DNA of 64,000 nt from Chitinophagaceae bacterium (GTDB lineage: Bacteria > Bacteroidota > Bacteroidia > Chitinophagales > Chitinophagaceae): the NCBI GenBank assembly GCA_019638595.1, contig JAHBTJ010000011.1, positions 62,001-126,000 on the forward strand. The letters are read 5' to 3'. The position numbers and the translations under genes were made by a program. The notes beneath the pieces were generated by a model that had not been told where the DNA came from, ran no database searches, and saw only the letters and a program-made list of their open reading frames with translations. This document shows positions 1-64,000 of this stretch, piece by piece (the first letter of the stretch is position 1; every line of letters starts with the position of its first letter).

Positions 1-6
1 ACACCG

Positions 7-47
7 AAAGCTGACTGCTGATAGCTGACAGCCGAAAGCCGACAGCT
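7..47. repeat. Family A iterated repeat (GCTGATAGC type)
   Basis: A run of degenerate copies of GCTGATAGC / GCTGACAGC at the left edge of the window, just past the stop codon of the methyltransferase gene. The same word family recurs at 3823-3898, 7331-7375, 13791-13870, 35672-35705, 38589-38611 and 44381-44484, always between genes. It may continue to the left of the window. Confidence 0.75.
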
Positions 48-50
48 CCC

Positions 51-578
51 TCACCATCCCCCCAGTGTTTGAACGCCGCTGCCGAATTTTGCTTCATGGT
101 CGAGCAGCCATTTTTTGCGCCAGAGGTCGCCGCCATAACCTACAAGGCTTCCATTGGCGCCGATAACACGGTGGCAGGGCACTACAATGCTGATCTGGTT
201 TTTGCCATTGGTGGTTCCCACGGCCCTGATGGCTTTGACGTCTCCAATGCGCTTTGATAATTCCATATATGAAATTGTTTTGCCGTAAGGAATATCCAGC
301 AATGCGCCCCACACTTTTTGCTGGAAAGCAGTTCCCTGCTGGCTGAAAGGAAAATCAAAATCTTTTCGTATACCTTCAAAATATTCTTTCAATTGTAGTA
401 TACATGCATTGATATGAACATTGCCCGAAACAGCTCCCGGAAGCTGCTCCGTATCCAGTTTAGGCCCCTTCCAGGCATTTACAAAAAGAATGGCATGAAT
501 CCCCTCATCGTCCGCTTTTATTTCCAGCCATCCTACAGGCGAATCGTAGTAAGTGGTTTGCAATTCCGTTGCTATCAT
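51..578 (-). CDS. ogt: Methylated-DNA--protein-cysteine S-methyltransferase
   Basis: Removes methyl groups from O6-methylguanine (and O4-methylthymine) in DNA by a single-use transfer to its own cysteine. The 175-residue length suits the Ogt/MGT family without an Ada domain. The C-terminal catalytic domain carries the motif PCHRV, with Cys135 as acceptor, preceded by a helix-turn-helix stretch (PYGKTISYMELSKRIG, about 97-112) and followed by GxxGxLxGYGG. The gene reads leftward and is divergent from the sulfur transporter genes. The ATG at 578 gives the expected N-terminus (YYDSPVGWLEI). Product is confident from the motif; the choice between ogt and mgt naming is convention. Confidence 0.93.
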   Translation of the reverse strand: MIATELQTTYYDSPVGWLEIKADDEGIHAILFVNAWKGPKLDTEQLPGAVSGNVHINACILQLKEYFEGIRKDFDFPFSQQGTAFQQKVWGALLDIPYGKTISYMELSKRIGDVKAIRAVGTTNGKNQISIVVPCHRVIGANGSLVGYGGDLWRKKWLLDHEAKFGSGVQTLGGW

Positions 579-707
579 AACAGGATCTTTTAAAAAGCCG
601 GTAAATTTACTGTTATTATCAGCCTGTTTTACTACCGTTGATAACTTTTTGAGCAGGTGCAGGCTCTCATTAAATTTTGATAAATTACATGCTCTAATTT
701 TTACAAT

Positions 708-1271
708 ATGTTAGATTGGTTAAAACAACCCTGGCCCTGGTATGTGGCGGGGCCGCTGATAGGGTTAACCGTACCGCTTCTTCTGTTATTAGGAAACAAA
801 TCGTTTGGTATATCGTCCTCACTGCGGCACATATGCGCTGCGTGTATGCCTTCAAAGATCCCTTTTTTTCAGTACGACTGGAAAAAGGAAGTGTGGAACC
901 TGTTTTTTGTGAGTGGCATATTGCTGGGAGGTATTATAGCCGGGCAGTTGCTGGCAGATCCGCAGCCCGTGAAAGTAAGCGCTGAGCTTTCTACTGAACT
1001 GGCGGGTTATGGCATTACCGATTACAGCAGTATGGTTCCTAAAGATATTTTTTCGTGGGAAACTCTTTTTACGGCAAGGGGAATTATCATGATGATTGTT
1101 GGTGGTTTCCTGGTTGGGTTTGGCACCCGGTATGCCGGTGGATGTACCAGCGGTCATGCTATCATGGGGCTGAGTAATTTACAATTGCCCTCGTTGATAG
1201 CAACCTGTTGTTTTATGGCGGGCGGTTTTATTACCACCTGGCTCATTCTTCCCTGGATATTACAACTATAA
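708..1271 (+). CDS. YeeE/YedE family sulfur transport membrane protein
   Basis: Integral membrane protein of 187 residues belonging to the YeeE/YedE (DUF395) family, whose characterised members take up thiosulfate or related sulfur compounds through conserved cysteines. Visible are several hydrophobic helices (residues about 10-30, 65-83, 122-142, 160-185) and the family signature GGCTSGH near residue 143, plus a CAAC stretch near residue 44. It is one half of a split transporter: the next gene, 14 bases downstream, encodes the DUF6691 partner. The pair is commonly found in Bacteroidetes near sulfurtransferases, none of which is seen here. The substrate is inferred from the family. Confidence 0.87.
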   Translation: MLDWLKQPWPWYVAGPLIGLTVPLLLLLGNKSFGISSSLRHICAACMPSKIPFFQYDWKKEVWNLFFVSGILLGGIIAGQLLADPQPVKVSAELSTELAGYGITDYSSMVPKDIFSWETLFTARGIIMMIVGGFLVGFGTRYAGGCTSGHAIMGLSNLQLPSLIATCCFMAGGFITTWLILPWILQL

Positions 1272-1285
1272 TCTTATATAATCTT

Positions 1286-1816
1286 ATGTCGTCTTCTATA
1301 AATACCGCTAATACCTCATTTGTTAAACAAATACCTGATACAGATTCAGAAATACGATCTGCGAATGCGGTCATTACTTCAAAAAGCAGTTTCGATAAAC
1401 CGCTGGCGTCTAATATAAAATACCTGCCGGCGGGAATATTCTTCGGGATCCTGCTGGTAAAAGCCGAGATCATTTCCTGGTTCAGGATACGGGAAATGTT
1501 CAAACTGGAGAGTTTCCACATGTATGGAGTGATAGGTTCGGCGGTAGCGGTGGGCATGCTGAGCGTATGGCTGATCAAAAAATTCAAAGCCAGGTCGGTT
1601 GAAGGGGAGGCCATTCAACCGGAACCTAAACCAATGAACAAAGGCGTTATATATGGCGGGTTGATTTTTGGAGTGGGTTGGGCCATAACCGGTGCCTGTC
1701 CCGGCCCGTTGTTTGCACAAATTGGTACAGGGGCAACCGTTACTATAGTAACACTTTTGAGCGCTGTTGCCGGTACCTGGGTATATGGGCTGATAAGGAA
1801 CAGGTTACCGCATTGA
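1286..1816 (+). CDS. DUF6691 / YeeE-like partner membrane protein
   Basis: Second half of the YeeE/YedE-type transporter. The reading frame is open from 1208, inside the previous gene, but the ATG at 1286 lies 14 bases after its stop and is the likely start, giving 176 residues. After a polar N-terminal stretch there are four hydrophobic segments, and the family signature GACPGPLFAQIG near the C-terminus supplies the conserved cysteine. It probably assembles with the upstream protein in the inner membrane to move thiosulfate or sulfide-level sulfur; that role is inferred from family and pairing. A strong stem-loop follows at 1828-1857. Confidence 0.85.
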   Translation: MSSSINTANTSFVKQIPDTDSEIRSANAVITSKSSFDKPLASNIKYLPAGIFFGILLVKAEIISWFRIREMFKLESFHMYGVIGSAVAVGMLSVWLIKKFKARSVEGEAIQPEPKPMNKGVIYGGLIFGVGWAITGACPGPLFAQIGTGATVTIVTLLSAVAGTWVYGLIRNRLPH

Positions 1817-1827
1817 TATAATGTAAT

Positions 1828-1857
1828 ATCCCTGACCGGTTGCTTCCGGTCAGGGAT
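1828..1857 (+). terminator. Stem-loop after the YeeE/DUF6691 pair
   Basis: Perfect 12-base-pair stem (ATCCCTGACCGG at 1828-1839 with CCGGTCAGGGAT at 1846-1857) around a 6-base loop, 11 bases after the stop codon. There is no clear T-run after it, so it could be a transcript-end stabiliser rather than an intrinsic terminator. Confidence 0.6.
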
Positions 1858-1998
1858 GATCAATTTGCCGCTATATTATATTTTACTTTTATAGGTTTGA
1901 AGAAAGTTAAAAGATCGTGGTACTCTTGGGTTTGAAATGTAAACCCCCGGCTCGAAAAATATTTTCTGTGTGCTTTGAAATGTAATTGATTTGAATTT

Positions 1999-2015
1999 AC
2001 TTTGTAATTCAAAGT
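1999..2015. promoter_or_regulatory. Palindrome upstream of the DoxX-like gene
   Basis: ACTTTG, five bases, CAAAGT: a 6+6 perfect palindrome ending 11 bases before the ATG at 2027. It overlaps a weak promoter-like stretch (TTTG at about 1975 and TTTACTTTG near 1997). It could be an operator or a small hairpin over the start; nothing in the sequence decides. Confidence 0.35.
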
Positions 2016-2026
2016 GCTTTTATTTT

Positions 2027-2761
2027 ATGAATATAGCAAGCTGGTTCAGCCATGTATATGATGAAGCAAAAGGAAACAAATGGTATCATTACTTTGCCGT
2101 TTTCTGTCGTATCACATTATCCATCGCTTTTATTATATCCGGGATTGTAAAAATAAGGGGAGAGCGGTTCGCCAGCGGCTTATCCGTTAATCATCCGCTG
2201 GGGCGTTATTTTGAAGCGCTGTACTATACGGAATACTACTACACATTTATCGGCATTTCGCAGTTGATAATTGCGCTTTTGTTACTCATTCCGAGAACGG
2301 CACTTCTTGGTGCACTGATGTATTTTCCTGTTATCCTGAATATTTGTATCCTGACTTATGCTGTCCGGTTCGAAGGTACTCGTGCCACAACATTTATGTT
2401 GCTGGCCAATTTGTATTTATTGTGCTGGGACTACGATCGTATAAAATATTGTATAAAATATATTGTATCCTCCAAACAAGTGAAAGAGAATGGCTGCTCA
2501 GCAAGGGAAAAAACGTTGAGTAACAAATTCCCGTTCCTGTTTTTCGGGTTTGTTGTTGCTACGATAGCAGCAGTAATAGTTATAAACCTGCATTTGTATA
2601 ACATTCGTCCTGGTAATTCTCCGGAGGAATGCGCAAATGGATGTTCCGGCAACAGTAACCCCCGAGCCTGCGAAGAGTTTTGCGATTGTATTTATAACAA
2701 AGGTAAACCACTTCGCGAGTGCCTGGATGAATACAACAAAGCAAAAGGAACAAATCAATAG
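2027..2761 (+). CDS. DoxX/MauE-like membrane protein with Cys-rich C-terminus
   Basis: Start taken at ATG 2027 rather than the upstream TTG at 1991, giving 244 residues. The first about 135 residues form the four-helix DoxX/MauE-type membrane domain, with RITLSIAFIISGIVKI as the first helix. A further helix (about 165-185) is followed by a short exported-side tail rich in cysteine (about seven Cys in 40 residues: EECANGCSG, ACEEFCDC, LRECL). MauE/DoxX-type proteins supply reducing or oxidising equivalents to periplasmic thiols, so a redox role is possible. The cysteine tail is unusual for the family. No partner is encoded beside it other than the sulfur transporter upstream. Confidence 0.72.
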   Translation: MNIASWFSHVYDEAKGNKWYHYFAVFCRITLSIAFIISGIVKIRGERFASGLSVNHPLGRYFEALYYTEYYYTFIGISQLIIALLLLIPRTALLGALMYFPVILNICILTYAVRFEGTRATTFMLLANLYLLCWDYDRIKYCIKYIVSSKQVKENGCSAREKTLSNKFPFLFFGFVVATIAAVIVINLHLYNIRPGNSPEECANGCSGNSNPRACEEFCDCIYNKGKPLRECLDEYNKAKGTNQ

Positions 2762-2779
2762 AATGATATGTAACGCCCT

Positions 2780-2810
2780 GCTTTGAGGTACCGGTTTGGA
2801 ACCTCAAAGC
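2780..2810 (+). terminator. Hairpin after the DoxX-like gene
   Basis: Perfect 10-base-pair stem GCTTTGAGGT / ACCTCAAAGC with an 11-base loop, 18 bases after the stop codon. It is not followed by a T-run. Likely the 3' end structure of the transcript. Confidence 0.5.
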
Positions 2811-3054
2811 TGAAATACTATTCTATTTAATTGCAAAGCGTTATCAATTGGTAATTTCCGGTGCAAAAGGGATGCATACCTGCTAAAAAATGATGGTAAG
2901 CTTCTTTTTTATTGCAGGAACTTTTTACTTTTATCGTCTCCAATCTGAATATTCTTCTGAGTACCCGAACCCATTACCTACAAAAAACTATTGGAACTAA
3001 ATAATTACTTAACTGCCGGAAAAGGTATGGAGCCCGGTAAAAATTGCATTCCAA

Positions 3055-3645
3055 ATGTTATCTAAAAAAATTTCACAAGCAATAAATATAGTTTCTATGG
3101 ACACAAATAAAGCCACCCAGGCGCTCGAATTGGAGATCGAGAAAGAGTTAAAAAAACGCGTAAAGAACATTGCCAGGGATTCCGGTCTGGCTCATATTAT
3201 ATTATGGGTTTCCATTATCGCGAGCTTTGCTTCGGCCATTATGGTAGCTTCAGGGCAGCAAATTTTTGTAAATAATATCTGGTTGGCGATCATAGCAGGT
3301 ATTCCGGGGTTAGTAGTGCTGTTAGACAAAACCTTTGACTTCGCCAGGAGGTCGTCATCCGGTATTATGTACAAAATAGAATTGCAGGAATTGAAAAACG
3401 ATTATGAGTTTGGAAAAATAAATGCATACAGGGCCGCCCAACGGCTCCAGGAAATAACGAGGAGGCATGAATCTTCGTTTTTGAGAGTAGGGTTCTTAAC
3501 CGGTGAGAGACAAAGTATAATACCAGAGCAGCATTATACTGATGCTCCGGTATACAAAGAAAACAAAAATGATCCGGCAGATACAAGCCACCTGGTACAA
3601 AAAAGTCTTGGTACTAATGGAGTATCCGGCAACGGTGTAAAATAA
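3055..3645 (+). CDS. Small two-helix membrane protein (DUF4231/SLATT-like)
   Basis: Not recognised with certainty. 196 residues from ATG 3055; an alternative ATG at 3097 (MDTNKATQAL) would give 182. A charged N-terminal helix is followed by two hydrophobic segments (about 48-66 and 74-94), then a charged, probably helical tail with an RRHESSFLRVGFLTGE stretch. The layout of two helices followed by a cytosolic coiled segment resembles DUF4231 and SLATT-domain proteins, some of which act in nucleotide-activated defence; that link is only by architecture. It stands alone, has its own terminator at 3685-3710, and has a 293-base gap upstream in which no other gene is seen. Confidence 0.6.
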   Translation: MLSKKISQAINIVSMDTNKATQALELEIEKELKKRVKNIARDSGLAHIILWVSIIASFASAIMVASGQQIFVNNIWLAIIAGIPGLVVLLDKTFDFARRSSSGIMYKIELQELKNDYEFGKINAYRAAQRLQEITRRHESSFLRVGFLTGERQSIIPEQHYTDAPVYKENKNDPADTSHLVQKSLGTNGVSGNGVK

Positions 3646-3684
3646 TGCTATAATAATTTACTGATGTAATTACCATAAGTAACG

Positions 3685-3710
3685 GCCTGGCTATGCCAGG
3701 CTGTTTTTTT
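3685..3710 (+). terminator. Intrinsic terminator
   Basis: Stem GCCTGGC / GCCAGGC with a 3-base loop followed by TG and seven T, 40 bases after the stop of the two-helix membrane protein. Classic Rho-independent form. Confidence 0.85.
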
Positions 3711-3822
3711 ATTAAGTTGGTTATTAACCAAAATTAAGCAATGCTGTTATTATGTATGGAGAAAGAGAAAGTAGGAGTAATGGTTCGGAGCTTTTAAATT
3801 ATATTGAGAAAAATAAGAACCT

Positions 3823-3898
3823 TAGCTGACAGCTCATGGCTGATGGCTGACTGCTGATAGCTAGCTGCTGACCGCTGATAGCCATAGCTCTTAGCTAT
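3823..3898. repeat. Family A iterated repeat (GCTGATAGC type)
   Basis: About 75 bases of degenerate GCTGATAGC / GCTGACAGC units running up to the stop codon of the ORF6N gene. No inverted partner arm is seen here, unlike the copy at 13791-13870. Confidence 0.75.
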
Positions 3899-4320
3899 TT
3901 CTTAAACCCGATTCTTTCCCGCTTACTGAAATCTTCCTCTTTTTGCTTTTTGTCGAGCAGGTAATTGAGCGCCTGGTAAATATCTTTAAAATGCTTTTGA
4001 GTGGTCTGCTCTATTTCGGCCAGTTTCCTGTTCAATTCTTTATACTGAATCGCGGCTTCCCTGAGCGCAATAAATGCCCGCACTACCGCAATATTCATTT
4101 GTACTGCCTTCTCACTTTTTAATATACTGGCAAGCATGGTAACGCCATGTTCTGTAAAAGCGTAAGGCAGGTATCTTCTGCCTCCCCAACTTGAGGTCAC
4201 AATTTGTGACCTCAAGTTATCCCATTCTGTTTCAGTTAATTGAAACATGAAGTCTTCCGGAAAACGGCCAATATTTCTTTTAATAGCGCAACAAGCCTTT
4301 TCAAAACATCTTATCTTCAT
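3895..4320 (-). pseudogene. ORF6N-domain protein, N-terminally truncated
   Basis: ORF6N domains are DNA-binding modules found in phage antirepressors and in many scattered Bacteroidetes genes. The open part (141 codons) has the strongly conserved core KRNIGRFPEDFMFQLT, then SQIVTSSWGGRRYLPYAFTEHG and a C-terminal coiled region with KHFKDIYQALNYLLDKK. The N-terminal half of the domain (the usual RGxxVxLDxDLAxLYG stretch of about 35-40 residues) is missing: a stop codon lies four codons before the first ATG and the upstream DNA is the promoter region of the divergent glycosidase gene. It is probably a decayed remnant; expression of a shortened protein cannot be excluded. Confidence 0.75.
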
Positions 4321-4359
4321 TTTTATAATTCACACACTTTTGTTGTAAACCATCCGGTC

Positions 4360-7137
4360 ATGAAGAAATTAGTTGACAGGTTCCTGGTGATTTTATTGGT
4401 AATGATAGCGCCAACTGCTGTAAAGGCGCAGGCGCTAAATCTTGCCGGTGAATGGCGTTTCCGGCTTGATACTGCCAATAAGGGTTTGGAAGAAAGATGG
4501 TTTGATACGGCGCTCCCGTACAGGATTGTACTACCCGCTTCCTGCGAGGAAAAAGGATTTGGAATACAAGCCGCGGTGAAAGATCCACATCGGCTAACCA
4601 GGGCTGTTATATATGAAGGCAAAGCCTGGTACCAGCGGAGCATAACCATACCTCCGTCGTGGAAAGAAAAAAGGATCGTGCTTTTTTTGGAAAGATGCCA
4701 TTGGGTCTCTTCGGTATGGATAGATAATTTACCGTTGGGTACGCAGAATAGTTTGTCAACACCGCACATATACCAGGCCGGTTTGCTGCAGCCGGGTGAA
4801 CATACAATAACAATATGCATTGATAATACCTATGGCGCCATTCCAATCGGCACCTGGGGATTTGCTATTACAGACGATACGCAGGGAAACTGGAACGGTA
4901 TCATCGGGCGCATGGAACTGCAGGCCACCGACCCGGTATGGATCCGCGATGTGCAGGTATATCCTGATCATTTGCAGGTAAGTGTTGGTAATGTTACAGG
5001 TGAGCCGCAGCAGGTGATCCTGCAGGGTAAAAGGTTGGTTATTCCAATTGCAGGAACAACAAAGGATATCCCGTTTAAACCTGCAACCGGGGCGTGGGAT
5101 GAATTTTCTGCAACTATGCATACGGCAACGGTTACCCTGCAATCAAAAAAATATCAACATGCACAAACGGTGGCTTATGGCATTCGCAAATTGACCACCG
5201 GCAATGGGCAGTTTATTGTAAATGGCCAGGCTGTATTGATGCGCGGTCCTGTGAACGAATGTGTGTATCCTGCAACGGGATATCCTCCCATGGATAAAGA
5301 GGCATGGTTGCGTGTGATGCACATCTGTAAATCGTACGGGTTCAACTTTATGCGCTTCAACTCGTGGTGCCCGCCGGAAGCGGCATTCCGGGCGGCGGAT
5401 GAAACAGGCATATACCTGCAGGTAGAGCTCCCTTTCTGGTCTATTGATGCGCCGGTGTTTGGCGAGCATCCCCAACGCGATCAATTTTTGTTTGATGAAT
5501 TGCAGCGCATTCTTACCGCGTATGGCAATCACCCTTCTTTCGCTTTTATGGCAATGGGCAACGAAAGCCCTGGGCCTTTTGAAGCACTGGTACATGCAGG
5601 AAAAAGAATAGACAACAGGATGTTGTATCGTTGCCAGAATGGGGACACTATTACGAATGGTGATTACGCGGAACGGGGTACGGAAATCGGGCAGCGTGGA
5701 GTGAAAGGGCCACGTACAGATTGGGACCGATGGAGCTTATTTAAAAGCAAAACAACAGATCACTATAAAGAATCGCCGTTGCCAGTCTTTGCGCATGAAG
5801 TGGGGCAGTGGTCCAGCTATCCCGACTTTGATCAGTTAAAAAAATTTACGGGCAATCTTAAACCTTATAATTACGAGCGCTTTCAGCAATCATTGGCTGC
5901 GCATCATATGGCTTCGCAGGCAAAGGATTTCGCGATGGCGAGCGGCAGGTTTGCCGTATCGCTGTATAAAGATGAGATAGAAGGTTGCCTGCGAACATTT
6001 CCTTACGGTGGTTTTCAAGTAGTAGAGGCGCGTGATTTCCCGGGCGAGGGAGCGGCTATCATTGGCTGGTTGGATGCTTTCTGGGATTCGAAAGGACTGA
6101 TTGCCCCGGAGGAATTCCGGCGCTTTTGCGGACCTGTGGTTTGTTTGTTACGCATGCCGAAAAGGATATATACCAATGATGAAGATTTTATTGCACATGC
6201 TGAGGTGTCCAATTACACACACCATAATATCGTGCTGCCTGCGGAATGGAGTATAACGGATGAGCATGATCAGGTAACAGGCAAGGGTAATTTCAGCAGC
6301 AAACCAATAATGAAGGGACAGCTAACTGCGCTGGGAGAGATACATGCTTCTTTAAAAGATGTTCACACTCCGTCTCGCCTAACGGTTACTGTCAGGGCCG
6401 CAGGCACTTTTAACAGTTGGAATATATGGGTATATCCTGCAAAACAACCGGAAGCCCCTGCCAATGTAAAAGTGGTATATGCATTTGATGAAGCTGCCAA
6501 AGCCGCATTAAAAAATGGAGAAAATGTATTGTTATTCTCTGATCCTTCCAAAGGATTGTATGCTATTGAGCCTGCTTTTTTACCGCCGGATAGCCTGCGG
6601 TTGTTCCCGCCTGTAATAAAAGGCAGGAGTGCTATACCCGGTTCATTTATGCCTGCTTTCTGGAGCATGCGCCTGTTTAATCAACCCGGAACGCTGAGTA
6701 TTTTGTGTGATCTGTATCATCCTGCATTACAATCTTTTCCAACCGAGCAGCACAGCGACTGGCAATGGGCTGACCTGCTGGGACAATACACTGCACAGGC
6801 CTCATATGCTATTGCGGGCGACCATGAAGCGCATGAATGGAACGACAGGGTCAACAGGTCTAAATCCATTATTTTAAATGAAACGCCTGTTGATTTTAAA
6901 CCGATTGTTCAGGTGATTGACAACTACGAACGCAATTACAGGCTGGGAGTTATTTTTGAAACCAGGGTTGGAAAAGGAAAGTTGCTGATCTGCGCACTTG
7001 ACCTGGATACGGATGCAAATGCACGACCAGCTGCAAAACAATTAAAGGGCAGCCTGCTGCAATATGCATCGGGTAAAAATTTTAATCCTTCTTTTGAGTT
7101 GCCTGTGGACTGGTTGGAAAAGGTATTGGGGGAATAA
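4360..7137 (+). CDS. Secreted glycoside hydrolase family 2 protein
   Basis: Start taken at ATG 4360, which gives a clean signal peptide (MKKLVDRFLVILLVMIAP, cleavage near AQA); the frame is open further upstream but has no signal there. Length 925 residues. Order: sugar-binding jelly-roll (about 25-190, LNLAGEWRFRLD), an immunoglobulin-like domain, then the TIM barrel with the GH2 pattern NECVYPATGYP, FNFMRFNSWCPPEAAF, and acid/base Glu402 in FMAMGNES; the nucleophile is probably Glu480 in FAHEVGQW. A further 350 residues follow. GH2 members cleave beta-galactosides, glucuronides, mannosides or more complex glycans; the exact substrate cannot be read here. It acts in the periplasm or outside. 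It stands alone, not in a SusCD locus. Confidence 0.85.
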   Translation: MKKLVDRFLVILLVMIAPTAVKAQALNLAGEWRFRLDTANKGLEERWFDTALPYRIVLPASCEEKGFGIQAAVKDPHRLTRAVIYEGKAWYQRSITIPPSWKEKRIVLFLERCHWVSSVWIDNLPLGTQNSLSTPHIYQAGLLQPGEHTITICIDNTYGAIPIGTWGFAITDDTQGNWNGIIGRMELQATDPVWIRDVQVYPDHLQVSVGNVTGEPQQVILQGKRLVIPIAGTTKDIPFKPATGAWDEFSATMHTATVTLQSKKYQHAQTVAYGIRKLTTGNGQFIVNGQAVLMRGPVNECVYPATGYPPMDKEAWLRVMHICKSYGFNFMRFNSWCPPEAAFRAADETGIYLQVELPFWSIDAPVFGEHPQRDQFLFDELQRILTAYGNHPSFAFMAMGNESPGPFEALVHAGKRIDNRMLYRCQNGDTITNGDYAERGTEIGQRGVKGPRTDWDRWSLFKSKTTDHYKESPLPVFAHEVGQWSSYPDFDQLKKFTGNLKPYNYERFQQSLAAHHMASQAKDFAMASGRFAVSLYKDEIEGCLRTFPYGGFQVVEARDFPGEGAAIIGWLDAFWDSKGLIAPEEFRRFCGPVVCLLRMPKRIYTNDEDFIAHAEVSNYTHHNIVLPAEWSITDEHDQVTGKGNFSSKPIMKGQLTALGEIHASLKDVHTPSRLTVTVRAAGTFNSWNIWVYPAKQPEAPANVKVVYAFDEAAKAALKNGENVLLFSDPSKGLYAIEPAFLPPDSLRLFPPVIKGRSAIPGSFMPAFWSMRLFNQPGTLSILCDLYHPALQSFPTEQHSDWQWADLLGQYTAQASYAIAGDHEAHEWNDRVNRSKSIILNETPVDFKPIVQVIDNYERNYRLGVIFETRVGKGKLLICALDLDTDANARPAAKQLKGSLLQYASGKNFNPSFELPVDWLEKVLGE

Positions 7138-7403
7138 TCTGGAAATTGGATGACTGGGCGATAAACAATATGAATACATAAAAAGATCACCCGTTCTTTT
7201 CGAAGTGCATATTTTTGCCGGATAATAGTGAATTGTATAACGGGTGTTTCAGATGGGGCTTAATGCTAAACACATTCAAATTAAATTAAATATTTAAAAT
7301 TTTTAAGCTAAGGATGTAATGTCATTTAATGCGGATAGCCGAAAGCTGATAGCCCAAGCTCAAAGCTGACCGCTATAAAAATTTTAAATTTTCTTCTTAA
7401 CTA
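7138..7403. other. Spacer upstream of the ribosomal operon
   Basis: No gene seen. The stretch is AT-rich and holds one family A repeat (7331-7375). The rpsJ promoter begins at 7404. In many bacteria fusA or tuf lies directly before rpsJ; neither is present here. Confidence 0.7.
7331..7375. repeat. Family A iterated repeat
   Basis: Degenerate GCGGATAGCC, GAAAGCTGATAGCC and CAAAGCTGACCGCT units, ending 30 bases before the rpsJ promoter. Confidence 0.7.
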
Positions 7404-7435
7404 TTTGGCAATAAATTATCATACACCTACCTTTG
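7404..7435 (+). promoter_or_regulatory. Promoter of the S10-spc operon (Bacteroidetes type)
   Basis: TTTG at 7404-7407, a 20-base spacer, then TACCTTTG at 7428-7435. This matches the Bacteroidetes primary-sigma consensus (TTTG about -33, TAnnTTTG about -7). A start of transcription near 7441 would leave a leader of about 25 bases before rpsJ. Confidence 0.8.
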
Positions 7436-7466
7436 CACTCCCAAAATCAAATGGGTACTTTACGGT

Positions 7467-7772
7467 ATGTCTCAAAGAATCAGAATTAAATTACAGAGCT
7501 ACGATCATAACCTGGTAGATAAATCTGCTGAAAAGATCGTAAAAACTGTACGCAGTACCGGCGCTGTGGTAACAGGACCAATTCCTTTACCTACACAAAA
7601 AAAGATATTTACGGTGTTGCGTTCACCCCACGTTAACAAAAAGAGTCGTGAGCAGTTCCAGTTGTCTACGCACAAGCGTTTACTGGATATTTATACATCC
7701 TCCTCACGTACGGTTGACGCGCTGAGCAAATTAGACCTGCCCAGCGGTGTGGATGTGGAGATCAAAGCGTAA
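7467..7772 (+). CDS. rpsJ: 30S ribosomal protein S10
   Basis: Small-subunit head protein; in other bacteria it also joins NusB in antitermination. The 101 residues, beginning [25 protein letters not shown], are full length with the usual [10 protein letters not shown] loop. First gene of the operon, about 25 bases after the predicted transcription start and with no Shine-Dalgarno sequence, as usual in the phylum. A 306-base spacer separates it from rplC, much longer than other gaps in the operon, so rpsJ may be expressed at a different level from the genes after it. Confidence 0.97.
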
Positions 7773-8078
7773 GTAATTTCCCTGGTAAAGGGAAACGGAG
7801 CAAACTTAGTTCTTATATATATTCCATCTGCCAATTTCCTGCCAGGGCAGGAGAAAAAGCAGCGCTGGATAAGCGGATCCGGATACAGCACTTGTTGCCC
7901 GGGGTCGTGTTTTGAGAATTAAATATGAACTAGCCCTTCGAGGTTAGTTTACCACTGGTACTTCCTCTTTCGCAAGGAGAAATACGGGAAAAGGTCGGTG
8001 GCAAACGGGGATTGAAGAATTGGATAATAATATTATCCAGTCTGTCTCTTTAACCAAAATGGGTATAAATACATAACA
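7773..8078 (+). promoter_or_regulatory. Long structured spacer between rpsJ and rplC
   Basis: No open frame of note. It contains small hairpins: TTTCCC/GGGAAA (7777-7782 with 7790-7795), CCTGCC/GGCAGG (7838-7843 with 7846-7851) and a TCCT..AGGA stem near 7970. Base content is less AT-rich than the other spacers and it lacks the iterated repeats. It could be a leader RNA for an autoregulatory ribosomal protein such as L3 or L4 (inference), or hold a second promoter; no clear TAnnTTTG box was found just before rplC. Confidence 0.45.
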
Positions 8079-8699
8079 ATGAAAGGTATTATTGGAAAAA
8101 AAATCGGGATGACCAGCGTCTTCAATCCTGCCGACGGCAAGCAAACCGCCGTTACAATTATTGAAGCTGGTCCTTGTGTTGTTACACAGGTAAAAACAAA
8201 AGAAACAGACGGTTATAACGCTGTTCAACTTGGTTTTGGCGATAAGAATGAAAAACATACTACTAAAGCCGAAGCCGGGCACTATGCTAAAGCAACTACT
8301 CCCGCCAAGAAATTTGTAAAAGAATTCCGCGATTATTCCCTCGAAAAAAATATTGGAGAAACTGTAACACTCGACATATTCGCTGAAGGCGACAAAGTTG
8401 AAGTTGTAGGCACTACAAAAGGCAAAGGCTTCCAGGGCGTGGTTAAACGTCATGGCTTTCATGGAGTGGGTGAGCAATCGCACGGTCAGCACGACCGCCA
8501 GAGAGCTCCGGGTTCAATAGGTAACTCTTCCGATGCCTCACGTGTATTTAAAGGTATGCGTATGGCGGGCCGTATGGGTGCAGACCGCGTAAAGGTGAAA
8601 GGACTGAAGGTGGTAAAACTTTTCCCTGAAAAGAATTACATCCTGGTAAGCGGAGCGGTTCCCGGGTATAATGGTTCGATTGTATTAATTCAAAAATAA
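8079..8699 (+). CDS. rplC: 50S ribosomal protein L3
   Basis: Binds 23S rRNA near the 3' end and is one of the first proteins assembled. 206 residues starting [15 protein letters not shown]; the central loop with [22 protein letters not shown] is the rRNA-penetrating extension typical of L3. It is followed 50 bases later by rplD, with a 9-base-pair stem (8707-8715 with 8726-8734) in the gap. Confidence 0.97.
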
Positions 8700-8706
8700 A
8701 GTCACT

Positions 8707-8734
8707 GCCGGTACATGGTCAACTGTGTACCGGC
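8707..8734 (+). other. Hairpin in the rplC-rplD spacer
   Basis: GCCGGTACA pairs perfectly with TGTACCGGC across a 10-base loop, 8 bases after the rplC stop and 16 before the rplD start. There is no T-run, so it is not a strong terminator. It could act in transcript processing or pausing. Confidence 0.6.
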
Positions 8735-8749
8735 AAAATATTTTATACA

Positions 8750-9388
8750 ATGCAAGTAGATATTTTAAATAAGGAAGGAAATAAAACAGGTCGCACTATT
8801 GAGCTTCCTGAAGATATTTTTGGTATTGAGCCGAATGATCATGTGATCTACCTTTCTGTAAAGCAGTTTTTAGCAGCGCAGCGCCAGGGAACACATAAAG
8901 TAAAAACCCGTGCCGAAGTACATGGAGCCAGCCGCAAGCTTCATCGCCAGAAAGGTACAGGTGGCGCCCGTAAGGGTAACATCCGTAACCCGTTGTACAA
9001 AGGTGGTGGTACCGTATTTGGACCTAAGCCGCACAGCTACGATATAAAGCTGAACCGTAAGGTGAAGGATCTGGCTAAAATATCTGCTTTTTCCTATAAG
9101 GCAAAGGAAAACGCGATCGTGGTGGTGGAAGACTTTACGCTCGATCAGCCAAAATCAAAAGAAGCTGCAGGTGTATTGAAAAACCTGAAGCTGAATAACA
9201 AAAGAACCTTGTTTGTATTGCCTGAATACAATGAGAATGTACAGTTGAGCCTTCGTAATATTCCAACGGTGTTGGGAGTATTGCTGGCTGATGTGAATAC
9301 ATACGATATTGTAAACAGCGATGTGCTGGTATTAACCGAAAACGCAGCTAAGATTTTTTCAGAAGAAGAAGCAACGGCTGAAGCATAA
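8750..9388 (+). CDS. rplD: 50S ribosomal protein L4
   Basis: 23S rRNA-binding protein lining the exit tunnel; in E. coli it also represses the S10 operon. 212 residues starting [15 protein letters not shown]. The tunnel-reaching loop [34 protein letters not shown] is intact. The short acidic tail (SEEEATAEA) is a normal feature in the phylum. Confidence 0.97.
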
Positions 9389-9469
9389 TTAAAATAAATT
9401 AGGTTGAATTTTCCCTGTTTGCCGACAGGCAGGAAATTTTCAAATTCCAAAATTTTCAAATTAGTACAG

Positions 9470-9769
9470 ATGAAATCTGCAGAAATACTTGTAAAACCGA
9501 TCATCAGCGAAAAAAGCAACGGGCTTTCTGAAAAAAGACGCACTTATGCTTTTCGTGTTGGTCGTAAAGCCAACAAGCTTGAGATAAAGAAAGCGGTGGA
9601 AGACTTTTATGGTGTTAGCGTAATAAACGTAAACACTGTAGTGGTTCCCAGCAAAAGCAAGTCTCGTTTTACAAAAGCCGGTGTTATTTCCGGACGTAAA
9701 CCAGCCTATAAAAAGGCGTATGTAACAGTAGCCGAAGGCGAAAATATTGACCTGTACGGAGCACTGTAA
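9470..9769 (+). CDS. rplW: 50S ribosomal protein L23
   Basis: Sits at the tunnel exit and docks trigger factor and SRP. Start taken at ATG 9470 (MKSAEILVKPIISEKSN), giving 99 residues; an in-frame extension begins at 9404 but is made of spacer repeat sequence (family B words) and has no homology to L23. The usual KPIISEKS start and the C-terminal RKPAYKKAYV are present. Confidence 0.96.
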   Translation: MKSAEILVKPIISEKSNGLSEKRRTYAFRVGRKANKLEIKKAVEDFYGVSVINVNTVVVPSKSKSRFTKAGVISGRKPAYKKAYVTVAEGENIDLYGAL

Positions 9770-9827
9770 TACTTAAACAAAATATTAAAGCCGGCGAAGC
9801 TGAAAAGTTCGCACAAATAACAAAACA

Positions 9828-10664
9828 ATGGCAGTAAAAAAATATAAACCGGTAACAGCAGGAACACGTTGGAAGATTGGAAACGCTTATGCTGAAATTA
9901 CTACCAACGAACCTGAAAAAAGCCTTCTTGAAAAGAAAACAGGAACAGGTGGCCGTAACGCGCAGGGCCGCAGGGCTATGCGCTATATAGGCGGTGGTCA
10001 TAAAAAGAGATATCGTATAATTGATTTTAAGAGAGATAAAAAAGATATCAAAGCTACGGTTCTATCTATTGAATACGATCCTAACCGTTCCGCTTTCATT
10101 GCATTGCTGAGCTATGTAGATGGAGAAAAAAGATACATTATCGCTCCCCAGGGATTGCAGGTGGGTTCGGTAGTAATAAGTGGCGACAGCGTTGCTCCCG
10201 AAGTTGGAAATGCATTGCAGTTAAAGAATATGCCTTTGGGTACCAATGTGCACAATGTAGAATTACAGCCGGGGCAGGGCGGCAAACTGGTACGCAGCGC
10301 AGGAGCTTCTGCCCAGTTGAGCAATAAGGAAGAAAAATATGGCGTATTGAAAATGCCAAGTGGTGAATTGAGAAAAATATTGATCGGTTGTTATGCTACC
10401 GTTGGTGTGGTAAGTAACAGCGATCATAGCCTGGAAAGAGCTGGTAAAGCCGGTGCAAACCGCTGGAAAGGTATTCGTCCACGTACCCGTGGCGTTGCCA
10501 TGAACCCGGTTGATCACCCGATGGGTGGTGGTGAAGGAAGGGCTTCCGGTGGTCACCCGAGATCAAGAACCGGTAAATATGCGAAAGGTTTAAAAACACG
10601 TAAGCATAAAGGTTCTGATAAGCTGATCATCCAGCGTAAAAACGGAAAGAAACTGACTAAATAA
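9828..10664 (+). CDS. rplB: 50S ribosomal protein L2
   Basis: Core large-subunit protein needed for subunit joining and peptidyl transfer. 278 residues, starting [15 protein letters not shown]. The C-terminal [25 protein letters not shown], with the conserved histidine, is intact. Followed by a 106-base spacer that is almost entirely a long AT-rich inverted repeat. Confidence 0.97.
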
Positions 10665-10669
10665 ATTTG

Positions 10670-10760
10670 AAAATGTGGCAATTTGAAAATTTGAAAATGG
10701 TTTTCGATTGTCCACTAAGAGCAGGTAACAGACATTTTCAAATTTTCAAATTTTCAAATT
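10670..10760 (+). repeat. Family B inverted repeat in the rplB-rpsS spacer
   Basis: Left arm 10680-10699 and right arm 10733-10752 are exact reverse complements over 20 bases (left arm begins AATTTGAAAATTTG). They flank a unique core of about 33 bases (10700-10732) with the word GCAGGTAACAGA. The arms consist of the iterated word AAATTTTC/GAAAATTT seen in other spacers of this operon. As it lies inside the transcription unit it can form a long AT-rich hairpin in the mRNA. Confidence 0.8.
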
Positions 10761-10770
10761 AACCATTAAC

Positions 10771-11043
10771 ATGGCTCGTTCAATTAAAAAAGGTCCTTAC
10801 GTAGCAGACTATCTTGAAAAGAAAGTGCTGGCTATGAACGAAGGTAAAACCAAAAAAGGGGTGATCAAAACATGGAGCCGCCGCTCTACCATTACACCCG
10901 ATTTTGTGGGTAATACTTTCGCTGTACACAATGGTAACAAGTTTATACCCGTGTATGTTACAGAATTTATGGTAGGACATAAATTAGGTGAATTTGCTCC
11001 TACCAGAAACTTTAAAGGACACTCAAGTAAGAAAATTGCATAA
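10771..11043 (+). CDS. rpsS: 30S ribosomal protein S19
   Basis: Head protein contacting S13 and the A-site finger. 90 residues ([15 protein letters not shown]), full length, with the conserved [14 protein letters not shown] and [11 protein letters not shown] motifs. Start lies 11 bases after the family B repeat. Confidence 0.97.
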
Positions 11044-11062
11044 CTAATAGTACACTTTCCAT

Positions 11063-11089
11063 GTAACCTGTTACCTGGAACCTGTAACA
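11063..11089 (+). repeat. Family D short inverted repeat (GTTACAGGTT type)
   Basis: Between rpsS and rplV: words GTAACCTGTTACC and GGAACCTGTAAC form a small hairpin (TGTTAC at 11069-11074 with GTAACA at 11084-11089). The same words recur in iterated form at 44299-44350. Confidence 0.55.
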
Positions 11090-11103
11090 AGAAACTATAA
11101 ATA

Positions 11104-11445
11104 ATGGAAGCAGTAGCTAAACTCAGAAACTATCCTACATCGCCCCGCAAAATGCGTTTGCTGGCAGACGTGATCCGTGGTATGGATGTGGAGAAAGCTT
11201 TGGCAATATTGGAGCATCATCCCCAGCATTCCTCTACGCCTCTTTATAAACTGTTAAGGAGCGCGGTAAGCAACTGGGAACAAAAGAATGAAGGACAGAG
11301 CGCTGCCGACAGCAGCCTTTTGGTAAAAACTATATTTGTAGATGGCGGCAGGGTGTTAAAGAGAATGTTGCCTGCACCACAGGGTAGGGCGTACAGGGTG
11401 CGCAAACGCAGCAATCACGTAACCCTGATTGTAGACCAGAAATAA
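11104..11445 (+). CDS. rplV: 50S ribosomal protein L22
   Basis: Binds 23S rRNA and forms the tunnel constriction. 113 residues, starting [26 protein letters not shown]. The beta-hairpin that reaches into the tunnel ends with [24 protein letters not shown], intact. Followed by rpsC after 25 bases. Confidence 0.96.
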
Positions 11446-11470
11446 AAATGAAAATTTTCAAATATTAAAC

Positions 11471-12274
11471 ATGGGTCAGAAAGCAAATCCAATTGGTAAC
11501 AGGTTAGGGATCATCCGCGGTTGGGAAAGCAACTGGTACGGTGGAAAAAGGGATTTTTCCGGCAAATTGATCGAAGACAATAAGATCAGGACTTACCTCA
11601 ATGCCCGTATCAACAAAGGTGGTATATCCAAAATTGTGATTGAACGTACGTTGAATAAGCTTATCGTTACCATACATACTTCCAAGCCTGGTATCATCAT
11701 TGGTAAAGGTGGCGGCGAAGTTGACCATATCAAAGAAGAATTAAAAAAGCTTACCGGTAAGGAAGATGTGCAGATCAACATTCTGCAGGTTCGTCGCCCT
11801 GAACTGGATGCCAATATCGTGGGTGATACTATTGCCCGCCAGATAGAAAATCGTATCAATTACAAACGTGCCATTAAGCAGTCCATTGCTTCCGCGTTGC
11901 GCATGGGTGCGGAGGGGATCAAAGTAAAAGTAAGCGGCCGGTTAGGCGGCGCCGAAATTGCGCGTACCGAAGAAATTAAGCAAGGGCGTGTTCCTTTACA
12001 TACTTTCCGTATGGAAATAGATTACGCCAATGTATTTGCGTTAACCGTTTACGGAAAGATCGGTATTAAAGTGTGGATTTGTAAAGGAGAAGTGTTGAGT
12101 AAAAGAGACCTGAACCCCAACATTATTGATGGAAAACTGGAAGGTGGACCGGCAAGCGGAGGAGACAGGAGGGATGAAAGAAGAGATGACAGGAGAGGCG
12201 GTGGTGAAAGAAGAGGCGGCGGCGGACGTGGCGGTGAAAGAAGAGGCGGCGGACGCGGCGGCGACAGGAGGTAG
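11471..12274 (+). CDS. rpsC: 30S ribosomal protein S3 with RGG-like tail
   Basis: Binds the 16S head and forms part of the mRNA entry tunnel. The first about 220 residues are a normal S3: N-terminal domain ([14 protein letters not shown]), KH domain with [13 protein letters not shown], and the C-terminal domain with [13 protein letters not shown]. Residues 225-267 are an added tail made almost wholly of Gly and Arg, with Asp and Glu ([20 protein letters not shown] repeated). Such RGG-like tails bind RNA non-specifically. The repeats GGAGGCGG vary in codon use, so they are not a simple nucleotide microsatellite. Confidence 0.96.
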
Positions 12275-12276
12275 AT

Positions 12277-12330
12277 AGAAGGGGTAGGGTATAAGGCGTA
12301 AGGTGAAAGATATGAGGTGCAGGGAGTAAG
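12277..12330. repeat. Family E iterated spacer word (GTAAGGTG type)
   Basis: Degenerate units such as GGGTATAAGGCG, TAAGGTGAAAG and GGGAGTAAGG follow the rpsC stop codon. One locus only in this window; its resemblance to the other iterated families is by style. Confidence 0.4.
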
Positions 12331-12366
12331 GTTTAATAATATTTAAAATTTTCAAATTGTAATATA

Positions 12367-12789
12367 ATGTTACAGCCGAAGAGAACTAAACACAGAAAAG
12401 CGCAGAAAGGACGTATCAGGGAAGTGGCCAAACGTGGTGCATCCATATCATTTGGTTCATTTGCACTGAAAGCGCTGGAGCCTATCTGGTTAACCAATCG
12501 TCAGATTGAATCTGCCCGCCAGGCAATGACACGTGCTATGAAACGTGAAGGTAATGTGTGGATACGGGTATTCCCTGACAAGCCTGTTACACGCAAACCG
12601 GCTGAAGTGAGGATGGGTAAAGGTAAGGGTAACCCCGAATTTTGGGCGGCAGTGGTAGAACCAGGGCGTATTTTGTTTGAAGCAGATGGTGTGCCGGTAC
12701 AGGTTGCGAAAGAAGCAATGGAACTTGCAGCAGCAAAACTGCCGGTTAAAACAAAGTTTATTGTTCGTCGCGATTATGCCGGGGCATAA
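12367..12789 (+). CDS. rplP: 50S ribosomal protein L16
   Basis: Contacts the A-site tRNA elbow. 140 residues starting [18 protein letters not shown], with [10 protein letters not shown] and the [16 protein letters not shown] motif around residues 80-95. Complete. Confidence 0.97.
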
Positions 12790-12829
12790 GCAGAGCAGGA
12801 AAAAGTTATTCATTTTCAAACTGAATATA

Positions 12830-13036
12830 ATGTCAAAGAAAGTTGAATTTTTAAATAGCCTTAATGGCTTGAATGAAGCAGACCTGCAGGCGCGCATCAG
12901 CGAAGATGAAGTACGCCTGAAGAAGCTGAAGTTCGCCCATGCTACATCTCCGCTGGAAAATCCGATGAGCATTCAAACGCTCCGCAGGGATATTGCAAGG
13001 TTAAAAACAGAATTAAAGAAAAAAGCTAAAAGCTAA
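12830..13036 (+). CDS. rpmC: 50S ribosomal protein L29
   Basis: Small helical protein by the tunnel exit. Start taken at ATG 12830, 40 bases after the rplP stop, giving 68 residues ([23 protein letters not shown]). The open frame runs further upstream inside rplP, which is only a shadow. The signature [15 protein letters not shown] ends the protein. rpsQ follows after 5 bases. Confidence 0.93.
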
Positions 13037-13041
13037 ATACA

Positions 13042-13299
13042 ATGGCTGAAAGAAATTTGCGTAAAACGAAGATAGGCGTGGTTACCAGTAACAGGATGGA
13101 TAAAACTGCTACTGTTGCTATTGAAATTAAGGTGAAACACCCTATCTATGGTAAGTTCGTAAAAAAAACTACCAAGTTCCATGCTCATGACGAAAAGAAC
13201 GAGTGTGGAATAGGAGATGTTGTGAAAATCATGGAATCACGCCCGTTGAGCAAAACAAAACGCTGGCGCCTGGTGGAAGTAGTGGAAAAAGCGAAATAA
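13042..13299 (+). CDS. rpsQ: 30S ribosomal protein S17
   Basis: Early-assembling 16S-binding protein of the OB-fold type. 85 residues: [25 protein letters not shown], with the C-terminal [15 protein letters not shown]. Complete. Confidence 0.97.
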
Positions 13300-13304
13300 A
13301 TTAT

Positions 13305-13408
13305 TTCTGATTTGAGATTTAAGATTTGAGATTTGATATGTTCTCCGGTTCTTGAACAGCTTATATCGATCCAAATTTCAAATTTCAAATATCAAATTTC
13401 AAATAACA
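13305..13408 (+). repeat. Family B inverted repeat in the rpsQ-rplN spacer
   Basis: Left arm of degenerate ATTTGAGATTTAAGATTTG words (13309-13338), a core of about 35 bases, and a right arm (13374-13405) of AAATTTCAAATATC words that is broadly its reverse complement (ATTTGAGATTTGATAT with ATATCAAATTTCAAAT, two mismatches). Same architecture as 10670-10760 but with different core and different base errors. Confidence 0.7.
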
Positions 13409-13414
13409 TAAAAG

Positions 13415-13783
13415 ATGATTCAGCAAGAAAGCAGGTTAAATGTAGCAGATAACAGCGGCGCAAAAGAGGTACTTTGTATTCGCGTACTGGGCAACAGCGG
13501 CCAGGATTATGCGAAGATCGGCGACAAGATTGTTGTAACAGTAAAAGACGCCATTCCTGCAGGCGGTATCAAAAAAGGAACAGTTACCAAAGCTGTGATT
13601 GTTCGTACCAAAAATAAATTACGCCGTAAAGACGGTTCTTATATCCGTTTCGATGATAACGCTGTGGTTTTGTTGAACCAGGCAGATGAGCCCCGCGGCA
13701 CGCGTATTTTTGGGCCGGTAGCAAGGGAGCTGCGTGATAAAGGTTATATGAAGATTATTTCTTTGGCACCTGAAGTGTTATAA
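13415..13783 (+). CDS. rplN: 50S ribosomal protein L14
   Basis: Subunit-interface protein. 122 residues starting [26 protein letters not shown], the family's invariant start; the conserved [13 protein letters not shown] and [13 protein letters not shown] are present. Confidence 0.97.
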
Positions 13784-13790
13784 GAGAATT

Positions 13791-13870
13791 CAGCTATTAG
13801 CTATCAGCTATTAGCGAATATATAGAACATAAACTTAATCGGCTGATAGCTGGTAGCTGACAGCCCAAAG
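13791..13870 (+). repeat. Family A inverted repeat in the rplN-rplX spacer
   Basis: Left arm of CAGCTATTAGCTATCAGC words and right arm of GGCTGATAGCTGGTAGCTG words that are reverse complementary (AGCTATCAGC with GCTGATAGCT exactly), flanking an AT-rich core of about 35 bases. This is family A in hairpin form, inside the ribosomal transcription unit. Confidence 0.75.
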
Positions 13871-13880
13871 CGAAATAAAA

Positions 13881-14216
13881 ATGAGCAACAGATTTAAACC
13901 CAAGTTTAACATTAAAAAAGGCGATTCAGTGGTGATTATTGCCGGTGATGATAAAGATGTAAAGAAACCCCGCAAGGTGCTGGAAGTATTTCCCGAAGAC
14001 GGGCGTGTGGTGGTAGAGGGCGCTAATATCATAACCAAACATACCAAGCCTTCTGCGCAAAATACAAAAGGTGGTATTGTAAAAAAGGAAGCGCCTATTC
14101 ACATCAGCAATGTTAAGCTGTGGGATGCCAGGAAAGGAGAAGCTACTAAAGTGAAACGTACAAGGGAAGGCAGTAAGCTGGTACGCGTATCCAAAAAATC
14201 AGGAGCGACTATTTAA
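13881..14216 (+). CDS. rplX: 50S ribosomal protein L24
   Basis: Assembly initiator of the large subunit. 111 residues; KOW motif at about 12-38 (KKGDSVVIIAGDDKDVKKPRKVLEV), followed by VEGANIITKHTKPS and the usual C-terminal KRTREGSKLVRVSKKSG. Confidence 0.96.
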   Translation: MSNRFKPKFNIKKGDSVVIIAGDDKDVKKPRKVLEVFPEDGRVVVEGANIITKHTKPSAQNTKGGIVKKEAPIHISNVKLWDARKGEATKVKRTREGSKLVRVSKKSGATI

Positions 14217-14228
14217 ATATAACTGCTG

Positions 14229-14245
14229 ATCCGCCGCAGGCGGAT
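14229..14245 (+). other. Hairpin in the rplX-rplE spacer
   Basis: ATCCGCC, GCA loop, GGCGGAT: a GC-rich 7-base-pair stem in the 51-base gap. No T-run. Confidence 0.5.
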
Positions 14246-14267
14246 AAACAGTAATAAAACTTATACG

Positions 14268-14837
14268 ATGAGCACAACAAAATACAGTCCGAGATTAGCC
14301 GATAAGTACAAAAAAGAAGTAGTACCGGCTTTAATGAAGCGTTTCGCTTATAAAAGCGTAATGCAGGTTCCGCAACTGAAAAAAATATGCGTGAACCGCG
14401 GTGTGAACGGGGCAGTAAACGACAAGAAGCTGGTTGATATAGCTGTTGAAGAGCTGGGAACGATCACCGGGCAAAAGGCAGTGCCAACCACTTCTAAAAA
14501 AGATATTTCAAACTTCAAGCTGCGTAAAGGAGTGCCTATTGGTGCAAGGGTAACATTGCGCGGAGTGAATATGTATGAATTCCTGGATCGTTTGATAGCG
14601 GCTGCGTTGCCACGTGTGCGCGACTTTAAAGGGATTAACGAAAAAGCTTTTGATGGTCGTGGTAACTACACCCTGGGGGTAACAGAGCAGATCATTTTCC
14701 CTGAAATTGATATTGACAAGGTGAATAAGATCACCGGGCTGGATATCACTTTCGTAACTTCTGCCAATACCAACGAAGAAGCGTATGAGCTGCTGAAAGA
14801 GCTGGGAATGCCTTTCAGGAACGCTAAGAAAGACTAA
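14268..14837 (+). CDS. rplE: 50S ribosomal protein L5
   Basis: 5S rRNA-binding protein of the central protuberance. 189 residues, starting [22 protein letters not shown]. Carries [27 protein letters not shown] and [29 protein letters not shown], both signatures. Confidence 0.97.
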
Positions 14838-14902
14838 CAAGTAAAAATGAGAAGCGGTATGTAAAACCGCCTTACCATATACAAAAAACAGAAAGTAACA
14901 AC

Positions 14903-15172
14903 ATGGCAAAAGAATCAGTAAAAGCCAGACAAAGAAAAAGAGAACGCCTGGTAGAGCAATACGCGGAAAAACGCGCTGCATTAAAAGCTGCAGGCGATTG
15001 GAAAGCGCTGGATGCGTTGCCTAAAAATTCATCTAAAGTGCGTTTGAAAAACCGTTGCCAGGTTTCAGGTCGTCCGCGCGGGTATATCCGCTACTTCGGC
15101 CTGTCAAGGGTAGCTTTTCGCGATATGGCGCTCAACGGCATCATACCAGGTGTGAAGAAGGCAAGCTGGTAG
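14903..15172 (+). CDS. rpsN: 30S ribosomal protein S14 (zinc-free form)
   Basis: 89 residues, starting [24 protein letters not shown]. This is the longer type without the CxxC...CxxC zinc ribbon (only one cysteine, in [20 protein letters not shown]). It binds 16S rRNA in the head near S3 and S10. Confidence 0.96.
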
Positions 15173-15212
15173 AATTTGAAGTTTGAAATTTCAAATTAGA
15201 AAAAAAATTTTC
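15173..15212 (+). repeat. Family B repeat in the rpsN-rpsH spacer
   Basis: AATTTGAAGTTTGAAATTTCAAATT followed by AT-rich sequence; TTTGAAATTTCAAA is a self-complementary stretch. Member of the AAATTTCAAATTT family. Confidence 0.6.
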
Positions 15213-15231
15213 AACTGATTAATTTATAAAA

Positions 15232-15630
15232 ATGGTAACAGATCCAATTGCAGATTTCCTTACAAGGGTGCGTAATGCCCAGATGGCGGGACACCGTATT
15301 GTGGAAATCCCGGCTTCTAACCTTAAAAAACGTATCACTGAAATATTATATGATCAGGGCTACATTCTTAAATATAAGTTCGAAGACGATAACAAACAGG
15401 GTGTGATCAAGATCGCGTTGAAGTACGATGCCCAAACCAAGCAACCTGCTATCAGGTCGCTGGAAAGGATCAGTCGTCCGGGTTTGCGCCAGTATTCGAA
15501 ACCTGCCGATTTTAAAAGAGTGATGAGCGGATTGGGTATTGCTATCATCAGCACTTCAAAAGGTGTGATGACCGACAAGCAAGCCAAATCCCAGAATGTT
15601 GGCGGCGAAGTATTGTGCTATATTTCTTAA
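15232..15630 (+). CDS. rpsH: 30S ribosomal protein S8
   Basis: Central-domain 16S binding protein; in E. coli it represses the spc operon. 132 residues, starting MVTDPIADFLTRVRNAQ, with GLGIAIISTSKGVMTDKQAK and the final GGEVLCYIS signature. Confidence 0.97.
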   Translation: MVTDPIADFLTRVRNAQMAGHRIVEIPASNLKKRITEILYDQGYILKYKFEDDNKQGVIKIALKYDAQTKQPAIRSLERISRPGLRQYSKPADFKRVMSGLGIAIISTSKGVMTDKQAKSQNVGGEVLCYIS

Positions 15631-15749
15631 ACAAAACCTGCCCCGGGCAGGTGTTAATAAAAGATTGAATGATAATCTAAGCTCTCTATACGGGGCTGAA
15701 CACTTTCAATCGTGGATTTCAAATTTTAAATCTCAAATTTCAAATTATT
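15631..15749 (+). other. Structured spacer between rpsH and rplF
   Basis: The 119-base gap begins with a GC-rich palindrome (ACCTGCCC C GGGCAGGT, 15636-15652), then GATTGAA (about 15664) pairing with TTCAATC (about 15706), and ends in a family B stretch (15715-15748, TTTCAAATTTTAAATC then CTCAAATTTCAAATTA). Confidence 0.55.
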
Positions 15750-16304
15750 ATGTCTCGTATAGGTAAACAACCGGTTACACTCCCTTCAGGCGTTACAGTT
15801 ACTGTAGGCAGCGATAATGTACTTACAGTAAAAGGCCCTAAAGGTGAATTGAAACAGCAGATTGACCGTGATATTAAGGTAGAAATAGGTGAAGGGATTG
15901 TGAGCTTCAGCCGTCCAACCGATCAGATCCGCCACCGTGCATTGCACGGCTTATACCGCGCTCTGGCTGCTAATCTGGTAAAAGGTGTAACGGAAGGTTA
16001 CAAGAAAAATCTTGAACTGGTGGGTGTGGGTTTTAAAGCTTCCAACCAGGGCAACCTGCTCGATCTTTCATTGGGATATTCGCACAATATTGTTTTTGAA
16101 GTTCCCAAAGAGTTAAAAGTAAGCACCGCGCAGGAAAAAGGTCAGAACCCTACCATTACACTTGAAGGAACAGACAAGCAGTTGATTGGACAGGTAGCTG
16201 CAAAGCTGCGCAGCCTTCGTAAGCCTGAACCGTATAAAGGAAAAGGTGTTAAATATGCCGGTGAGGTATTACGTCGTAAAGCTGGTAAAGCTGCTGGTAA
16301 ATAA
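15750..16304 (+). CDS. rplF: 50S ribosomal protein L6
   Basis: Two-domain rRNA-binding protein at the stalk base. 184 residues, starting MSRIGKQPVTLPSGV; carries the C-terminal signature RKPEPYKGKGVKYAGEVLRRKAGKA. Confidence 0.97.
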   Translation: MSRIGKQPVTLPSGVTVTVGSDNVLTVKGPKGELKQQIDRDIKVEIGEGIVSFSRPTDQIRHRALHGLYRALAANLVKGVTEGYKKNLELVGVGFKASNQGNLLDLSLGYSHNIVFEVPKELKVSTAQEKGQNPTITLEGTDKQLIGQVAAKLRSLRKPEPYKGKGVKYAGEVLRRKAGKAAGK

Positions 16305-16315
16305 TTATAAAATTT

Positions 16316-16334
16316 AGCCCGGCAGCATCGGGCT
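16316..16334 (+). other. Hairpin in the rplF-rplR spacer
   Basis: AGCCCG (16316-16321) and CGGGCT (16329-16334) around a 7-base loop, followed by TTAAAAAAT. Too A-rich afterwards to be a terminator on the + strand. Confidence 0.5.
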
Positions 16335-16349
16335 TAAAAAATACATACA

Positions 16350-16703
16350 ATGGACGCAAAAGTTATCAGAAGACAAAAGATCAGGTATAACATCCGTAAA
16401 ACCGTATCGGGTACCGCGCAAAAACCGAGGTTGGCTGTCTTCAGGAGCAATACGGAAACATATGCCCAGTTGATTGACGATGTAACGGGCACTACCCTGG
16501 CAGCGGCTTCAACCAAAGACAAGGACATCAAGGCGCAAAAAGCTCCCAAAGTTGAATTGAGCGCGCTGGTAGGTAAGGCTATAGCAGCTAAAGCGGTGGC
16601 GGTAGGTATTACTACCGCTGTGTTTGACCGCGGCGGTTACCTGTATCATGGCCGTGTAAAGGCTGTAGCAGAAGGCGCGCGCGAAGGAGGGTTGAAATTC
16701 TAA
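16350..16703 (+). CDS. rplR: 50S ribosomal protein L18
   Basis: 5S rRNA-binding protein. 117 residues, starting [34 protein letters not shown]; ends [26 protein letters not shown], the invariant C-terminus. Confidence 0.97.
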
Positions 16704-16747
16704 TTTTTGTGATAACCGAATCATATACCAATAACAAGTTCTGAATA

Positions 16748-17266
16748 ATGTCAAAAGTTAATTTAAACAAGGTAAAAGCAGGCGACCTGGAATTAAAAGA
16801 AAAAGTTGTTGCCATTAATCGTGTGGTTAAAACAACTAAAGGTGGCCGTGCATTCAGTTTTTCTGCACTGGTAGTGGTAGGAAATGAAAACGGTGTGGTA
16901 GGACATGGTTTGGGTAAAGCCAAAGAAGTGCAGGAAGCCATTACCAAGGGCATTGAAGATGCGAAAAAGAACCTTATAAAAGTTCCTGTTATGAAGGGAA
17001 CCATCCCTCACGACCAGTGGTCGAAAGAAGGAGCTGCCAAAGTATTGATCAAACCTGCTGCGCATGGTACCGGTGTAATTGCCGGAGGCAGCATGCGTGC
17101 TGTATTGGAAAGCGCAGGCATTACAGACGTATTGGCAAAGTCGTTGGGTTCCGCTAATCCTCATAACGTGGTGAAGGCAACTTTTAAGGCGTTAGCCGAA
17201 TTGCGTGAGCCGGTGAGCGTTGCAAAAGACAGGAGGATCACCTTAAAAAAAGTTTTTAACGGATAA
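16748..17266 (+). CDS. rpsE: 30S ribosomal protein S5
   Basis: Contributes to decoding fidelity and the mRNA entry site. 172 residues with the double-stranded-RNA-binding-like N-terminal domain ([30 protein letters not shown], about 18-47) and the C-terminal domain with [32 protein letters not shown]. Confidence 0.97.
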
Positions 17267-17338
17267 ATTTATTGCTTTTGTCTTTCCCGGTTATTAACCA
17301 GGAAATGGATAGAGCCGGTAAATAAAAATGCAGCTATC

Positions 17339-17521
17339 ATGGCAAAGATTAAAATAACACAGGTTAAAAGTATTATTGACAGATCTGAACGTCAGAAAAA
17401 AACCATTGAAGCATTAGGATTAAAAAAGCTGAATGCTACAGTTGAGGTGGAAGCAACTCCGCAGATACTGGGAATGGTAAACAAAGTAAATCACCTGGTG
17501 AAGGTGGAGGAAGTAAAGTAA
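17339..17521 (+). CDS. rpmD: 50S ribosomal protein L30
   Basis: 60 residues, [32 protein letters not shown], a complete bacterial short L30. The 72-base gap before it has a weak stem (CCGGTTATTAACC near 17288). Confidence 0.96.
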
Positions 17522-17557
17522 TTTGAAATTTTAAATTTCAAATTTCAAATTTTTAAA
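17521..17557 (+). repeat. Family B repeat in the rpmD-rplO spacer
   Basis: ATTTGAAATTTTAAATTTC followed by AAATTTCAAATTTTT, a near-perfect AT hairpin directly after the rpmD stop codon. Confidence 0.65.
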
Positions 17558-17600
17558 GCGAGCCCGAAGTTTTCCGGGCGTTGAGTAAAAAAAGATAAAC

Positions 17601-18050
17601 ATGAAACTGAATCAATTACGTCCTGCTAAAGGCGCTACACACAAAGAAAAAAGATTAGGACGCGGAGAAGCTTCCGGCCATGGCGGAACATCTACAAAAG
17701 GTAATAAAGGTCAGCAGAGCAGAACCGGTTATAAAAGAAAGATCTCCCACGAAGGCGGGCAGATGCCTATTCAGCGCCGTTTGCCTAAACGCGGCTTTAA
17801 AAACCCGCACAGGGTTGAGTACGCGGTATTTAACCTGGGGCAGATTGAACAACTGGCGGACAAATATGATATTAAGGAGTTTTCTGCCGAGCAATTATAT
17901 GTAAATGGCCTTATTAAAAAGACCGACCTGGTGAAAATATTGGGTAATGGTGAACTGAAAGCCAGGCTCAGCTTCAAAGTAAATGCCGTAAGCGAAAAGG
18001 CAAAAGCTGCTATTGAAGCCGCCGGCGGAACACTCGAAATTGTAAAGTAA
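17601..18050 (+). CDS. rplO: 50S ribosomal protein L15
   Basis: Late-assembling large-subunit protein. 149 residues: MKLNQLRPAKGATHKEKRLGRGEASGHGGTSTKGNKGQQSR, then the globular domain ending EAAGGTLEIVK. Last ribosomal protein gene of this cluster; a terminator-like hairpin follows before secY. Confidence 0.97.
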   Translation: MKLNQLRPAKGATHKEKRLGRGEASGHGGTSTKGNKGQQSRTGYKRKISHEGGQMPIQRRLPKRGFKNPHRVEYAVFNLGQIEQLADKYDIKEFSAEQLYVNGLIKKTDLVKILGNGELKARLSFKVNAVSEKAKAAIEAAGGTLEIVK

Positions 18051-18065
18051 TTTTCCTTACCTTGC

Positions 18066-18099
18066 ACAACGCACTTAACGGATGCGTTGTTTTCTTTTA
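18066..18099 (+). terminator. Terminator-like hairpin between rplO and secY
   Basis: ACAACGCA (18066-18073) and TGCGTTGT (18083-18090) form an 8-base-pair stem with a 9-base loop followed by TTTCTTTT. It lies inside the operon, so it may reduce the level of secY-map transcript relative to the ribosomal genes, or be read through. Confidence 0.55.
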
Positions 18100-18125
18100 G
18101 CGCTCAACATTAAACGTAACTATTC

Positions 18126-19466
18126 GTGAAGAAATTCATTCAGACACTGAAGAATATCTGGACAATTGAGGAACTCAGGGGTAAAATACTTGTTACATTG
18201 CTGCTTGTATTTATATACCGCCTGGGCGCACACATTGTATTGCCTGGCATAGATCCCAATAAACTCACTGATTTTTCGCGTAAAGCACAAAGCGGACTGC
18301 TTGGTCTTTTTGATACTTTTGCCGGTGGGGCGTTCTCCAATGCTTCCATTCTCGCATTGGGCATCATGCCTTATATCTCTGCCTCTATCTTTATGCAGTT
18401 GATGACCATCCTGGTTCCGCAAATGCAAAAAATCCAGAAAGAGGGGGACAGCGGCAGAAAAAAGATCAATCAGTGGACACGCTACCTTACAGCACTCGTA
18501 ACATTATTGCAGGCAGGTACCTATGTGGCATATTTAACCAACCAGAACCGTGATGCTTTAATTCCGGCATACCAACCTTATTTCTGGATTTCAACGGTAA
18601 TGCTTCTTACTGCGGGTACATTGTTTGTAATGTGGCTGGGTGAAAAGATACAGGATAAAGGATTGGGTAATGGTACTTCTATCATCATCATGATAGGCAT
18701 CCTGGCCCGGCTGCCTGAATCGTTCATGCAGGAGTTTGCAGCAAAGAACGTAAGAGCAGGTGGCGGGTTGATATTCTTCCTGATAGAGATAGCGGTACTG
18801 ATCGCTATCATCCTGGGATTGATCGTTTTAGTACAGGGGGTAAGAAAAATTCCTATCAACTATGCAAAGCAGATAGTAGGCAACAGGCAATTTACAGGTG
18901 CAAGGCAGTTTTTACCATTAAAGGTAAACGCCGCTGGTGTAATGCCTATCATCTTTGCCCAGGCAATTATGTTCCTGCCAACGTTGTTCTCCTTTACATC
19001 GCTTGAATCCGGGCAGGGTATAGCGCGAATATTTTCCGACCACAGTAATGTGTGGTACATGATAGTATATGGTGTAATGGTAATCGCCTTTACATTCCTC
19101 TATACAGCCCTTATATTTAATCCAAAGCAGGTTTCTGATAATTTAAAGCAGAGCAACGGATTTATTCCCGGGGTTAAACCAGGACAGCCTACAACCGATT
19201 ACATCGGCCAGATCATGGATAGAATTACTTTGCCCGGCGCTATTTTCCTGGCAATAGTAGGTATATTACCAGGGCTTGCTCAAAGAGCAGGTGTTACGCC
19301 ACAGTTCTCAACCTTCTTTGGTGGAACATCTCTTTTGATCATGGTGGGCGTTATACTGGATACCCTGCAGCAAATTGAAACACATTTGCTCATGCGCCAG
19401 TATGATGGGTTAATGAAAAGCGGAAGGATCCAGGGGCGTCAGACTTCATCACCTGTTTCTATATAA
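18126..19466 (+). CDS. secY: Preprotein translocase subunit SecY
   Basis: Channel-forming inner-membrane subunit of the Sec translocon. 446 residues with ten predicted membrane helices; the plug region GLFDTFAGGAFSNASILALGIMPYISASI and the cytosolic loop GVRKIPINYAKQIVG are the family landmarks. The ATG-less start is a GTG at 18126 (Met after translation), giving KKFIQTLKNIWTIEELRGKIL, the normal N-terminus. secG, encoding another subunit, is at 33191. map follows after 3 bases. Confidence 0.96.
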   Translation: MKKFIQTLKNIWTIEELRGKILVTLLLVFIYRLGAHIVLPGIDPNKLTDFSRKAQSGLLGLFDTFAGGAFSNASILALGIMPYISASIFMQLMTILVPQMQKIQKEGDSGRKKINQWTRYLTALVTLLQAGTYVAYLTNQNRDALIPAYQPYFWISTVMLLTAGTLFVMWLGEKIQDKGLGNGTSIIIMIGILARLPESFMQEFAAKNVRAGGGLIFFLIEIAVLIAIILGLIVLVQGVRKIPINYAKQIVGNRQFTGARQFLPLKVNAAGVMPIIFAQAIMFLPTLFSFTSLESGQGIARIFSDHSNVWYMIVYGVMVIAFTFLYTALIFNPKQVSDNLKQSNGFIPGVKPGQPTTDYIGQIMDRITLPGAIFLAIVGILPGLAQRAGVTPQFSTFFGGTSLLIMVGVILDTLQQIETHLLMRQYDGLMKSGRIQGRQTSSPVSI

Positions 19467-19469
19467 TTC

Positions 19470-20282
19470 ATGGTTTATTATAAGACCACAGCCGAGATTG
19501 AACTGATCCGGAAAAGTTGTTTATTGGTAAGTGCCACCTTAGCAGAGGTGGCAAACTTCTTAAAGCCCGGGATTACCACCCGGCAGGTAGATATACTGGC
19601 GGAAAAATTTATCCGTGACCATGGCGCTGTTCCTTCTTTTAAGAATTATAAAGGGTTTCCTTTCACCTGTTGTATTTCAGTGAACGATGCGGTTGTGCAT
19701 GGCTTTCCTGATAACAATGAATTAAAAGAGGGAGACATTGTGTCTGTTGATGTGGGCGCGTTTATGAACGGTTATCACGGAGACAGCGCTTATACGTTTG
19801 CGATAGGCACTATACCTGATGATGTAAAAAAGCTGTTGCGGGTTACAAAAGAGTCGTTGTATAAAGGTGTTGAAAAAGCTACGGTAGGAAACAGGGTAGG
19901 AGATATAGCTTTTGCCGTGCAGGAGCATACAGAACGCCGGCACGGGTATGGTGTTGTACGTGAACTGGTGGGGCATGGTTTGGGTAAACATCTGCACGAA
20001 GATCCGCAGGTGCCCAATTTTGGTAAAAGGGGAACCGGCTTAAAGATGAAAGAAGGATTGGTTATTGCTATTGAGCCGATGATCAATCTTGGTAAGAAGG
20101 ATGTATATTATGATACGGATGGCTGGACGGTAAGAACAAAAGACGGGAAGCCGGCTGCGCATTATGAGCATACAGTTTGTGTGCAAAAGAACAAGCCGGA
20201 TATTCTTTCTTCATTTGATGATATTGAAGCCAGCGAAAAGGCAAATTCTAATCTCGATGCTTCTTATTTAAGCATGGTTTAA
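19470..20282 (+). CDS. map: Type I methionine aminopeptidase
   Basis: Removes the initiator methionine from new proteins. 270 residues, starting at ATG 19470. The five metal ligands are visible in SVDVGAFMNGYHGDSAY (two Asp), GHGLGKHLHEDP (His), AIEPMIN (Glu) and YEHTVC (Glu). A short tail (about 20 residues after KPDILSSF) exceeds the usual length. In most Bacteroidetes infA, rpmJ, rpsM, rpsK, rpsD, rpoA and rplQ come next; here the cluster ends and a convergent gene overlaps the stop by 4 bases. Confidence 0.96.
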   Translation: MVYYKTTAEIELIRKSCLLVSATLAEVANFLKPGITTRQVDILAEKFIRDHGAVPSFKNYKGFPFTCCISVNDAVVHGFPDNNELKEGDIVSVDVGAFMNGYHGDSAYTFAIGTIPDDVKKLLRVTKESLYKGVEKATVGNRVGDIAFAVQEHTERRHGYGVVRELVGHGLGKHLHEDPQVPNFGKRGTGLKMKEGLVIAIEPMINLGKKDVYYDTDGWTVRTKDGKPAAHYEHTVCVQKNKPDILSSFDDIEASEKANSNLDASYLSMV

Positions 20283-22165
20283 TCTTTTTGTTTTTTGCTT
20301 GTAGTGATCAATCGTTGACCTTTTACGAGTATTTTTAACACCCTCCGCTTTACCGATATAACCGGTTTTCGTTGCTGCGATTGCGCTACATCCATTTTAT
20401 AGGCATCCACAATATGCTGATGGGATAATATGCCTGCAATATCGCCATCGGTTGAAATTACCGGAAGCACATCTACATTTTCTTTTATCATCAGCTCAAG
20501 AGCAGTTCTTAAGGTGCCAGACGTATTTACGGCAACGGGCGTTCTGCGAATAAGGTTACCGATAGGCATCTCCGTATCATGATGCATTCCAAAAAGATTT
20601 GAAGCGCTGATAATGCCAACAAAAGCATTGTCGCTGTTGGCGATGATAAAATGATTGCTTTTGTCTTCAGGATGCTGTTTTACCCACTCCCTTGCTTCTG
20701 CTACCGAAACATCCTGGTTGATCACAAAACCCTGCTCTCCTGCCACGTCGTTCACCGTAAGCTCTCCAAGCAGGTCGGGTTCAAACGAATCAGGCGTTTT
20801 AATGCCGCGGCGCGCTATTTTTTCTGTCATAATGGTATTTTCCATCAGGAAAAAAGAGACCATATAGGCGGCAGTACAGGCTGCCAGCAGAGCCGGCAGT
20901 GCAGAAGATGTTCCCGTTGTTTCAAGGGCGAAGATAATTGAGGTGAGGAGTGCCCTTGACGCTCCGGCAAACATGGCAGACATGCCTACCAAAGCAGCGA
21001 GCGGTGCGGATATTGCGGCAGAAGGAAAAACAGATGTTACCCAGTTGCCTAACAGGAACCCTGCTGCTCCTCCAATGGTAAGCAATGGCGCTAAAGTGCC
21101 GCCGGATGTGCCGCTGCCCAATGCTATTGACCAGGAAACGAATTTAAAGATGAATAATAAAACTACTGCCTTTATTGTAAGCGTACTGTTCAGTACATTG
21201 ATGATATTATCGTATCCCACGCCGAGCGTTTCCGGGAAAAAATAGCCTGTAATGCCAACTGCCAAGCCGCCAATGGCAGGCCACCACATCCAGTGTACAG
21301 GCAGCTTGCTGAATGCATCTTCAATATAATATACGGCTTTGGTAACTCCGGCAGAGAGCGCGCCGATAGCAAGCCCGAACAAGCTGTAGCATAGCAATGC
21401 TGTATTGCCGGGAGAGCCGATAGCAGCATGTATTGCAAAAACCGGCGAAGACCCGAAAAGCAAATGATGCCCGGCTGCACCGGTAATGCAGGATAGCGCA
21501 ACCGGTATAATAGAGCGTGGAGAAAATTCGAACAGCAATAATTCGATGGCCAGAAAAATAGCAGCTACAGGACTGCCAAAGATGGCCGACATGCCTGCTG
21601 TTGCACCACAGCTCAGCAGTATCTTACGCTCATTGTGGGTGATATGCAGGATTTGCCCTAAGGTAGATCCCAACGCCCCTCCCGTGGCTATAATAGGGCC
21701 TTCTGCTCCAAACGGACCACCCGTTCCTATGGTAATAGCTGATGATAATGGCTTTAAGTAGGTGATAGCCGGCTTTATTTTACTTTGATTGGTTAGTATT
21801 TGTTCCATTGCTTCGGGAATGCCATGTCCGCGTATGGCCCCGGAACCGTAATAAGCCATTAACCCTACCAGTATGCCGCCGATGGCCGGGATAAATATTA
21901 CCCATAACCCAAGCATATTATCTGCAGGACTTGCAGCGGCTGTAGAAAAATTCCCGAAAAAGGAAACTTGTGTAACAAAGTCAATGAGTATGATCAAAAA
22001 TTTCGCGATAGCACTTACACACACTGCTATTGCAACCGCATAACATGATATCCGGAAAACCCTTTTTTTGCCGGGTGGGATTATCGGCCCGATAGTTTCT
22101 GATCGTAAATTTTCGGTTAGCGAAACAGATACAGGGATGCCCCCTTTTAAGCTGGATTTCAGCAT
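20279..22165 (-). CDS. ClC-type chloride channel/transporter with CBS domains
   Basis: Membrane protein of 628 residues that moves chloride, probably in exchange for protons. The channel domain (about 20-440) has the ClC selectivity motifs: GTGGPFGAEGPI (GxEGP), GSGTSGGTLAPLL (GxFxP region) and a conserved Tyr region near the end. The cytosolic C-terminus (about 460-600) contains two CBS modules, which commonly sense nucleotides. The gene converges on map with a 4-base overlap and is divergent from the Crp/Fnr gene; its promoter probably lies at 22197-22204. Whether it is a channel or an antiporter, and which anion is preferred (chloride or fluoride), cannot be told. Confidence 0.92.
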   Translation of the reverse strand: MLKSSLKGGIPVSVSLTENLRSETIGPIIPPGKKRVFRISCYAVAIAVCVSAIAKFLIILIDFVTQVSFFGNFSTAAASPADNMLGLWVIFIPAIGGILVGLMAYYGSGAIRGHGIPEAMEQILTNQSKIKPAITYLKPLSSAITIGTGGPFGAEGPIIATGGALGSTLGQILHITHNERKILLSCGATAGMSAIFGSPVAAIFLAIELLLFEFSPRSIIPVALSCITGAAGHHLLFGSSPVFAIHAAIGSPGNTALLCYSLFGLAIGALSAGVTKAVYYIEDAFSKLPVHWMWWPAIGGLAVGITGYFFPETLGVGYDNIINVLNSTLTIKAVVLLFIFKFVSWSIALGSGTSGGTLAPLLTIGGAAGFLLGNWVTSVFPSAAISAPLAALVGMSAMFAGASRALLTSIIFALETTGTSSALPALLAACTAAYMVSFFLMENTIMTEKIARRGIKTPDSFEPDLLGELTVNDVAGEQGFVINQDVSVAEAREWVKQHPEDKSNHFIIANSDNAFVGIISASNLFGMHHDTEMPIGNLIRRTPVAVNTSGTLRTALELMIKENVDVLPVISTDGDIAGILSHQHIVDAYKMDVAQSQQRKPVISVKRRVLKILVKGQRLITTSKKQKD

Positions 22166-22196
22166 AGATAAATAAATTATTCTGCTATAAATCGGA

Positions 22197-22204
22197 CAAA
22201 AATA
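22197..22204 (-). promoter_or_regulatory. Candidate -7 box for the ClC gene
   Basis: On the minus strand the sequence reads TATTTTTG, matching TAnnTTTG, 32 bases before the ClC ATG. No convincing -33 TTTG is seen, so this is tentative. It abuts the FNR-like site at 22205-22216. Confidence 0.4.
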
Positions 22205-22216
22205 TGATTTATATCA
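22205..22216. promoter_or_regulatory. FNR/CRP-like operator in the ClC - Crp/Fnr intergenic region
   Basis: TGAT TTAT ATCA: two perfect half-sites TGAT/ATCA separated by four bases, the spacing of FNR boxes (consensus TTGATnnnnATCAA; here the outer bases are A and T). It lies 85 bases before the Crp/Fnr gene and 39 before the ClC ATG, so it could serve either or both. Confidence 0.5.
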
Positions 22217-22301
22217 TGTTTTTTAACGTATAGTTTAATATAATTTAATAATTTCGTTGCATAAATAATGAATTAAACCAATCCCTGATAAAAAATCATT
22301 T

Positions 22302-22991
22302 GTGCCTGTGGCAAAAAATACTTGCGATCTCAGCCGTTGCTTCCTTTGCAGACATAGTCCGCCTGCCTGGCATGCGCTCATAGGCGCTAATCGTAAAAAC
22401 CTCCTTTTTAAAAAAGGGGCTGCTATTTTTCATGAGGGAGATGTGGCGAATGGAATGTATTTCGTATACAGCGGAACAGTAAAAGTGCACAGGAAATGGG
22501 GAAGCCAGAAGGAGCTGATACTTCGTTTTGGAAAGGCTGGAGATATGCTTGGTTACAGGGGGCTGGGGGATGAAAAAAAATATACGGTGAGCGCTACGGT
22601 TATCGAGCCTGCTGTTATATGTTATGTTGATCTCGCTTTTTTTGAATCTCTGCTGCAAACCAATCATCAGATTACCTATCAGCTCATGCAATGCTATGCC
22701 AACGAGCTGCAGAACGCGGAAAAGAAAATGAGCAAGCTTGCTCATATGAATGTTAAAGCAAGAATAGCAGATACCCTGCTTACGCTGCAAAACCAGTTTG
22801 GAAAAACCAAAGAAGGACATATTAATATACAACTGAGTCGGCTGGACATCGCTGCTTTTACAGGAACAACCTACGAAACGCTTTTCAGGACCATGCAGGA
22901 ATTCATACAGGAGAAGCTAATAAAAGTTTCAGGAAAGAAAATAGTTGTATTGAAAGAGAAAAAGCTGGCAGCGCTCACATGGACGCAATAA
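22302..22991 (+). CDS. Crp/Fnr family transcriptional regulator, N-terminal Cys
   Basis: 229 residues read from GTG 22302 (a GTG at 22308 is the alternative; no ATG is in frame nearby). N-terminal cyclic-nucleotide-binding-type barrel (about 20-120) and C-terminal winged helix with RLDIAAFTGTTYETLFRTMQEF (about 180-202). The N-terminus has CDLSRCFLC (Cys8, Cys13, Cys16) and there is Cys107 in the barrel, the arrangement expected if it binds an iron-sulfur cluster as FNR does. The usual cAMP-binding residues of CRP (RxS in the phosphate pocket) are not evident. An oxygen or nitric-oxide sensor is a reasonable inference. It is divergent from the ClC gene and overlaps no gene. Confidence 0.85.
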   Translation: MPVAKNTCDLSRCFLCRHSPPAWHALIGANRKNLLFKKGAAIFHEGDVANGMYFVYSGTVKVHRKWGSQKELILRFGKAGDMLGYRGLGDEKKYTVSATVIEPAVICYVDLAFFESLLQTNHQITYQLMQCYANELQNAEKKMSKLAHMNVKARIADTLLTLQNQFGKTKEGHINIQLSRLDIAAFTGTTYETLFRTMQEFIQEKLIKVSGKKIVVLKEKKLAALTWTQ

Positions 22992-23035
22992 GCCGATATA
23001 CCAAAGCTGCTTCAAACCGATTTTTTAATTTAAAT

Positions 23036-23479
23036 ATGATAATCATGGAAGACGAAAACATGCAAACGCCGTTTACCAGGGCTTTTATGACAGCCCTATT
23101 TGTTGGTATTATTACTTCTGTAATATGCCTTATTTACAATAGTATTTACCGCGATGAAACCGGGTTGGAGCCAACGGATATTATAAATGTAGGCTCTATA
23201 ATTTTTGGCGTTCATATCATTTTTCTTATGCTGGGTATACTCTTCTACCTTATGCGTTTATTAAAGGGCGCGGGAGAGATCATTTATATTGCCGCGCTTG
23301 CTTTGCTTACCGCATTCCTTGCCTGGAAGGCGGAAGGAGTGGTACGCAGCTCCAATGCTGAAGTAACTGTAGCATTTCGCGGGCTGTTGCTTGGTATTGT
23401 ATTGATCATTGGAGTAGGTGCATCTTTAGCAGTGCCTTTTTTGTTTCACAATAAAAGTTTTGAACGGAATATATTATAG
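23036..23479 (+). CDS. Hypothetical four-helix membrane protein
   Basis: Not recognised. The frame is open from 22979, overlapping the regulator gene by 13 bases, but ATG 23036 (or 23045) is a more likely start, giving about 147 residues. It has four hydrophobic segments (about 13-35, 50-72, 78-96, 110-132) and no cysteine motif. It lies 44 bases after the Crp/Fnr gene on the same strand and may be co-transcribed with it. Its stop overlaps the stop of the convergent acyltransferase by a few bases. Confidence 0.6.
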   Translation: MIIMEDENMQTPFTRAFMTALFVGIITSVICLIYNSIYRDETGLEPTDIINVGSIIFGVHIIFLMLGILFYLMRLLKGAGEIIYIAALALLTAFLAWKAEGVVRSSNAEVTVAFRGLLLGIVLIIGVGASLAVPFLFHNKSFERNIL

Positions 23480-24604
23480 CTGCTGGTTTTTCATTTCCCG
23501 TAAAAGGGTATAAGCAAACATGGCGCACCAGCCTGAAAAAGGTAATACAGGTATCCATAACAAAAAATGAAGATAACCGGCTGTGTGAAGGAGAGCAGCA
23601 GCCAATAGTATGTATAACGGGTAAGTAACGGTTATTAACCCGCACAACAGCGCATCATAAAAGATTGTGTTTTTGGTTTTGTAAAAAGCCCACCTGCTGA
23701 TGGGAAAATAATATAACCCGTTTAAAAGGATGCCTGCTAAACCAGGTATAACAAGCAACAGGAAATATATAAGTGTTTTATAAAAATCCTTCCTGCTTTT
23801 AACGCTGTATTGCCGGGTTATGCTAAGCAGGTTTGCTGCTGAACCTGAATCTTCCATTAAATTGCCGATCTTATGCAGCGCATACAGGTTGTTGCAGGTA
23901 TATGGTTGATTAAAAGAGTGGATCACTGTTTGCCAGGCATGGATATTTTCCCTTTTTTGAGACCGCATGCAGGGAATAAGCGGTTCCAGTTTTTGAAATA
24001 GCATTGAATTAAAAGTCTGCTTCCATATACCATCACTCAACTGTGCATTAATTGCACCAGGGTAAATGCTTTCGCCGGGTTGTATAATAATTGTTTTGCC
24101 GGGATGCTCATAATTGCTGTAGGTTAATCCTACCGGCAAAACAACAAGCCTGTTTTTTAGAGAAGCATCTGAAATAGCATGATGCACAATTTTTGAGACC
24201 CCGCTTTTTATGGGTTTTAAATTCCAGTCGTGCAGGGTTTGTCCTTCGGCAAATATGATAATGATGCCATTGTTCTGTAATATTTTTTTGCAAAGCTCAA
24301 TCGTTCTGAAATTTTCCCGGAGCTTTTCTTTCTCCTCCGAAGAGCGGTATACGGGAATGCCGTTCAACCTGTTCAGTAAAAACCCGAATAACTTGTTATT
24401 GAACATATCGCTCCTAATTGTAAAATGCACCTGTTGTGTGCAGGTGCAGCCTATTACCACCGCATCCATTAAAGAATCAGGATGATTGGCGGCGATAATA
24501 GCCGGGCCTTTTAATTGCTGCAGCGACCTTCCGCATACTATTTTTCTTCTGAAGAAGAACAAGAGACTGAAACGTGCGAGGATTTTTATAAGGCTGTAAA
24601 GCAA
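23474..24604 (-). CDS. Phospholipid/glycerol acyltransferase (PlsC-like)
   Basis: Membrane-bound acyltransferase of 376 residues, probably making lysophosphatidate or phosphatidate. Landmarks: AANHPDSLMDAVV (about 36-48), the NHx5D variant of the catalytic motif seen in the Gat1/Gat2-like subgroup rather than the strict HX4D; GIPVYRSSEEKEK; FAEGQTLHDWNLKPIKSGVSK. Three hydrophobic segments lie near the C-terminus. Start ATG 24604; the divergent flavoprotein gene is about 160 bases away. The acyl chain and backbone specificity are unknown. Confidence 0.85.
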   Translation of the reverse strand: MLYSLIKILARFSLLFFFRRKIVCGRSLQQLKGPAIIAANHPDSLMDAVVIGCTCTQQVHFTIRSDMFNNKLFGFLLNRLNGIPVYRSSEEKEKLRENFRTIELCKKILQNNGIIIIFAEGQTLHDWNLKPIKSGVSKIVHHAISDASLKNRLVVLPVGLTYSNYEHPGKTIIIQPGESIYPGAINAQLSDGIWKQTFNSMLFQKLEPLIPCMRSQKRENIHAWQTVIHSFNQPYTCNNLYALHKIGNLMEDSGSAANLLSITRQYSVKSRKDFYKTLIYFLLLVIPGLAGILLNGLYYFPISRWAFYKTKNTIFYDALLCGLITVTYPLYILLAAALLHTAGYLHFLLWIPVLPFSGWCAMFAYTLLREMKNQQL

Positions 24605-24766
24605 AAAAGATATTTTTATTATTCAAACGTACATGAAATTTTTCGTTCATAAAATACACCAAGGATGAATGAATCCCGAAATTTTCGGGACATGGCAGTT
24701 CCTCTTGGCCAAAAAACAATAATAAATTTTCAAGAGAAATTTAACAGACTTAAATTACGCATATTA

Positions 24767-26020
24767 ATGAAGCAAAAACATCTTGTAGTGGTTGGCGGAG
24801 GCGCTGCCGGTTTTTTTACTGCTGTAAATGCAGCGGCAATGAGCCCTGGCCTTAAAGTAACGATACTTGAAAAAACCGGCAGGGTGCTTTCTAAAGTGCG
24901 CGTGAGCGGTGGCGGAAGGTGTAATGTTACCCATGCCTGTTTTGATATAACGGAAATGATCAGGCGGTATCCCCGTGGGAGCAACTTCCTTAAAAAAGCC
25001 TTTCATCATTTTTTTACAAAAGATACCATTGCCTGGTTTGAGCAAAGAGGCGTTCCGTTAAAAACCGAGCCCGACGGGAGAATGTTTCCTCAAAGCAACA
25101 GCTCGGAAACGATCGTGGAATGCCTGCTGCGGGAATCCAGTTGTTTTGGAGTTGAGATAAGCATGAATACCGAAGTAAAAGATATTTCAAAAAACAGTGA
25201 AGATGGTCTGTTTCATATTTCCCTTGCGAACGGCTCAGCGCAGGTTGCTGATTTTGTTTGTATTGCCTGTGGAGGTTTCCCGAAGCTGTCGCAGTTTCAA
25301 TGGTTGCAGCGGTTAGGGCATACCATAGCGGAGCCTGTGCCTTCGCTTTTTACTTTTAATATGCCCGGCAATTCCATAACAGCGCTGATGGGAGTGAGCG
25401 TGGAGGAGGCGCGGGTAAAAGTTACTGGTACAAAGTTAGAGGAAAAAGGGCCTTTACTGATCACTCACTGGGGATTGAGCGGTCCCGTTGTTTTGCGGTT
25501 AAGCGCCTGGGGAGCGAGGGTTTTGGCAGAGCGGAATTATTCGTTTGATATAACCGTTAATTGGCTTCCCGGTTATAATGAGCAAAGCCTGCGAGATGCA
25601 TGGAACACTATACGGCTGCAGCATGCAGGCAGTATCGTGGGAGGACGTAATTCGTTCGGACTGCCATCGCGCTTGTGGGAGTACCTGTTACAGCAAAGCA
25701 ATATTCCTCTGCAGCAGCGATGGGATGAGCTACAGGTAAAACAACAAAACGGCCTGATACAACAATTAACTGCCCGGCAATTTTCAATAAAGGGTAAAAC
25801 AACTTTTAAGGAAGAATTTGTAACGGCTGGTGGAATACAACCGGTAGAAATAGATGTAAATACCATGCAAAGTAAAAAACACAAAGGATTGTTTTTTGCA
25901 GGAGAAATAATGGACGTTGATGGTATTACCGGCGGTTTCAATTTTCAGCATGCCTGGACCAGCGGCTGGATCGCTGCTTCGGGGATTGCCCAATACCTGC
26001 AACCCCGTGAGGAGCATTGA
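24767..26020 (+). CDS. BaiN/HI0933-family NAD(P)/FAD-dependent oxidoreductase
   Basis: Start taken at ATG 24767, which places VVVGGGAAGFFTAVNAA at the N-terminus; the frame is open 102 bases further up but with no homology there. 417 residues. The Rossmann nucleotide-binding motif GxGxxG, the central VSGGGRCNVTHA and the C-terminal FFAGEIMDVDGITGGFNFQHAWTSG are the family signatures. Members are flavoproteins of unclear physiological role; one is a bile-acid enzyme (BaiN) in gut bacteria, but that role need not apply. It stands alone between divergent and unrelated genes. Confidence 0.88.
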   Translation: MKQKHLVVVGGGAAGFFTAVNAAAMSPGLKVTILEKTGRVLSKVRVSGGGRCNVTHACFDITEMIRRYPRGSNFLKKAFHHFFTKDTIAWFEQRGVPLKTEPDGRMFPQSNSSETIVECLLRESSCFGVEISMNTEVKDISKNSEDGLFHISLANGSAQVADFVCIACGGFPKLSQFQWLQRLGHTIAEPVPSLFTFNMPGNSITALMGVSVEEARVKVTGTKLEEKGPLLITHWGLSGPVVLRLSAWGARVLAERNYSFDITVNWLPGYNEQSLRDAWNTIRLQHAGSIVGGRNSFGLPSRLWEYLLQQSNIPLQQRWDELQVKQQNGLIQQLTARQFSIKGKTTFKEEFVTAGGIQPVEIDVNTMQSKKHKGLFFAGEIMDVDGITGGFNFQHAWTSGWIAASGIAQYLQPREEH

Positions 26021-26139
26021 TAGCGGGTGTTTTTTCTGCATGCGGCAGGTTTTTTAAAAATAATATTCTTTTGCATAGTATCATTTTGCCGGTATGGTAT
26101 CTATCATAGTAGCTCCCTGGATTAAATAAATAAGCCGGT

Positions 26140-27390
26140 ATGAATCAACGAAACTATGCAGCGGTATTTTTAGTGCTTCTTACATTTTTTGTGATTTCTT
26201 TTATGACAAATATTATCGGGCCGCTTACGCCTGATATTATTAAAAGCTTCAACCTGAGCCTGCTTTTGGTAGCCCTATTGCCATTTGCGTTTTTTATTGC
26301 TTACGGACTGGTTTCTTTGCCTACCGGTATTCTTATTGAAAAATACAATCCCAAAATAATAATGGCAGCGGCATTTGTACTGGCGTTGTGCGGATCCTTG
26401 TTGCTCGCGCTGTTCCCTAATTATTTGTCTGCCATCATATCCTTATTCCTTATCGGGGCAGGCATGGCAATGCTACAGGTAATTATCAACCCGTTGCTGC
26501 GTATAGCCGGCGGCGAAGAAAACTATGCCTTTACTTCCGTTCTCGGGCAATTGGTATTTGGGCTGGCTTCTTTTGTAAGCCCGTTGGTATATTCTTACCT
26601 TGTGCTGAACGTTAATAATAGCGGGTCGGCGGCGTCAAAAATATTTTCTTTAACACCGGAAGCGCTTCCCTGGATATCTATCTATTTCCTGTTTTCGGTT
26701 ATCAGCGTATTGATGATAATCGTAACGCTGATCTTCCGCTTTCCTAAAATGGAGCTGACAAACGATGAAAAAGCAGGTAACCTGAAAGCATACCTGCAGT
26801 TGTTGAAACAGCCGCTTGTGATCGCTTTTTTCTTTGGCATTTTCTGTTATGTGGGAACGGAACAGGTTATCGCCAATTGGATGTCGCAATACCTAAGCGT
26901 ATATTTTGGGTATGATCCTCAAACAACAGGAGCAAGGGCTGTTGCCTATTTTTGGGGATTGATGACGGCAGGCGGCGTGCTGGGCCTGCTGATGGTAAAA
27001 ATAATGGACAGCCGCAAAGTGCTGATCCTGTTTACATTCCTGGCAATACTTTCTCTTACCGCGGCTTTATTGTTTTCCGGTGAAGTAGCCCTTATAGCAT
27101 TGCCGCTTACCGGCTTTTTTGCTTCGGTCATGTATCCTGTAATTTTTTCCCTGGCGTTAAATTCCGTAACACAAAATCATGGTGTGTTCGCGGGAATATT
27201 GCTAACGGGTATTACCGGCGGCGCAATAGTGCCGTTAATAACAGGATGGATAGGCGATACCTGGGGACTAAAAGCCGGCTATTGTTTTCTCTACCTTACT
27301 ATGGGGTATATACTAAGTGTTGGAGTATGGGCAAAGCCAATTATCACCAATAAAACCATCCAATTGTTTAAAAAGAGATCCGATAAATGA
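26140..27390 (+). CDS. FucP-type sugar MFS transporter
   Basis: Twelve-helix major facilitator protein of 416 residues, similar to L-fucose and glucose/galactose permeases, which import monosaccharides with protons. Landmarks: MTNIIGPLTPDIIKSFNLS in helix 1, LPTGILIEKYNPKIIMAAAF between helices 2 and 3, and GAGMAMLQVIINPLLRIAGGEENY (helix 4-5). The stop codon TGA (27388-27390) is part of the 9-base target duplication made by the mobile element that follows directly, so the gene end was the insertion point but the reading frame is intact. Substrate unknown. Confidence 0.85.
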   Translation: MNQRNYAAVFLVLLTFFVISFMTNIIGPLTPDIIKSFNLSLLLVALLPFAFFIAYGLVSLPTGILIEKYNPKIIMAAAFVLALCGSLLLALFPNYLSAIISLFLIGAGMAMLQVIINPLLRIAGGEENYAFTSVLGQLVFGLASFVSPLVYSYLVLNVNNSGSAASKIFSLTPEALPWISIYFLFSVISVLMIIVTLIFRFPKMELTNDEKAGNLKAYLQLLKQPLVIAFFFGIFCYVGTEQVIANWMSQYLSVYFGYDPQTTGARAVAYFWGLMTAGGVLGLLMVKIMDSRKVLILFTFLAILSLTAALLFSGEVALIALPLTGFFASVMYPVIFSLALNSVTQNHGVFAGILLTGITGGAIVPLITGWIGDTWGLKAGYCFLYLTMGYILSVGVWAKPIITNKTIQLFKKRSDK

Positions 27391-28135
27391 CCAGGGCAAA
27401 CGCATCTAAACTGATATATGCTCATTCATCCCTCGGGACATAGGCGTCAACTTAAGGAACAGGAGCCGTAAAATGCCGCGAAAAGGTAATATCATTTAGT
27501 TAAGGAATATACATGTTAAGCAGGGTTTAGAGCCCGGATTGCTGATTTAAAGACCCTAAATGGATGCTCCGGGTGCGGTCTTTTTTATACAATCAGGGGT
27601 AACGCCTATGGCGCATCATTGAAAAATACCCTCTTTGTTTACAAACGGGTTGTGCCGATGCTTTGAAAAGCATTTCATTCGCCTGGGACACACACCTGGG
27701 AAACATGCCGCATAGCGGCTACCTGCTGTAGAAAATGCGGACGTTTTATTTTGCTTGTAAAAGCATACCATAATATAAAGTGATCTGTGAAATACAGAAA
27801 AATATTCCATCCTGATGGGACTATCTCCTTGCTAACCCGAAAATGGATATTCAGACAGCCTGTCGTGGGCTGGTTCAGGCTGATATAAACGTTCGAAACC
27901 TGCTGAAAATGCCGCTCCTACGGAGCTTTGTCAATGCGTTACTGTATAATTGCCATTTCGCGTCTGACTATAAAATTGTGGATATGGCAGCCTTCAAAAT
28001 AGCGTTTCGAACACTTATGTTTGGCAAATTGCCCGATGGAACAAATGAACCATCTGCTATAGAGAAACGGGAAACAATAATCAGATAACCAATAGTTACT
28101 GTACTTTTTTAGATGCGTTTGCCCTGGTTAAATGA
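27382..28135. mobile_element. Non-autonomous TIR element, copy 1, with 9-base target duplication
   Basis: Element body 27391-28126 (736 bases), beginning CAGGGCAAACGCATCTA after one C and ending with its exact reverse complement (TAGATGCGTTTGCCCTG, 28110-28126); counting the flanks the two ends match over 21 bases. Flanking 9-mers GATAAATGA (27382-27390) and GTTAAATGA (28127-28135) agree at eight positions, the sign of a target duplication. The first about 320 bases are almost identical to copy 2 at 52477-53085. No transposase is encoded; the longest open frame (27843-28088) is in a part absent from copy 2. It carries an internal terminator at 27549-27586. A cut-and-paste DDE transposase elsewhere in the genome would be needed to move it. 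Confidence 0.9.
27549..27586 (+). terminator. Terminator inside mobile element copy 1
   Basis: AAAGACC (27549-27555) pairs with GGTCTTT (27577-27583), with ACCC/GGGT inside, and six T follow. The same structure is at 52635-52672 in copy 2. It reads in the + direction, so it would end a transcript that starts in the left part of the element. Confidence 0.65.
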
Positions 28136-28190
28136 CCGGGCTGTTGACCTTTTGAACCTGGTTAGGTTATGCGCCTTGTATTGGGTGATC

Positions 28191-28613
28191 TTATTTTCCT
28201 GCGCGTTTCGAGCGCATGCCGTATACTATTTTCAGCTTTTTATCTTTCATGAAGTTTTTATATTCCACTGTTTCCATGCCATAGATGGCTATTTTCCCTT
28301 TATGGTTGCTGTGCACGCCCCAGCCATACCGTTTGGTTAACGGGGAGGAACGGAGGCAGGCCTGTCCTTTTGAAAAGAATGTATTCCTGCCGGCTTCAAG
28401 TTCCGATTGTGCCAGGTTGTTTTTAGCAGCAAAACAGGCAAATATTACATCGTCTGACGTATACCTGTACGGGTTTTTGCTGACCATTTCATACTGCATG
28501 GCCGCTATACTTTTTGCATCCTCTTTTACAGGCGGGATCTCTCCCTGTAAAGCAGGGCAATCTTCCGCTACCGCAATAAAAGTGTCGGTATAATTGGTTG
28601 TGTGCGTTTTCAT
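28191..28613 (-). CDS. DUF6157 family protein
   Basis: 140 residues; small soluble protein of unknown function with the DUF6157 pattern: YTDTFIAVAEDCPALQGEIPP at the start, MVSKNPYRYTSDDVIF in the middle (about 43-58), FFSKGQACLRSSPLTKRYGWGVHSN (about 79-104) and a basic end, MRSKRAGK. The family is widespread in bacteria and some fungi. It lies between the mobile element and miaB, antisense to miaB, and seems to be intact. No function should be assigned. Confidence 0.87.
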   Translation of the reverse strand: MKTHTTNYTDTFIAVAEDCPALQGEIPPVKEDAKSIAAMQYEMVSKNPYRYTSDDVIFACFAAKNNLAQSELEAGRNTFFSKGQACLRSSPLTKRYGWGVHSNHKGKIAIYGMETVEYKNFMKDKKLKIVYGMRSKRAGK

Positions 28614-28667
28614 TTTCAGATTTTAGTGTTCCATCAATCGTTTTTATTAATACAGCTTTCTGCCAAG

Positions 28668-28700
28668 TTGGCATTTTTTAACCCCTTTTGGTTATCTTTG
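28668..28700 (+). promoter_or_regulatory. Promoter of miaB
   Basis: TTGG near 28668-28671, 21 bases, TATCTTTG at 28693-28700, followed by the miaB ATG at 28723. This fits the Bacteroidetes TTTG / TAnnTTTG layout with an imperfect -33 element. Confidence 0.65.
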
Positions 28701-28722
28701 CCCACTCAAAAGTAGAGGAAAC

Positions 28723-30153
28723 ATGCTGGATTTGATAACCAATAAAGTACATGACGAAGCGCGGCAGGGAGAAGCCTATGCTCCTTTTGCAAACGACCCT
28801 GTTCAATATCAAAAAAAGTTTTATATAGAAAGCTATGGGTGCCAGATGAATTTTTCGGATAGTGAAATTGTGGCGTCTATATTGAACGAAGCCGGGTTTG
28901 GCGCTACCCGTAATTACGAGGAAGCCGACCTGGTGTTGTTGAATACCTGCTCCATCCGCGAAAAAGCGGAACAAACCGTACGCAAACGGCTGACAGATTT
29001 CCGCAAAACCAAATCTGCCAACCCCGGTTTACTGGTAGGAGTATTAGGCTGTATGGCCGAACGTTTGAAATCGAAGTTCCTGGAAGAGGAAAAGCTGGTG
29101 GATATTGTGGTAGGGCCCGACGCGTATAGAAGCTTGCCGGGGTTGATAGAAGAAGCGGAAACAGGGCAAAAAGCCGTGAATGTTTTATTGAGCCGTGAAG
29201 AGACTTATGCTGATATTTCGCCGGTACGCCTTAATTCAAACGGAGTTTCCGCTTTTGTAAGCATTATGCGCGGTTGCAACAACATGTGCTCTTTTTGCGT
29301 AGTGCCTTTTACGCGTGGCCGCGAAAGGAGCCGGGATGCTTTATCCATAGTGAATGAATGCATAGATCTTTTTAACAGGGGATATAAGGAAGTAACATTG
29401 CTTGGGCAAAATGTAGACAGCTATTATTTTACTGCCGAAGGAAATACAAAATACAATAAGCCTGTAACCTTTGCCATGCTGCTTGAAATGGTAGCGCAGG
29501 TATCGCCGCAGCTCCGTGTACGGTTTTCCACCTCTCATCCTAAGGATATTACCGACGATGTTTTGCATACGATGGCCAAATACGATAATATCTGTAAATA
29601 CATACACCTGCCCGTACAAAGCGGTTCAACCCGCATATTGCAAATGATGAACCGCACCTATACGCGCGAATGGTATATTGCCAAAATAGACCGTATCCGC
29701 GAAATTTTACCGGGCTGCGGCATCAGCAGCGATATTATAGCGGGCTTTTGTACCGAAACCGAAGAAGACCACCAGGATACTTTATCGCTGATGGAATACA
29801 GCGGCTACGATTTAAGCTACATGTTCTTTTACAGTGAACGCCCGGGTACCCTGGCGCAGCGCCGGTATAAAGACGATATTCCCGAAGATGTAAAGAAGAT
29901 AAGGTTGCAGGAGATCGTTGAACTGCAAAACAGGTTATCGCGCCAAAGCAATCAGCGGGATCTTGGAAAAACATTCCAGGTGCTGATTGAAGGAGACAGC
30001 AAAAAAAGTGAAGCAGACTGGATGGGCAGAACATCGCATAATAAGGTAATTGTTTTTACAAAACAGGGAAATGAATTTAAAAAAGGCGACTATGCCCGGG
30101 TAAGAGTGAATGATTGCACCAAGGCTACACTGTTGGGGGAAGTGGTTGAATAA
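28723..30153 (+). CDS. miaB: tRNA-2-methylthio-N6-dimethylallyladenosine synthase
   Basis: Radical-SAM enzyme that adds the 2-methylthio group to i6A37 in tRNA, using two iron-sulfur clusters. 476 residues in three parts: N-terminal UPF0004 domain (about 27-150; Cys in [24 protein letters not shown] and LGCMAER), radical-SAM domain with CNNMCSFC (about 189-196) and a C-terminal TRAM domain. All six cluster cysteines are visible. Own promoter, about 20 bases before the ATG. Confidence 0.95.
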
Positions 30154-30187
30154 TATATTATTTATGTGGAATGGTTGAACTGGTTAA

Positions 30188-30397
30188 AAAAATATAAGCT
30201 CAATTGCTGAAGCCTGTAAAAATATGCAGGTGAAATCTCTTTACTTTTCAATATCCGACAAGAAGAAAATCATAGGGCTAAGACATATTTTGGTGCACGA
30301 TTATGATTTGATTGATGATTCAACTATCTGGTTGATTGTTCAAAGAAATCTGCCGGTACTGAAATCAGAATTAATACAAATAATGGATAGCATATAA
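30188..30397 (+). pseudogene. HepT (DUF86) toxin remnant, 5'-truncated
   Basis: The frame that ends at TAA 30395-30397 reads SIAEACKNMQVK, then DKKKIIGLRHILVHDY, then TIWLIVQRNLPVLKSEL. This is the C-terminal half of a HepT-family protein (partner of MntA-type nucleotidyltransferase antitoxins), including the RNase motif R-x4-H (RHILVH) and the following Asp-Tyr. A stop codon at 30185-30187 ends the frame upstream, so the N-terminal half is missing and no antitoxin is present. The first internal ATG (30224) would give 57 residues. The stop shares one base with the start of the next gene (TAATGG). Confidence 0.7.
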
Positions 30398-31656
30398 TGG
30401 AGATACAATCAATAAAAAACAGGTTTGGCATTATCGGTAATTCACCCGCGCTTAATTACGCGTTGCAGGTAGCGGCGCAGGTGGCAAATACAGACCTTAC
30501 AGTGTTGATCTATGGAGAAAGCGGGGTAGGTAAGGAAGTTTTTTCGCAGGTAATACATGCGCTTTCGGCCCGTAAGCATAACCCGTTCATAGCGGTGAAC
30601 TGCGGCGCTATTCCGGAAGGCACTATAGATTCAGAATTGTTTGGCCACGAAAAAGGATCATTTACCGGCGCGGTAGACAGTCGTAAAGGATATTTTGAAA
30701 CGGTGAACGGCGGAACCATTTTTTTAGATGAAATAGGAGAGATGCCCCTGGGTACGCAGGCGCGCCTGTTGCGTGTGCTGGAAACCGGGGAATATATCAG
30801 GGTAGGCTCGTCTAAAGTGCAGAAAACAGATGTAAGGGTGATTGCGGCCACCAATAAGGATCTGCTGGAGTATACGCACAAAGGAAGATTTCGCCAGGAT
30901 CTGTATTATCGTTTAAATACGGTTCCGATAAGAGTGCCGGCGCTGAAGGACCGGCAGGAAGACATTATCCTTTTGTTCAGGAAATTTGCGGCCGATTTCG
31001 CGGAACGTTATAAAACATCGTCTGTACAGCTCGATGAGGAGGCAAAAGAACTGTTAATTCATTATCCCTGGCCGGGTAATGTAAGGGAATTGAAGAATAT
31101 TGCAGAGCAGATATCGGTATTATCGCAGGATAAAATAATTACGGCCCGCCAGTTATCGCAGTTTTTACCTGAATACAATAATAACCGGATGCCGGTACTG
31201 GCGGGTGGAAGCACCAACGTATCGCAGGCCGAATTTGCTAACGAGCGTGAAATATTGTACAAGCTTTTTTTTGATATGAAAAAAGATGTGACCGAGCTGA
31301 AAAAAATGTTTGTAGAGATTTTGCAAAACCCGCAGCGGGCTGCCGCTGCCGCGGCCTATACCAAAGAGTCGCTGCTTAACGACTATCATCCGCAGCCGGC
31401 AGAAAGAGAAATGCCTGCGGTAGTAACGCCGCCGGTATTAGCATCTGCCACGCAACCAATGCTCATTAATAATCACAACGATATATACGATCACGAAGAG
31501 GTAGAGGAGTCGCTGAACATTATGGATAAGGAAAAAGAGCTGATCGTGAAAGCGCTCAAAAAACATAAAGGAAAGCGAAAAGACGCGGCATCCGACCTGG
31601 GCATCAGCGAACGCACATTGTACCGCAAATTGAAGGAATACGATATTAATGAATAA
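30397..31656 (+). CDS. Sigma-54-dependent transcriptional activator, no receiver domain
   Basis: Bacterial enhancer-binding AAA+ protein of 419 residues. Domains: AAA+ core from residue 10 with Walker A GESGVGKE (about 41), GSFTGA loop (about 89) for contact with sigma-54, Walker B GGTIFLDEIGEM, then a linker and a Fis-type helix-turn-helix at the end (KRKDAASDLGISERTLYRKLKEYDI). It lacks a receiver or sensor domain at the N-terminus. In Bacteroidetes such a gene commonly precedes lptE, secG and mltG, as here. The target promoters are not evident. Confidence 0.9.
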   Translation: MEIQSIKNRFGIIGNSPALNYALQVAAQVANTDLTVLIYGESGVGKEVFSQVIHALSARKHNPFIAVNCGAIPEGTIDSELFGHEKGSFTGAVDSRKGYFETVNGGTIFLDEIGEMPLGTQARLLRVLETGEYIRVGSSKVQKTDVRVIAATNKDLLEYTHKGRFRQDLYYRLNTVPIRVPALKDRQEDIILLFRKFAADFAERYKTSSVQLDEEAKELLIHYPWPGNVRELKNIAEQISVLSQDKIITARQLSQFLPEYNNNRMPVLAGGSTNVSQAEFANEREILYKLFFDMKKDVTELKKMFVEILQNPQRAAAAAAYTKESLLNDYHPQPAEREMPAVVTPPVLASATQPMLINNHNDIYDHEEVEESLNIMDKEKELIVKALKKHKGKRKDAASDLGISERTLYRKLKEYDINE

Positions 31657-31659
31657 AAT

Positions 31660-32160
31660 ATGTGGAAGAAACTTGTTGTCATATTGATAGCTGTGGTGTC
31701 GGTGCAGGCTACCTGCAATTATACGTTCAGGGATATCAGTGTTCCACCCGAGGTGAAAACGATCCGGGTGAATTATATTGAGAACAAGGCGAGGTATGTA
31801 AATCCGCAGCTAAGTCCGCAGCTTACCGATAAGCTTAAGCAAAAAGTGATCAGCCAAACAAGGCTTACAGTGATCAACGGCGAAGATGCGCATTATGACG
31901 TAGGCGGCGCCGTAACTGATTTCTCGGTAAACACTTCCGGTATATCGGGCAGCCAGGTATCCAGCAATAATCTTAATATCACCGTTCATTTGATCTTTAA
32001 AAACAGGCTGAATCCCAAAAAGGATTTTGAAACGGATATAACCCGTAACTTTCCTTTTTCAGCCAGTATGAGCTTTACCGACGCGCAAAACAGCTTAATG
32101 GATGAGATACTTAAAAATGTGACGGAAGATATCTTTAATAAAGTGTTCTCAGACTGGTAA
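31660..32160 (+). CDS. lptE: LptE family LPS-assembly protein
   Basis: Bacteroidetes-type LptE, the outer-membrane plug protein that works with LptD to insert lipopolysaccharide. 166 residues; N-terminal hydrophobic segment followed by CNYTFRDISVPPEVKTIRVNYIENKA, which matches the family start. The cysteine at about position 19 would be the lipidation site, but the residues before it (VQATC) are not a standard lipobox. Starts 3 bases after the activator gene; the next gene starts about 18 bases later. Confidence 0.78.
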   Translation: MWKKLVVILIAVVSVQATCNYTFRDISVPPEVKTIRVNYIENKARYVNPQLSPQLTDKLKQKVISQTRLTVINGEDAHYDVGGAVTDFSVNTSGISGSQVSSNNLNITVHLIFKNRLNPKKDFETDITRNFPFSASMSFTDAQNSLMDEILKNVTEDIFNKVFSDW

Positions 32161-32178
32161 AGATTGTATCTTCATCCG

Positions 32179-33189
32179 ATGATTTCTGCAATGGAAAATA
32201 TACTGCAGTTTTATTTTCATAGAAGCACCCTCGAAGAAGTAGATATGAGAGAGGTGGAACAGTTAGCGGTTCAATATCCCTACCTGAGAACGGCGCAATA
32301 CTTCCTTGCAAAAAAATACCTTCAAACAAACCACCCGGAGTGCAAAAAGCAACTGGCAAAAACCGCCTTGTTTTTTAATAATCCGCACTGGCTTTCTCTT
32401 CTTTTACACGATCAGTTGTTTGTTAAAGAAGCTTTTGAAGAAAATGTTGTTTCGAAGGTAATAGCCGAACAGGATATAGTAGCCGACGAAGCCCCGTTGA
32501 TAAATGAAGGAAATGAACCTCCGGTTGTAGCTGAATCCATTCAGGAAGAACAAAAAGAAACACTTCCGGCAACGGATGATGAGCCCGCAGAAACAGCGCT
32601 TGAAACACCTGGTGAAGCAGCGCCGGAAACGCTTCCTGTTATTGAAAGCGGGCAGGAAAATGAAGTGATGGAAGATGCAGCATCCGCACAGGCAGATGAA
32701 GAATACCGGGAAGCGCAGCAACCAGGCGAAGAAGAAAAGTTTGCCGTTATTGAACAGGTATCGTTCAGGCTGCCTTTCGAAAAAAAAGGCGGACAAACGA
32801 ATGACCTTCCTGCTGAAGGAACGATTCCCATAGAGCCTTTATATACGATTGATTACTTTGCGTCGCAGGGTATTAAGCTGCGCGAAATTGAAGGAAAGGA
32901 TAAGCTGAGTGTAAAACTCAGAAGCTTTACGGAATGGCTGAAAACGATGAAGCGCATCCATCCTGAAAAGCTCGAAAATGAGTCGGAAGAGCAGGTGCAA
33001 ACAAAAATTCAGCATATTGCCGAACATTCAAATGAAGCAAATGAAGTACTTACGGAGGCGATGGCTGAAGTATTTGCCCGCCAGGGGTTATTTCAAAAAG
33101 CGGCAGAAGTGTATCAAAAATTAAGTTTGCAGAATCCCGATAAAAGGGCTTACTTTGCAGCCAAAATTTCCAAATTAAACGACCATTGA
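32179..33189 (+). CDS. Hypothetical protein of the lptE-secG cluster
   Basis: Not recognised by function. ATG 32179 is taken as start (336 residues); ATG 32191 (MENILQFYFHRST) is possible. Residues 1-90 resemble a helical TPR-like start (YLRTAQYFLAKKYLQTNHPECKKQL). The middle (about 110-200) is low-complexity and acidic, with many Glu, Ala and Pro. The C-terminal about 110 residues are again helical, with VLTEAMAEVFARQGLFQKAAEVYQKLSLQNPDKRAYFAAKISKL, a TPR-like hairpin. Proteins of this type sit between lptE and secG in many Bacteroidetes genomes. Confidence 0.72.
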   Translation: MISAMENILQFYFHRSTLEEVDMREVEQLAVQYPYLRTAQYFLAKKYLQTNHPECKKQLAKTALFFNNPHWLSLLLHDQLFVKEAFEENVVSKVIAEQDIVADEAPLINEGNEPPVVAESIQEEQKETLPATDDEPAETALETPGEAAPETLPVIESGQENEVMEDAASAQADEEYREAQQPGEEEKFAVIEQVSFRLPFEKKGGQTNDLPAEGTIPIEPLYTIDYFASQGIKLREIEGKDKLSVKLRSFTEWLKTMKRIHPEKLENESEEQVQTKIQHIAEHSNEANEVLTEAMAEVFARQGLFQKAAEVYQKLSLQNPDKRAYFAAKISKLNDH

Positions 33190-33190
33190 G

Positions 33191-33541
33191 ATGCCGATCC
33201 TGTTTTTGATATTGATTGTTCTATTTTGTGCGCTGTTAGGACTAGTAGTATTGATCCAAAACCCGAAAGGTGGCGGACTTGCCGGGAATATAGCCGGTTT
33301 CAGTAACCAGTTCATGGGAGTTAAGCAAACTACCGACGTATTGGAAAAAGGCACCTGGGCATTTTCCCTTGTTATTGCTTTGCTTTGCCTGTTTTCATCT
33401 TTATTTATGAAATCGGGGAATGATGATAAGTTCATAAAAGATATTAATACCGGGCAGCAACAACAAACAACTTTACCGGTGGCGCCTCAGCCTGGCGCTG
33501 AGCAGCCTGCTTCAACAACTCCTGATCCCGCTCAGCCGTAA
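33191..33541 (+). CDS. secG: Preprotein translocase subunit SecG
   Basis: Accessory subunit of the SecYEG channel. 116 residues with two membrane helices (about 2-25 and 55-74); LVVLIQNPKGGGLAG at about 18-34 is the SecG signature. The C-terminal 25 residues are Gln/Pro-rich, longer than in E. coli and common in Bacteroidetes. A strong terminator follows at 33569-33594. Confidence 0.92.
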   Translation: MPILFLILIVLFCALLGLVVLIQNPKGGGLAGNIAGFSNQFMGVKQTTDVLEKGTWAFSLVIALLCLFSSLFMKSGNDDKFIKDINTGQQQQTTLPVAPQPGAEQPASTTPDPAQP

Positions 33542-33568
33542 TGCTGAAGCTTTATTAATATTATTCGC

Positions 33569-33594
33569 CCCTGTTGGATACAACAGGGTTTTTT
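33569..33594 (+). terminator. Intrinsic terminator after secG
   Basis: CCCTGTTG, GATA loop, CAACAGGG: 8-base-pair perfect stem followed by six T. It ends the activator-lptE-secG transcript. Confidence 0.9.
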
Positions 33595-33639
33595 GTTTAT
33601 TTTATGCCTGCCTTTTATCCCATTGAATAACACACCTGT

Positions 33640-34662
33640 ATGATCAAAAAAATTATTCTGTTCATTGTATTGCTGCTGGTAATTGTTACCACCTTTTTTG
33701 CGTGGAAGCTTACGGGGCCGGCTACTGCCTTTTCCGATAAACGGTATTTGTTATATGTAAAAACGGGCTCCGGCTTTGACGATGTGATGAACACCTTAAA
33801 AAAAGACGATGTGCTGATCAATCCAGGTTTGTTTTTACTGCTTGCCCAAAAATTAAAAGTGCCGGCAAATTTAAAAGCGGGCAAATATGAAATTAAAAAA
33901 GATGCGACTCTTTTAAGTATAGCGCGTATGCTCCGGAATGGTAAGCAATTGCCGGTAAACCTGGTAATTACAAAGCTGAGAACCAAAGAAGATTTTGCCC
34001 GTTTTGCAGGGCGGCAACTGGAGTGCGATTCCCTGGCAATTATTTCATGGCTGAATAATGCCGACTCGCTTCAAACCATAGGTGTGGATACGAATACGGC
34101 AGTTACCATGGTAATACCTAATACTTATACGTTTTACTGGAATATTACGGCATCTAAATTGATGCACCGGCTGCATGATGAACAAAAAAAGTTCTGGACA
34201 GAAGAGCGTTTGCAAAAAGCAAGCGGTATAGAACTTACCCCGCGGGAGGTATATACGCTCGCTTCTATTGTAGATGAGGAAACCAATAAGTATGATGAAA
34301 TGCCTTTGATTGCCAGCGTTTACCTCAACCGGATTAACAAACGAATGCTGCTGGGCGCCGATCCTACGGTGAAATATGCGGCAAGGAATTTTGCGGCTAA
34401 ACGGGTAACTAAAAAAATGATAGACGAAAGTGCCGGCTCTCCTTATAATACCTATCGCAATGCCGGGCTGCCGCCGGGTCCTATATGTACGCCCTCTATT
34501 AAAACGATAGATGCGGTGCTCAACGCGGCTAATACCGACTATCTCTACTTCTGCGCTAAAGCCGATTTTTCGGGCTATCATGCTTTTGCGGCCACCAATG
34601 CCGAACATCTTAAAAACGCAAGAGCATACTGGAAAGCGCTGGATAGCTTAAAAATAAAATAA
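33640..34662 (+). CDS. mltG: Endolytic murein transglycosylase MltG
   Basis: Inner-membrane enzyme that cleaves nascent peptidoglycan strands. 340 residues with one N-terminal membrane helix (about 4-24). The YceG/MltG domain has ASIVDEETNKYDEMPLIASVYLNR, with the catalytic Glu in DEET, followed by LLGADPTVKYA and the SPYNTYRNAGLPPGPICTPS block. Starts 98 bases after the secG stop, past the terminator. Confidence 0.92.
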   Translation: MIKKIILFIVLLLVIVTTFFAWKLTGPATAFSDKRYLLYVKTGSGFDDVMNTLKKDDVLINPGLFLLLAQKLKVPANLKAGKYEIKKDATLLSIARMLRNGKQLPVNLVITKLRTKEDFARFAGRQLECDSLAIISWLNNADSLQTIGVDTNTAVTMVIPNTYTFYWNITASKLMHRLHDEQKKFWTEERLQKASGIELTPREVYTLASIVDEETNKYDEMPLIASVYLNRINKRMLLGADPTVKYAARNFAAKRVTKKMIDESAGSPYNTYRNAGLPPGPICTPSIKTIDAVLNAANTDYLYFCAKADFSGYHAFAATNAEHLKNARAYWKALDSLKIK

Positions 34663-34679
34663 TAACTACTTTAGCTGCC

Positions 34680-35642
34680 ATGACAAAACTGGAACGTATT
34701 ATCCTGAACCTTCCGCCTGTTGCTTTTGTGATCAACCGGTCGAAGCAACTGGTGCTGCCGGGTTTCCAGGGGCTTCCTTTATACGATGTGGTTCTTTTCC
34801 TGCTGAAGCAAATTAACAGGGAGGGGTTGAATATGCGGGCGGCCGCTATTTCGTTTAACCTGTTGATGGCGATCCCCCCATTTATGATCTTTTTGTTTAC
34901 GCTGGTTCCTTATTTGCCGGGACAGGAAAACTTTAGCCGGGAACTGTTACGCGTGGTAAGGGATTTAACTCCTAACCGCGATACTTATGTTTGGGTAAGA
35001 GATTTTATTACAGATTTTACAAAACCCAGGAGCGGGTTGCTTTCTTTGGGTTTTCTTACCGCCGGGTTTTTCGCTTCCAATGCTATGATGGGGATCATGA
35101 ACTCGTTCGACAGGTCTTTGCACACCAAGTATAAAATGAAACGGAATTTTTTCCAGATGCGGGGCGCGGCGTTAAAGCTTACGTTTTTTATAGCGCTGAT
35201 ATTTATGGCATCTATATTACTGCTTATTACACAGGGCAGCCTTTTGCGTACAGTGCTCAAATGGATGGATATTGAAAGTGAAACGGCCCGCTGGTGGATC
35301 GGTTCGTTAAGATGGGTAGTAATACTCGCGTTGATCTATTACGCTATCGGCATAATTTACCGCTTTGCCCCTTCTGTGCAGAGAAAATGGAATGTAAATT
35401 CACCCGGAACCATCCTGGCAACAACCCTTATTATTATACTAACCGTTTTGTTCGGATACTGGGTAAATAATTTCGGTACTTATAATAAAGTATATGGCTC
35501 TATTGGCACCGTTATTATTATCATGTCTTCCTTTTTCTTCAACTCCCTCATATTGCTGATGGGCTTTGAATTAAATGTTAGCATCAACCATCTTAAAATG
35601 GAAGCCGAGGTACGGCAGGTAATGGAAGAAAAGCAGGGGTGA
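34680..35642 (+). CDS. YihY/BrkB family membrane protein
   Basis: Integral membrane protein of 320 residues with six helices, in the YihY/virulence factor BrkB family. MRAAAISFNLLMAIPPFMIFLF and FEIN-like GFELNVSINHLKMEAEV at the end are typical. Function is unsettled (once called ribonuclease BN; that label is wrong). 17 bases after mltG, so co-transcription is likely. Confidence 0.87.
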   Translation: MTKLERIILNLPPVAFVINRSKQLVLPGFQGLPLYDVVLFLLKQINREGLNMRAAAISFNLLMAIPPFMIFLFTLVPYLPGQENFSRELLRVVRDLTPNRDTYVWVRDFITDFTKPRSGLLSLGFLTAGFFASNAMMGIMNSFDRSLHTKYKMKRNFFQMRGAALKLTFFIALIFMASILLLITQGSLLRTVLKWMDIESETARWWIGSLRWVVILALIYYAIGIIYRFAPSVQRKWNVNSPGTILATTLIIILTVLFGYWVNNFGTYNKVYGSIGTVIIIMSSFFFNSLILLMGFELNVSINHLKMEAEVRQVMEEKQG

Positions 35643-35649
35643 AACAGAA

Positions 35650-35740
35650 TTTATAGTTTTGGGTTTATAGTTATAGCTGTCAGTCTATCAGCCGTCAGTA
35701 TTCAGTAACAAACCATAAACCATAAACAACAAACCTCAAA
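35650..35740. repeat. Nested repeat: family C arms around a family A core
   Basis: Left arm TTTATAGTTTTGGGTTTATAG (35651-35671 region), core of family A words (ATAGCTGTCAGTCTATCAGCC, 35672-35705), right arm of AACCATAAACCATAAAC and ACAACAAACC words. The C arms are approximate reverse complements of one another. It fills the gap between the YihY gene and pgi (which converge). Confidence 0.7.
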
Positions 35741-35777
35741 TCAGGAATCCCCCCAATCAAGAATCAAAAATTCTTTT

Positions 35778-37421
35778 CTATCTCATCTTCTTATACGTGT
35801 TGATCAGCCCGTTGGTGGAGCTGTCGTGTCCCGTAACGGCTTCATTGCCCTGCAGTTCGGGAAGTATCTTGTTTGCCAGTTGTTTGCCGAGCTCAACGCC
35901 CCATTGGTCAAAGCTGAAAATATTCCATATCACGCCCTGTACAAATATCTTGTGCTCGTATAAGGCTGTAAGTTGTCCCAGCGTAAAAGGCGTTATTTTT
36001 TTAATGAGGAATGAATTGGTAGGCCGGTTCCCTTCAAATACTTTAAAAGGGATCAGTTTTTCTTTTTCTTCTTCGCTCAGGTTGCCCAGTTCGGCGGCTA
36101 CTTCTTCTTTTGTTTTTCCATTCATCAACGCTTCCGTTTGAGCAAAAAAGTTAGAAAGCAATTTCGGGTGATGGTCGCCGATAGGATTGTGGCTGATTGC
36201 CGGCGCTATGAAATCGCAGGGTATAATGATCGTTCCCTGGTGAATGAGCTGGTAAAACGCGTGCTGTCCGTTGGTGCCCGGTTCGCCCCATATTACCGGG
36301 CCCGTAGCGTGATCCGCCTTTTTCCCGTTCCTGTCAACATACTTCCCGTTGCTTTCCATATTTCCCTGTTGAAAATAAGCCGCAAAGCGATGCATATATT
36401 GATCGTAAGGAAGAATAGCTTCGGTTTGTGTTCCCAAAAAATTAGTATACCATAAACCGATCAGCGCCATAATAACAGGTATATTCTTTTCAAAAGGCGT
36501 TGTTTGAAAATGAACATCCGTTGCGTATGCGCCTTTCAGCAGTTCTTCAAAATGATCGTACCCGATGGTGAGCACAATAGATAACCCTATGGCGCTCCAA
36601 AGGCTGTAGCGACCTCCCACCCAATCCCAGAACTCAAACATGTTAGCTTTATCAATGCCAAACTTTACCACTTCTTTTTCGTTGGTAGAAAGCGCCACAA
36701 AATGTTTGGCAATCTGCTTTTCATCTTTTGCTGCTTCCAGGAACCAGCTTCTTGCGGTATGCGCATTGGTCATGGTTTCCTGCGTGGTAAATGTTTTGGA
36801 AGCGATCAGGAAAAGTGTTTCTTCCGGTGTAACTTTTTTCAATGTTTCAGCTATGTGCGTGCCATCTACATTCGATACAAACCAGGGCTGAATGCCATCT
36901 ACCCAATATGGTTTTAAAGCTTCGGTGATCATAACCGGTCCAAGGTCGCTGCCCCCGATACCGATATTTACAATGTATTTGATTTTTTTACCGCTGTATC
37001 CCCTCCATTCGCCACTGTGTATTTTGCCGGCAAATGTTTTCATTTGTGCCTGTACCCTGTGCACCTCGGGCATTACATCTTTGCCATCGGCCAATACGGG
37101 TTTGCCGGAAAAATTGCGCAGCGCAGTGTGTAAAACAGAACGGTTTTCCGTTTGGTTGATCCTTTCGCCGCTGAACATTGCCTCAATGCCTTCCTTTAAA
37201 CCGGTTTCGGCAGCCAGTTGAAACAGCAAAGCGAGCGTTTCGCCGGTTATCCTGTTCTTTGAATAATCGAATAATATATCATCATACTGAATAGAATACT
37301 TGCTGAATCTTTCAGGATCTTTTTTAAAAAGATCGCGCAGGTGTATGTTTTTGGTATTGTTGTAATGCTGTTGCAGTTGCTGCCATGCGTTAGTATTGGT
37401 TGGATCTTTTTTTGGAAGCAT
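35778..37421 (-). CDS. pgi: Glucose-6-phosphate isomerase
   Basis: Interconverts glucose-6-phosphate and fructose-6-phosphate in glycolysis and gluconeogenesis. Start taken at ATG 37421 ([20 protein letters not shown]), giving 547 residues; the 34-residue upstream extension has no homology. Landmarks: [40 protein letters not shown], and [16 protein letters not shown]-type block ([15 protein letters not shown]). Leftward, following the threonine aldolase gene by 34 bases. Confidence 0.93.
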
Positions 37422-37455
37422 GTTATGTGTTTTATTGAATGAGAAGAGTAGTTGC

Positions 37456-38472
37456 TTAAAGTGTTTGAATGATATCAATCGTTTGTTGCACCATAGAAGC
37501 GGTGATATCCAGGTGAAGTACAATTCTTATTTTATGTACATCAATGGCATACCACAACACTCCTTTTTCCTTCAGTCGTGCTACCAGGGTAGCCGCGGTA
37601 ATGCTGTCGTTCAGTTCAAAAATAATGATATTGGTTTCTACCGGGAGTATGTTTTTAACAAATTTCTTTTGGGCAACAGCTCTGGCTATCTGTTGTGCAT
37701 GCACGTGATCTTCTTTTAGCCGTTGTATATGGTTTTGCAAAGCATACAACCCAGCCGCGGCAATATAACCCGCCTGGCGCATTCCTCCGCCAAAGCGTTT
37801 ACGCACTCTTCTTGCCTGTGTTATAAAAGATTTATTTCCCAGCAAAATGCTGCCTACCGGCGCCCCAAGGCTTTTACTCAGGCATATGGAAATGCTATCG
37901 AAAACGGCGCCGTATTGCCGTGTTGTTTGATTTTTAGCCACCAGGGCGTTAAACAACCTGGCCCCATCGAGGTGAAGCTTCAGGTGGTGCTGGTTGCATA
38001 CCTGCCTGATGGCCTCCATTTCCTCCCATTCGTAGCAGCTTCCCCCGCCCCGGTTCGAAGTATTTTCAAGGCTTACCAGCGAGGAAGGGGCTTTATGGAT
38101 ATCGTTGGGATTAATGGCTGCCAGCACCTGGGCGGCAGTGATGCGTCCTCTGTCTCCCTCAACCAGCTTTACCTGGCATCCCGCGTTGGAGGCTATGCCG
38201 CCCCCTTCATACTGGTAAATATGCGATTGCTTTTCGCAGATCACCTCATCTGAAGGTTGCGTGTGACATTTAATAGCGATCTGGTTGGTCATGGTTCCGC
38301 TGGGGCAAAAAATACCGGCTTCCATGCCAAACATGTCAGCCGCATACTGCTCCAGGGCGTTCACGGTGGGGTCTTCTCCAAAAACATCATCTCCTACCTT
38401 TGCCGAGTGCATAGCTTCCAGCATAGCCGGGGTTGGGCGTGTAACCGTGTCCGATCGGAAATCTATTGTCAT
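37456..38472 (-). CDS. ltaE: Low-specificity threonine aldolase
   Basis: PLP enzyme splitting L-threonine/allo-threonine into glycine and acetaldehyde. Start taken at ATG 38472 ([21 protein letters not shown]), giving 338 residues; an upstream extension is made of repeat sequence. The PLP lysine is in [12 protein letters not shown]; the N-terminal [15 protein letters not shown] and [11 protein letters not shown] are family signatures. Tandem with pgi. Confidence 0.92.
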
Positions 38473-38617
38473 ACGGCGAATATAGATAATCGGGGTGCAA
38501 GTTTCAGATTCAGGATTTGAAATTTCTGATTTCAGGTTTCTGATTTGGGAAGTAAGACAGGACAACCTGGGCTGTTAACCCTCATTACTCATAGCCGACA
38601 GCCGACAGTCATCTACC

Positions 38618-38629
38618 GCAAACGTTTGC
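38618..38629. promoter_or_regulatory. 12-base palindrome upstream of rpoD
   Basis: GCAAACGTTTGC, perfect over 12 bases and centred on CG, as in operators of LacI/GalR-type regulators. It lies about 65 bases upstream of the probable -33 region of rpoD and 146 bases upstream of the ltaE ATG. Function is a guess. Confidence 0.4.
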
Positions 38630-38693
38630 AGCAATCAAAAATGTTAACTATCTACTTATTTTGAGTATTCTTACATACTTTTTTGCTCAAAAG

Positions 38694-38727
38694 TTATGAG
38701 AAGCAAAAATTGTGTATTAATTTTGCC
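38694..38727 (+). promoter_or_regulatory. Probable promoter of rpoD
   Basis: TAATTTTG at 38720-38727 matches TAnnTTTG exactly; a weak TTATG at 38694-38698 stands at the -33 distance. The gene's ATG is 159 bases further on. Confidence 0.5.
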
Positions 38728-38886
38728 AATCGTCTCAGACACAGTTTCGGGAAAAAATAACATATCGTTTGCACTCTGTTTGCAACACTTTCGCCCTCAG
38801 TTACTGTCTTTATAGGCGTTACACAACTCAACAGCTTTTTTCTTTCTAAAAGTGACTTAAATCGCCTTAAATCAATTATTTAAGAT

Positions 38887-39744
38887 ATGAGACAATTAAA
38901 AATAGCAACACAAATTACCAACCGCGACTCTCAGGCCGTAGAAAAATACCTGCAGGAGATCTCTAAAATTTCCATGATCACTCCTGAAGAAGAGACCGTA
39001 TTGGCCCAGAGGATAAAAATGGCAGACCAGAGAGCGTTGGACAAATTGGTACAGGCTAACCTCAGGTTCGTTGTTTCCGTTGCAAAACAATACCAGCACC
39101 AGGGGTTGTCGCTGAGTGATCTGATCAATGAAGGGAACCTGGGTTTGATAAAAGCTGCACAGCGTTTTGATGAAACCAAGGGCTTTAAATTCATTTCGTA
39201 CGCAGTATGGTGGATCCGCCAGTCTATTTTACAGGCTTTGGCGGAGCAGGGGCGTTTGGTTCGTTTACCACAAAACAAAATTGGTACATATAATAAAGCC
39301 AACAAGGCCTATATGGCTTTTGAGCAGGAGCATGAGCGGGAACCAAGTACCGAAGAGCTGGCAGAATTGCTGGAAATGAGCGAAACCGAGATCAATAATA
39401 TCTTCCAGAGCAATACACGTCACACATCGCTGGATGCACCCGTGCACGAAGCGGAAGATGTGGCAATGGGTGACCTGCTGGAAGGTGGTGATGAAACAGA
39501 CGACGACGTAATGAAGGATTCCCTTCGCAACGAGATCCGCAGGGTATTGAAATCGTTAAGTCCCCGTGAAGCTGAAATCGTAAATGCTTATTTCGGTTTG
39601 GATGGTGAAAACGGAGTAACCATTGAGCAGATCGGCCAAAAATACGATCTTACCAAAGAACGTATCCGCCAGATCAAAGAAAGAGCCATCAAACGCTTAC
39701 AGAAAGCCCGTTACAGCAGCTCTCTGAAAGCGTATTTAGGATAA
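38887..39744 (+). CDS. rpoD: Primary sigma factor (Bacteroidetes type RpoD/SigA)
   Basis: Main sigma factor directing housekeeping transcription. 285 residues, a short form without a long region 1.1 or non-conserved insert, as in Bacteroidetes. Region 1.2/2: SQAVEKYLQEISKISMITPEEE and LVQANLRFVVSVAKQYQHQGLSLSDLINEGNLGLIKAAQRFDETKGFKFISYAVWWIRQSI; region 4: VTIEQIGQKYDLTKERIRQIKERAIKRL. It is followed by a strong terminator at 39788-39824. Confidence 0.96.
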   Translation: MRQLKIATQITNRDSQAVEKYLQEISKISMITPEEETVLAQRIKMADQRALDKLVQANLRFVVSVAKQYQHQGLSLSDLINEGNLGLIKAAQRFDETKGFKFISYAVWWIRQSILQALAEQGRLVRLPQNKIGTYNKANKAYMAFEQEHEREPSTEELAELLEMSETEINNIFQSNTRHTSLDAPVHEAEDVAMGDLLEGGDETDDDVMKDSLRNEIRRVLKSLSPREAEIVNAYFGLDGENGVTIEQIGQKYDLTKERIRQIKERAIKRLQKARYSSSLKAYLG

Positions 39745-39787
39745 ATGACTCCGGGTACAGCCCTAATAAGCTGCTACTCAATTTCTT

Positions 39788-39824
39788 ATCCCGGTAAAGC
39801 CATTCGTTCTTTACCGGGATTTTT
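39788..39824 (+). terminator. Intrinsic terminator after rpoD
   Basis: 12-base-pair perfect stem (ATCCCGGTAAAG with CTTTACCGGGAT) around a 9-base loop and followed by TTTT. 43 bases after the stop codon. Confidence 0.9.
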
Positions 39825-40034
39825 ATTAAGCATTATTCAGGATGCCGCACTTTATTGACCGTGGGGCTGCCTGTATTTATATTGCCGGGGTTATGCACAG
39901 GTTATTCAACGGGGGAAATGAGCGGTTTTATCAATTGATTGATTACAGTTAATTTTACAGCCTTTTATATATAGCCAGGTGTAGCTGCAATGCGAAACAT
40001 GCGTATGTAAGGAAAAGGACTAAAAGAATGAATT

Positions 40035-40982
40035 ATGGAAAATAGTGCAACAGAACGCGTTCAATGTTTAATTATAGGATCCGGCCCTGCAGGTTATACT
40101 GCTGCTATTTACGCGGCAAGAGCTAATCTTAAACCGGTATTGTACCAGGGCATTCAGCCGGGGGGGCAATTAACCATTACTACGGAGGTAGAAAACTACC
40201 CGGGTTATCCCGATGGTGTGCAGGGGCCGGAGATGATGGTGCATTTTGAAAAACAAGCCGCCCGTATGGGCGCCGACATACGCTTTGGGCTGGCTACCAA
40301 AGTTGATTTTTCGCAACAGCCGTACAAGGTTTGGATAGAAGATGAAAAGCTGGTTGAAGCCGACGCGGTGATAATAGCTACCGGTGCTTCCGCAAAGTGG
40401 CTGGGACTGCCCAGCGAACAACGCCTGAACGGGTTTGGAGTAAGCGCCTGTGCCGTATGTGACGGGTTCTTCTTCAAAGGAAAAGAAGTTGCCATTGTGG
40501 GCGCCGGCGATACAGCGGCGGAAGAAGCGCTGTATCTTTCAAAGCTTTGCAGTACGGTACATATGTTTGTTCGCCGCAGTGAAATGCGCGCTTCCAAAAT
40601 AATGCAGGAACGGGTACAACGTACGTCTAATATCAAAGTATACTGGAATACGGAAACCCTGGAAATTTTAGGTGAAAACAAAACCGAAGCGGTAAAAATT
40701 AAAAACAATAAAACCGGTGAAGAGCAAACCATTCCCATAAGCGGCTTTTTTGTGGCGATAGGGCACGAGCCAAATTCCGGGGTCTTTAAGGGGTGGCTTG
40801 ATATGGATGAGGCAGGCTATATTAAAACCAGGCCGGGTACTTCAAAAACCAATATTGAAGGCGTGTTTGCAGCAGGCGATGTGCAGGATAAGATATATCG
40901 CCAGGCTGTAACGGCAGCCGGCAGCGGTTGTATGGCCGCCCTGGATGCAGAAAGATACCTGGGAGAGAAGGGGATACATTAG
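40035..40982 (+). CDS. trxB: Thioredoxin reductase
   Basis: NADPH-dependent flavoenzyme reducing thioredoxin. 315 residues: FAD site GSGPAGYTAAIYAARA (about 15), redox centre CAVC (Cys139-Cys142) in SACAVCDGFFF, NADPH site GAGDTAAEEALYL, and the C-terminal FAAGDVQDKIYRQAVTAAGSGCMAALDAERYL. Start ATG 40035. A family C inverted repeat follows. Confidence 0.95.
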   Translation: MENSATERVQCLIIGSGPAGYTAAIYAARANLKPVLYQGIQPGGQLTITTEVENYPGYPDGVQGPEMMVHFEKQAARMGADIRFGLATKVDFSQQPYKVWIEDEKLVEADAVIIATGASAKWLGLPSEQRLNGFGVSACAVCDGFFFKGKEVAIVGAGDTAAEEALYLSKLCSTVHMFVRRSEMRASKIMQERVQRTSNIKVYWNTETLEILGENKTEAVKIKNNKTGEEQTIPISGFFVAIGHEPNSGVFKGWLDMDEAGYIKTRPGTSKTNIEGVFAAGDVQDKIYRQAVTAAGSGCMAALDAERYLGEKGIH

Positions 40983-40988
40983 AAGAAA

Positions 40989-41052
40989 GTTTATAGTTTG
41001 TTGTTTATAGTTTGGGCTTAAACTAAAAACCACAAACCACAAATCATAAACC
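40989..41052 (+). repeat. Family C inverted repeat between trxB and folB
   Basis: Left arm of GTTTATAGTTTGTTG words (40989-41015) and right arm of AACCACAAACCACAAATC words (41020-41052), reverse complementary in outline, with a 4-8 base core (GGGCTT). It occupies almost the whole 74-base gap. Confidence 0.75.
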
Positions 41053-41056
41053 TGTC

Positions 41057-41413
41057 ATGCTCAAAATATCACTGCACAAGCTTAAATTTCACGCTTACCA
41101 CGGGTTGTATCCCGAGGAGAAATATACGGGCAATGACTTTGAAGTAAGTGTAGATGTTTTTTTTGAAGAGCCTGTGCAAAAGATCACGCATTTAAGCCAG
41201 ACCATTAATTACGCCACGCTTTACCAATTGGTAAAAGAGCGCATGCATATAGCGGAGCCCTTGCTGGAAACACTGGCGATGGACATTGCAGAGCAATCCA
41301 AAGCGCACTTTCCCTTTATAACAGAAATTAACGTTTCTGTAAGCAAATTAAATCTGCCCCTTCTTAATTTTCAGGGTCATACAAGTGTTACGTTTCATAA
41401 AAAATATACGTGA
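41057..41413 (+). CDS. folB: Dihydroneopterin aldolase
   Basis: Folate pathway enzyme converting 7,8-dihydroneopterin to hydroxymethyl-dihydropterin and glycolaldehyde. 118 residues, starting MLKISLHKLKFHAYHGLYPEEKYTGNDFEVSVDV, with the FHAYHG and PEE motifs of the family; the substrate-binding Glu/Tyr and Lys (SVSKLNLPL, near 93-101) are present. Start just after the family C repeat. Confidence 0.9.
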   Translation: MLKISLHKLKFHAYHGLYPEEKYTGNDFEVSVDVFFEEPVQKITHLSQTINYATLYQLVKERMHIAEPLLETLAMDIAEQSKAHFPFITEINVSVSKLNLPLLNFQGHTSVTFHKKYT

Positions 41414-41448
41414 GCCGGTTAGCGGCATCACGGCTATAAATTACAAAT

Positions 41449-42201
41449 ATGAAGTATGGAATACTCTCGGTCGTTGCTTTGATTTTCGGCTATTTTGTAT
41501 GCGCACAGGATGTGGACGCGTTCATTAAGGAAGCGGAAAAATCGGAAAGAGACCTTAATGAAGCCGATGCATTGAATAAATACAAAGAGGTATTAAAGGC
41601 TCATCCTGCCAATTCCATTGCGTTGTGGAAAGCCAGTGAGCTGACGGGACGCATAGGCAACCGCCAAAAGGACGAAAAACAGAGAGAAGCTGCCTTTACC
41701 GAAGCGCGTCAGTTCGCGGAAGCGGCTTTAAATGAAAATCGCAACAGTGCCGATGCCAGCTACGCGATGGCGGCAACGGCAGCCCGTATGAGCACCGTTA
41801 CATCGGGAAAGAATAAAGCCCGTAGTTTAAGGGATATGAAAAACTATGCCGATACTGCGTTGCAGATCAACCCCCGGCACGCGAGGGCTTTGTATATACT
41901 GGGCAAATGGAATTTTGATATCGTTAACCTGAATGCAGGCGAAAAGGCGGCGGTGAAGGTTTTGTTCGGAGGCATGCCCAAAGCTACGCTGGATGGCGCT
42001 ATCGAAAATTTTGAAAAAGCCAGGGTCGCCGATCCCTTACTGGTCATTAGTTATCTTGACCTGGCAAAAGCGTATGTAAAAAATCATCAAACCGATAAGG
42101 CTATAGAAGTGCTTAACAGGATGATTAAATTGCCTCCTAAAACCGGCGACGACCAGGAATATAAAGCCGAAGGCAAAGCGCTGCTGGCTTCTTTGCAATA
42201 A
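41449..42201 (+). CDS. Secreted TPR-repeat protein
   Basis: 250 residues; N-terminal signal peptide (MKYGILSVVALIFGYFVCAQ, cleavage near Ala19-Gln20), then helical repeats of TPR type (LNEADALNKYKEVLKAHPANSIALWKASEL; ASYAMAATAARM; ARALYILGKWNF; VISYLDLAKAYVKNHQTDKAIEVLNRMIKL). Exported to the periplasm or outer membrane. It begins 35 bases after folB. Function unknown. Confidence 0.8.
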   Translation: MKYGILSVVALIFGYFVCAQDVDAFIKEAEKSERDLNEADALNKYKEVLKAHPANSIALWKASELTGRIGNRQKDEKQREAAFTEARQFAEAALNENRNSADASYAMAATAARMSTVTSGKNKARSLRDMKNYADTALQINPRHARALYILGKWNFDIVNLNAGEKAAVKVLFGGMPKATLDGAIENFEKARVADPLLVISYLDLAKAYVKNHQTDKAIEVLNRMIKLPPKTGDDQEYKAEGKALLASLQ

Positions 42202-42308
42202 CCAACCGTTTATAAAATAATACCTGACTGTATTGTACCTTTTCTTATTTTCATCTTTTAACTAACACATATACCGGCGCCATATATAGTAAGCGGTGCC
42301 TGTGTAAA

Positions 42309-44276
42309 ATGAAGGCGATCATGAAAAGACTTTTTATCCTTTTTTTCTTATCATTTGTAATAGTTGCCGCGTTTGCCCAAACAAGACCGGCAGGATCAAA
42401 TTATGATTATCATACTTTGTTTTCACCGCTGTTTTATACTCATAACGGTAACGAATACCGGGCGGCAAATGGCGAACCCGGACCGGCTTACTGGCAAAAC
42501 CAGGCGGATTATAATATTGATGTAAAACTTGATGACAGTAAAAGTGAAGTATCAGCATCGCTTTTGCTTACTTATAAAAATAACAGTCCGCAGCAATTGC
42601 CTTATATATGGTTTCAGTTGGATCAGAATCTTTTTAACGACAGTTCCCGCGGGCAGGCAAAATTACCGGCTATGGGAAGCAGCCGCTATGGCGACGCCGG
42701 CAGTGCCTTTAAAGGCGGCTTTTCTATTAAAGCCGTTAAGCTGGTAAATGGCCAGGCTGAATCCGATGCCGAATACCTCGTGTCGGATACACGTATGCAG
42801 GTTCGGCTTGCCCGGCCGGTAGCGGCAAAAGGAGGAGAACTAAAACTGAAAATAGATTTTTCTTTCATCATCCCACAATATGGCGCAGACAGGACGGGTA
42901 TACTGCGCACCAAAAACGGTAATATATTTTCAGTAGCGCAATGGTACCCACGTGTATGCGTATACGATGATATACGCGGCTGGAATACGGATCCGTATTT
43001 GGGGGCTTCCGAGTTCTATTTAGAGTATGGCGACTTTGATGTGAGCATTACCGCTCCTGCCGGTTTAATAGTGGTAGGCTCGGGCGAATTGCAGAATCCC
43101 GCTGACGTATTAACTCCGCAGCAACTGCAACGGTATAACCAGGCGAAAGAAAGCGATAAAACCGTAATGATCCGCAGTAAAAGTGAGGTGACAGATGCAA
43201 AATCACGCCCGCAAAAACCGTCTCTTACCTGGAAGTTCAGGATCAGTAATGCACGTGATTTTGCATGGGCGGCCTCCAAAGCGTTTATATGGGATGCTGC
43301 GCGCATTAATTTGCCAGGTGGGAAAAAAGGATTGGCTATGTCTGTATACCCGGTTGAGTCCGACGGTAAAGAAGCATGGGGAAGATCTACAGAGTATACC
43401 AAGGCCTCCATGGAAAACTATTCCAAACGCTGGTTTGAATATCCTTATTACAGCGCTGTAAATGTTGCAAGCAATGTGGGTGGCATGGAATACCCGGGTA
43501 TTGTTTTTTGTGGGGCCGGCGCTAAAAATTCAGGATTATGGGGAGTGACCGATCATGAGTTCGGGCATACCTGGTTCCCGATGATCGTAGGTAGTAATGA
43601 AAAAAGATATGGCTGGATGGATGAAGGCTTTAATACTTTTATTAACAACATATCGTCGGGCGACTTTAATAACGGGGAATACAAAGCCGCTAAAAGAGAC
43701 GCTCACCAGATCGCGTATATGTTTGGTCCTTTATCGGAATCGGTATACAATACCCCGGACGGGATGAAAGAAAGGAGCATCGGCAATCTTCTATATTTTA
43801 AGCCAGGGTACGCGTTGGGGTTATTGAGAGATCACATACTGGGCCCCGATCGTTTTGATTATGCCTTCAGGAAATACATCAGCGATTGGGCTTATAAGCA
43901 TCCTACACCCTGGGATTTTTTCCGCAGTATGGAAAACGGGGCAGGGGAGGATCTTGCATGGTTTTGGAGGGGAGTATTCCTAAACAGCTACGCGTTGGAC
44001 CAGGTAGTACGGAAAGTTGAATATATTAATGGCGATCCTAAGAACGGAGCGCTTATCACTATTGAAAATACGGAACCGCTGGCCATGCCTGTTATTGTTG
44101 AATACACAACTACCTCCGGCAAAACCGCCCGCAAAACCCTGCCTGTTGAAATATGGCAGAACAACAATACCTGGACATTTAAGGTTGATACCAATGAGGA
44201 ATTGACCAAAGTTGTGCTCGATCCGGATCATGTATTTCCCGATGCTAACAGCGCTAATAATACCTGGCAGAAATGA
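42309..44276 (+). CDS. M1 family metallopeptidase
   Basis: Zinc aminopeptidase of 655 residues with signal peptide ([24 protein letters not shown] 42321 also possible). The zinc site is HEFGH (His416, Glu417, His420) with Glu439 as third ligand in WMDEGFNTF, spaced as the family requires, and [11 protein letters not shown] (GxMEN-like) upstream. N-terminal beta domain (about 50-300) and C-terminal helical part. Exported, probably periplasmic. Confidence 0.9.
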
Positions 44277-44485
44277 TAAGATTTGAAATTTGATGGCTGT
44301 TGCAGGTTGGGGGGCAGGTTACAAGTTACAGGTTGCAAGTTACAGGTTTGGGGTTTATAGTTTTGGGTTTGTAGTTTGTTCTCATAGCCCATAGCTGATA
44401 GCTATTTGTGGTAAACAACAAACCATAAACAACAAACACCTGATAGCTGACGGCTCACAGCTCATAGCCCACAGCCCACAGCAGC
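44277..44485. repeat. Spacer made entirely of repeat families B, D, C and A
   Basis: Order: family B trace (GATTTGAAATTTGATGG, 44280-44296), family D iterated words (GTTGCAGGTT, GGTTACAAGTTACAGG, 44299-44350), left C arm (44351-44380), A core with CATAGCTGATAGCTA (44381-44405), right C arm (44411-44438, AACCATAAACAACAAAC), and a further A run (44439-44484, CTGATAGCTGACGGCTCACAGC) ending at the stop of the next gene. No unique sequence of note remains. Confidence 0.8.
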
Positions 44486-45235
44486 TTACGGCTTAACGGG
44501 GCAATCATTCCTGTCTTTATAACCAAGCGATAATACTATGCCTACAGAATGGCTGTAGTAATTGTCTTTTTTGCCGGGGTTAACCGACTGGCTGAAGCCG
44601 TCCAGGTAGTCGGAAGACATTAAGCGGTAATTGGTTTCAGCTTTAATGGCAAGCCTGCCGGATATAAAATATTTTATGCCTGCGCCTACAGGCACAACCG
44701 GCAACATTTTAGGAACAGGGTGTGCCATATCCGCCACCAATCCCTCCGAAACAGATTCAGCGTTAAAGTAAGCGGCATTGTAATTACTCCAATCCCGTTG
44801 AATATTCAACAGGCTTACACCAACGCCCGTAAAAAGGTAAGGAGCGAAACCCCGTCTCCCTTCAATGCCGTTTTTACCTAAAATATCCCACACAAGCATA
44901 CCCGAAAATTCAGATACGGGTGTAGTGAACCTGAAGGCACGTTGTTTACGGTATTCAGGTATGTTATACTTAGCGTCGTCCGCTTTTAATCCGCCAAAGC
45001 TGAAATTACCTCTTACCGAAAAGGACCGGTTCAGCAGGTAAGCGGCAAAAATCCCGAATTGAGGCTTTAGCGTTGCATAGGCGCCTAAGGGTTCCGGGGT
45101 GAGATCGCCCTGGTAAATGAATACCCCGCCGTTTATCCCCGCTTCAAATCTTGAAGTATATATCTGTGCTTCCGCAAAAAAATAGAGTGTAGCAAAAGGA
45201 ATGACAAGTCCTGTTTTTTTTACAATAGAATTCAT
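44486..45235 (-). CDS. DUF6089 outer-membrane beta-barrel protein
   Basis: Start taken at ATG 45235 (MNSIVKKTGLVIPFATLYFFAEA) giving a signal peptide and 249 residues; the open frame continues 57 residues upstream without a signal. Pattern: EAGINGGVFIYQGDLTPEP, LKPQFGIFAAYLLNRSFSVRGNFSFGGLKADDAKYN and a Tyr/Gly-rich set of alternating strands ending HSVGIVLSLGYKDR. These are the marks of the Bacteroidetes DUF6089/porin-like barrel proteins. Function unknown; it resembles small barrel proteins of the T9SS-associated kind but no link is shown. Confidence 0.8.
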   Translation of the reverse strand: MNSIVKKTGLVIPFATLYFFAEAQIYTSRFEAGINGGVFIYQGDLTPEPLGAYATLKPQFGIFAAYLLNRSFSVRGNFSFGGLKADDAKYNIPEYRKQRAFRFTTPVSEFSGMLVWDILGKNGIEGRRGFAPYLFTGVGVSLLNIQRDWSNYNAAYFNAESVSEGLVADMAHPVPKMLPVVPVGAGIKYFISGRLAIKAETNYRLMSSDYLDGFSQSVNPGKKDNYYSHSVGIVLSLGYKDRNDCPVKP

Positions 45236-45852
45236 CGGTGGGTAATTGTTTAATGTGGAATAGGTACCGCGTAGAATTCTATTTATAAAATTGGTTTTAT
45301 AAGTTATGTACGTGCTATTGAACGGGGCAGTTGGTAAAGGCCGGATCCTTTTTATACGAGCAGGCGCGCTGTAACTGAAATCAGGAGTAATAGCAGGGAA
45401 AAGCATGCCGTTCTGCCACAGGCATTGTTAAAATATTCCAGTATTTACCAAACTTTCGCGTTTATGACGCTATAAAATTATTGATATGGCAACCCTCAAA
45501 AATAACGTTTCGAACATTTTATTTTGCCCCGTCAGGGGCTACCCGTAAAGTGATCAGCGAAATATAAAAAAATATTCCATCCCAATGTCAGGATTACCCC
45601 TACTTCCAGCGCGAAAACCTGAACTTTATTGCGGTATGTGCTTATTTCTGGTTTTGCCGCAATAAAAATAGTTCTTACGAAGGTAAATGCGCCGTGCCGG
45701 GCTCATAAAAATTGACTAATTTTAAGGCATGCCATGTGGTTGCCTGCAGGCAAAAGATGAATACTGCAGGAGCATATCCCAACAATCATGCTGCCTTAAA
45801 CATCCGCATCTGATTGTTACCCTTTTGAATATTTTTAAATGCGCGTTAAAAA
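45236..45852. other. Spacer holding a partial relative of the mobile element
   Basis: 617 bases. From 45454 to 45625 the sequence resembles part of the two mobile elements (see that feature). The remainder, apart from a small hairpin (GCGGTATG..TTGCCGC near 45631-45661), shows no gene, repeat or clear promoter. Confidence 0.65.
45454..45625. repeat. Partial relative of the TIR elements (third locus)
   Basis: Matches, with many differences, the middle of copy 1 (TTCGCGT..TATAAAATT..GATATGGCA..CCTCAAAA..GTTTCGAACA) followed by a stretch shared with copy 2 (ATTTTGCCCCGTCAGG, then GTAAAGTGATC and AATATTCCATCC). It lacks both terminal inverted repeats, so it is a decayed or different relative. 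Short palindromes such as CCCCGTCAGGGG lie inside. Confidence 0.65.
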
Positions 45853-48800
45853 ATGATTAACCGGCGGACAAAACTTTTATTGCTTAGCCTGCTTTTGTTA
45901 CTGGGTGTTTTGCTTGTTGGTATATATGGTTTCTCCGGTAAACTGGCGCTGCCTGCAGAGGTAACACAGGCAATGAGCAACCTTCCCGATAAGCTGGATT
46001 ATAATATTCATGTAAAAAAGATACTCTCCGATAAATGCTTCAGTTGCCACGGGCCGGATAGTAAAAAACAAAAAGCGGATCTGCGGTTGGATATAGCTGA
46101 AGCTGCCTATACCAAACAAACAGAAAGTGGTCTCAGGGCCATCCGGCCCGGCAGTATTTCCAAAAGTGAAGTAACCCACCGCATTCTAAGTACAGACGCG
46201 GAATACAGGATGCCTACTCCTGCTTCGCATTTAACACTTACGGCTCACGAAAAAGCGGTGATACTGAAATGGATTGAGCAGGGAGCTGAATACAAGCCGC
46301 ACTGGGCTTTTGTAGCGCCCGAAAAAACAACGCTGCCAAAAGTGCGTAACACAAAATGGATCAAAAACGATATAGACCGGTTTGTATTGAACAGGCTTGA
46401 GCAGGAAGGATTACAGCCATCGCCTGAAGCAGACAAAGAAACGTTGATCCGCAGGGTGAGCTTTGATCTTACCGGGCTTCCTCCTTCTATTGCTGAAACA
46501 GATGCTTTTTTGGAAGATAGCGCCCCCGATGCGTATGAAAGGATGGTAGACCGTTTACTGGGCTCTCCGCGATATGGTGAGCATATGGCTGCGTACTGGC
46601 TGGATGTGGCAAGGTTTGCCGACAGCCATGGCTACCTGGATGATAAACACCGCGATGCCTCTCCCTGGCGCGATTGGGTGATACAGGCATACAATAAAAA
46701 CCTGCCCTACGATCAATTCATTACCTGGCAACTGGCGGGCGATCTTTTACCCAATGCAACCAAAGAGCAGATACTGGCAACAGGATTTAACCGCAACCAG
46801 AAGCAAAATACCGAAGCAGGCATAATACCTGAAGAGTTCAGGGTAGAGTACAATGTAGACAGAACCAATACGCTCGGCACAGGTATTTTGGGACTTACAC
46901 TGGGTTGTGCCAAATGCCACGATCATAAATACGATCCTGTCAGCCAGAAAGATTACTACTCCCTGTACGCTTTCTTTAACAGCACTTTTGAGCTGGGAAG
47001 TTCAAACTATGGGAACTACACTAATATGGTGCCGGGGCCTACACTTTTGCTTACCGATAAAAAAGATGACCAGAAAATAGACAGTCTGAAAGATGTGATA
47101 CAATACCTGGAACAAAAACTTCAACCGGTAAAGTCGCAGCATCCCGAAAAAACACTTTCACAAAAAATAATAGCGCACCTGCCGTTTGATAAAACAGAAA
47201 GATTGAATACCGGTAAAGGAAAAACGGGTAACGCATTTCGCAACAGTATACAGCCTTCTTTTTCAGCAGTCGCCAGCCGCGAAAGATCGGGCGAAGGTAT
47301 TTCAGGTAAATCTTTGTTGCTTGATGAAGAAACATCCGTGAACTTCCAGCCCTATGGATTGGGTTATTTTGAAAGATATGAGCCTTTTGCCATCAGCATA
47401 TGGTTAAAACCCTCCACGAAATATGAAGAATCTGCCATACTGCATCACAGTGATCCGCGGCGGTATGGCTTCCAGGGATATGACCTGATGCTGTTTAACA
47501 ATAAAGTAGGCTTTCGCCTGATGCACGCTTACCCGCACGATGCCATCAGCATTATCACCAACCAGGAGATCGAACCCGGCCAGTGGTATCATATTGCTGC
47601 AAGCTACGATGGCAGCAGCCGTGCTTCAGGTATGCGCTTATATATAAATGGTAAAGTGGTACCCGTAACCGTAGAATATGATAACCTGAAAAAAAATATT
47701 CGTTCTTTCCCGGATATACATAAAACGTCTGCCCTTGCCGGCCTGGCATTTGGTGCAAGGGTACTTGAAAAAACAATGAAGGATGCGGAACTGGATGAGT
47801 TTTGTTTGTTCAACAATACATTAGACGAAGCGGAGGCGGAATGGCTGTACAAAACAAAAGCGATTCATTTATTGGGCGATCACAGCACGGCGTTGCAGCA
47901 AAAGCCAGACAGCCTGATGAAGGCACGTATGGAATTGGCTGCCGTATACGATTCTGCCAAAGAAGCAATGGTAATGGGCGATTTGCCTAAACCCGTTGCT
48001 ACACATGTATTGCTTCGTGGCGTATATGATAATTACGGCGAAGAAGTGCAGCCCGGAACCCCTGCTGCGGTTCTTCCTTTCCCCGATAGTTTACCGGAGA
48101 ACAGGTTGGGACTGGCGAAGTGGTTGTTCCTTCCCGGTCATCCGCTAACGGCCAGGGTTGCGGTTAACCATGTTTGGGAAATGTATTTTGGAAGAGGGCT
48201 GGTAAAAACTTCAGACGATTTTGGTAACCAGGGTGAAATGCCTTCGCATCCCGGTCTGCTTGATTACCTGGCTGTTCAATTCCGGGAGAACGGCTGGGAT
48301 CTTAAAGCATTGCAGAAGCTCATTGTAATGAGCGCCACCTACCGGCAGCAGTCTGTTATTAACACCGGTTTGTATGAAAAAGATCCTGATAACATATTAC
48401 TTGCCAGGAGCTCACGGTACAGGATGTCCGCCGAAATGATCCGCGACAACGCACTTGCTATCAGCGGCTTGCTATCTTCCAAAATTGGCGGGCCAAGCGT
48501 ATATCCTTACCAGCCGCCGGGCTTGTGGGAGGCACTGAGCGATAAGTCGTGGCGCTATATATATAAGCTGTCTGAAGAGGAAGACCTGTTCAGGCGAAGT
48601 ATGTATACTATTATAAAAAGATCGAGCCCGCCACCCTATATGCTGATATTTGACGCGCCCGACCGGAATTTTTGTACGGTGAAAAGACCGGTTTCAAGTT
48701 CGCCTTTACAGGCGTTGGCTTTAATGAACGATCCTACTTTTATAGAAGCTTCCAAATTTGTAGCGATGCGCATTATACATGAAGGAGGCAACAGTATTGA

Positions 48801-49056
48801 TGGTAAGCTGGCATTAGGGTTCCGGCTGGTAACAGGACGAAGACCCGGCAAAGATGAAACAATGTTGTTAAACGAGATGTACCGGGCGGAAAACGATATT
48901 TTAAGAAAGCAACCCGGCAAAGCAAAAAAAATACTGGCGGTGGGCAATGCGAAGATGGATCAGCCGGCTTCACCGGAAGGGTTAATAGAAGCGGCAACCT
49001 ATACCAATGTAATAATGGCGTTGCTGAATACGGATGAATTTATAACCAGGAAATAG
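45853..49056 (+). CDS. DUF1549/DUF1553 protein with Planctomycete-type cytochrome and LamG domain
   Basis: 1067 residues, exported (membrane helix at about 7-28). Order: PSCyt1 haem domain (about 50-150) with CFSCHG; DUF1549 (about 170-390; [40 protein letters not shown]), which also contains a second CxxCH in [11 protein letters not shown] (about 353); a LamG/concanavalin-like domain (about 440-680; [24 protein letters not shown]); and DUF1553 (about 740-1050; [31 protein letters not shown]). These combinations were first catalogued in Planctomycetes and are found scattered in Bacteroidetes, usually beside DUF1501. Electron transfer coupled to extracellular glycan breakdown is an inference from neighbours. 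Confidence 0.9.
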
Positions 49057-49124
49057 CGGTACGCGTTACCGTTAGTTGCGGGAGCCGTTGAGGAAAGGAT
49101 AAAAAAAATATTAATCCACTCATT

Positions 49125-50597
49125 ATGGAGGATGTTCAAAAAATAATAAGCAGCCAGGCCAGGCGCGATTTTTTACGGGGCTCTGTGTTAGGGTTGGGCG
49201 GTATTGCCCTGGGGTCTTTACTGGGATGCAACCACCGTTCAGCAACTCCACCCGGTACGGGGGGCTCCATTGAGCCTGAAGCAGAAAACCAGCCGCTGGT
49301 AAATCCACATTTTGTACCGCGTGCAAAAAGAGTGATTTATCTTTTCCAGAGCGGAGGTCCTTCGCAAATGGAGCTGTTTGACTATAAGCCTAAGCTGTAT
49401 GAAATGCACGGGCAGGAAATTCCCCCGAGCATTATTGGCGCCGGCAGGGTGTCGGGCATGGTGTCGAACCAGAACAGCTTCCCGTTGGCAGCTCCCATGA
49501 CGCAGTTTAAGCAGTATGGAAAGAATGGCGCGTATTTTAGTGATCTTATTCCGCACATTGCCGGTATTTCCAACGACATCTGCGTGGTGCGCAGTATGTT
49601 TTCCGAGCAGATCAACCACGAACCCGCGGTAATTTTTACACAAACCGGCAACCAGTTGAGTGGCAGACCCAGCATCGGCTCGTGGATCAGTTATGGACTG
49701 GGTAGCCTCAACAATAACCTGCCCTCTTTCGTGGTGTTACTTTCGAAAGGCGGTGGCGATCAGCCTATCAGTAATCTTGCGTGGAGTAATGGTTTCCTGC
49801 CATCGCATCACCAGGGTGTTCAGTTCATGTCGGGTAAAGATCCTGTGCTTTACCTTTCTTCGCCCGATGGAGTAGACAGGATGGACCGTCGCAGGGCGCT
49901 GAACTTCATTCAAAAATTTAACCTGCTGCAAAAAGACAAATGGCAGGATCCTGAAATTGACAGCCGGCTGAACCAGTATGAAATGGCGTACCGCATGCAG
50001 ATGGCGGTACCTGAAATTACCGATCTTACAAAGGAACCACAGCATATACTGGATATGTATGGCCCGGATGTTACTACGCCGGGCAGCTATTCCTACAACT
50101 GCTTGCTGGCAAGAAAGCTCGCAGAAAAAGATGTCCGGTTCATACAGTTATATCACCTGGGGTGGGATCATCATGGCAAATTAACCAGCGGTATTACCCG
50201 TGCTACGCAACAAACAGACCAGGCTTCCGCTGCATTGGTCAAAGACCTTAAACAACGGGGATTGCTGGATGATACGCTGGTGATATGGGGGGGTGAATTT
50301 GGCAGGACCAGCTTTAGCCAGGGCAGGCTGACGAGAGAAGATTTTGGCAGGGATCATCTTCCCAACGCCTATAGTATATGGATGGCAGGTGGTGGAATTA
50401 AGCCTGGCATCCAATATGGAGAAACAGACGATTTTGCTCATAATGTGGTACGCGATAAAGTGCATGTGCATGATTTCCAGGCAACGTTATTGTACCTGCT
50501 GGGCATTGACCATGAAAAATTTACTTATAAAAGCCAGGGGCGGCGTTACCGGCTTACAGATGTTTCGGGCGATGTTGTAAAAAGTATTATTGCCTGA
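49125..50597 (+). CDS. DUF1501 family protein, Tat-exported
   Basis: 490 residues in the alkaline phosphatase/sulfatase-like superfamily. A twin-arginine signal (RRDFLRG at about 13, followed by a hydrophobic stretch GLGGIALGSLLGC) marks export as a folded, probably metal-containing protein; the following Cys suggests possible lipidation. Markers: FLFQSGGPSQMELFDYKP (about 72-89; here YLFQSGGPSQMELFDYKP), NHEPAVIFTQTG and WGGEFGRTSFSQ near the C-terminus. Regularly paired with DUF1549/DUF1553 proteins. Substrate unknown. It is 68 bases from the previous gene. Confidence 0.87.
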   Translation: MEDVQKIISSQARRDFLRGSVLGLGGIALGSLLGCNHRSATPPGTGGSIEPEAENQPLVNPHFVPRAKRVIYLFQSGGPSQMELFDYKPKLYEMHGQEIPPSIIGAGRVSGMVSNQNSFPLAAPMTQFKQYGKNGAYFSDLIPHIAGISNDICVVRSMFSEQINHEPAVIFTQTGNQLSGRPSIGSWISYGLGSLNNNLPSFVVLLSKGGGDQPISNLAWSNGFLPSHHQGVQFMSGKDPVLYLSSPDGVDRMDRRRALNFIQKFNLLQKDKWQDPEIDSRLNQYEMAYRMQMAVPEITDLTKEPQHILDMYGPDVTTPGSYSYNCLLARKLAEKDVRFIQLYHLGWDHHGKLTSGITRATQQTDQASAALVKDLKQRGLLDDTLVIWGGEFGRTSFSQGRLTREDFGRDHLPNAYSIWMAGGGIKPGIQYGETDDFAHNVVRDKVHVHDFQATLLYLLGIDHEKFTYKSQGRRYRLTDVSGDVVKSIIA

Positions 50598-50600
50598 TAA

Positions 50601-50607
50601 AAGGAGG
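50601..50607 (+). promoter_or_regulatory. Strong Shine-Dalgarno sequence before the DUF2231-cytochrome gene
   Basis: AAGGAGG, six bases before ATG 50614. It decides the start against the upstream TTG at 50590. Nearly all other genes in the window lack such a site, as is normal in this phylum. Confidence 0.75.
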
Positions 50608-50613
50608 ATCATT

Positions 50614-52032
50614 ATGTTGCCTGACACCCTGGATCAATGGTTTGTATATTTCGGACATCTTCACCCTGTAATGGTTCACCTCCCGGTAGGGATACTGGTG
50701 CTTGTGCTTATTATAGAACTGGCTTTCTATAAAAAAAACAACGGCTCCTCTCCATTGCAGGCTGTACCATTTATGCTTGCAGCAGGCTGTTTAACTGCTG
50801 CCTTTTCCTGTATAGTAGGATGGTTGCTGAGTAAAGAAGGAAGTTATGATGAAAGCACGCTCCTGCTGCACCAGTGGACGGGTATTGCCGTCGCGCTGCT
50901 GTCGGGGCTTGGCTGGTGGATCAGTAAAAATAAAAATACCTATACTAAAGCAAAGCGGTTATACAGGATAGTTTTGATGATGCTATTCGTGGTACTTATG
51001 ACTGCCGGGCACAACGGAGGTAGCCTTACTCACGGCAATGATTACCTCACAGCAGAGCTGCCACCACCGTTGAATAGCTGGTTAGGTTCCGGAGAAAGCA
51101 AGGATACTTCCCGCTTTTTGAGAAAACCGGTTACGGATATCAATGAAGCATATGTGTATGCGGACCTGGTACAAAATGTGCTGGGCGACAAATGTTACAG
51201 TTGTCACAGCTCAAAAAAGGTAAAAGGCGGACTGCGTGTGGATGATGAAAAGCTTTTATTTAAAGGTGGAAAGCATGGCGTGGTGATTGAACCGGGTAAT
51301 ATTGAAGGAAGTGAGCTGATAAAAAGAATACTGCTGCCGCAGGATGATGATAAGCGGATGCCTCCTCAAAAGCAGCCCCCGTTAACACAGGAGGAAATTG
51401 CCCTGCTGAAATGGTGGATACAAAACGGGGCCGATACCCGCAAAAAAGTAAGCGAATTTTCCTCTTCTTCCGCTGTAATGCCCATGCTGGCTTTTTTTGC
51501 TTCTTCTCCGGCAGAAGATAGTGCCGCCGGCATTTCACCCTTGTCCGGTATTTTTGATACGGAGCTGCCGCCGGCAGACCGGGCAGCAATTGATACGCTC
51601 AGCAGCCTGGGTATAATAGTATCTCCTGTAGCGCAAAACAAAAATTTACTGGAAATAAGCTGTGTGAATTTCCCGGCTTTTGACGATGATAAAATGCAGT
51701 TACTTGTAAATGTTTCTGATCATATTGTTTCGCTAAAGTTAGATGGTACTCAAATTACCGACGCCGCGTTTAACAATATATCCCGGTTCCGTAATCTTGT
51801 TCGCCTGAACATTGCATATACTGCGGTAAGTAGTGCGGCTATATCCAAACTGCTATCGCTCAAAGGGCTTGAGTATATCAATATAGTGGGCACAAAGGTT
51901 GGCAACAAAGGTTTGCTGGAACTGCATGCGTTACCCAACCTGAAAAAAATATATTGCTGGAATTCGATGGTGACCAATGAGGGGCTTGCAGCATTTAACC
52001 GGGAGCAAATAATTGCGGTGGGAGAGGAATAG
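50614..52032 (+). CDS. DUF2231-type membrane protein with cytochrome c and LRR-like domains
   Basis: 472 residues from ATG 50614. N-terminal four-helix DUF2231 domain (about 8-135; HPVMVHLPVG, WLLSKEGSYDESTLLLHQWTG), a PSCyt1 haem domain (about 190-280) with CYSCH and MPPQKQPPLTQEEIALLKWWIQNGAD, then leucine-rich repeat-like sequence (about 330-470; VSLKLDGTQITDAAFNNISRFRNLVRLNIAYTAVSSAAISKLLSLKGLEYINI). Third and last gene of the cassette, 16 bases after DUF1501. It probably anchors the cytochrome in the membrane. Confidence 0.87.
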   Translation: MLPDTLDQWFVYFGHLHPVMVHLPVGILVLVLIIELAFYKKNNGSSPLQAVPFMLAAGCLTAAFSCIVGWLLSKEGSYDESTLLLHQWTGIAVALLSGLGWWISKNKNTYTKAKRLYRIVLMMLFVVLMTAGHNGGSLTHGNDYLTAELPPPLNSWLGSGESKDTSRFLRKPVTDINEAYVYADLVQNVLGDKCYSCHSSKKVKGGLRVDDEKLLFKGGKHGVVIEPGNIEGSELIKRILLPQDDDKRMPPQKQPPLTQEEIALLKWWIQNGADTRKKVSEFSSSSAVMPMLAFFASSPAEDSAAGISPLSGIFDTELPPADRAAIDTLSSLGIIVSPVAQNKNLLEISCVNFPAFDDDKMQLLVNVSDHIVSLKLDGTQITDAAFNNISRFRNLVRLNIAYTAVSSAAISKLLSLKGLEYINIVGTKVGNKGLLELHALPNLKKIYCWNSMVTNEGLAAFNREQIIAVGEE

Positions 52033-52101
52033 AATACCAGGCTGCCGGTAATTACTTTTTGAAACGACCGGTGCGTGTATTTGGGATCGCTGTAGAATAA
52101 A

Positions 52102-52398
52102 TTATTTGTTCAGGGGCGTATAATCTATTTCAAGAAAATCTTCAACGCCCGGTATCCAGTATTGCCGGATAAACGCGGTATGATCCGGATGGTTATTGTA
52201 TATATCATATTCATCCTGGTTAGCAAATTCCATTGAAAGCCCGTAATCGAACGTATTCTTTTTACTCACCTGTTCCAGTTGTTCAAAAGCTTTTACACCC
52301 GGTATATCGGCCAGCTTTTCAGTGGCCTGCAAAAAATCCTTTTCCTCTGCCGAACCTTTTGCATATTTCAATGTAAATATTACAGAATGCCTGATCAT
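52102..52398 (-). CDS. Dabb family (stress-responsive alpha/beta barrel) protein
   Basis: Start taken at ATG 52398 (MIRHSVIFTLKYAKGSAEEKDF) giving 98 residues; the 18-residue upstream extension is not conserved. The fold is a ferredoxin-like dimeric barrel with FDYGLSMEFANQDEYDIYNNHPDHTAFIRQYWIPGVEDFLEIDY, the Dabb pattern. Members act in stress responses or as small enzymes; no specific function can be assigned. Convergent with the cassette gene. Confidence 0.85.
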   Translation of the reverse strand: MIRHSVIFTLKYAKGSAEEKDFLQATEKLADIPGVKAFEQLEQVSKKNTFDYGLSMEFANQDEYDIYNNHPDHTAFIRQYWIPGVEDFLEIDYTPLNK

Positions 52399-52467
52399 AT
52401 ATTTTGTATTGTAGTGAATATGCAAAATAGTATTAATTAGCCGCAGATGCACAGATTATATATACCC

Positions 52468-53094
52468 ATTGTCAGGCCAGGGCAAACGCATCTAAACTGA
52501 TATATGCTCATTCATCCCTCGGGACATAGGCGTCAACGTAAGGAACAGGAGCCGTAAAATGCCGCGAAAAGGTAATATCATTTAGTTAAGGAATATACAT
52601 GTTAAGCAGGGTTTAGAGCCCGGATTGCTGATTTAAAGACCCTAAATGGATGCTCCGGGTGCGGTCTTTTTTATACAACCAGGGGTAACGCCTATGGCGC
52701 ATCATTGAAAAATACCCTCTTTGTCTACAAACGGGTTGTGCCGATGGCACAGAAAAGTATTTCATTCGCCTGGGACACACCTGAAACATGCCGCATAGCG
52801 GCTACCTGCTTGTAGAAGAAATGCCGGACGTTTTATTTTGCCCCGTCAGGGCTACCCTTAATGTAAAGTGATCTGTGAAATACAGAAAAATATTCCATCC
52901 TGATGGAAGGACTATCGCCCCTTTGCTAACCCGAAAATGGATATTCAAACCTGCCTGTTGTGGGCACGGTTCAGGCCCACGGCTTAAGTTACCCGATGGG
53001 GCAAATGAACCATCTGCTACAGAGAAACGGGAAACAATATCAGATGACCAATAGTTACTGTACTTCTATAGATGCGTTTGCCCTGATTGTCAGG
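52468..53094. mobile_element. Non-autonomous TIR element, copy 2, with perfect 9-base target duplication
   Basis: Element body 52477-53085 (609 bases) begins with C and CAGGGCAAACGCATCTA (52478-52494) and ends with its exact reverse complement (53069-53085). The flanking 9-mers ATTGTCAGG at 52468-52476 and 53086-53094 are identical. The first about 320 bases differ from copy 1 by only a few bases; then the two diverge, copy 1 carrying about 127 extra bases. The last about 80 bases are shared again. No coding frame is conserved. It lies between the Dabb gene and the rluD promoter; the -7 box of rluD is 23 bases past the right duplication. Confidence 0.92.
52635..52672 (+). terminator. Terminator inside mobile element copy 2
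   Basis: AAAGACC (52635-52641) with GGTCTTT (52663-52669) and a T-run to 52672, identical to that in copy 1. Conservation of this structure between copies is close to complete. Confidence 0.65.
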
Positions 53095-53117
53095 AACTAT
53101 CTTAGTAATGGCTGCAT

Positions 53118-53125
53118 TATCTTTG
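53118..53125 (+). promoter_or_regulatory. Candidate -7 box of rluD
   Basis: TATCTTTG at 53118-53125, 10 bases before ATG 53136. A good -33 element is not seen (TTG at 53087 is too far). If used, the transcript would have almost no leader. Confidence 0.45.
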
Positions 53126-53135
53126 CCAAAATACA

Positions 53136-54209
53136 ATGAATATGCTTAAAGAAGAGGAATGGGATGCTGAACTGGAAAATGGTGAAGGAAGCGAAGAGCG
53201 GTACGAACGTATGTCGTTTGTTGTGGATAAGGGGCAGGAGCCTGTGCGAATTGATAAATTTTTATTGACGCGCATGGAAGGAGGTACACGTAATAAACTG
53301 CAGCAGGGTATTGAAAAAGGATTTGTGCTGGTAAATGATAAGCCGGTAAAATCAAATTATAAAATAAAACCCGGCGACCGGATATTAATGTATTCGGATA
53401 CCTCGCCTGAGTCTACGGAAATTGTTCCGGAGCCCATGGAGCTGAATATTGTTTTTGAGGACGGGGATATCATCGTTATCAATAAACCCGCCGGGTTGGT
53501 GGTGCACCCGGGTTGCGGGAACTATACCGGCACAGTGGTGAACGGCGTTTCGTGGCATCTTCAGCAACAAAATCCTTCCTTAACAGAATCTGACCTGCCG
53601 CGTTTTGGGTTGGTGCATCGTATAGACAAAAACACGAGCGGGTTGCTGGTACTGGCAAAAAACGCTACAGCATCACTGCATCTTGCCAAACAATTTTCGG
53701 AGCATACTGTTCAAAGAAAGTACGTAGCGTTGGTTTGGGGCGACCTGCAGGAAGAGTCCGGAACAATTGTGGCGCATATCGGCAGGCACCAGCGTTTCAG
53801 GAAAATAATGGATGCTTATCCCGAAGGAGACCACGGCAAGGATGCGGTTACGCATTACCGTGTTACGGAACGTTTCGGCTATGTAAGCCTGGTTGAATGC
53901 AGGCTGGAAACCGGGCGGACACACCAGATACGCGTGCATATGAAATACATTGGTCATCCTTTGTTCAACGACGAAACGTATGGCGGCGACCGTATAGTGA
54001 AGGGTACTGTTTTTACCAAATACCGGCAGTTTATTGATAACTGCTTTGCCATTTGCCCCCGGCACGCGCTGCATGCGCAAACTTTGGGGTTCATTCATCC
54101 AACTTCAAAAAAAGAGATGCTGTTCAACAGCGAGCTGCCGGACGATATGCGGCAGGTGATTGAAAAATGGAGAAGGTATGTGGGCGCCAGGGGAACAAAT
54201 GCAGAATAA
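53136..54209 (+). CDS. rluD: RluA/RluD family 23S rRNA pseudouridine synthase
   Basis: 357 residues. N-terminal S4 RNA-binding domain (about 30-90; VRIDKFLLTRMEGGTRNKLQQGIEKGFVLVNDKPVKSNYKIKPGD) followed by the catalytic domain with HRIDKNTSGLLVLAKN (catalytic Asp, about 168-183) and ETGRTHQIRVHMKYIGHPLFND. It probably modifies 23S rRNA positions 1911/1915/1917 in the decoding-related helix 69. ATG 53142 (second Met) is an alternative start. Acidic N-terminal stretch of 20 residues before S4 is unusual but not striking. Confidence 0.9.
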   Translation: MNMLKEEEWDAELENGEGSEERYERMSFVVDKGQEPVRIDKFLLTRMEGGTRNKLQQGIEKGFVLVNDKPVKSNYKIKPGDRILMYSDTSPESTEIVPEPMELNIVFEDGDIIVINKPAGLVVHPGCGNYTGTVVNGVSWHLQQQNPSLTESDLPRFGLVHRIDKNTSGLLVLAKNATASLHLAKQFSEHTVQRKYVALVWGDLQEESGTIVAHIGRHQRFRKIMDAYPEGDHGKDAVTHYRVTERFGYVSLVECRLETGRTHQIRVHMKYIGHPLFNDETYGGDRIVKGTVFTKYRQFIDNCFAICPRHALHAQTLGFIHPTSKKEMLFNSELPDDMRQVIEKWRRYVGARGTNAE

Positions 54210-54235
54210 ACAGGGGGGCACTATTCCTGGGGTAC

Positions 54236-57200
54236 CTAAAACAATGCACGCAGCGATGCCCTGCCTATATGTACCGTATTGGAGCTGGCGGCTTTCCTTC
54301 CTTCGTATTGAAAATTCAGTTCCAGGTAAGAAGTAAGGCGTTTGGTGAAATCAATTGTCCATAAAAAGTTTTTACCCGGTAATAGCGCGTCCAGCATAAT
54401 ATACGAAACACTTGTATTGGGGGTATTGTTATTTCCGTCGTCTGTATATTTTATCTGGCTGTACGTAAATTTTCCCGTAATGGAGCTATTGGAAAGCACG
54501 TTATACTTTATCTCAGAGTTCAGCGAGTGAATGGTTGCTTTTTGGGTAGAGTCCGTATTGTCTTTGTTGTCGTATTTATATCCCAGCATGATCCTGAAAT
54601 TGGTTCCTTTAATAAAAGAAATACGGGGCTCAATACCCGCAGATTCAATATAATAATTCCGGTTGTCGAAATTTGGCGTGAGTAAACGATTGGTTCCCTT
54701 TTTGCCCAACAGCTCCAGCAAAAAAGACCTGGTGATGTTCCACCGGCTTTTTACATTCCAGTCGTTTACCGTACGGCTCTCGTATCCAAAGCTCAGGAAG
54801 GCTTTGTTGCTTGTGCGTATATTATTAAAATCAAATCCCCATACGCTGCTGAAGCGGTTGAACGAAAACGAATTGCTGAATACCTGGTTTAATAGAATAA
54901 GCGAGGTGTCAGACAGCGGAACCGCGAACGGGTTAAAGCTGAGCTTCCCTGACATTTCTTTTTTATACACCTGCATGGAGCTCTGAAGGTACAATCGTGT
55001 TAACCATTTTTGAAAGACATTGGCTTTGGACGCATCAATAACGGCACGGGGATTAATGGCAGCACTGTAGTTAAATTGCAGGTAATTGGCCTTAACAAAT
55101 TCATTGGTAGGCGTGAAAATGCGTATATACTTCGCCTGGTCCTGGAACTGCGCCAGTTCAAATTCATTCAGCTCCGGTATACCATTGCTGTTATAATCAA
55201 TCCAGGTATATTCACCCTGTCCGGCGGGTACTTCCACATAGGTGAAATTCCTTTTTTGTTCCTGTCCTGTTCCTACTTCATATAAAACATTCCCGTTCAA
55301 TAATCCTTTCCATTCGTTAATAAAATATTCCGCCCTGCCCAGCACCGTTTCTTCGGGCTTTTGAGTGGTTACTTTTATGTCGGATACATCCAGTTTTCTA
55401 TAGGTTACATTTACCCGCACCTGGTGTTTGGGGTTTTTCATCAGCTCGGTGTACGCATTCACGTTATGGCTCCGGTCTGCCTGTAAAAGATCACCCTGGT
55501 AGGGATATTTATCGCTCCGGGTATAATAGGTAAGTCCCCATTTGTTAGGTTTGCCGGCCGGCGATTTAATATAAGCCTGCCATATTTCAAATGAGTAACT
55601 GCCGGCGTTCAGCGAATCAGACTGTTTGTATTTCGTGTAGTTATGGTCAAGCGTATAGCCGGCGCCGATACGGTGGTTGCCCAGCTTCGGGAAATCGCGC
55701 GATACATCTAAAATGGGGCGGAGGTAATAACCTTGTTGAAGCAACTGGTTGAAATAGGTGATATTGATTTGGTTGTTGAAATGCCAGTTCCCATAATCTG
55801 CTTTATGAACAATACTGTTGCGTACACCACTGTAATCATCACTGCGGTTGTACGTTTCAAAGCGATACTGAAGTGTGTTACCCGGCCGGCTGTTTAATTG
55901 TACGCCTGCTTTTAAAAGATTTTCAGTGGCTGCAGTAACGCTGATCGGCAACCCCCAGTCGCGGTAAAACTCTACTGTTCGGAGCCTTTCTACCGGGCGG
56001 AACCTGTCCTGCACCCATTCATAGCTCAACTGGCTTTGTAATTCCATTCCGGCTTTACTGTTTTTAAAGGGTCTCCTGTCGTCAATGATCATCCGTGCCG
56101 CATAGCCTTTATCGTCGGACTTATTTTTTGACGAAAAGCTGTTTACATTGTAATTGCTGAGAGCCATTTCTGTGCTTACCCGGGTATGTTCCGAAAGGGC
56201 ATATTCGGCGCCAATGCTTACCAGTTGCTGTTTTCGTGGAGCTACCAGTAAAATTACAGGTTCAAAATTTCCCTGTAAGCGGTTTTCGGCATCCGGCGAT
56301 ACCCATTTGAATACTTTACCATTGGCAGCGTTGGTTTGATCTGCTACATAATTACCCTGTCCGGGACCTACTTCTGTAAAGGCAAGACTGTACAATGCTT
56401 CGTTGGGGGATACGGAATAAACATATACAGAATCGTGCATGCCGCTGTTGTATACGGTGTCAATCTTTTTATACAGTATTTTGTTCACTGAAAAAGTATC
56501 AGGAATCTGCGAAGGGTAAAAGGCCTTTTTAATACTGTCGCCAACATCAGCCAGGAACTGCTTTTGCCGCGGATCAAGTGTTTGATTGATAGGGGAGTTT
56601 TTAGCATCGTTGTTGGAATAGGCGGCTACTTTTACTTTTAATTTTTTCCCGATGGCGGCTTCGTCGGCCAGGTATAGTTGGGAGTTGAGATAATTCCTGT
56701 CGGCATAACCAAATTCAACCTGTATACGGCTGTCTTTCGTGATCATTCGCCTGGGCGTAAACGTTACTTCCGCGGTATTGTAATTGATCACGTAATCCTG
56801 GTCTTCACCCCGTTGCATCAGCTCCCCATCAAGGTATACTCTTTCTGTTCCTGCAAGCACAATGAAAAAAAGCTCGTTATTAGGTCCCTGCAGGCGGTAA
56901 GGTCCCTGGTTTCCTTCCGCGCCCTGGAATATGTTACGGGAATATTTTCCTTTGGCAATGGCGCCGCTTAGCATCAGGCGATTGCTGATATTGCCGGTTA
57001 CCTGGGTTTGCTGTTCAAACGCCGCACCCTGCAGGCGGGAATAATAATTGAGGAAATAAAACTGTTGCTGGCGTATGTCAATATCGCCGATATCAAAATG
57101 CCAGTTCTTTTTTTTGAACTGTATGAACACCCGGTCGAATTCGTTCAGGTTTTGCGTGTTGCCGTCCGGCTGAATAGGGATATTACTGTCTGTAATGGCC

Positions 57201-57715
57201 GCCGCTACCTGTATGCTGTCGGCAAGATAGCCGGTAAGCTGGAGATTAAGTGTTGAATTAAGTACTACATCCTGCTGGTTGCCGAACGACAATCCCCTGC
57301 CAAAGCTGCCGTTATAGTTGATATTACCGAAATCGAAGATAGAGCCGGCGCTATTGTTACCGCTTACCGTAACCGGCCCGGCCAGGAAATGATTGCTGAT
57401 GCTGTCGAAACGCATCCGCTGGTATACCGTGTGGAACCTGCCGGGGAAAACCCTGTAAAAAAGCAGCACCGAGTCCTGCTGAGGTTTGTTTTTCCAGGTA
57501 AGCCAGGCATTAACAGCATCCAGGGTATAATCCTCTTCGCTGATCCCGGGCATAGAGAACGTGCCGGGTATAATGCTAAGGCTGTCAATGTGCAGTGTAT
57601 CGGAACGGATGGACACGATTTTTTTCCGCAGGTTGGAGAGGGTAGGATTTTGCTGGGCAAGCCCTCCTGTAACCCCCAACAAACACATCCATAACAATAG
57701 CAGCCGGTTTTTCAA
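54236..57715 (-). CDS. Large outer-membrane beta-barrel-like protein
   Basis: Not recognised by function. 1159 residues with signal peptide (MKNRLLLLWMCLLGVTGGLAQ). The start (about 30-130) is a small domain, then alternating short strands; landmarks include ITDSNIPIQPDGNTQNLNEFDRVFIQFKKKNWHFDIGDIDI, a QLQGAAFEQQ-like turn and GELMQRGEDQDYVINYNTAEVTFTPRRMITKDSRIQVEF (a domain resembling the extension seen in SprA-type and other large Bacteroidetes outer-membrane proteins). The C-terminus ends RASLRALF, with a final aromatic residue as in barrel proteins. A role in surface structure or transport is an inference. No partner gene is beside it; it converges on rluD with 26 bases between. Confidence 0.7.
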   Translation of the reverse strand: MKNRLLLLWMCLLGVTGGLAQQNPTLSNLRKKIVSIRSDTLHIDSLSIIPGTFSMPGISEEDYTLDAVNAWLTWKNKPQQDSVLLFYRVFPGRFHTVYQRMRFDSISNHFLAGPVTVSGNNSAGSIFDFGNINYNGSFGRGLSFGNQQDVVLNSTLNLQLTGYLADSIQVAAAITDSNIPIQPDGNTQNLNEFDRVFIQFKKKNWHFDIGDIDIRQQQFYFLNYYSRLQGAAFEQQTQVTGNISNRLMLSGAIAKGKYSRNIFQGAEGNQGPYRLQGPNNELFFIVLAGTERVYLDGELMQRGEDQDYVINYNTAEVTFTPRRMITKDSRIQVEFGYADRNYLNSQLYLADEAAIGKKLKVKVAAYSNNDAKNSPINQTLDPRQKQFLADVGDSIKKAFYPSQIPDTFSVNKILYKKIDTVYNSGMHDSVYVYSVSPNEALYSLAFTEVGPGQGNYVADQTNAANGKVFKWVSPDAENRLQGNFEPVILLVAPRKQQLVSIGAEYALSEHTRVSTEMALSNYNVNSFSSKNKSDDKGYAARMIIDDRRPFKNSKAGMELQSQLSYEWVQDRFRPVERLRTVEFYRDWGLPISVTAATENLLKAGVQLNSRPGNTLQYRFETYNRSDDYSGVRNSIVHKADYGNWHFNNQINITYFNQLLQQGYYLRPILDVSRDFPKLGNHRIGAGYTLDHNYTKYKQSDSLNAGSYSFEIWQAYIKSPAGKPNKWGLTYYTRSDKYPYQGDLLQADRSHNVNAYTELMKNPKHQVRVNVTYRKLDVSDIKVTTQKPEETVLGRAEYFINEWKGLLNGNVLYEVGTGQEQKRNFTYVEVPAGQGEYTWIDYNSNGIPELNEFELAQFQDQAKYIRIFTPTNEFVKANYLQFNYSAAINPRAVIDASKANVFQKWLTRLYLQSSMQVYKKEMSGKLSFNPFAVPLSDTSLILLNQVFSNSFSFNRFSSVWGFDFNNIRTSNKAFLSFGYESRTVNDWNVKSRWNITRSFLLELLGKKGTNRLLTPNFDNRNYYIESAGIEPRISFIKGTNFRIMLGYKYDNKDNTDSTQKATIHSLNSEIKYNVLSNSSITGKFTYSQIKYTDDGNNNTPNTSVSYIMLDALLPGKNFLWTIDFTKRLTSYLELNFQYEGRKAASSNTVHIGRASLRALF

Positions 57716-57790
57716 TCCATCCTTTTTTGTAACAATGCTTAAAATTAGAAAATATTGTATATCAATGTAAAAAAGAGGACCTGAGCAAAG

Positions 57791-59095
57791 TTATACTGTT
57801 ATTTTTGAATATGTTTTGCTGTCTTTCATGAATGCATATACCAGCAGCGATATAAGTATACAACCTGTTACATACCAGTAGAACCAGGTTTCGTGCCCCT
57901 GTTGCTTAAAATAGAGCGCTATAACCTCGGCTGTACCGCCAAAAATAGCTGTAGTCAGCGCATAAGGAAGCCCCACGCCCAACGCTCTTATTTCGGCGGG
58001 AAATAATTCTGCTTTTACCACTGCATTAATGGAAGTATAGCCGCTTACGATCAGCAGCCCGCACATGATCAGGAAAAAAGCTCCGCCCATGCTGGTTTCT
58101 GTGCTGATGGCGGTAAGCAAAGGCACCGTGCACAGGGAGCCCAGTATACCAAATCCTATTAAGAGCGGTTTGCGGCCTATTTTGTCTGATAAAAAGCCAA
58201 ACGCAGGTTGCAGCAGCGCGAAAAACAGCAAGCTGAAAAATGAAATAAGAGTGCTTTGGTCAATGGAAAGCTTTACCGTGTTTACGAGGAATTTTTGCAT
58301 GTATACGGAATACGTATAAAAAGCGATGGTGCCTCCCAGCGTAAGCCCCACTACGGTTGCAATAGCGCGCGGATGCTTTAACAACTCCCGCAGGGTGCCT
58401 TTGTTTTCTTTTGCCCGGTTGCTATATTCGAAAGAAGCCGTTTCTTCTAAATTACTGCGTATGTAAAATGCCACAACAGCCAGTAACGCGCCTATTATAA
58501 AGGGAATGCGCCATCCCCAGGCATGGAGCTGTTCAGGAGTAAGCAAAAACTTTTGCAGCAGCAACTGGATGCCCAGCGCTATCAATTGTCCGCCTATAAG
58601 TGTTACATATTGAAAGCTGGAGTAAAATCCTCGCCTGTCGGCCGAAGCCATCTCACTGAGATAGGTAGCCGAAGTTCCGTATTCTCCGCCAACGCTCAGT
58701 CCTTGCAGCAGCCGGGCAACGAACAATAAAACGGGCGCTGCCACACCTATGCTGGCATACCCGGGCGTACAGGCAATAAGCAACGAGCCGAACGACATCA
58801 GCAATATTGATAAAGTCATTGCTTTTTTTCTCCCGGCTTTGTCTGCTATGCTTCCGAACAGCCAGCCTCCTATAGGGCGCATCAGGAAACCAACGGCAAA
58901 TATCCCCGCGGCATTCAGCAACTGCGCCGTACGATCGGTGCTGGGAAAAAATACAGGAGAAAAATACAACGCGAATGCGGAGTAGGAATACCAGTCGTAC
59001 CACTCCACCAGGTTACCTATAGATCCTCCGGTAATGGCTTTAATGCGCCTTTTGGTATCTGATGTTGCAGTAGTTTGGATAGAAGGTTGAAGCAT
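57791..59095 (-). CDS. MHS-family MFS transporter (KgtP/ProP-like)
   Basis: Twelve-helix metabolite:proton symporter, 434 residues. Signature of the MHS branch: SIGNLVEWYDWYSYSAFALYFSPVFFPS (helix 1), GWLFGSIADKAGRKKAMTLSILLMSFGSLLIA (the RXGRK loop) and GLSVGGEYGTSATYLSEMA (helix 5). The best known members carry alpha-ketoglutarate, proline/betaine or shikimate. Substrate not determined. A bidirectional terminator lies upstream at 59124-59157. Confidence 0.87.
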   Translation of the reverse strand: MLQPSIQTTATSDTKRRIKAITGGSIGNLVEWYDWYSYSAFALYFSPVFFPSTDRTAQLLNAAGIFAVGFLMRPIGGWLFGSIADKAGRKKAMTLSILLMSFGSLLIACTPGYASIGVAAPVLLFVARLLQGLSVGGEYGTSATYLSEMASADRRGFYSSFQYVTLIGGQLIALGIQLLLQKFLLTPEQLHAWGWRIPFIIGALLAVVAFYIRSNLEETASFEYSNRAKENKGTLRELLKHPRAIATVVGLTLGGTIAFYTYSVYMQKFLVNTVKLSIDQSTLISFFSLLFFALLQPAFGFLSDKIGRKPLLIGFGILGSLCTVPLLTAISTETSMGGAFFLIMCGLLIVSGYTSINAVVKAELFPAEIRALGVGLPYALTTAIFGGTAEVIALYFKQQGHETWFYWYVTGCILISLLVYAFMKDSKTYSKITV

Positions 59096-59123
59096 TGTTT
59101 GAAGCCGGTTAATGTTTTTACAA

Positions 59124-59157
59124 ACAAAAAGCGGAAGTGTTCGTTTCCGCTTTTTGT
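59124..59157 (-). terminator. Bidirectional terminator between the sugar-isomerase-like and MHS genes
   Basis: 13-base-pair stem (ACAAAAAGCGGAA at 59124-59136 with TTCCGCTTTTTGT at 59145-59157), flanked by A-tracts and T-tracts on either strand. It ends the leftward transcript of the upstream lipoprotein gene 28 bases after its stop. Confidence 0.85.
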
Positions 59158-59184
59158 TATAGTATAAGATGTTCCGGGAGTGGT

Positions 59185-60078
59185 TTATTTCAGCTTTGCT
59201 ACTTCAGCTTCGTAATACTCCTTTGTAAAAATTACATCGGGGAGGTTATTATACCAGTTCGATTCATGCTCGATAGACAGCATACCATTGAAGTTCTGCC
59301 GTTTCAATTCGGCAAATACGGCAGGGAAATCAATTACGCCTTTGCTTACCACGGTATCTGCTGCTTTAGGATCATCAAATTTTACAATATCTTTTAAATG
59401 CCCGCCATACACATGTCCTTCCAGTTGTTTCAGGCATTCGGCGGGGTTCAACCCGTTGCGGGCCCAGTGGCCAATATCTGCACAGGCGCCAATATTTTTA
59501 TGTCCTTTAATGGCAGCCAGCACGGAGTCGGGTGTGGCGTACGCGTTGGGTTTGGGGTGATCGTGAATGGCGAGCTTAATATTATAAACGCCACCCAGGC
59601 TGTCTATAAGATCCCAGTGCTCTTTTGCAGGCTCGGTAGTAATATAGCTGAGCCCGAATTCTTTGGCAAGATCAAAAGCTTTCACCCATTCTTCTTTGTC
59701 TTTTGGAGAAATTACGCCCATCGCTACAATATTGATCCCTTTGGATTGAAGCAGTTCTTTGAGTTTAGCGCGTGTATCGGCAGACATAGCTATGCCAAAC
59801 TCACCTGGTAATCCCCCGCCCAGCTTCTGACCCCAAAATGCTTCTATATGCTTGATCCCGGCACTGTCAACTTTGTTTAAGGCATCCGCCAGGGAAAACA
59901 TCCTGAAAGTCCACATTTGTACGCCCAGTTTAAAGCCTTCCGTACTACCTGTGTTTACCACAGCGTCTTTCGATTGGGTGCCGGCATCTGCACCTTCGGC
60001 AGCATCGGAGTTGCCGCTGTTACAGGAGAAAATGGCAAGCGAGCATAGCGCCGCAAAAAGCCCGGTTCTTAATTTCAT
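59185..60078 (-). CDS. Sugar phosphate isomerase/epimerase-like lipoprotein
   Basis: 297 residues. Lipoprotein signal with Cys19 (SLAIFSC), then a xylose-isomerase-like TIM barrel: GFKLGVQMWTFRMFSLADALNKVDSAGIKHIEAFWGQKLGGG, KGINIVAMGVISP, LAIHDHPKPN, GACADIGHWARNGLNP (His/Asp/Glu metal ligands) and LSIEHESNWYNNLPDV. Such exported isomerase-like proteins are common in Bacteroidetes beside dehydrogenases and glycan genes. The substrate is unknown. Confidence 0.85.
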   Translation of the reverse strand: MKLRTGLFAALCSLAIFSCNSGNSDAAEGADAGTQSKDAVVNTGSTEGFKLGVQMWTFRMFSLADALNKVDSAGIKHIEAFWGQKLGGGLPGEFGIAMSADTRAKLKELLQSKGINIVAMGVISPKDKEEWVKAFDLAKEFGLSYITTEPAKEHWDLIDSLGGVYNIKLAIHDHPKPNAYATPDSVLAAIKGHKNIGACADIGHWARNGLNPAECLKQLEGHVYGGHLKDIVKFDDPKAADTVVSKGVIDFPAVFAELKRQNFNGMLSIEHESNWYNNLPDVIFTKEYYEAEVAKLK

Positions 60079-60446
60079 GCGTAAGTTTTAAATGAGAGAA
60101 ATAAAAATAAATACAAAGGGTAAAAATATTAATTATTTGAAAAATAAAGAATGAATTTACTTCGGGTGAAAAAAGTTCCGGTTCTTACAGCCGCCTGCCA
60201 GAGGTTATTTATGCCAGGTAAAAGAGGGCTGCACCATAAGCGCAGGAGGGGGTAAAGGTCTGTTGGTAGAAATAATAACAATAAGGCTTCATGTGCCACA
60301 GGTGCTACATCGCACAGGGGGCTTCATTTTAAAGCTATTGTGGGCAGCCATGAGCCCTCCGGGGGTACAGGGATGTTGCTTTTAGCAAAAAGATGAGTGG
60401 CGATAGTATCACCTTTGAGTGCTGTACTAGTAATAAAACACGATTA

Positions 60447-60621
60447 CCGTCATTCCGATCCCGCCTGAATGTGTGTTGAACCAAAGCTGTATTACGGCGG
60501 GAGAGGAATCCGCCAGGCTTTTGTACTAATGCTCAACATCTGCACTACTGCCTGGCAGATTCCTCCTTCGCGAAAGAGCGATTTAAATACAATGTTCGTG
60601 TTGGCTCAATCGGAATGACGG
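60447..60621. repeat. Palindromic element with nested inverted repeats (MITE-like)
   Basis: Outer ends CCGTCATTCCGAT (60447-60459) and ATCGGAATGACGG (60609-60621) are exact reverse complements; inner arms GAGGAATCCGCCAGGC (60503-60518) and GCCTGGCAGATTCCTC (60550-60565) match at 15 of 16. The total is 175 bases. The words GGAATGACGG and GAGGAATC recur in intergenic palindromes in many bacterial genomes. No target duplication is seen. Confidence 0.7.
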
Positions 60622-60740
60622 AAAAGCAACCATTTATTCCGAACCCGAACGAAGGACATTACCTTTGGAGTATAACATTACTTTAAAAGCGAAATCCCTG
60701 CCGGGGTTATTATTTTCAACCATCATAGCAGCCTTTGTGC

Positions 60741-60748
60741 TAATTTTG
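60741..60748 (+). promoter_or_regulatory. Candidate -7 box for the LTA-synthase-like gene
   Basis: TAATTTTG at 60741-60748, 25 bases before ATG 60774; a weak TTTTC 23 bases up may serve as -33. TACCTTTG at 60660-60667 is a rival. Confidence 0.4.
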
Positions 60749-60773
60749 CCGGCGATTTTTAATAAACGATTTG

Positions 60774-62714
60774 ATGTTCTCATTTCAGCCAATACGCTTA
60801 TCCTATTACGGGGCTTTCATATACCGTATTTTTATTGTACTGGTTTTGTACATGCTGTGCCGGTTCCTTTTCTATTTTTTAAATACGGATCTGTTTCACA
60901 ATATTTCCGGTAAAGAATGGATGGGTATTTTGAAAGGCGGGCTGGTGTTCGACATTGCAGCCATGTTTTACTTTAACGGACTGTTCATTTTGCTCATGTT
61001 ATTGCCCTTTCGCTTTACCCGCAGCCAGGGGTACCAGAACGTGGTAAAGTATGTTTTTTTGATCATGAACGGTATAGCGTTATTGCTGAATTGTATTGAT
61101 TTTATTTATTACAGGTTTACGCTGCGCCGTACCACGCTGAGCGTAATAAATGAATTTTCGAACGAAACCAACAAAACAAAGCTTGCCGGGCTGTTTTTCC
61201 TGGATTACTGGTATGTAGTGCTCATTTTCTCAATATTGCTGCTGTTAATGACCTGGATGTACAAAAGGGTGAACATTCAGCCGGTAACTGTTGTAAAAAG
61301 AGGAGCCTGGTTTTATATAAAAGCGGTGCTGGTGCTGGCAGTTACTGTTTTTCTTGCCATAGGCGGCATACGCGGCGATTATAAGCATAGTACCCGCCCT
61401 ATTACCATCAGCAACGCGGGTGAATATGTAAGCCGCCCCGATCAGATGTACCTGGTGCTGAACACGCCTTTTTGCGTGGTTCGGGCGTGGCGCATTAATA
61501 AATTACAGGAGCTGCATTATTTCCCCGGGGAGGAAGTAGAAAATATTTATACGCCCGTGCACAGGCCCGCGCCCGACAGTCTCCCTTTCAAAAAAGATAA
61601 TGTTGTTATTATTTTGCTGGAAAGCTTTAGCAAAGAGGCTGTGGGAGCGTATAATAAAGACCTGGAAGGAGGGAGCTATACGGGATATACCCCTTTTCTT
61701 GATTCGTTAATGGGTGTAAGTAAAATATACTGGAACTCTTTTGCCAACGGGCGCAAATCTATTGACGCCCTCCCTTCCGTGCTGGCAGGCATCCCCAGCG
61801 GGCAGGATCCTTTTGTGCTTACACCCTACGCTTCAGATAGTGTGCGCAGCCTTCCGCATATATTGAGGGAAGAAGGGTATCATACTTCTTTCTTTCATGG
61901 CGCACCCAATGGGTCTATGGGATTTAAAGCGCTTGTTAACATGCTGGGCGTTGAACATTATTATGGAAAAAACGAATACAATAACGACCGGGATTTTGAC
62001 GGGGTTTGGGGCATTTGGGATGAGCCGTTCCTGCAGTATTTTTCCAGTACGCTCAGTTCTATTAAGCAACCTTTTTTCAGTACTTTTTTTTCTGTTTCAT
62101 CACATCATCCTTTTAAGATCCCCGAACAGTATACCGGGCAGTTCAAAAAGGGGCCTATTCCTGTGCTGGAATGCATTGGCTATACCGATATGGCATTGCG
62201 CAGGTTTTTTGAATCGGCCGCTAAAACCGATTGGTTCAGGAATACCCTTTTTGTAATATCCGCCGATCATTCCACGCAGGCATTCAGCCGTGAATACCAG
62301 ACCGCCTGGGGCGATGTGGCTATCCCGATCATACTGTATCACCCGGGCGATACCACGCTCAGGGGGGTGGATTCTTCGGGTGTTATACAGCAGATAGATA
62401 TCATGCCGGGCGTACTTTCCTATCTTCACTACCAAAAGCCTTACCTTGCCTTTGGAGAGCCGTTTACAGGAAGCGGTCGTCTCAATTTTGCGGTTTCCCC
62501 GGGAAATGATTACAGGTGGATAGAGAATGATTACCTGCTTTTTTTTGATGGCAGGCAAAGCAAAGCGCTGTTCAATTACAGAACAGATCGTTTTTTTGAG
62601 CATAACCTGCTGGAAGAAAAAAAAGATACTGTTGCGCGCATGGAGAAACACCTGAAAGCCTTTTTGCAGCAATACAATAACCGGCTGGTAAAAAACAGGC
62701 TCGTGGTAAAATAA
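60774..62714 (+). CDS. LTA-synthase-like sulfatase-superfamily membrane protein
   Basis: 646 residues; start at ATG 60774 (a TTG directly before is not needed). Five membrane helices (about 12-30, 50-75, 85-105, 130-155, 175-195) then an extracytoplasmic sulfatase-type domain (about 260-600): DNVVIILLESFSKEAVGAYN, GRKSIDALPSVLAGIPSG, where Ser takes the place of the usual nucleophile Thr, FHGAPNGSMGF, and VISADHSTQAFSREYQTAWG with metal-binding Asp-His. Bacteroidetes have no lipoteichoic acid, so the enzyme probably transfers phosphoglycerol or phosphoethanolamine to glycans or lipids (inference). Confidence 0.88.
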   Translation: MFSFQPIRLSYYGAFIYRIFIVLVLYMLCRFLFYFLNTDLFHNISGKEWMGILKGGLVFDIAAMFYFNGLFILLMLLPFRFTRSQGYQNVVKYVFLIMNGIALLLNCIDFIYYRFTLRRTTLSVINEFSNETNKTKLAGLFFLDYWYVVLIFSILLLLMTWMYKRVNIQPVTVVKRGAWFYIKAVLVLAVTVFLAIGGIRGDYKHSTRPITISNAGEYVSRPDQMYLVLNTPFCVVRAWRINKLQELHYFPGEEVENIYTPVHRPAPDSLPFKKDNVVIILLESFSKEAVGAYNKDLEGGSYTGYTPFLDSLMGVSKIYWNSFANGRKSIDALPSVLAGIPSGQDPFVLTPYASDSVRSLPHILREEGYHTSFFHGAPNGSMGFKALVNMLGVEHYYGKNEYNNDRDFDGVWGIWDEPFLQYFSSTLSSIKQPFFSTFFSVSSHHPFKIPEQYTGQFKKGPIPVLECIGYTDMALRRFFESAAKTDWFRNTLFVISADHSTQAFSREYQTAWGDVAIPIILYHPGDTTLRGVDSSGVIQQIDIMPGVLSYLHYQKPYLAFGEPFTGSGRLNFAVSPGNDYRWIENDYLLFFDGRQSKALFNYRTDRFFEHNLLEEKKDTVARMEKHLKAFLQQYNNRLVKNRLVVK

Positions 62715-62820
62715 TACGAGGTTTTCCTGCATCCGGGGCAAATGCAATTTAAATTGCAGCCACTACAAAGTTATTTTATGCGATATTGCAACCCTGTTAA
62801 GCAATGATAAATGATCTGCT

Positions 62821-64000
62821 ATGAAGTATTTACCGTTGGATCCCGAAATTTTTGTCCAGAACAGGAAGCGATTTGCCGCCCGTATGGAAAAGAATTCTAT
62901 AGCTATATTTAACAGCAACGATGAATTGCCTTCCAATGGCGACGCACTGTATAAATTCAAACAAAATTCCGACCTGTACTGGTTAACAGGCATTGAGCAG
63001 GAAGATACGATGCTCATTCTTTATCCCGATAATCCCGATAAAAATTTCAGGGAAGTGCTGGTGCTGGTTCGCCCGAATGAGCTAAAGGAAAAATGGGACG
63101 GCAGGCGGCTCAGGGCCAAAGAAGCTACCGCTATTTCGGGCATTACCACTATCGTGTGGCTTGATACGCTGGATGGGTTGCTGCAGCCGTGGATCCATAG
63201 CGCATCCAACATCTACCTCAATACAAACGAAAACGATCGCAAGGCAAATGTGGTTCCGGTACGCGACTATCGCTACGCGCGTGAAATGCGGCGGAGGTAT
63301 CCCTTGCACAATTACAAAAGAAGCGCGGTAATTTTAAAAGAATTACGGGCTGTTAAAACATCCCGGGAAATAGCGGTAATACAAAAGGCGATTGATATTA
63401 CCGAAAAAGCCTTTCGCAGGTTGTTGTCGTTCATCCGGCCAGGTGTAATGGAATATGAAATTGAAGCGGAGATCTGTCACGAGTTTTTGCGGAACCGCGC
63501 TACCGGCCCTGCCTATGGCTCCATAATTGCCGGGGGCGACAGGGCGAGAATATTGCATTATGTATCTAACAGCGACGAATGTAAAGATGGCGAACTGGTA
63601 TTGATGGATTTTGGTGCCGAATATGGCGGGTATTGCGCCGACCTTACCCGCACCGTTCCCGTAAACGGTAAGTTCACAAAAAGGCAGAAACAGGTATATG
63701 ATGCCTGTTTGCATTTACACCGGTTTGCGGCCGCTGCTTTAAAGCCGGGTATTTTACTGGCCGATTATACCGATAAAGTAGGAGAGGAAGCTACCAGGCA
63801 ATTTATAAAGATCGGCTTATTGTCGAAGCAGGATGTTAAAAACGAGGATAAGAGCAATCGTGCTTATAGAAAATATTTGTATCATGGCATATCCCATCAC
63901 CTGGGAATAGACGTGCACGACCTGGGGCCGCGTGTTACGCCGGTTGCCGTAGGAATGGTTTTTACCGTAGAGCCCGGTATTTACATTGAAGAAGAACAAA
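62821..64000 (+). CDS. pepP: Aminopeptidase P family protein (PepP), partial at window edge
   Basis: Open from ATG 62821 to the end of the window (393 codons), so the C-terminus is missing. N-terminal domain with LPLDPEIFVQNRKRFAARMEKNSIAIFNSNDELPSNGDALYKFKQNSDLYWLTGI, then the pita-bread catalytic domain: LVLMDFGAEYGGYCADLTRTVPVNGKF (two metal-binding Asp), YHGISHHLGIDVHD (His) and VFTVEPGIYI (Glu); the last ligand Glu lies beyond the window. It removes N-terminal residues before proline. Confidence 0.92.
   Translation, partial: MKYLPLDPEIFVQNRKRFAARMEKNSIAIFNSNDELPSNGDALYKFKQNSDLYWLTGIEQEDTMLILYPDNPDKNFREVLVLVRPNELKEKWDGRRLRAKEATAISGITTIVWLDTLDGLLQPWIHSASNIYLNTNENDRKANVVPVRDYRYAREMRRRYPLHNYKRSAVILKELRAVKTSREIAVIQKAIDITEKAFRRLLSFIRPGVMEYEIEAEICHEFLRNRATGPAYGSIIAGGDRARILHYVSNSDECKDGELVLMDFGAEYGGYCADLTRTVPVNGKFTKRQKQVYDACLHLHRFAAAALKPGILLADYTDKVGEEATRQFIKIGLLSKQDVKNEDKSNRAYRKYLYHGISHHLGIDVHDLGPRVTPVAVGMVFTVEPGIYIEEEQ

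Follow-up and report, generated by a model that had tools for sequence, protein, structure and literature searches.

Organization of the locus

The window, i.e. the whole 64-kb stretch of DNA that was analysed, contains two copies of a short non-coding element, here called A, whose ends are a 17-base sequence, CAGGGCAAACGCATCTA, in inverted orientation. Copy 1 (27392..28126, 735 bp) has its left terminal inverted repeat at 27392..27408 on the plus strand and its right one at 28110..28126 on the minus strand, and two further families of non-coding repeats, B and C, are nested inside it. Copy 2 (52478..53085, 608 bp), with ends at 52478-52494 (+) and 53069-53085 (-), possesses B and lacks C. These four exact sites are every match of the 17-mer in the window at up to three mismatches; none of 100 shuffles contained four sites (mean 0.24, largest 2).

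Copy 1 lies directly 3' of the TGA stop codon (27388-27390) of a gene encoding an MFS_1 transporter. This stop is contained in the left target-site copy, GATAAATGAC (27382..27391), and the reading frame of the transporter is therefore intact. An earlier note on this DNA had placed the insertion at the end of a sugar transporter gene; the transporter assignment holds at the family level (MFS_1). The element is absent from the transporter's four nearest orthologues, which have 85-92% identity and are followed by more distant ones at about 66%. These four proteins are two codons shorter at their end, and the sequence downstream of their genes, compared by eye, is unlike that of the copy 1 locus. 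The neighbouring gene on the other side of copy 1 (28191-28613, minus strand) encodes a DUF6157 protein. Copy 2 is located between two ORFs, and we saw no disruption of a gene by either copy.

Concerning the coding content, the interior of copy 1 has no frame longer than 90 codons from stop to stop; its longest ORF starting with ATG, GTG or TTG has 81 codons and matches no Pfam family, and no trace of a transposase gene was found in the interior of A. The earlier description of a non-coding element with terminal repeats and no transposase is thus confirmed, although its length, given as 736 bases, is 735 bp, as the C at 27391 falls outside the element.

Target site duplication

The flanks of copy 1, GATAAATGAC and GTTAAATGAC (28127..28136), match at nine of ten positions, as do those of copy 2, ATTGTCAGGC (52468..52477) and ATTGTCAGGA (53086..53095). 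A third copy in the same genome, on contig C10, has AACCATTACC on both sides (10/10). Before insertion, a single GNTAAATGAC would be expected at the site of copy 1 and a single ATTGTCAGGN at that of copy 2.

The length of the duplication was evaluated on pairs of ends. Out of 42 pairs, two were dropped where a shorter pair had the right end in common (the outer pairs of loci L179, 335 bp, and L199, 1784 bp, the latter enclosing a 357-residue frame without an ISAs1 match), which left 40, and two of these had no flanks. Over the remaining 38 pairs, a 10-bp direct repeat is exact in 15 and reaches at least 9/10 in 20, while shuffled flanks reach this level in 0.54 pairs on average and in three at most. 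At repeat lengths of 6-9, 11 and 12 only 0 or 1 of the 38 pairs is near-exact. The duplication was previously given as 9 bp; with one near-exact pair at length 9 against 20 at length 10, it has to be corrected to 10 bp. The 15 exact cases come from the same genome (C10) and from other genomes of the family, with record titles that name Chitinophagaceae, Niabella, Mucilaginibacter, Flavobacteriales, Gloeocapsa, Thiomicrospira, Legionella, a deltaproteobacterium and Akkermansia. The 18 pairs below 9/10, among which is a copy on contig C49 at 6/10, are old insertions, rearranged ends or chance pairs, and it should be noted that the duplications of both copies in the window are themselves imperfect. 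ISAs1-family elements make target duplications of 8-10 bp, a range into which the 10 bp of A falls.

Assignment to the ISAs1 family

A full-length insertion sequence with the same ends was sought and found. At loci L087, L103 and L066, a single large ORF lies between paired ends that are 1173-1404 bp apart, and at L126 a pair 1610 bp apart encloses an ISAs1 transposase; on these four loci up to two mismatches in the ends were permitted. Two of the elements are flanked by perfect 10-bp duplications (L103, 1189 bp; L066, 1404 bp). All four transposases tested match the model NF033564 (transpos_ISAs1) with 392-441 bits, against a cut-off of 70, and all four carry the Pfam domains PF13808 and PF01609.

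The association is also oriented as expected of an element bounded by these ends. Among the matches listed, from 118 stretches of the genome collection, an ISAs1 transposase lies within 1.7 kb of an exact end on its inner side at 19 of 125 sites and on its outer side at none; without the three stretches from which the queries were taken, the counts among these matches are 14 of 120 and 0 of 120. Of the same 125 listed sites, 40 are no more than 300 bases from the edge of their stretch; the other 85 include 13 with a transposase and 29 with a partner end and no transposase. As regards the 40 end pairs, four contain a full-length ISAs1 ORF and 36 have no frame of 200 residues; two of these 36 hold a decayed ISAs1 transposase (L119, 1179 bp; L160, 559 bp) and the other 34 show no transposase trace, which for the copies from the genome under study was taken from a genome-wide search with the L066 transposase as query.

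The earlier note proposed a DDE-transposase family, which is borne out by the ISAs1 transposases found elsewhere between the same ends, and suggested in particular an IS10-type member of the IS4 family with 9-bp duplications. The latter is understandable, as the transposase is a DDE enzyme in the broad sense and a near repeat of nine bases is readily visible at the flanks of A, but all four transposases tested between these ends are of the ISAs1 type and none is of the IS4/IS10 type, and the 9-bp duplication of the IS10 group is not what the flanks display. On these two grounds IS4/IS10 membership was rejected, and we regard it as exceedingly improbable.

Since full-length elements with identical ends encode ISAs1 transposases and make the same 10-bp duplication, A is assigned to the MITEs of this family. 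Its interior is free of transposase and it is present in several copies in one genome, at six places, two of them incomplete or at a contig edge. We are confident that copies 1 and 2 are ISAs1-family MITEs with a stack of non-coding repeats inside and that they are probably stranded remains.

Distribution of the element and of its ends

The genome is a draft of 7.06 Mb in 52 contigs. A DNA search with copy 1 as the query gave 63 matches in all, and those outside A copies correspond to pieces of B and C. Besides the two copies of the window (contig C3), A was found on C10 (92% identity), on C14 (88%, right end missing), on C41 (at the contig edge) and, in a divergent form, on C49 (78-79% in the longer pieces); a 44-bp remnant lies on C15. 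No copy of A without B was seen in this genome.

When the 17-base ends were searched for elsewhere, the exact end was present in three of 58 relatives and, within the family, in 16 of 394 genomes, the genome under study being included in both counts; the genome collection has it in at least 118 stretches. The collection was scanned for one exact 18-mer, of which about seven or eight would occur by chance in its 257 billion bases, on both strands and with even base composition; a lone end without a partner is therefore weak evidence in an unexpected phylum. The plasmid and phage collections gave no match to copy 1 at the blastn level, and three exact 17-mers of the A end were found in viral contigs. 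A genome of the same genus, G004, has a 937-bp element with the same ends that otherwise has only about 20 bases detectably in common with copy 1.

The end string CAGGGCAAACGC did not occur in the literature searched, a scope outside which most subscription papers fall, and the accessible parts of PMC3542288, PMC4596501, PMC3281130 and PMC5756416 contain no description of these ends.

Comparison among copies

In the first 268 positions of the element, copies 1 and 2 agree at 265 and differ by three substitutions. The earlier observation that the left 320 bases or so are nearly identical is consistent with this value; conservation is not confined to the left, however, as copy 1 agrees with the C10 copy at 266 of 268 positions on the left and differs from it by only one substitution and one gap over 641-736. 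It is the middle of copy 1 that is aberrant, with 29 substitutions and nine gap runs in 269-510 relative to C10. By eye, about nine clustered multi-base replacements can be recognized at 27659-28030 with respect to C10, C14 and copy 2. Several of them form new perfect short palindromes (10 against 6 in C10; shuffled mean 2.9). The replacements could be due to templated quasi-palindrome correction or to an assembly artefact.

Which copies are most alike depends on the part of the element considered: the closest match of copy 2 is copy 1 on the left and C14 in 269-510. This suggests that the copies have recombined with each other.

The identity of 265 positions out of 268 could also be read in a different way, namely that the left 270-320 bases are a functional unit under selection (a regulatory RNA, a terminator, a promoter or a short peptide) and that the mobile ends are incidental. 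A short frame, ATGCCGCGAAAAGGTAATATCATTTAG, does follow a purine-rich stretch, and by eye an equally short frame is present in the C49 copy. However, RNA from 27430-27570 folds no better than shuffled sequences (z +1.43, with 188 of 200 shuffles as good), and the Rfam search, at E up to 1, returned one sub-threshold match, located at the right end; by neither measure does the left segment resemble a structured non-coding RNA. Promoter-like sites in 27000-28600 number two against 3.7 in shuffles, and terminator-like sites one against 1.6, the one being outside the element. In the divergent copy on C49, conservation of the left part (78% identity) does not exceed that of the next stretch (79%), and the right end is kept equally well between copy 1 and C10. 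Selection on the left segment, as suggested in the earlier note, is thus unsupported and we consider this explanation improbable. Most of the left segment belongs to the left part of the nested B, and the left segments are alike because the copies are recent.

Nested families B and C

The left end of B, CATAGGCGTCAACTTAA, lies at 27439..27455 (+) in copy 1 and, with one mismatch, at 52525..52541 (+) in copy 2. Allowing one mismatch, the genome has 40 such ends, of which five lie within copies of A, while a reversed-pattern control gave none. Thirteen complete B copies of 331-334 bp were counted among the loci fetched. In copy 1, B has a long form (27439..28033) with a degraded right end, whose exact boundary we infer; other B copies align collinearly with element positions 189-270 and 312-361 at about 82-89%, and one longer match is at 75%. 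On C10, on C14 and in copy 2, B ends on the right in a shortened form, CTTAAGTT(G). Since the right end of B is degraded in the composite, B is less secure as an inserted unit than C. No autonomous partner of B was seen. The exact B end is present in two of 12 genomes of the genus and in one of 244 genomes of the family, which is the genome under study itself (a draw without G004, which has the B end), and viral contigs contained none.

C occupies 27885..28019 in copy 1, with ends ATAAACGTTCGAAAC and GTTTCGAACACTTATG; it is 135 bp long here and 144 bp in the other copies measured. Outside A, matches to C occur at 21 further places in the genome. It folds better than shuffled sequences (z -4.35), and the DNA on its two sides is directly repeated over 8-9 bp. 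When 9 bp are compared, at least seven positions agree in 13 of 26 rows, against 1.3 in shuffles; the 26 rows come from fewer loci and many are counted in both orientations. In the C14 copy the 9-bp sequence GCCCACGGC flanks C on both sides, while copy 2, without C, has a single uninterrupted GCCCACGGC at 52975..52983, i.e. an empty C site. Copy 1 can therefore be written as A(B(C)) and copy 2 as A(B). In the region next to this site copy 2, which has no C, most resembles the copy on C14, which has one; a precise loss of C would explain this, as would recombination of one copy with another.

Both B and C are found without A at many places of the genome. Many B copies lie within short palindromic repeats (L221, L223, L225, L237 and L239); given insertion inside such repeats, each B flank there is half of a REP-like hairpin, for example CGCAAAGCG. 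For C, several copies are located in GAAGTC..GACTTC palindromes. Palindromes seem to be targeted by families B and C.

The short palindromes in the interior of A, the palindromic sites of many B and C copies and the shift of copy relationships along the element would all be compatible with a locus that is no transposition unit at all, but a REP-like palindrome cluster made by chance or recombination and flanked by repeats. Such a cluster does not account for perfect inverted 17-bp ends at two places, for the target duplications, for the same ends on coding insertion sequences or for the G004 element, in which these ends enclose an unrelated interior and the duplication matches at 8/10; we find this alternative scarcely credible.

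Mobilization and spread

A transposase that could move A was looked for in the draft genome. No match was found, either with the 368-aa L066 transposase or with NF033564, which in a control search gave matches in three of 14 genomes, two of them above the cut-off. Within the genus, five of 12 genomes match the transposase query, part of the matches being short pieces. G003 has a 57%-identical copy with one stop, G010 has three 46%-identical copies, and G005 has decayed pieces with an end, at one mismatch, about 200 bp from the broken gene. Around the ISAs1 genes of G003 and G010, in the DNA fetched, no end was present at up to three mismatches. A partner transposase in the same genome is usual for MITEs of this kind, although not strictly defining, and the search described above found none for A; therefore the proposed mobilizer is not on hand and the copies seem to be stranded. 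Most simply, this would mean that an ISAs1 element came through and was then lost. A multi-copy ISAs1 insertion sequence could also be hidden in the gaps of the 52-contig draft.

Concerning the mechanism, an ISAs1-family DDE transposase would recognize the 17-base inverted ends and move the DNA between two of them, duplicating 10 bp of the target. The ends, the duplication and a transposase between the same ends elsewhere are directly observed; from these we infer that the enzyme acts in trans, and how transposition proceeds. The outer A carries B, and B in turn carries C, of the 144-bp family, in copy 1, C10 and C14. The whole stack has spread as a single unit by means of the ends of A: at three places the A(B) stack, with or without C, is enclosed by the target duplications that belong to A, which argues that it moved as a unit.

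As a tentative extension, which we put forward as a possibility more than as an expectation, the near-invariant ISAs1 ends might act as an 'address' shared across phyla. Short transposase-free cargoes bounded by them, which outnumber coding insertion sequences (34 of the 40 pairs examined), might pass between genomes that have lost the enzyme and acquire other MITE families on the way, and stacks such as A(B(C)) might spread as compound units.

Relationship to known elements

The closest known system is the ISAs1 insertion sequence itself (NF033564; PF13808 and PF01609), which has identical 17-base terminal repeats and 10-bp duplications and, with L066, is found in the same bacterial family. 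In contrast to it, A has no transposase and its interior consists of other repeats. A is also similar to the type I MITEs of bacteria, whose ends are in common with an insertion sequence, as far as they are described in the accessible parts of PMC3542288: both are non-coding, with inverted ends, target duplications, several copies and presumed mobilization in trans. Unlike these, A has a partner that was undetected in the same genome and an interior in which two other non-coding families are stacked.

In the accessible text of PMC3542288, the MITEs of Anabaena sp. 90 are short, non-coding and bounded by inverted repeats, and they share their genome with an ISAs1-family insertion sequence, ISAsp2; they were termed type II as their ends matched no insertion sequence of that genome. 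They are likened to A by description. The BrickBuilt, MITE293 and MITE700 elements of Porphyromonas gingivalis are MITEs of the same phylum and, according to the accessible parts of PMC4596501, their ends were likened to those of ISPg1/ISPg9 and ISPg3, BrickBuilt having IS-like ends with no transposase remnant inside; these too are set beside A by description only. Elements inside elements are likewise present in the transposon conglomerates of Aeromonas, which, in the part of PMC5756416 that is accessible, are coding insertion sequences, whereas the stack in A is made of three non-coding families and itself spreads.

The triple nesting is the main curiosity of an otherwise understandable ISAs1-family MITE, and it provides a clean example of one non-coding mobile element that carries two others and spreads along with them. 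A repeat that was unannotated now has a family name, a likely class of mobilizer and a corrected target duplication. With its ends, ISAs1 MITEs can be searched for exactly in Bacteroidota, Cyanobacteria and Gammaproteobacteria, and the same ends offer a substrate on which ISAs1 transposases can be tested.

Further arrangements of B and C

C or C-like sequence is also present at two other loci of the same genome. At L041 (C17:93500-98500) a complete B lies between two C copies of the same orientation, which are separated by about 970 bp; this is possibly the result of a duplication. In the window, at 45420-45545, a partial C-like sequence is followed by the palindrome CCCCGTCAGGGG, forming a decayed repeat cluster.
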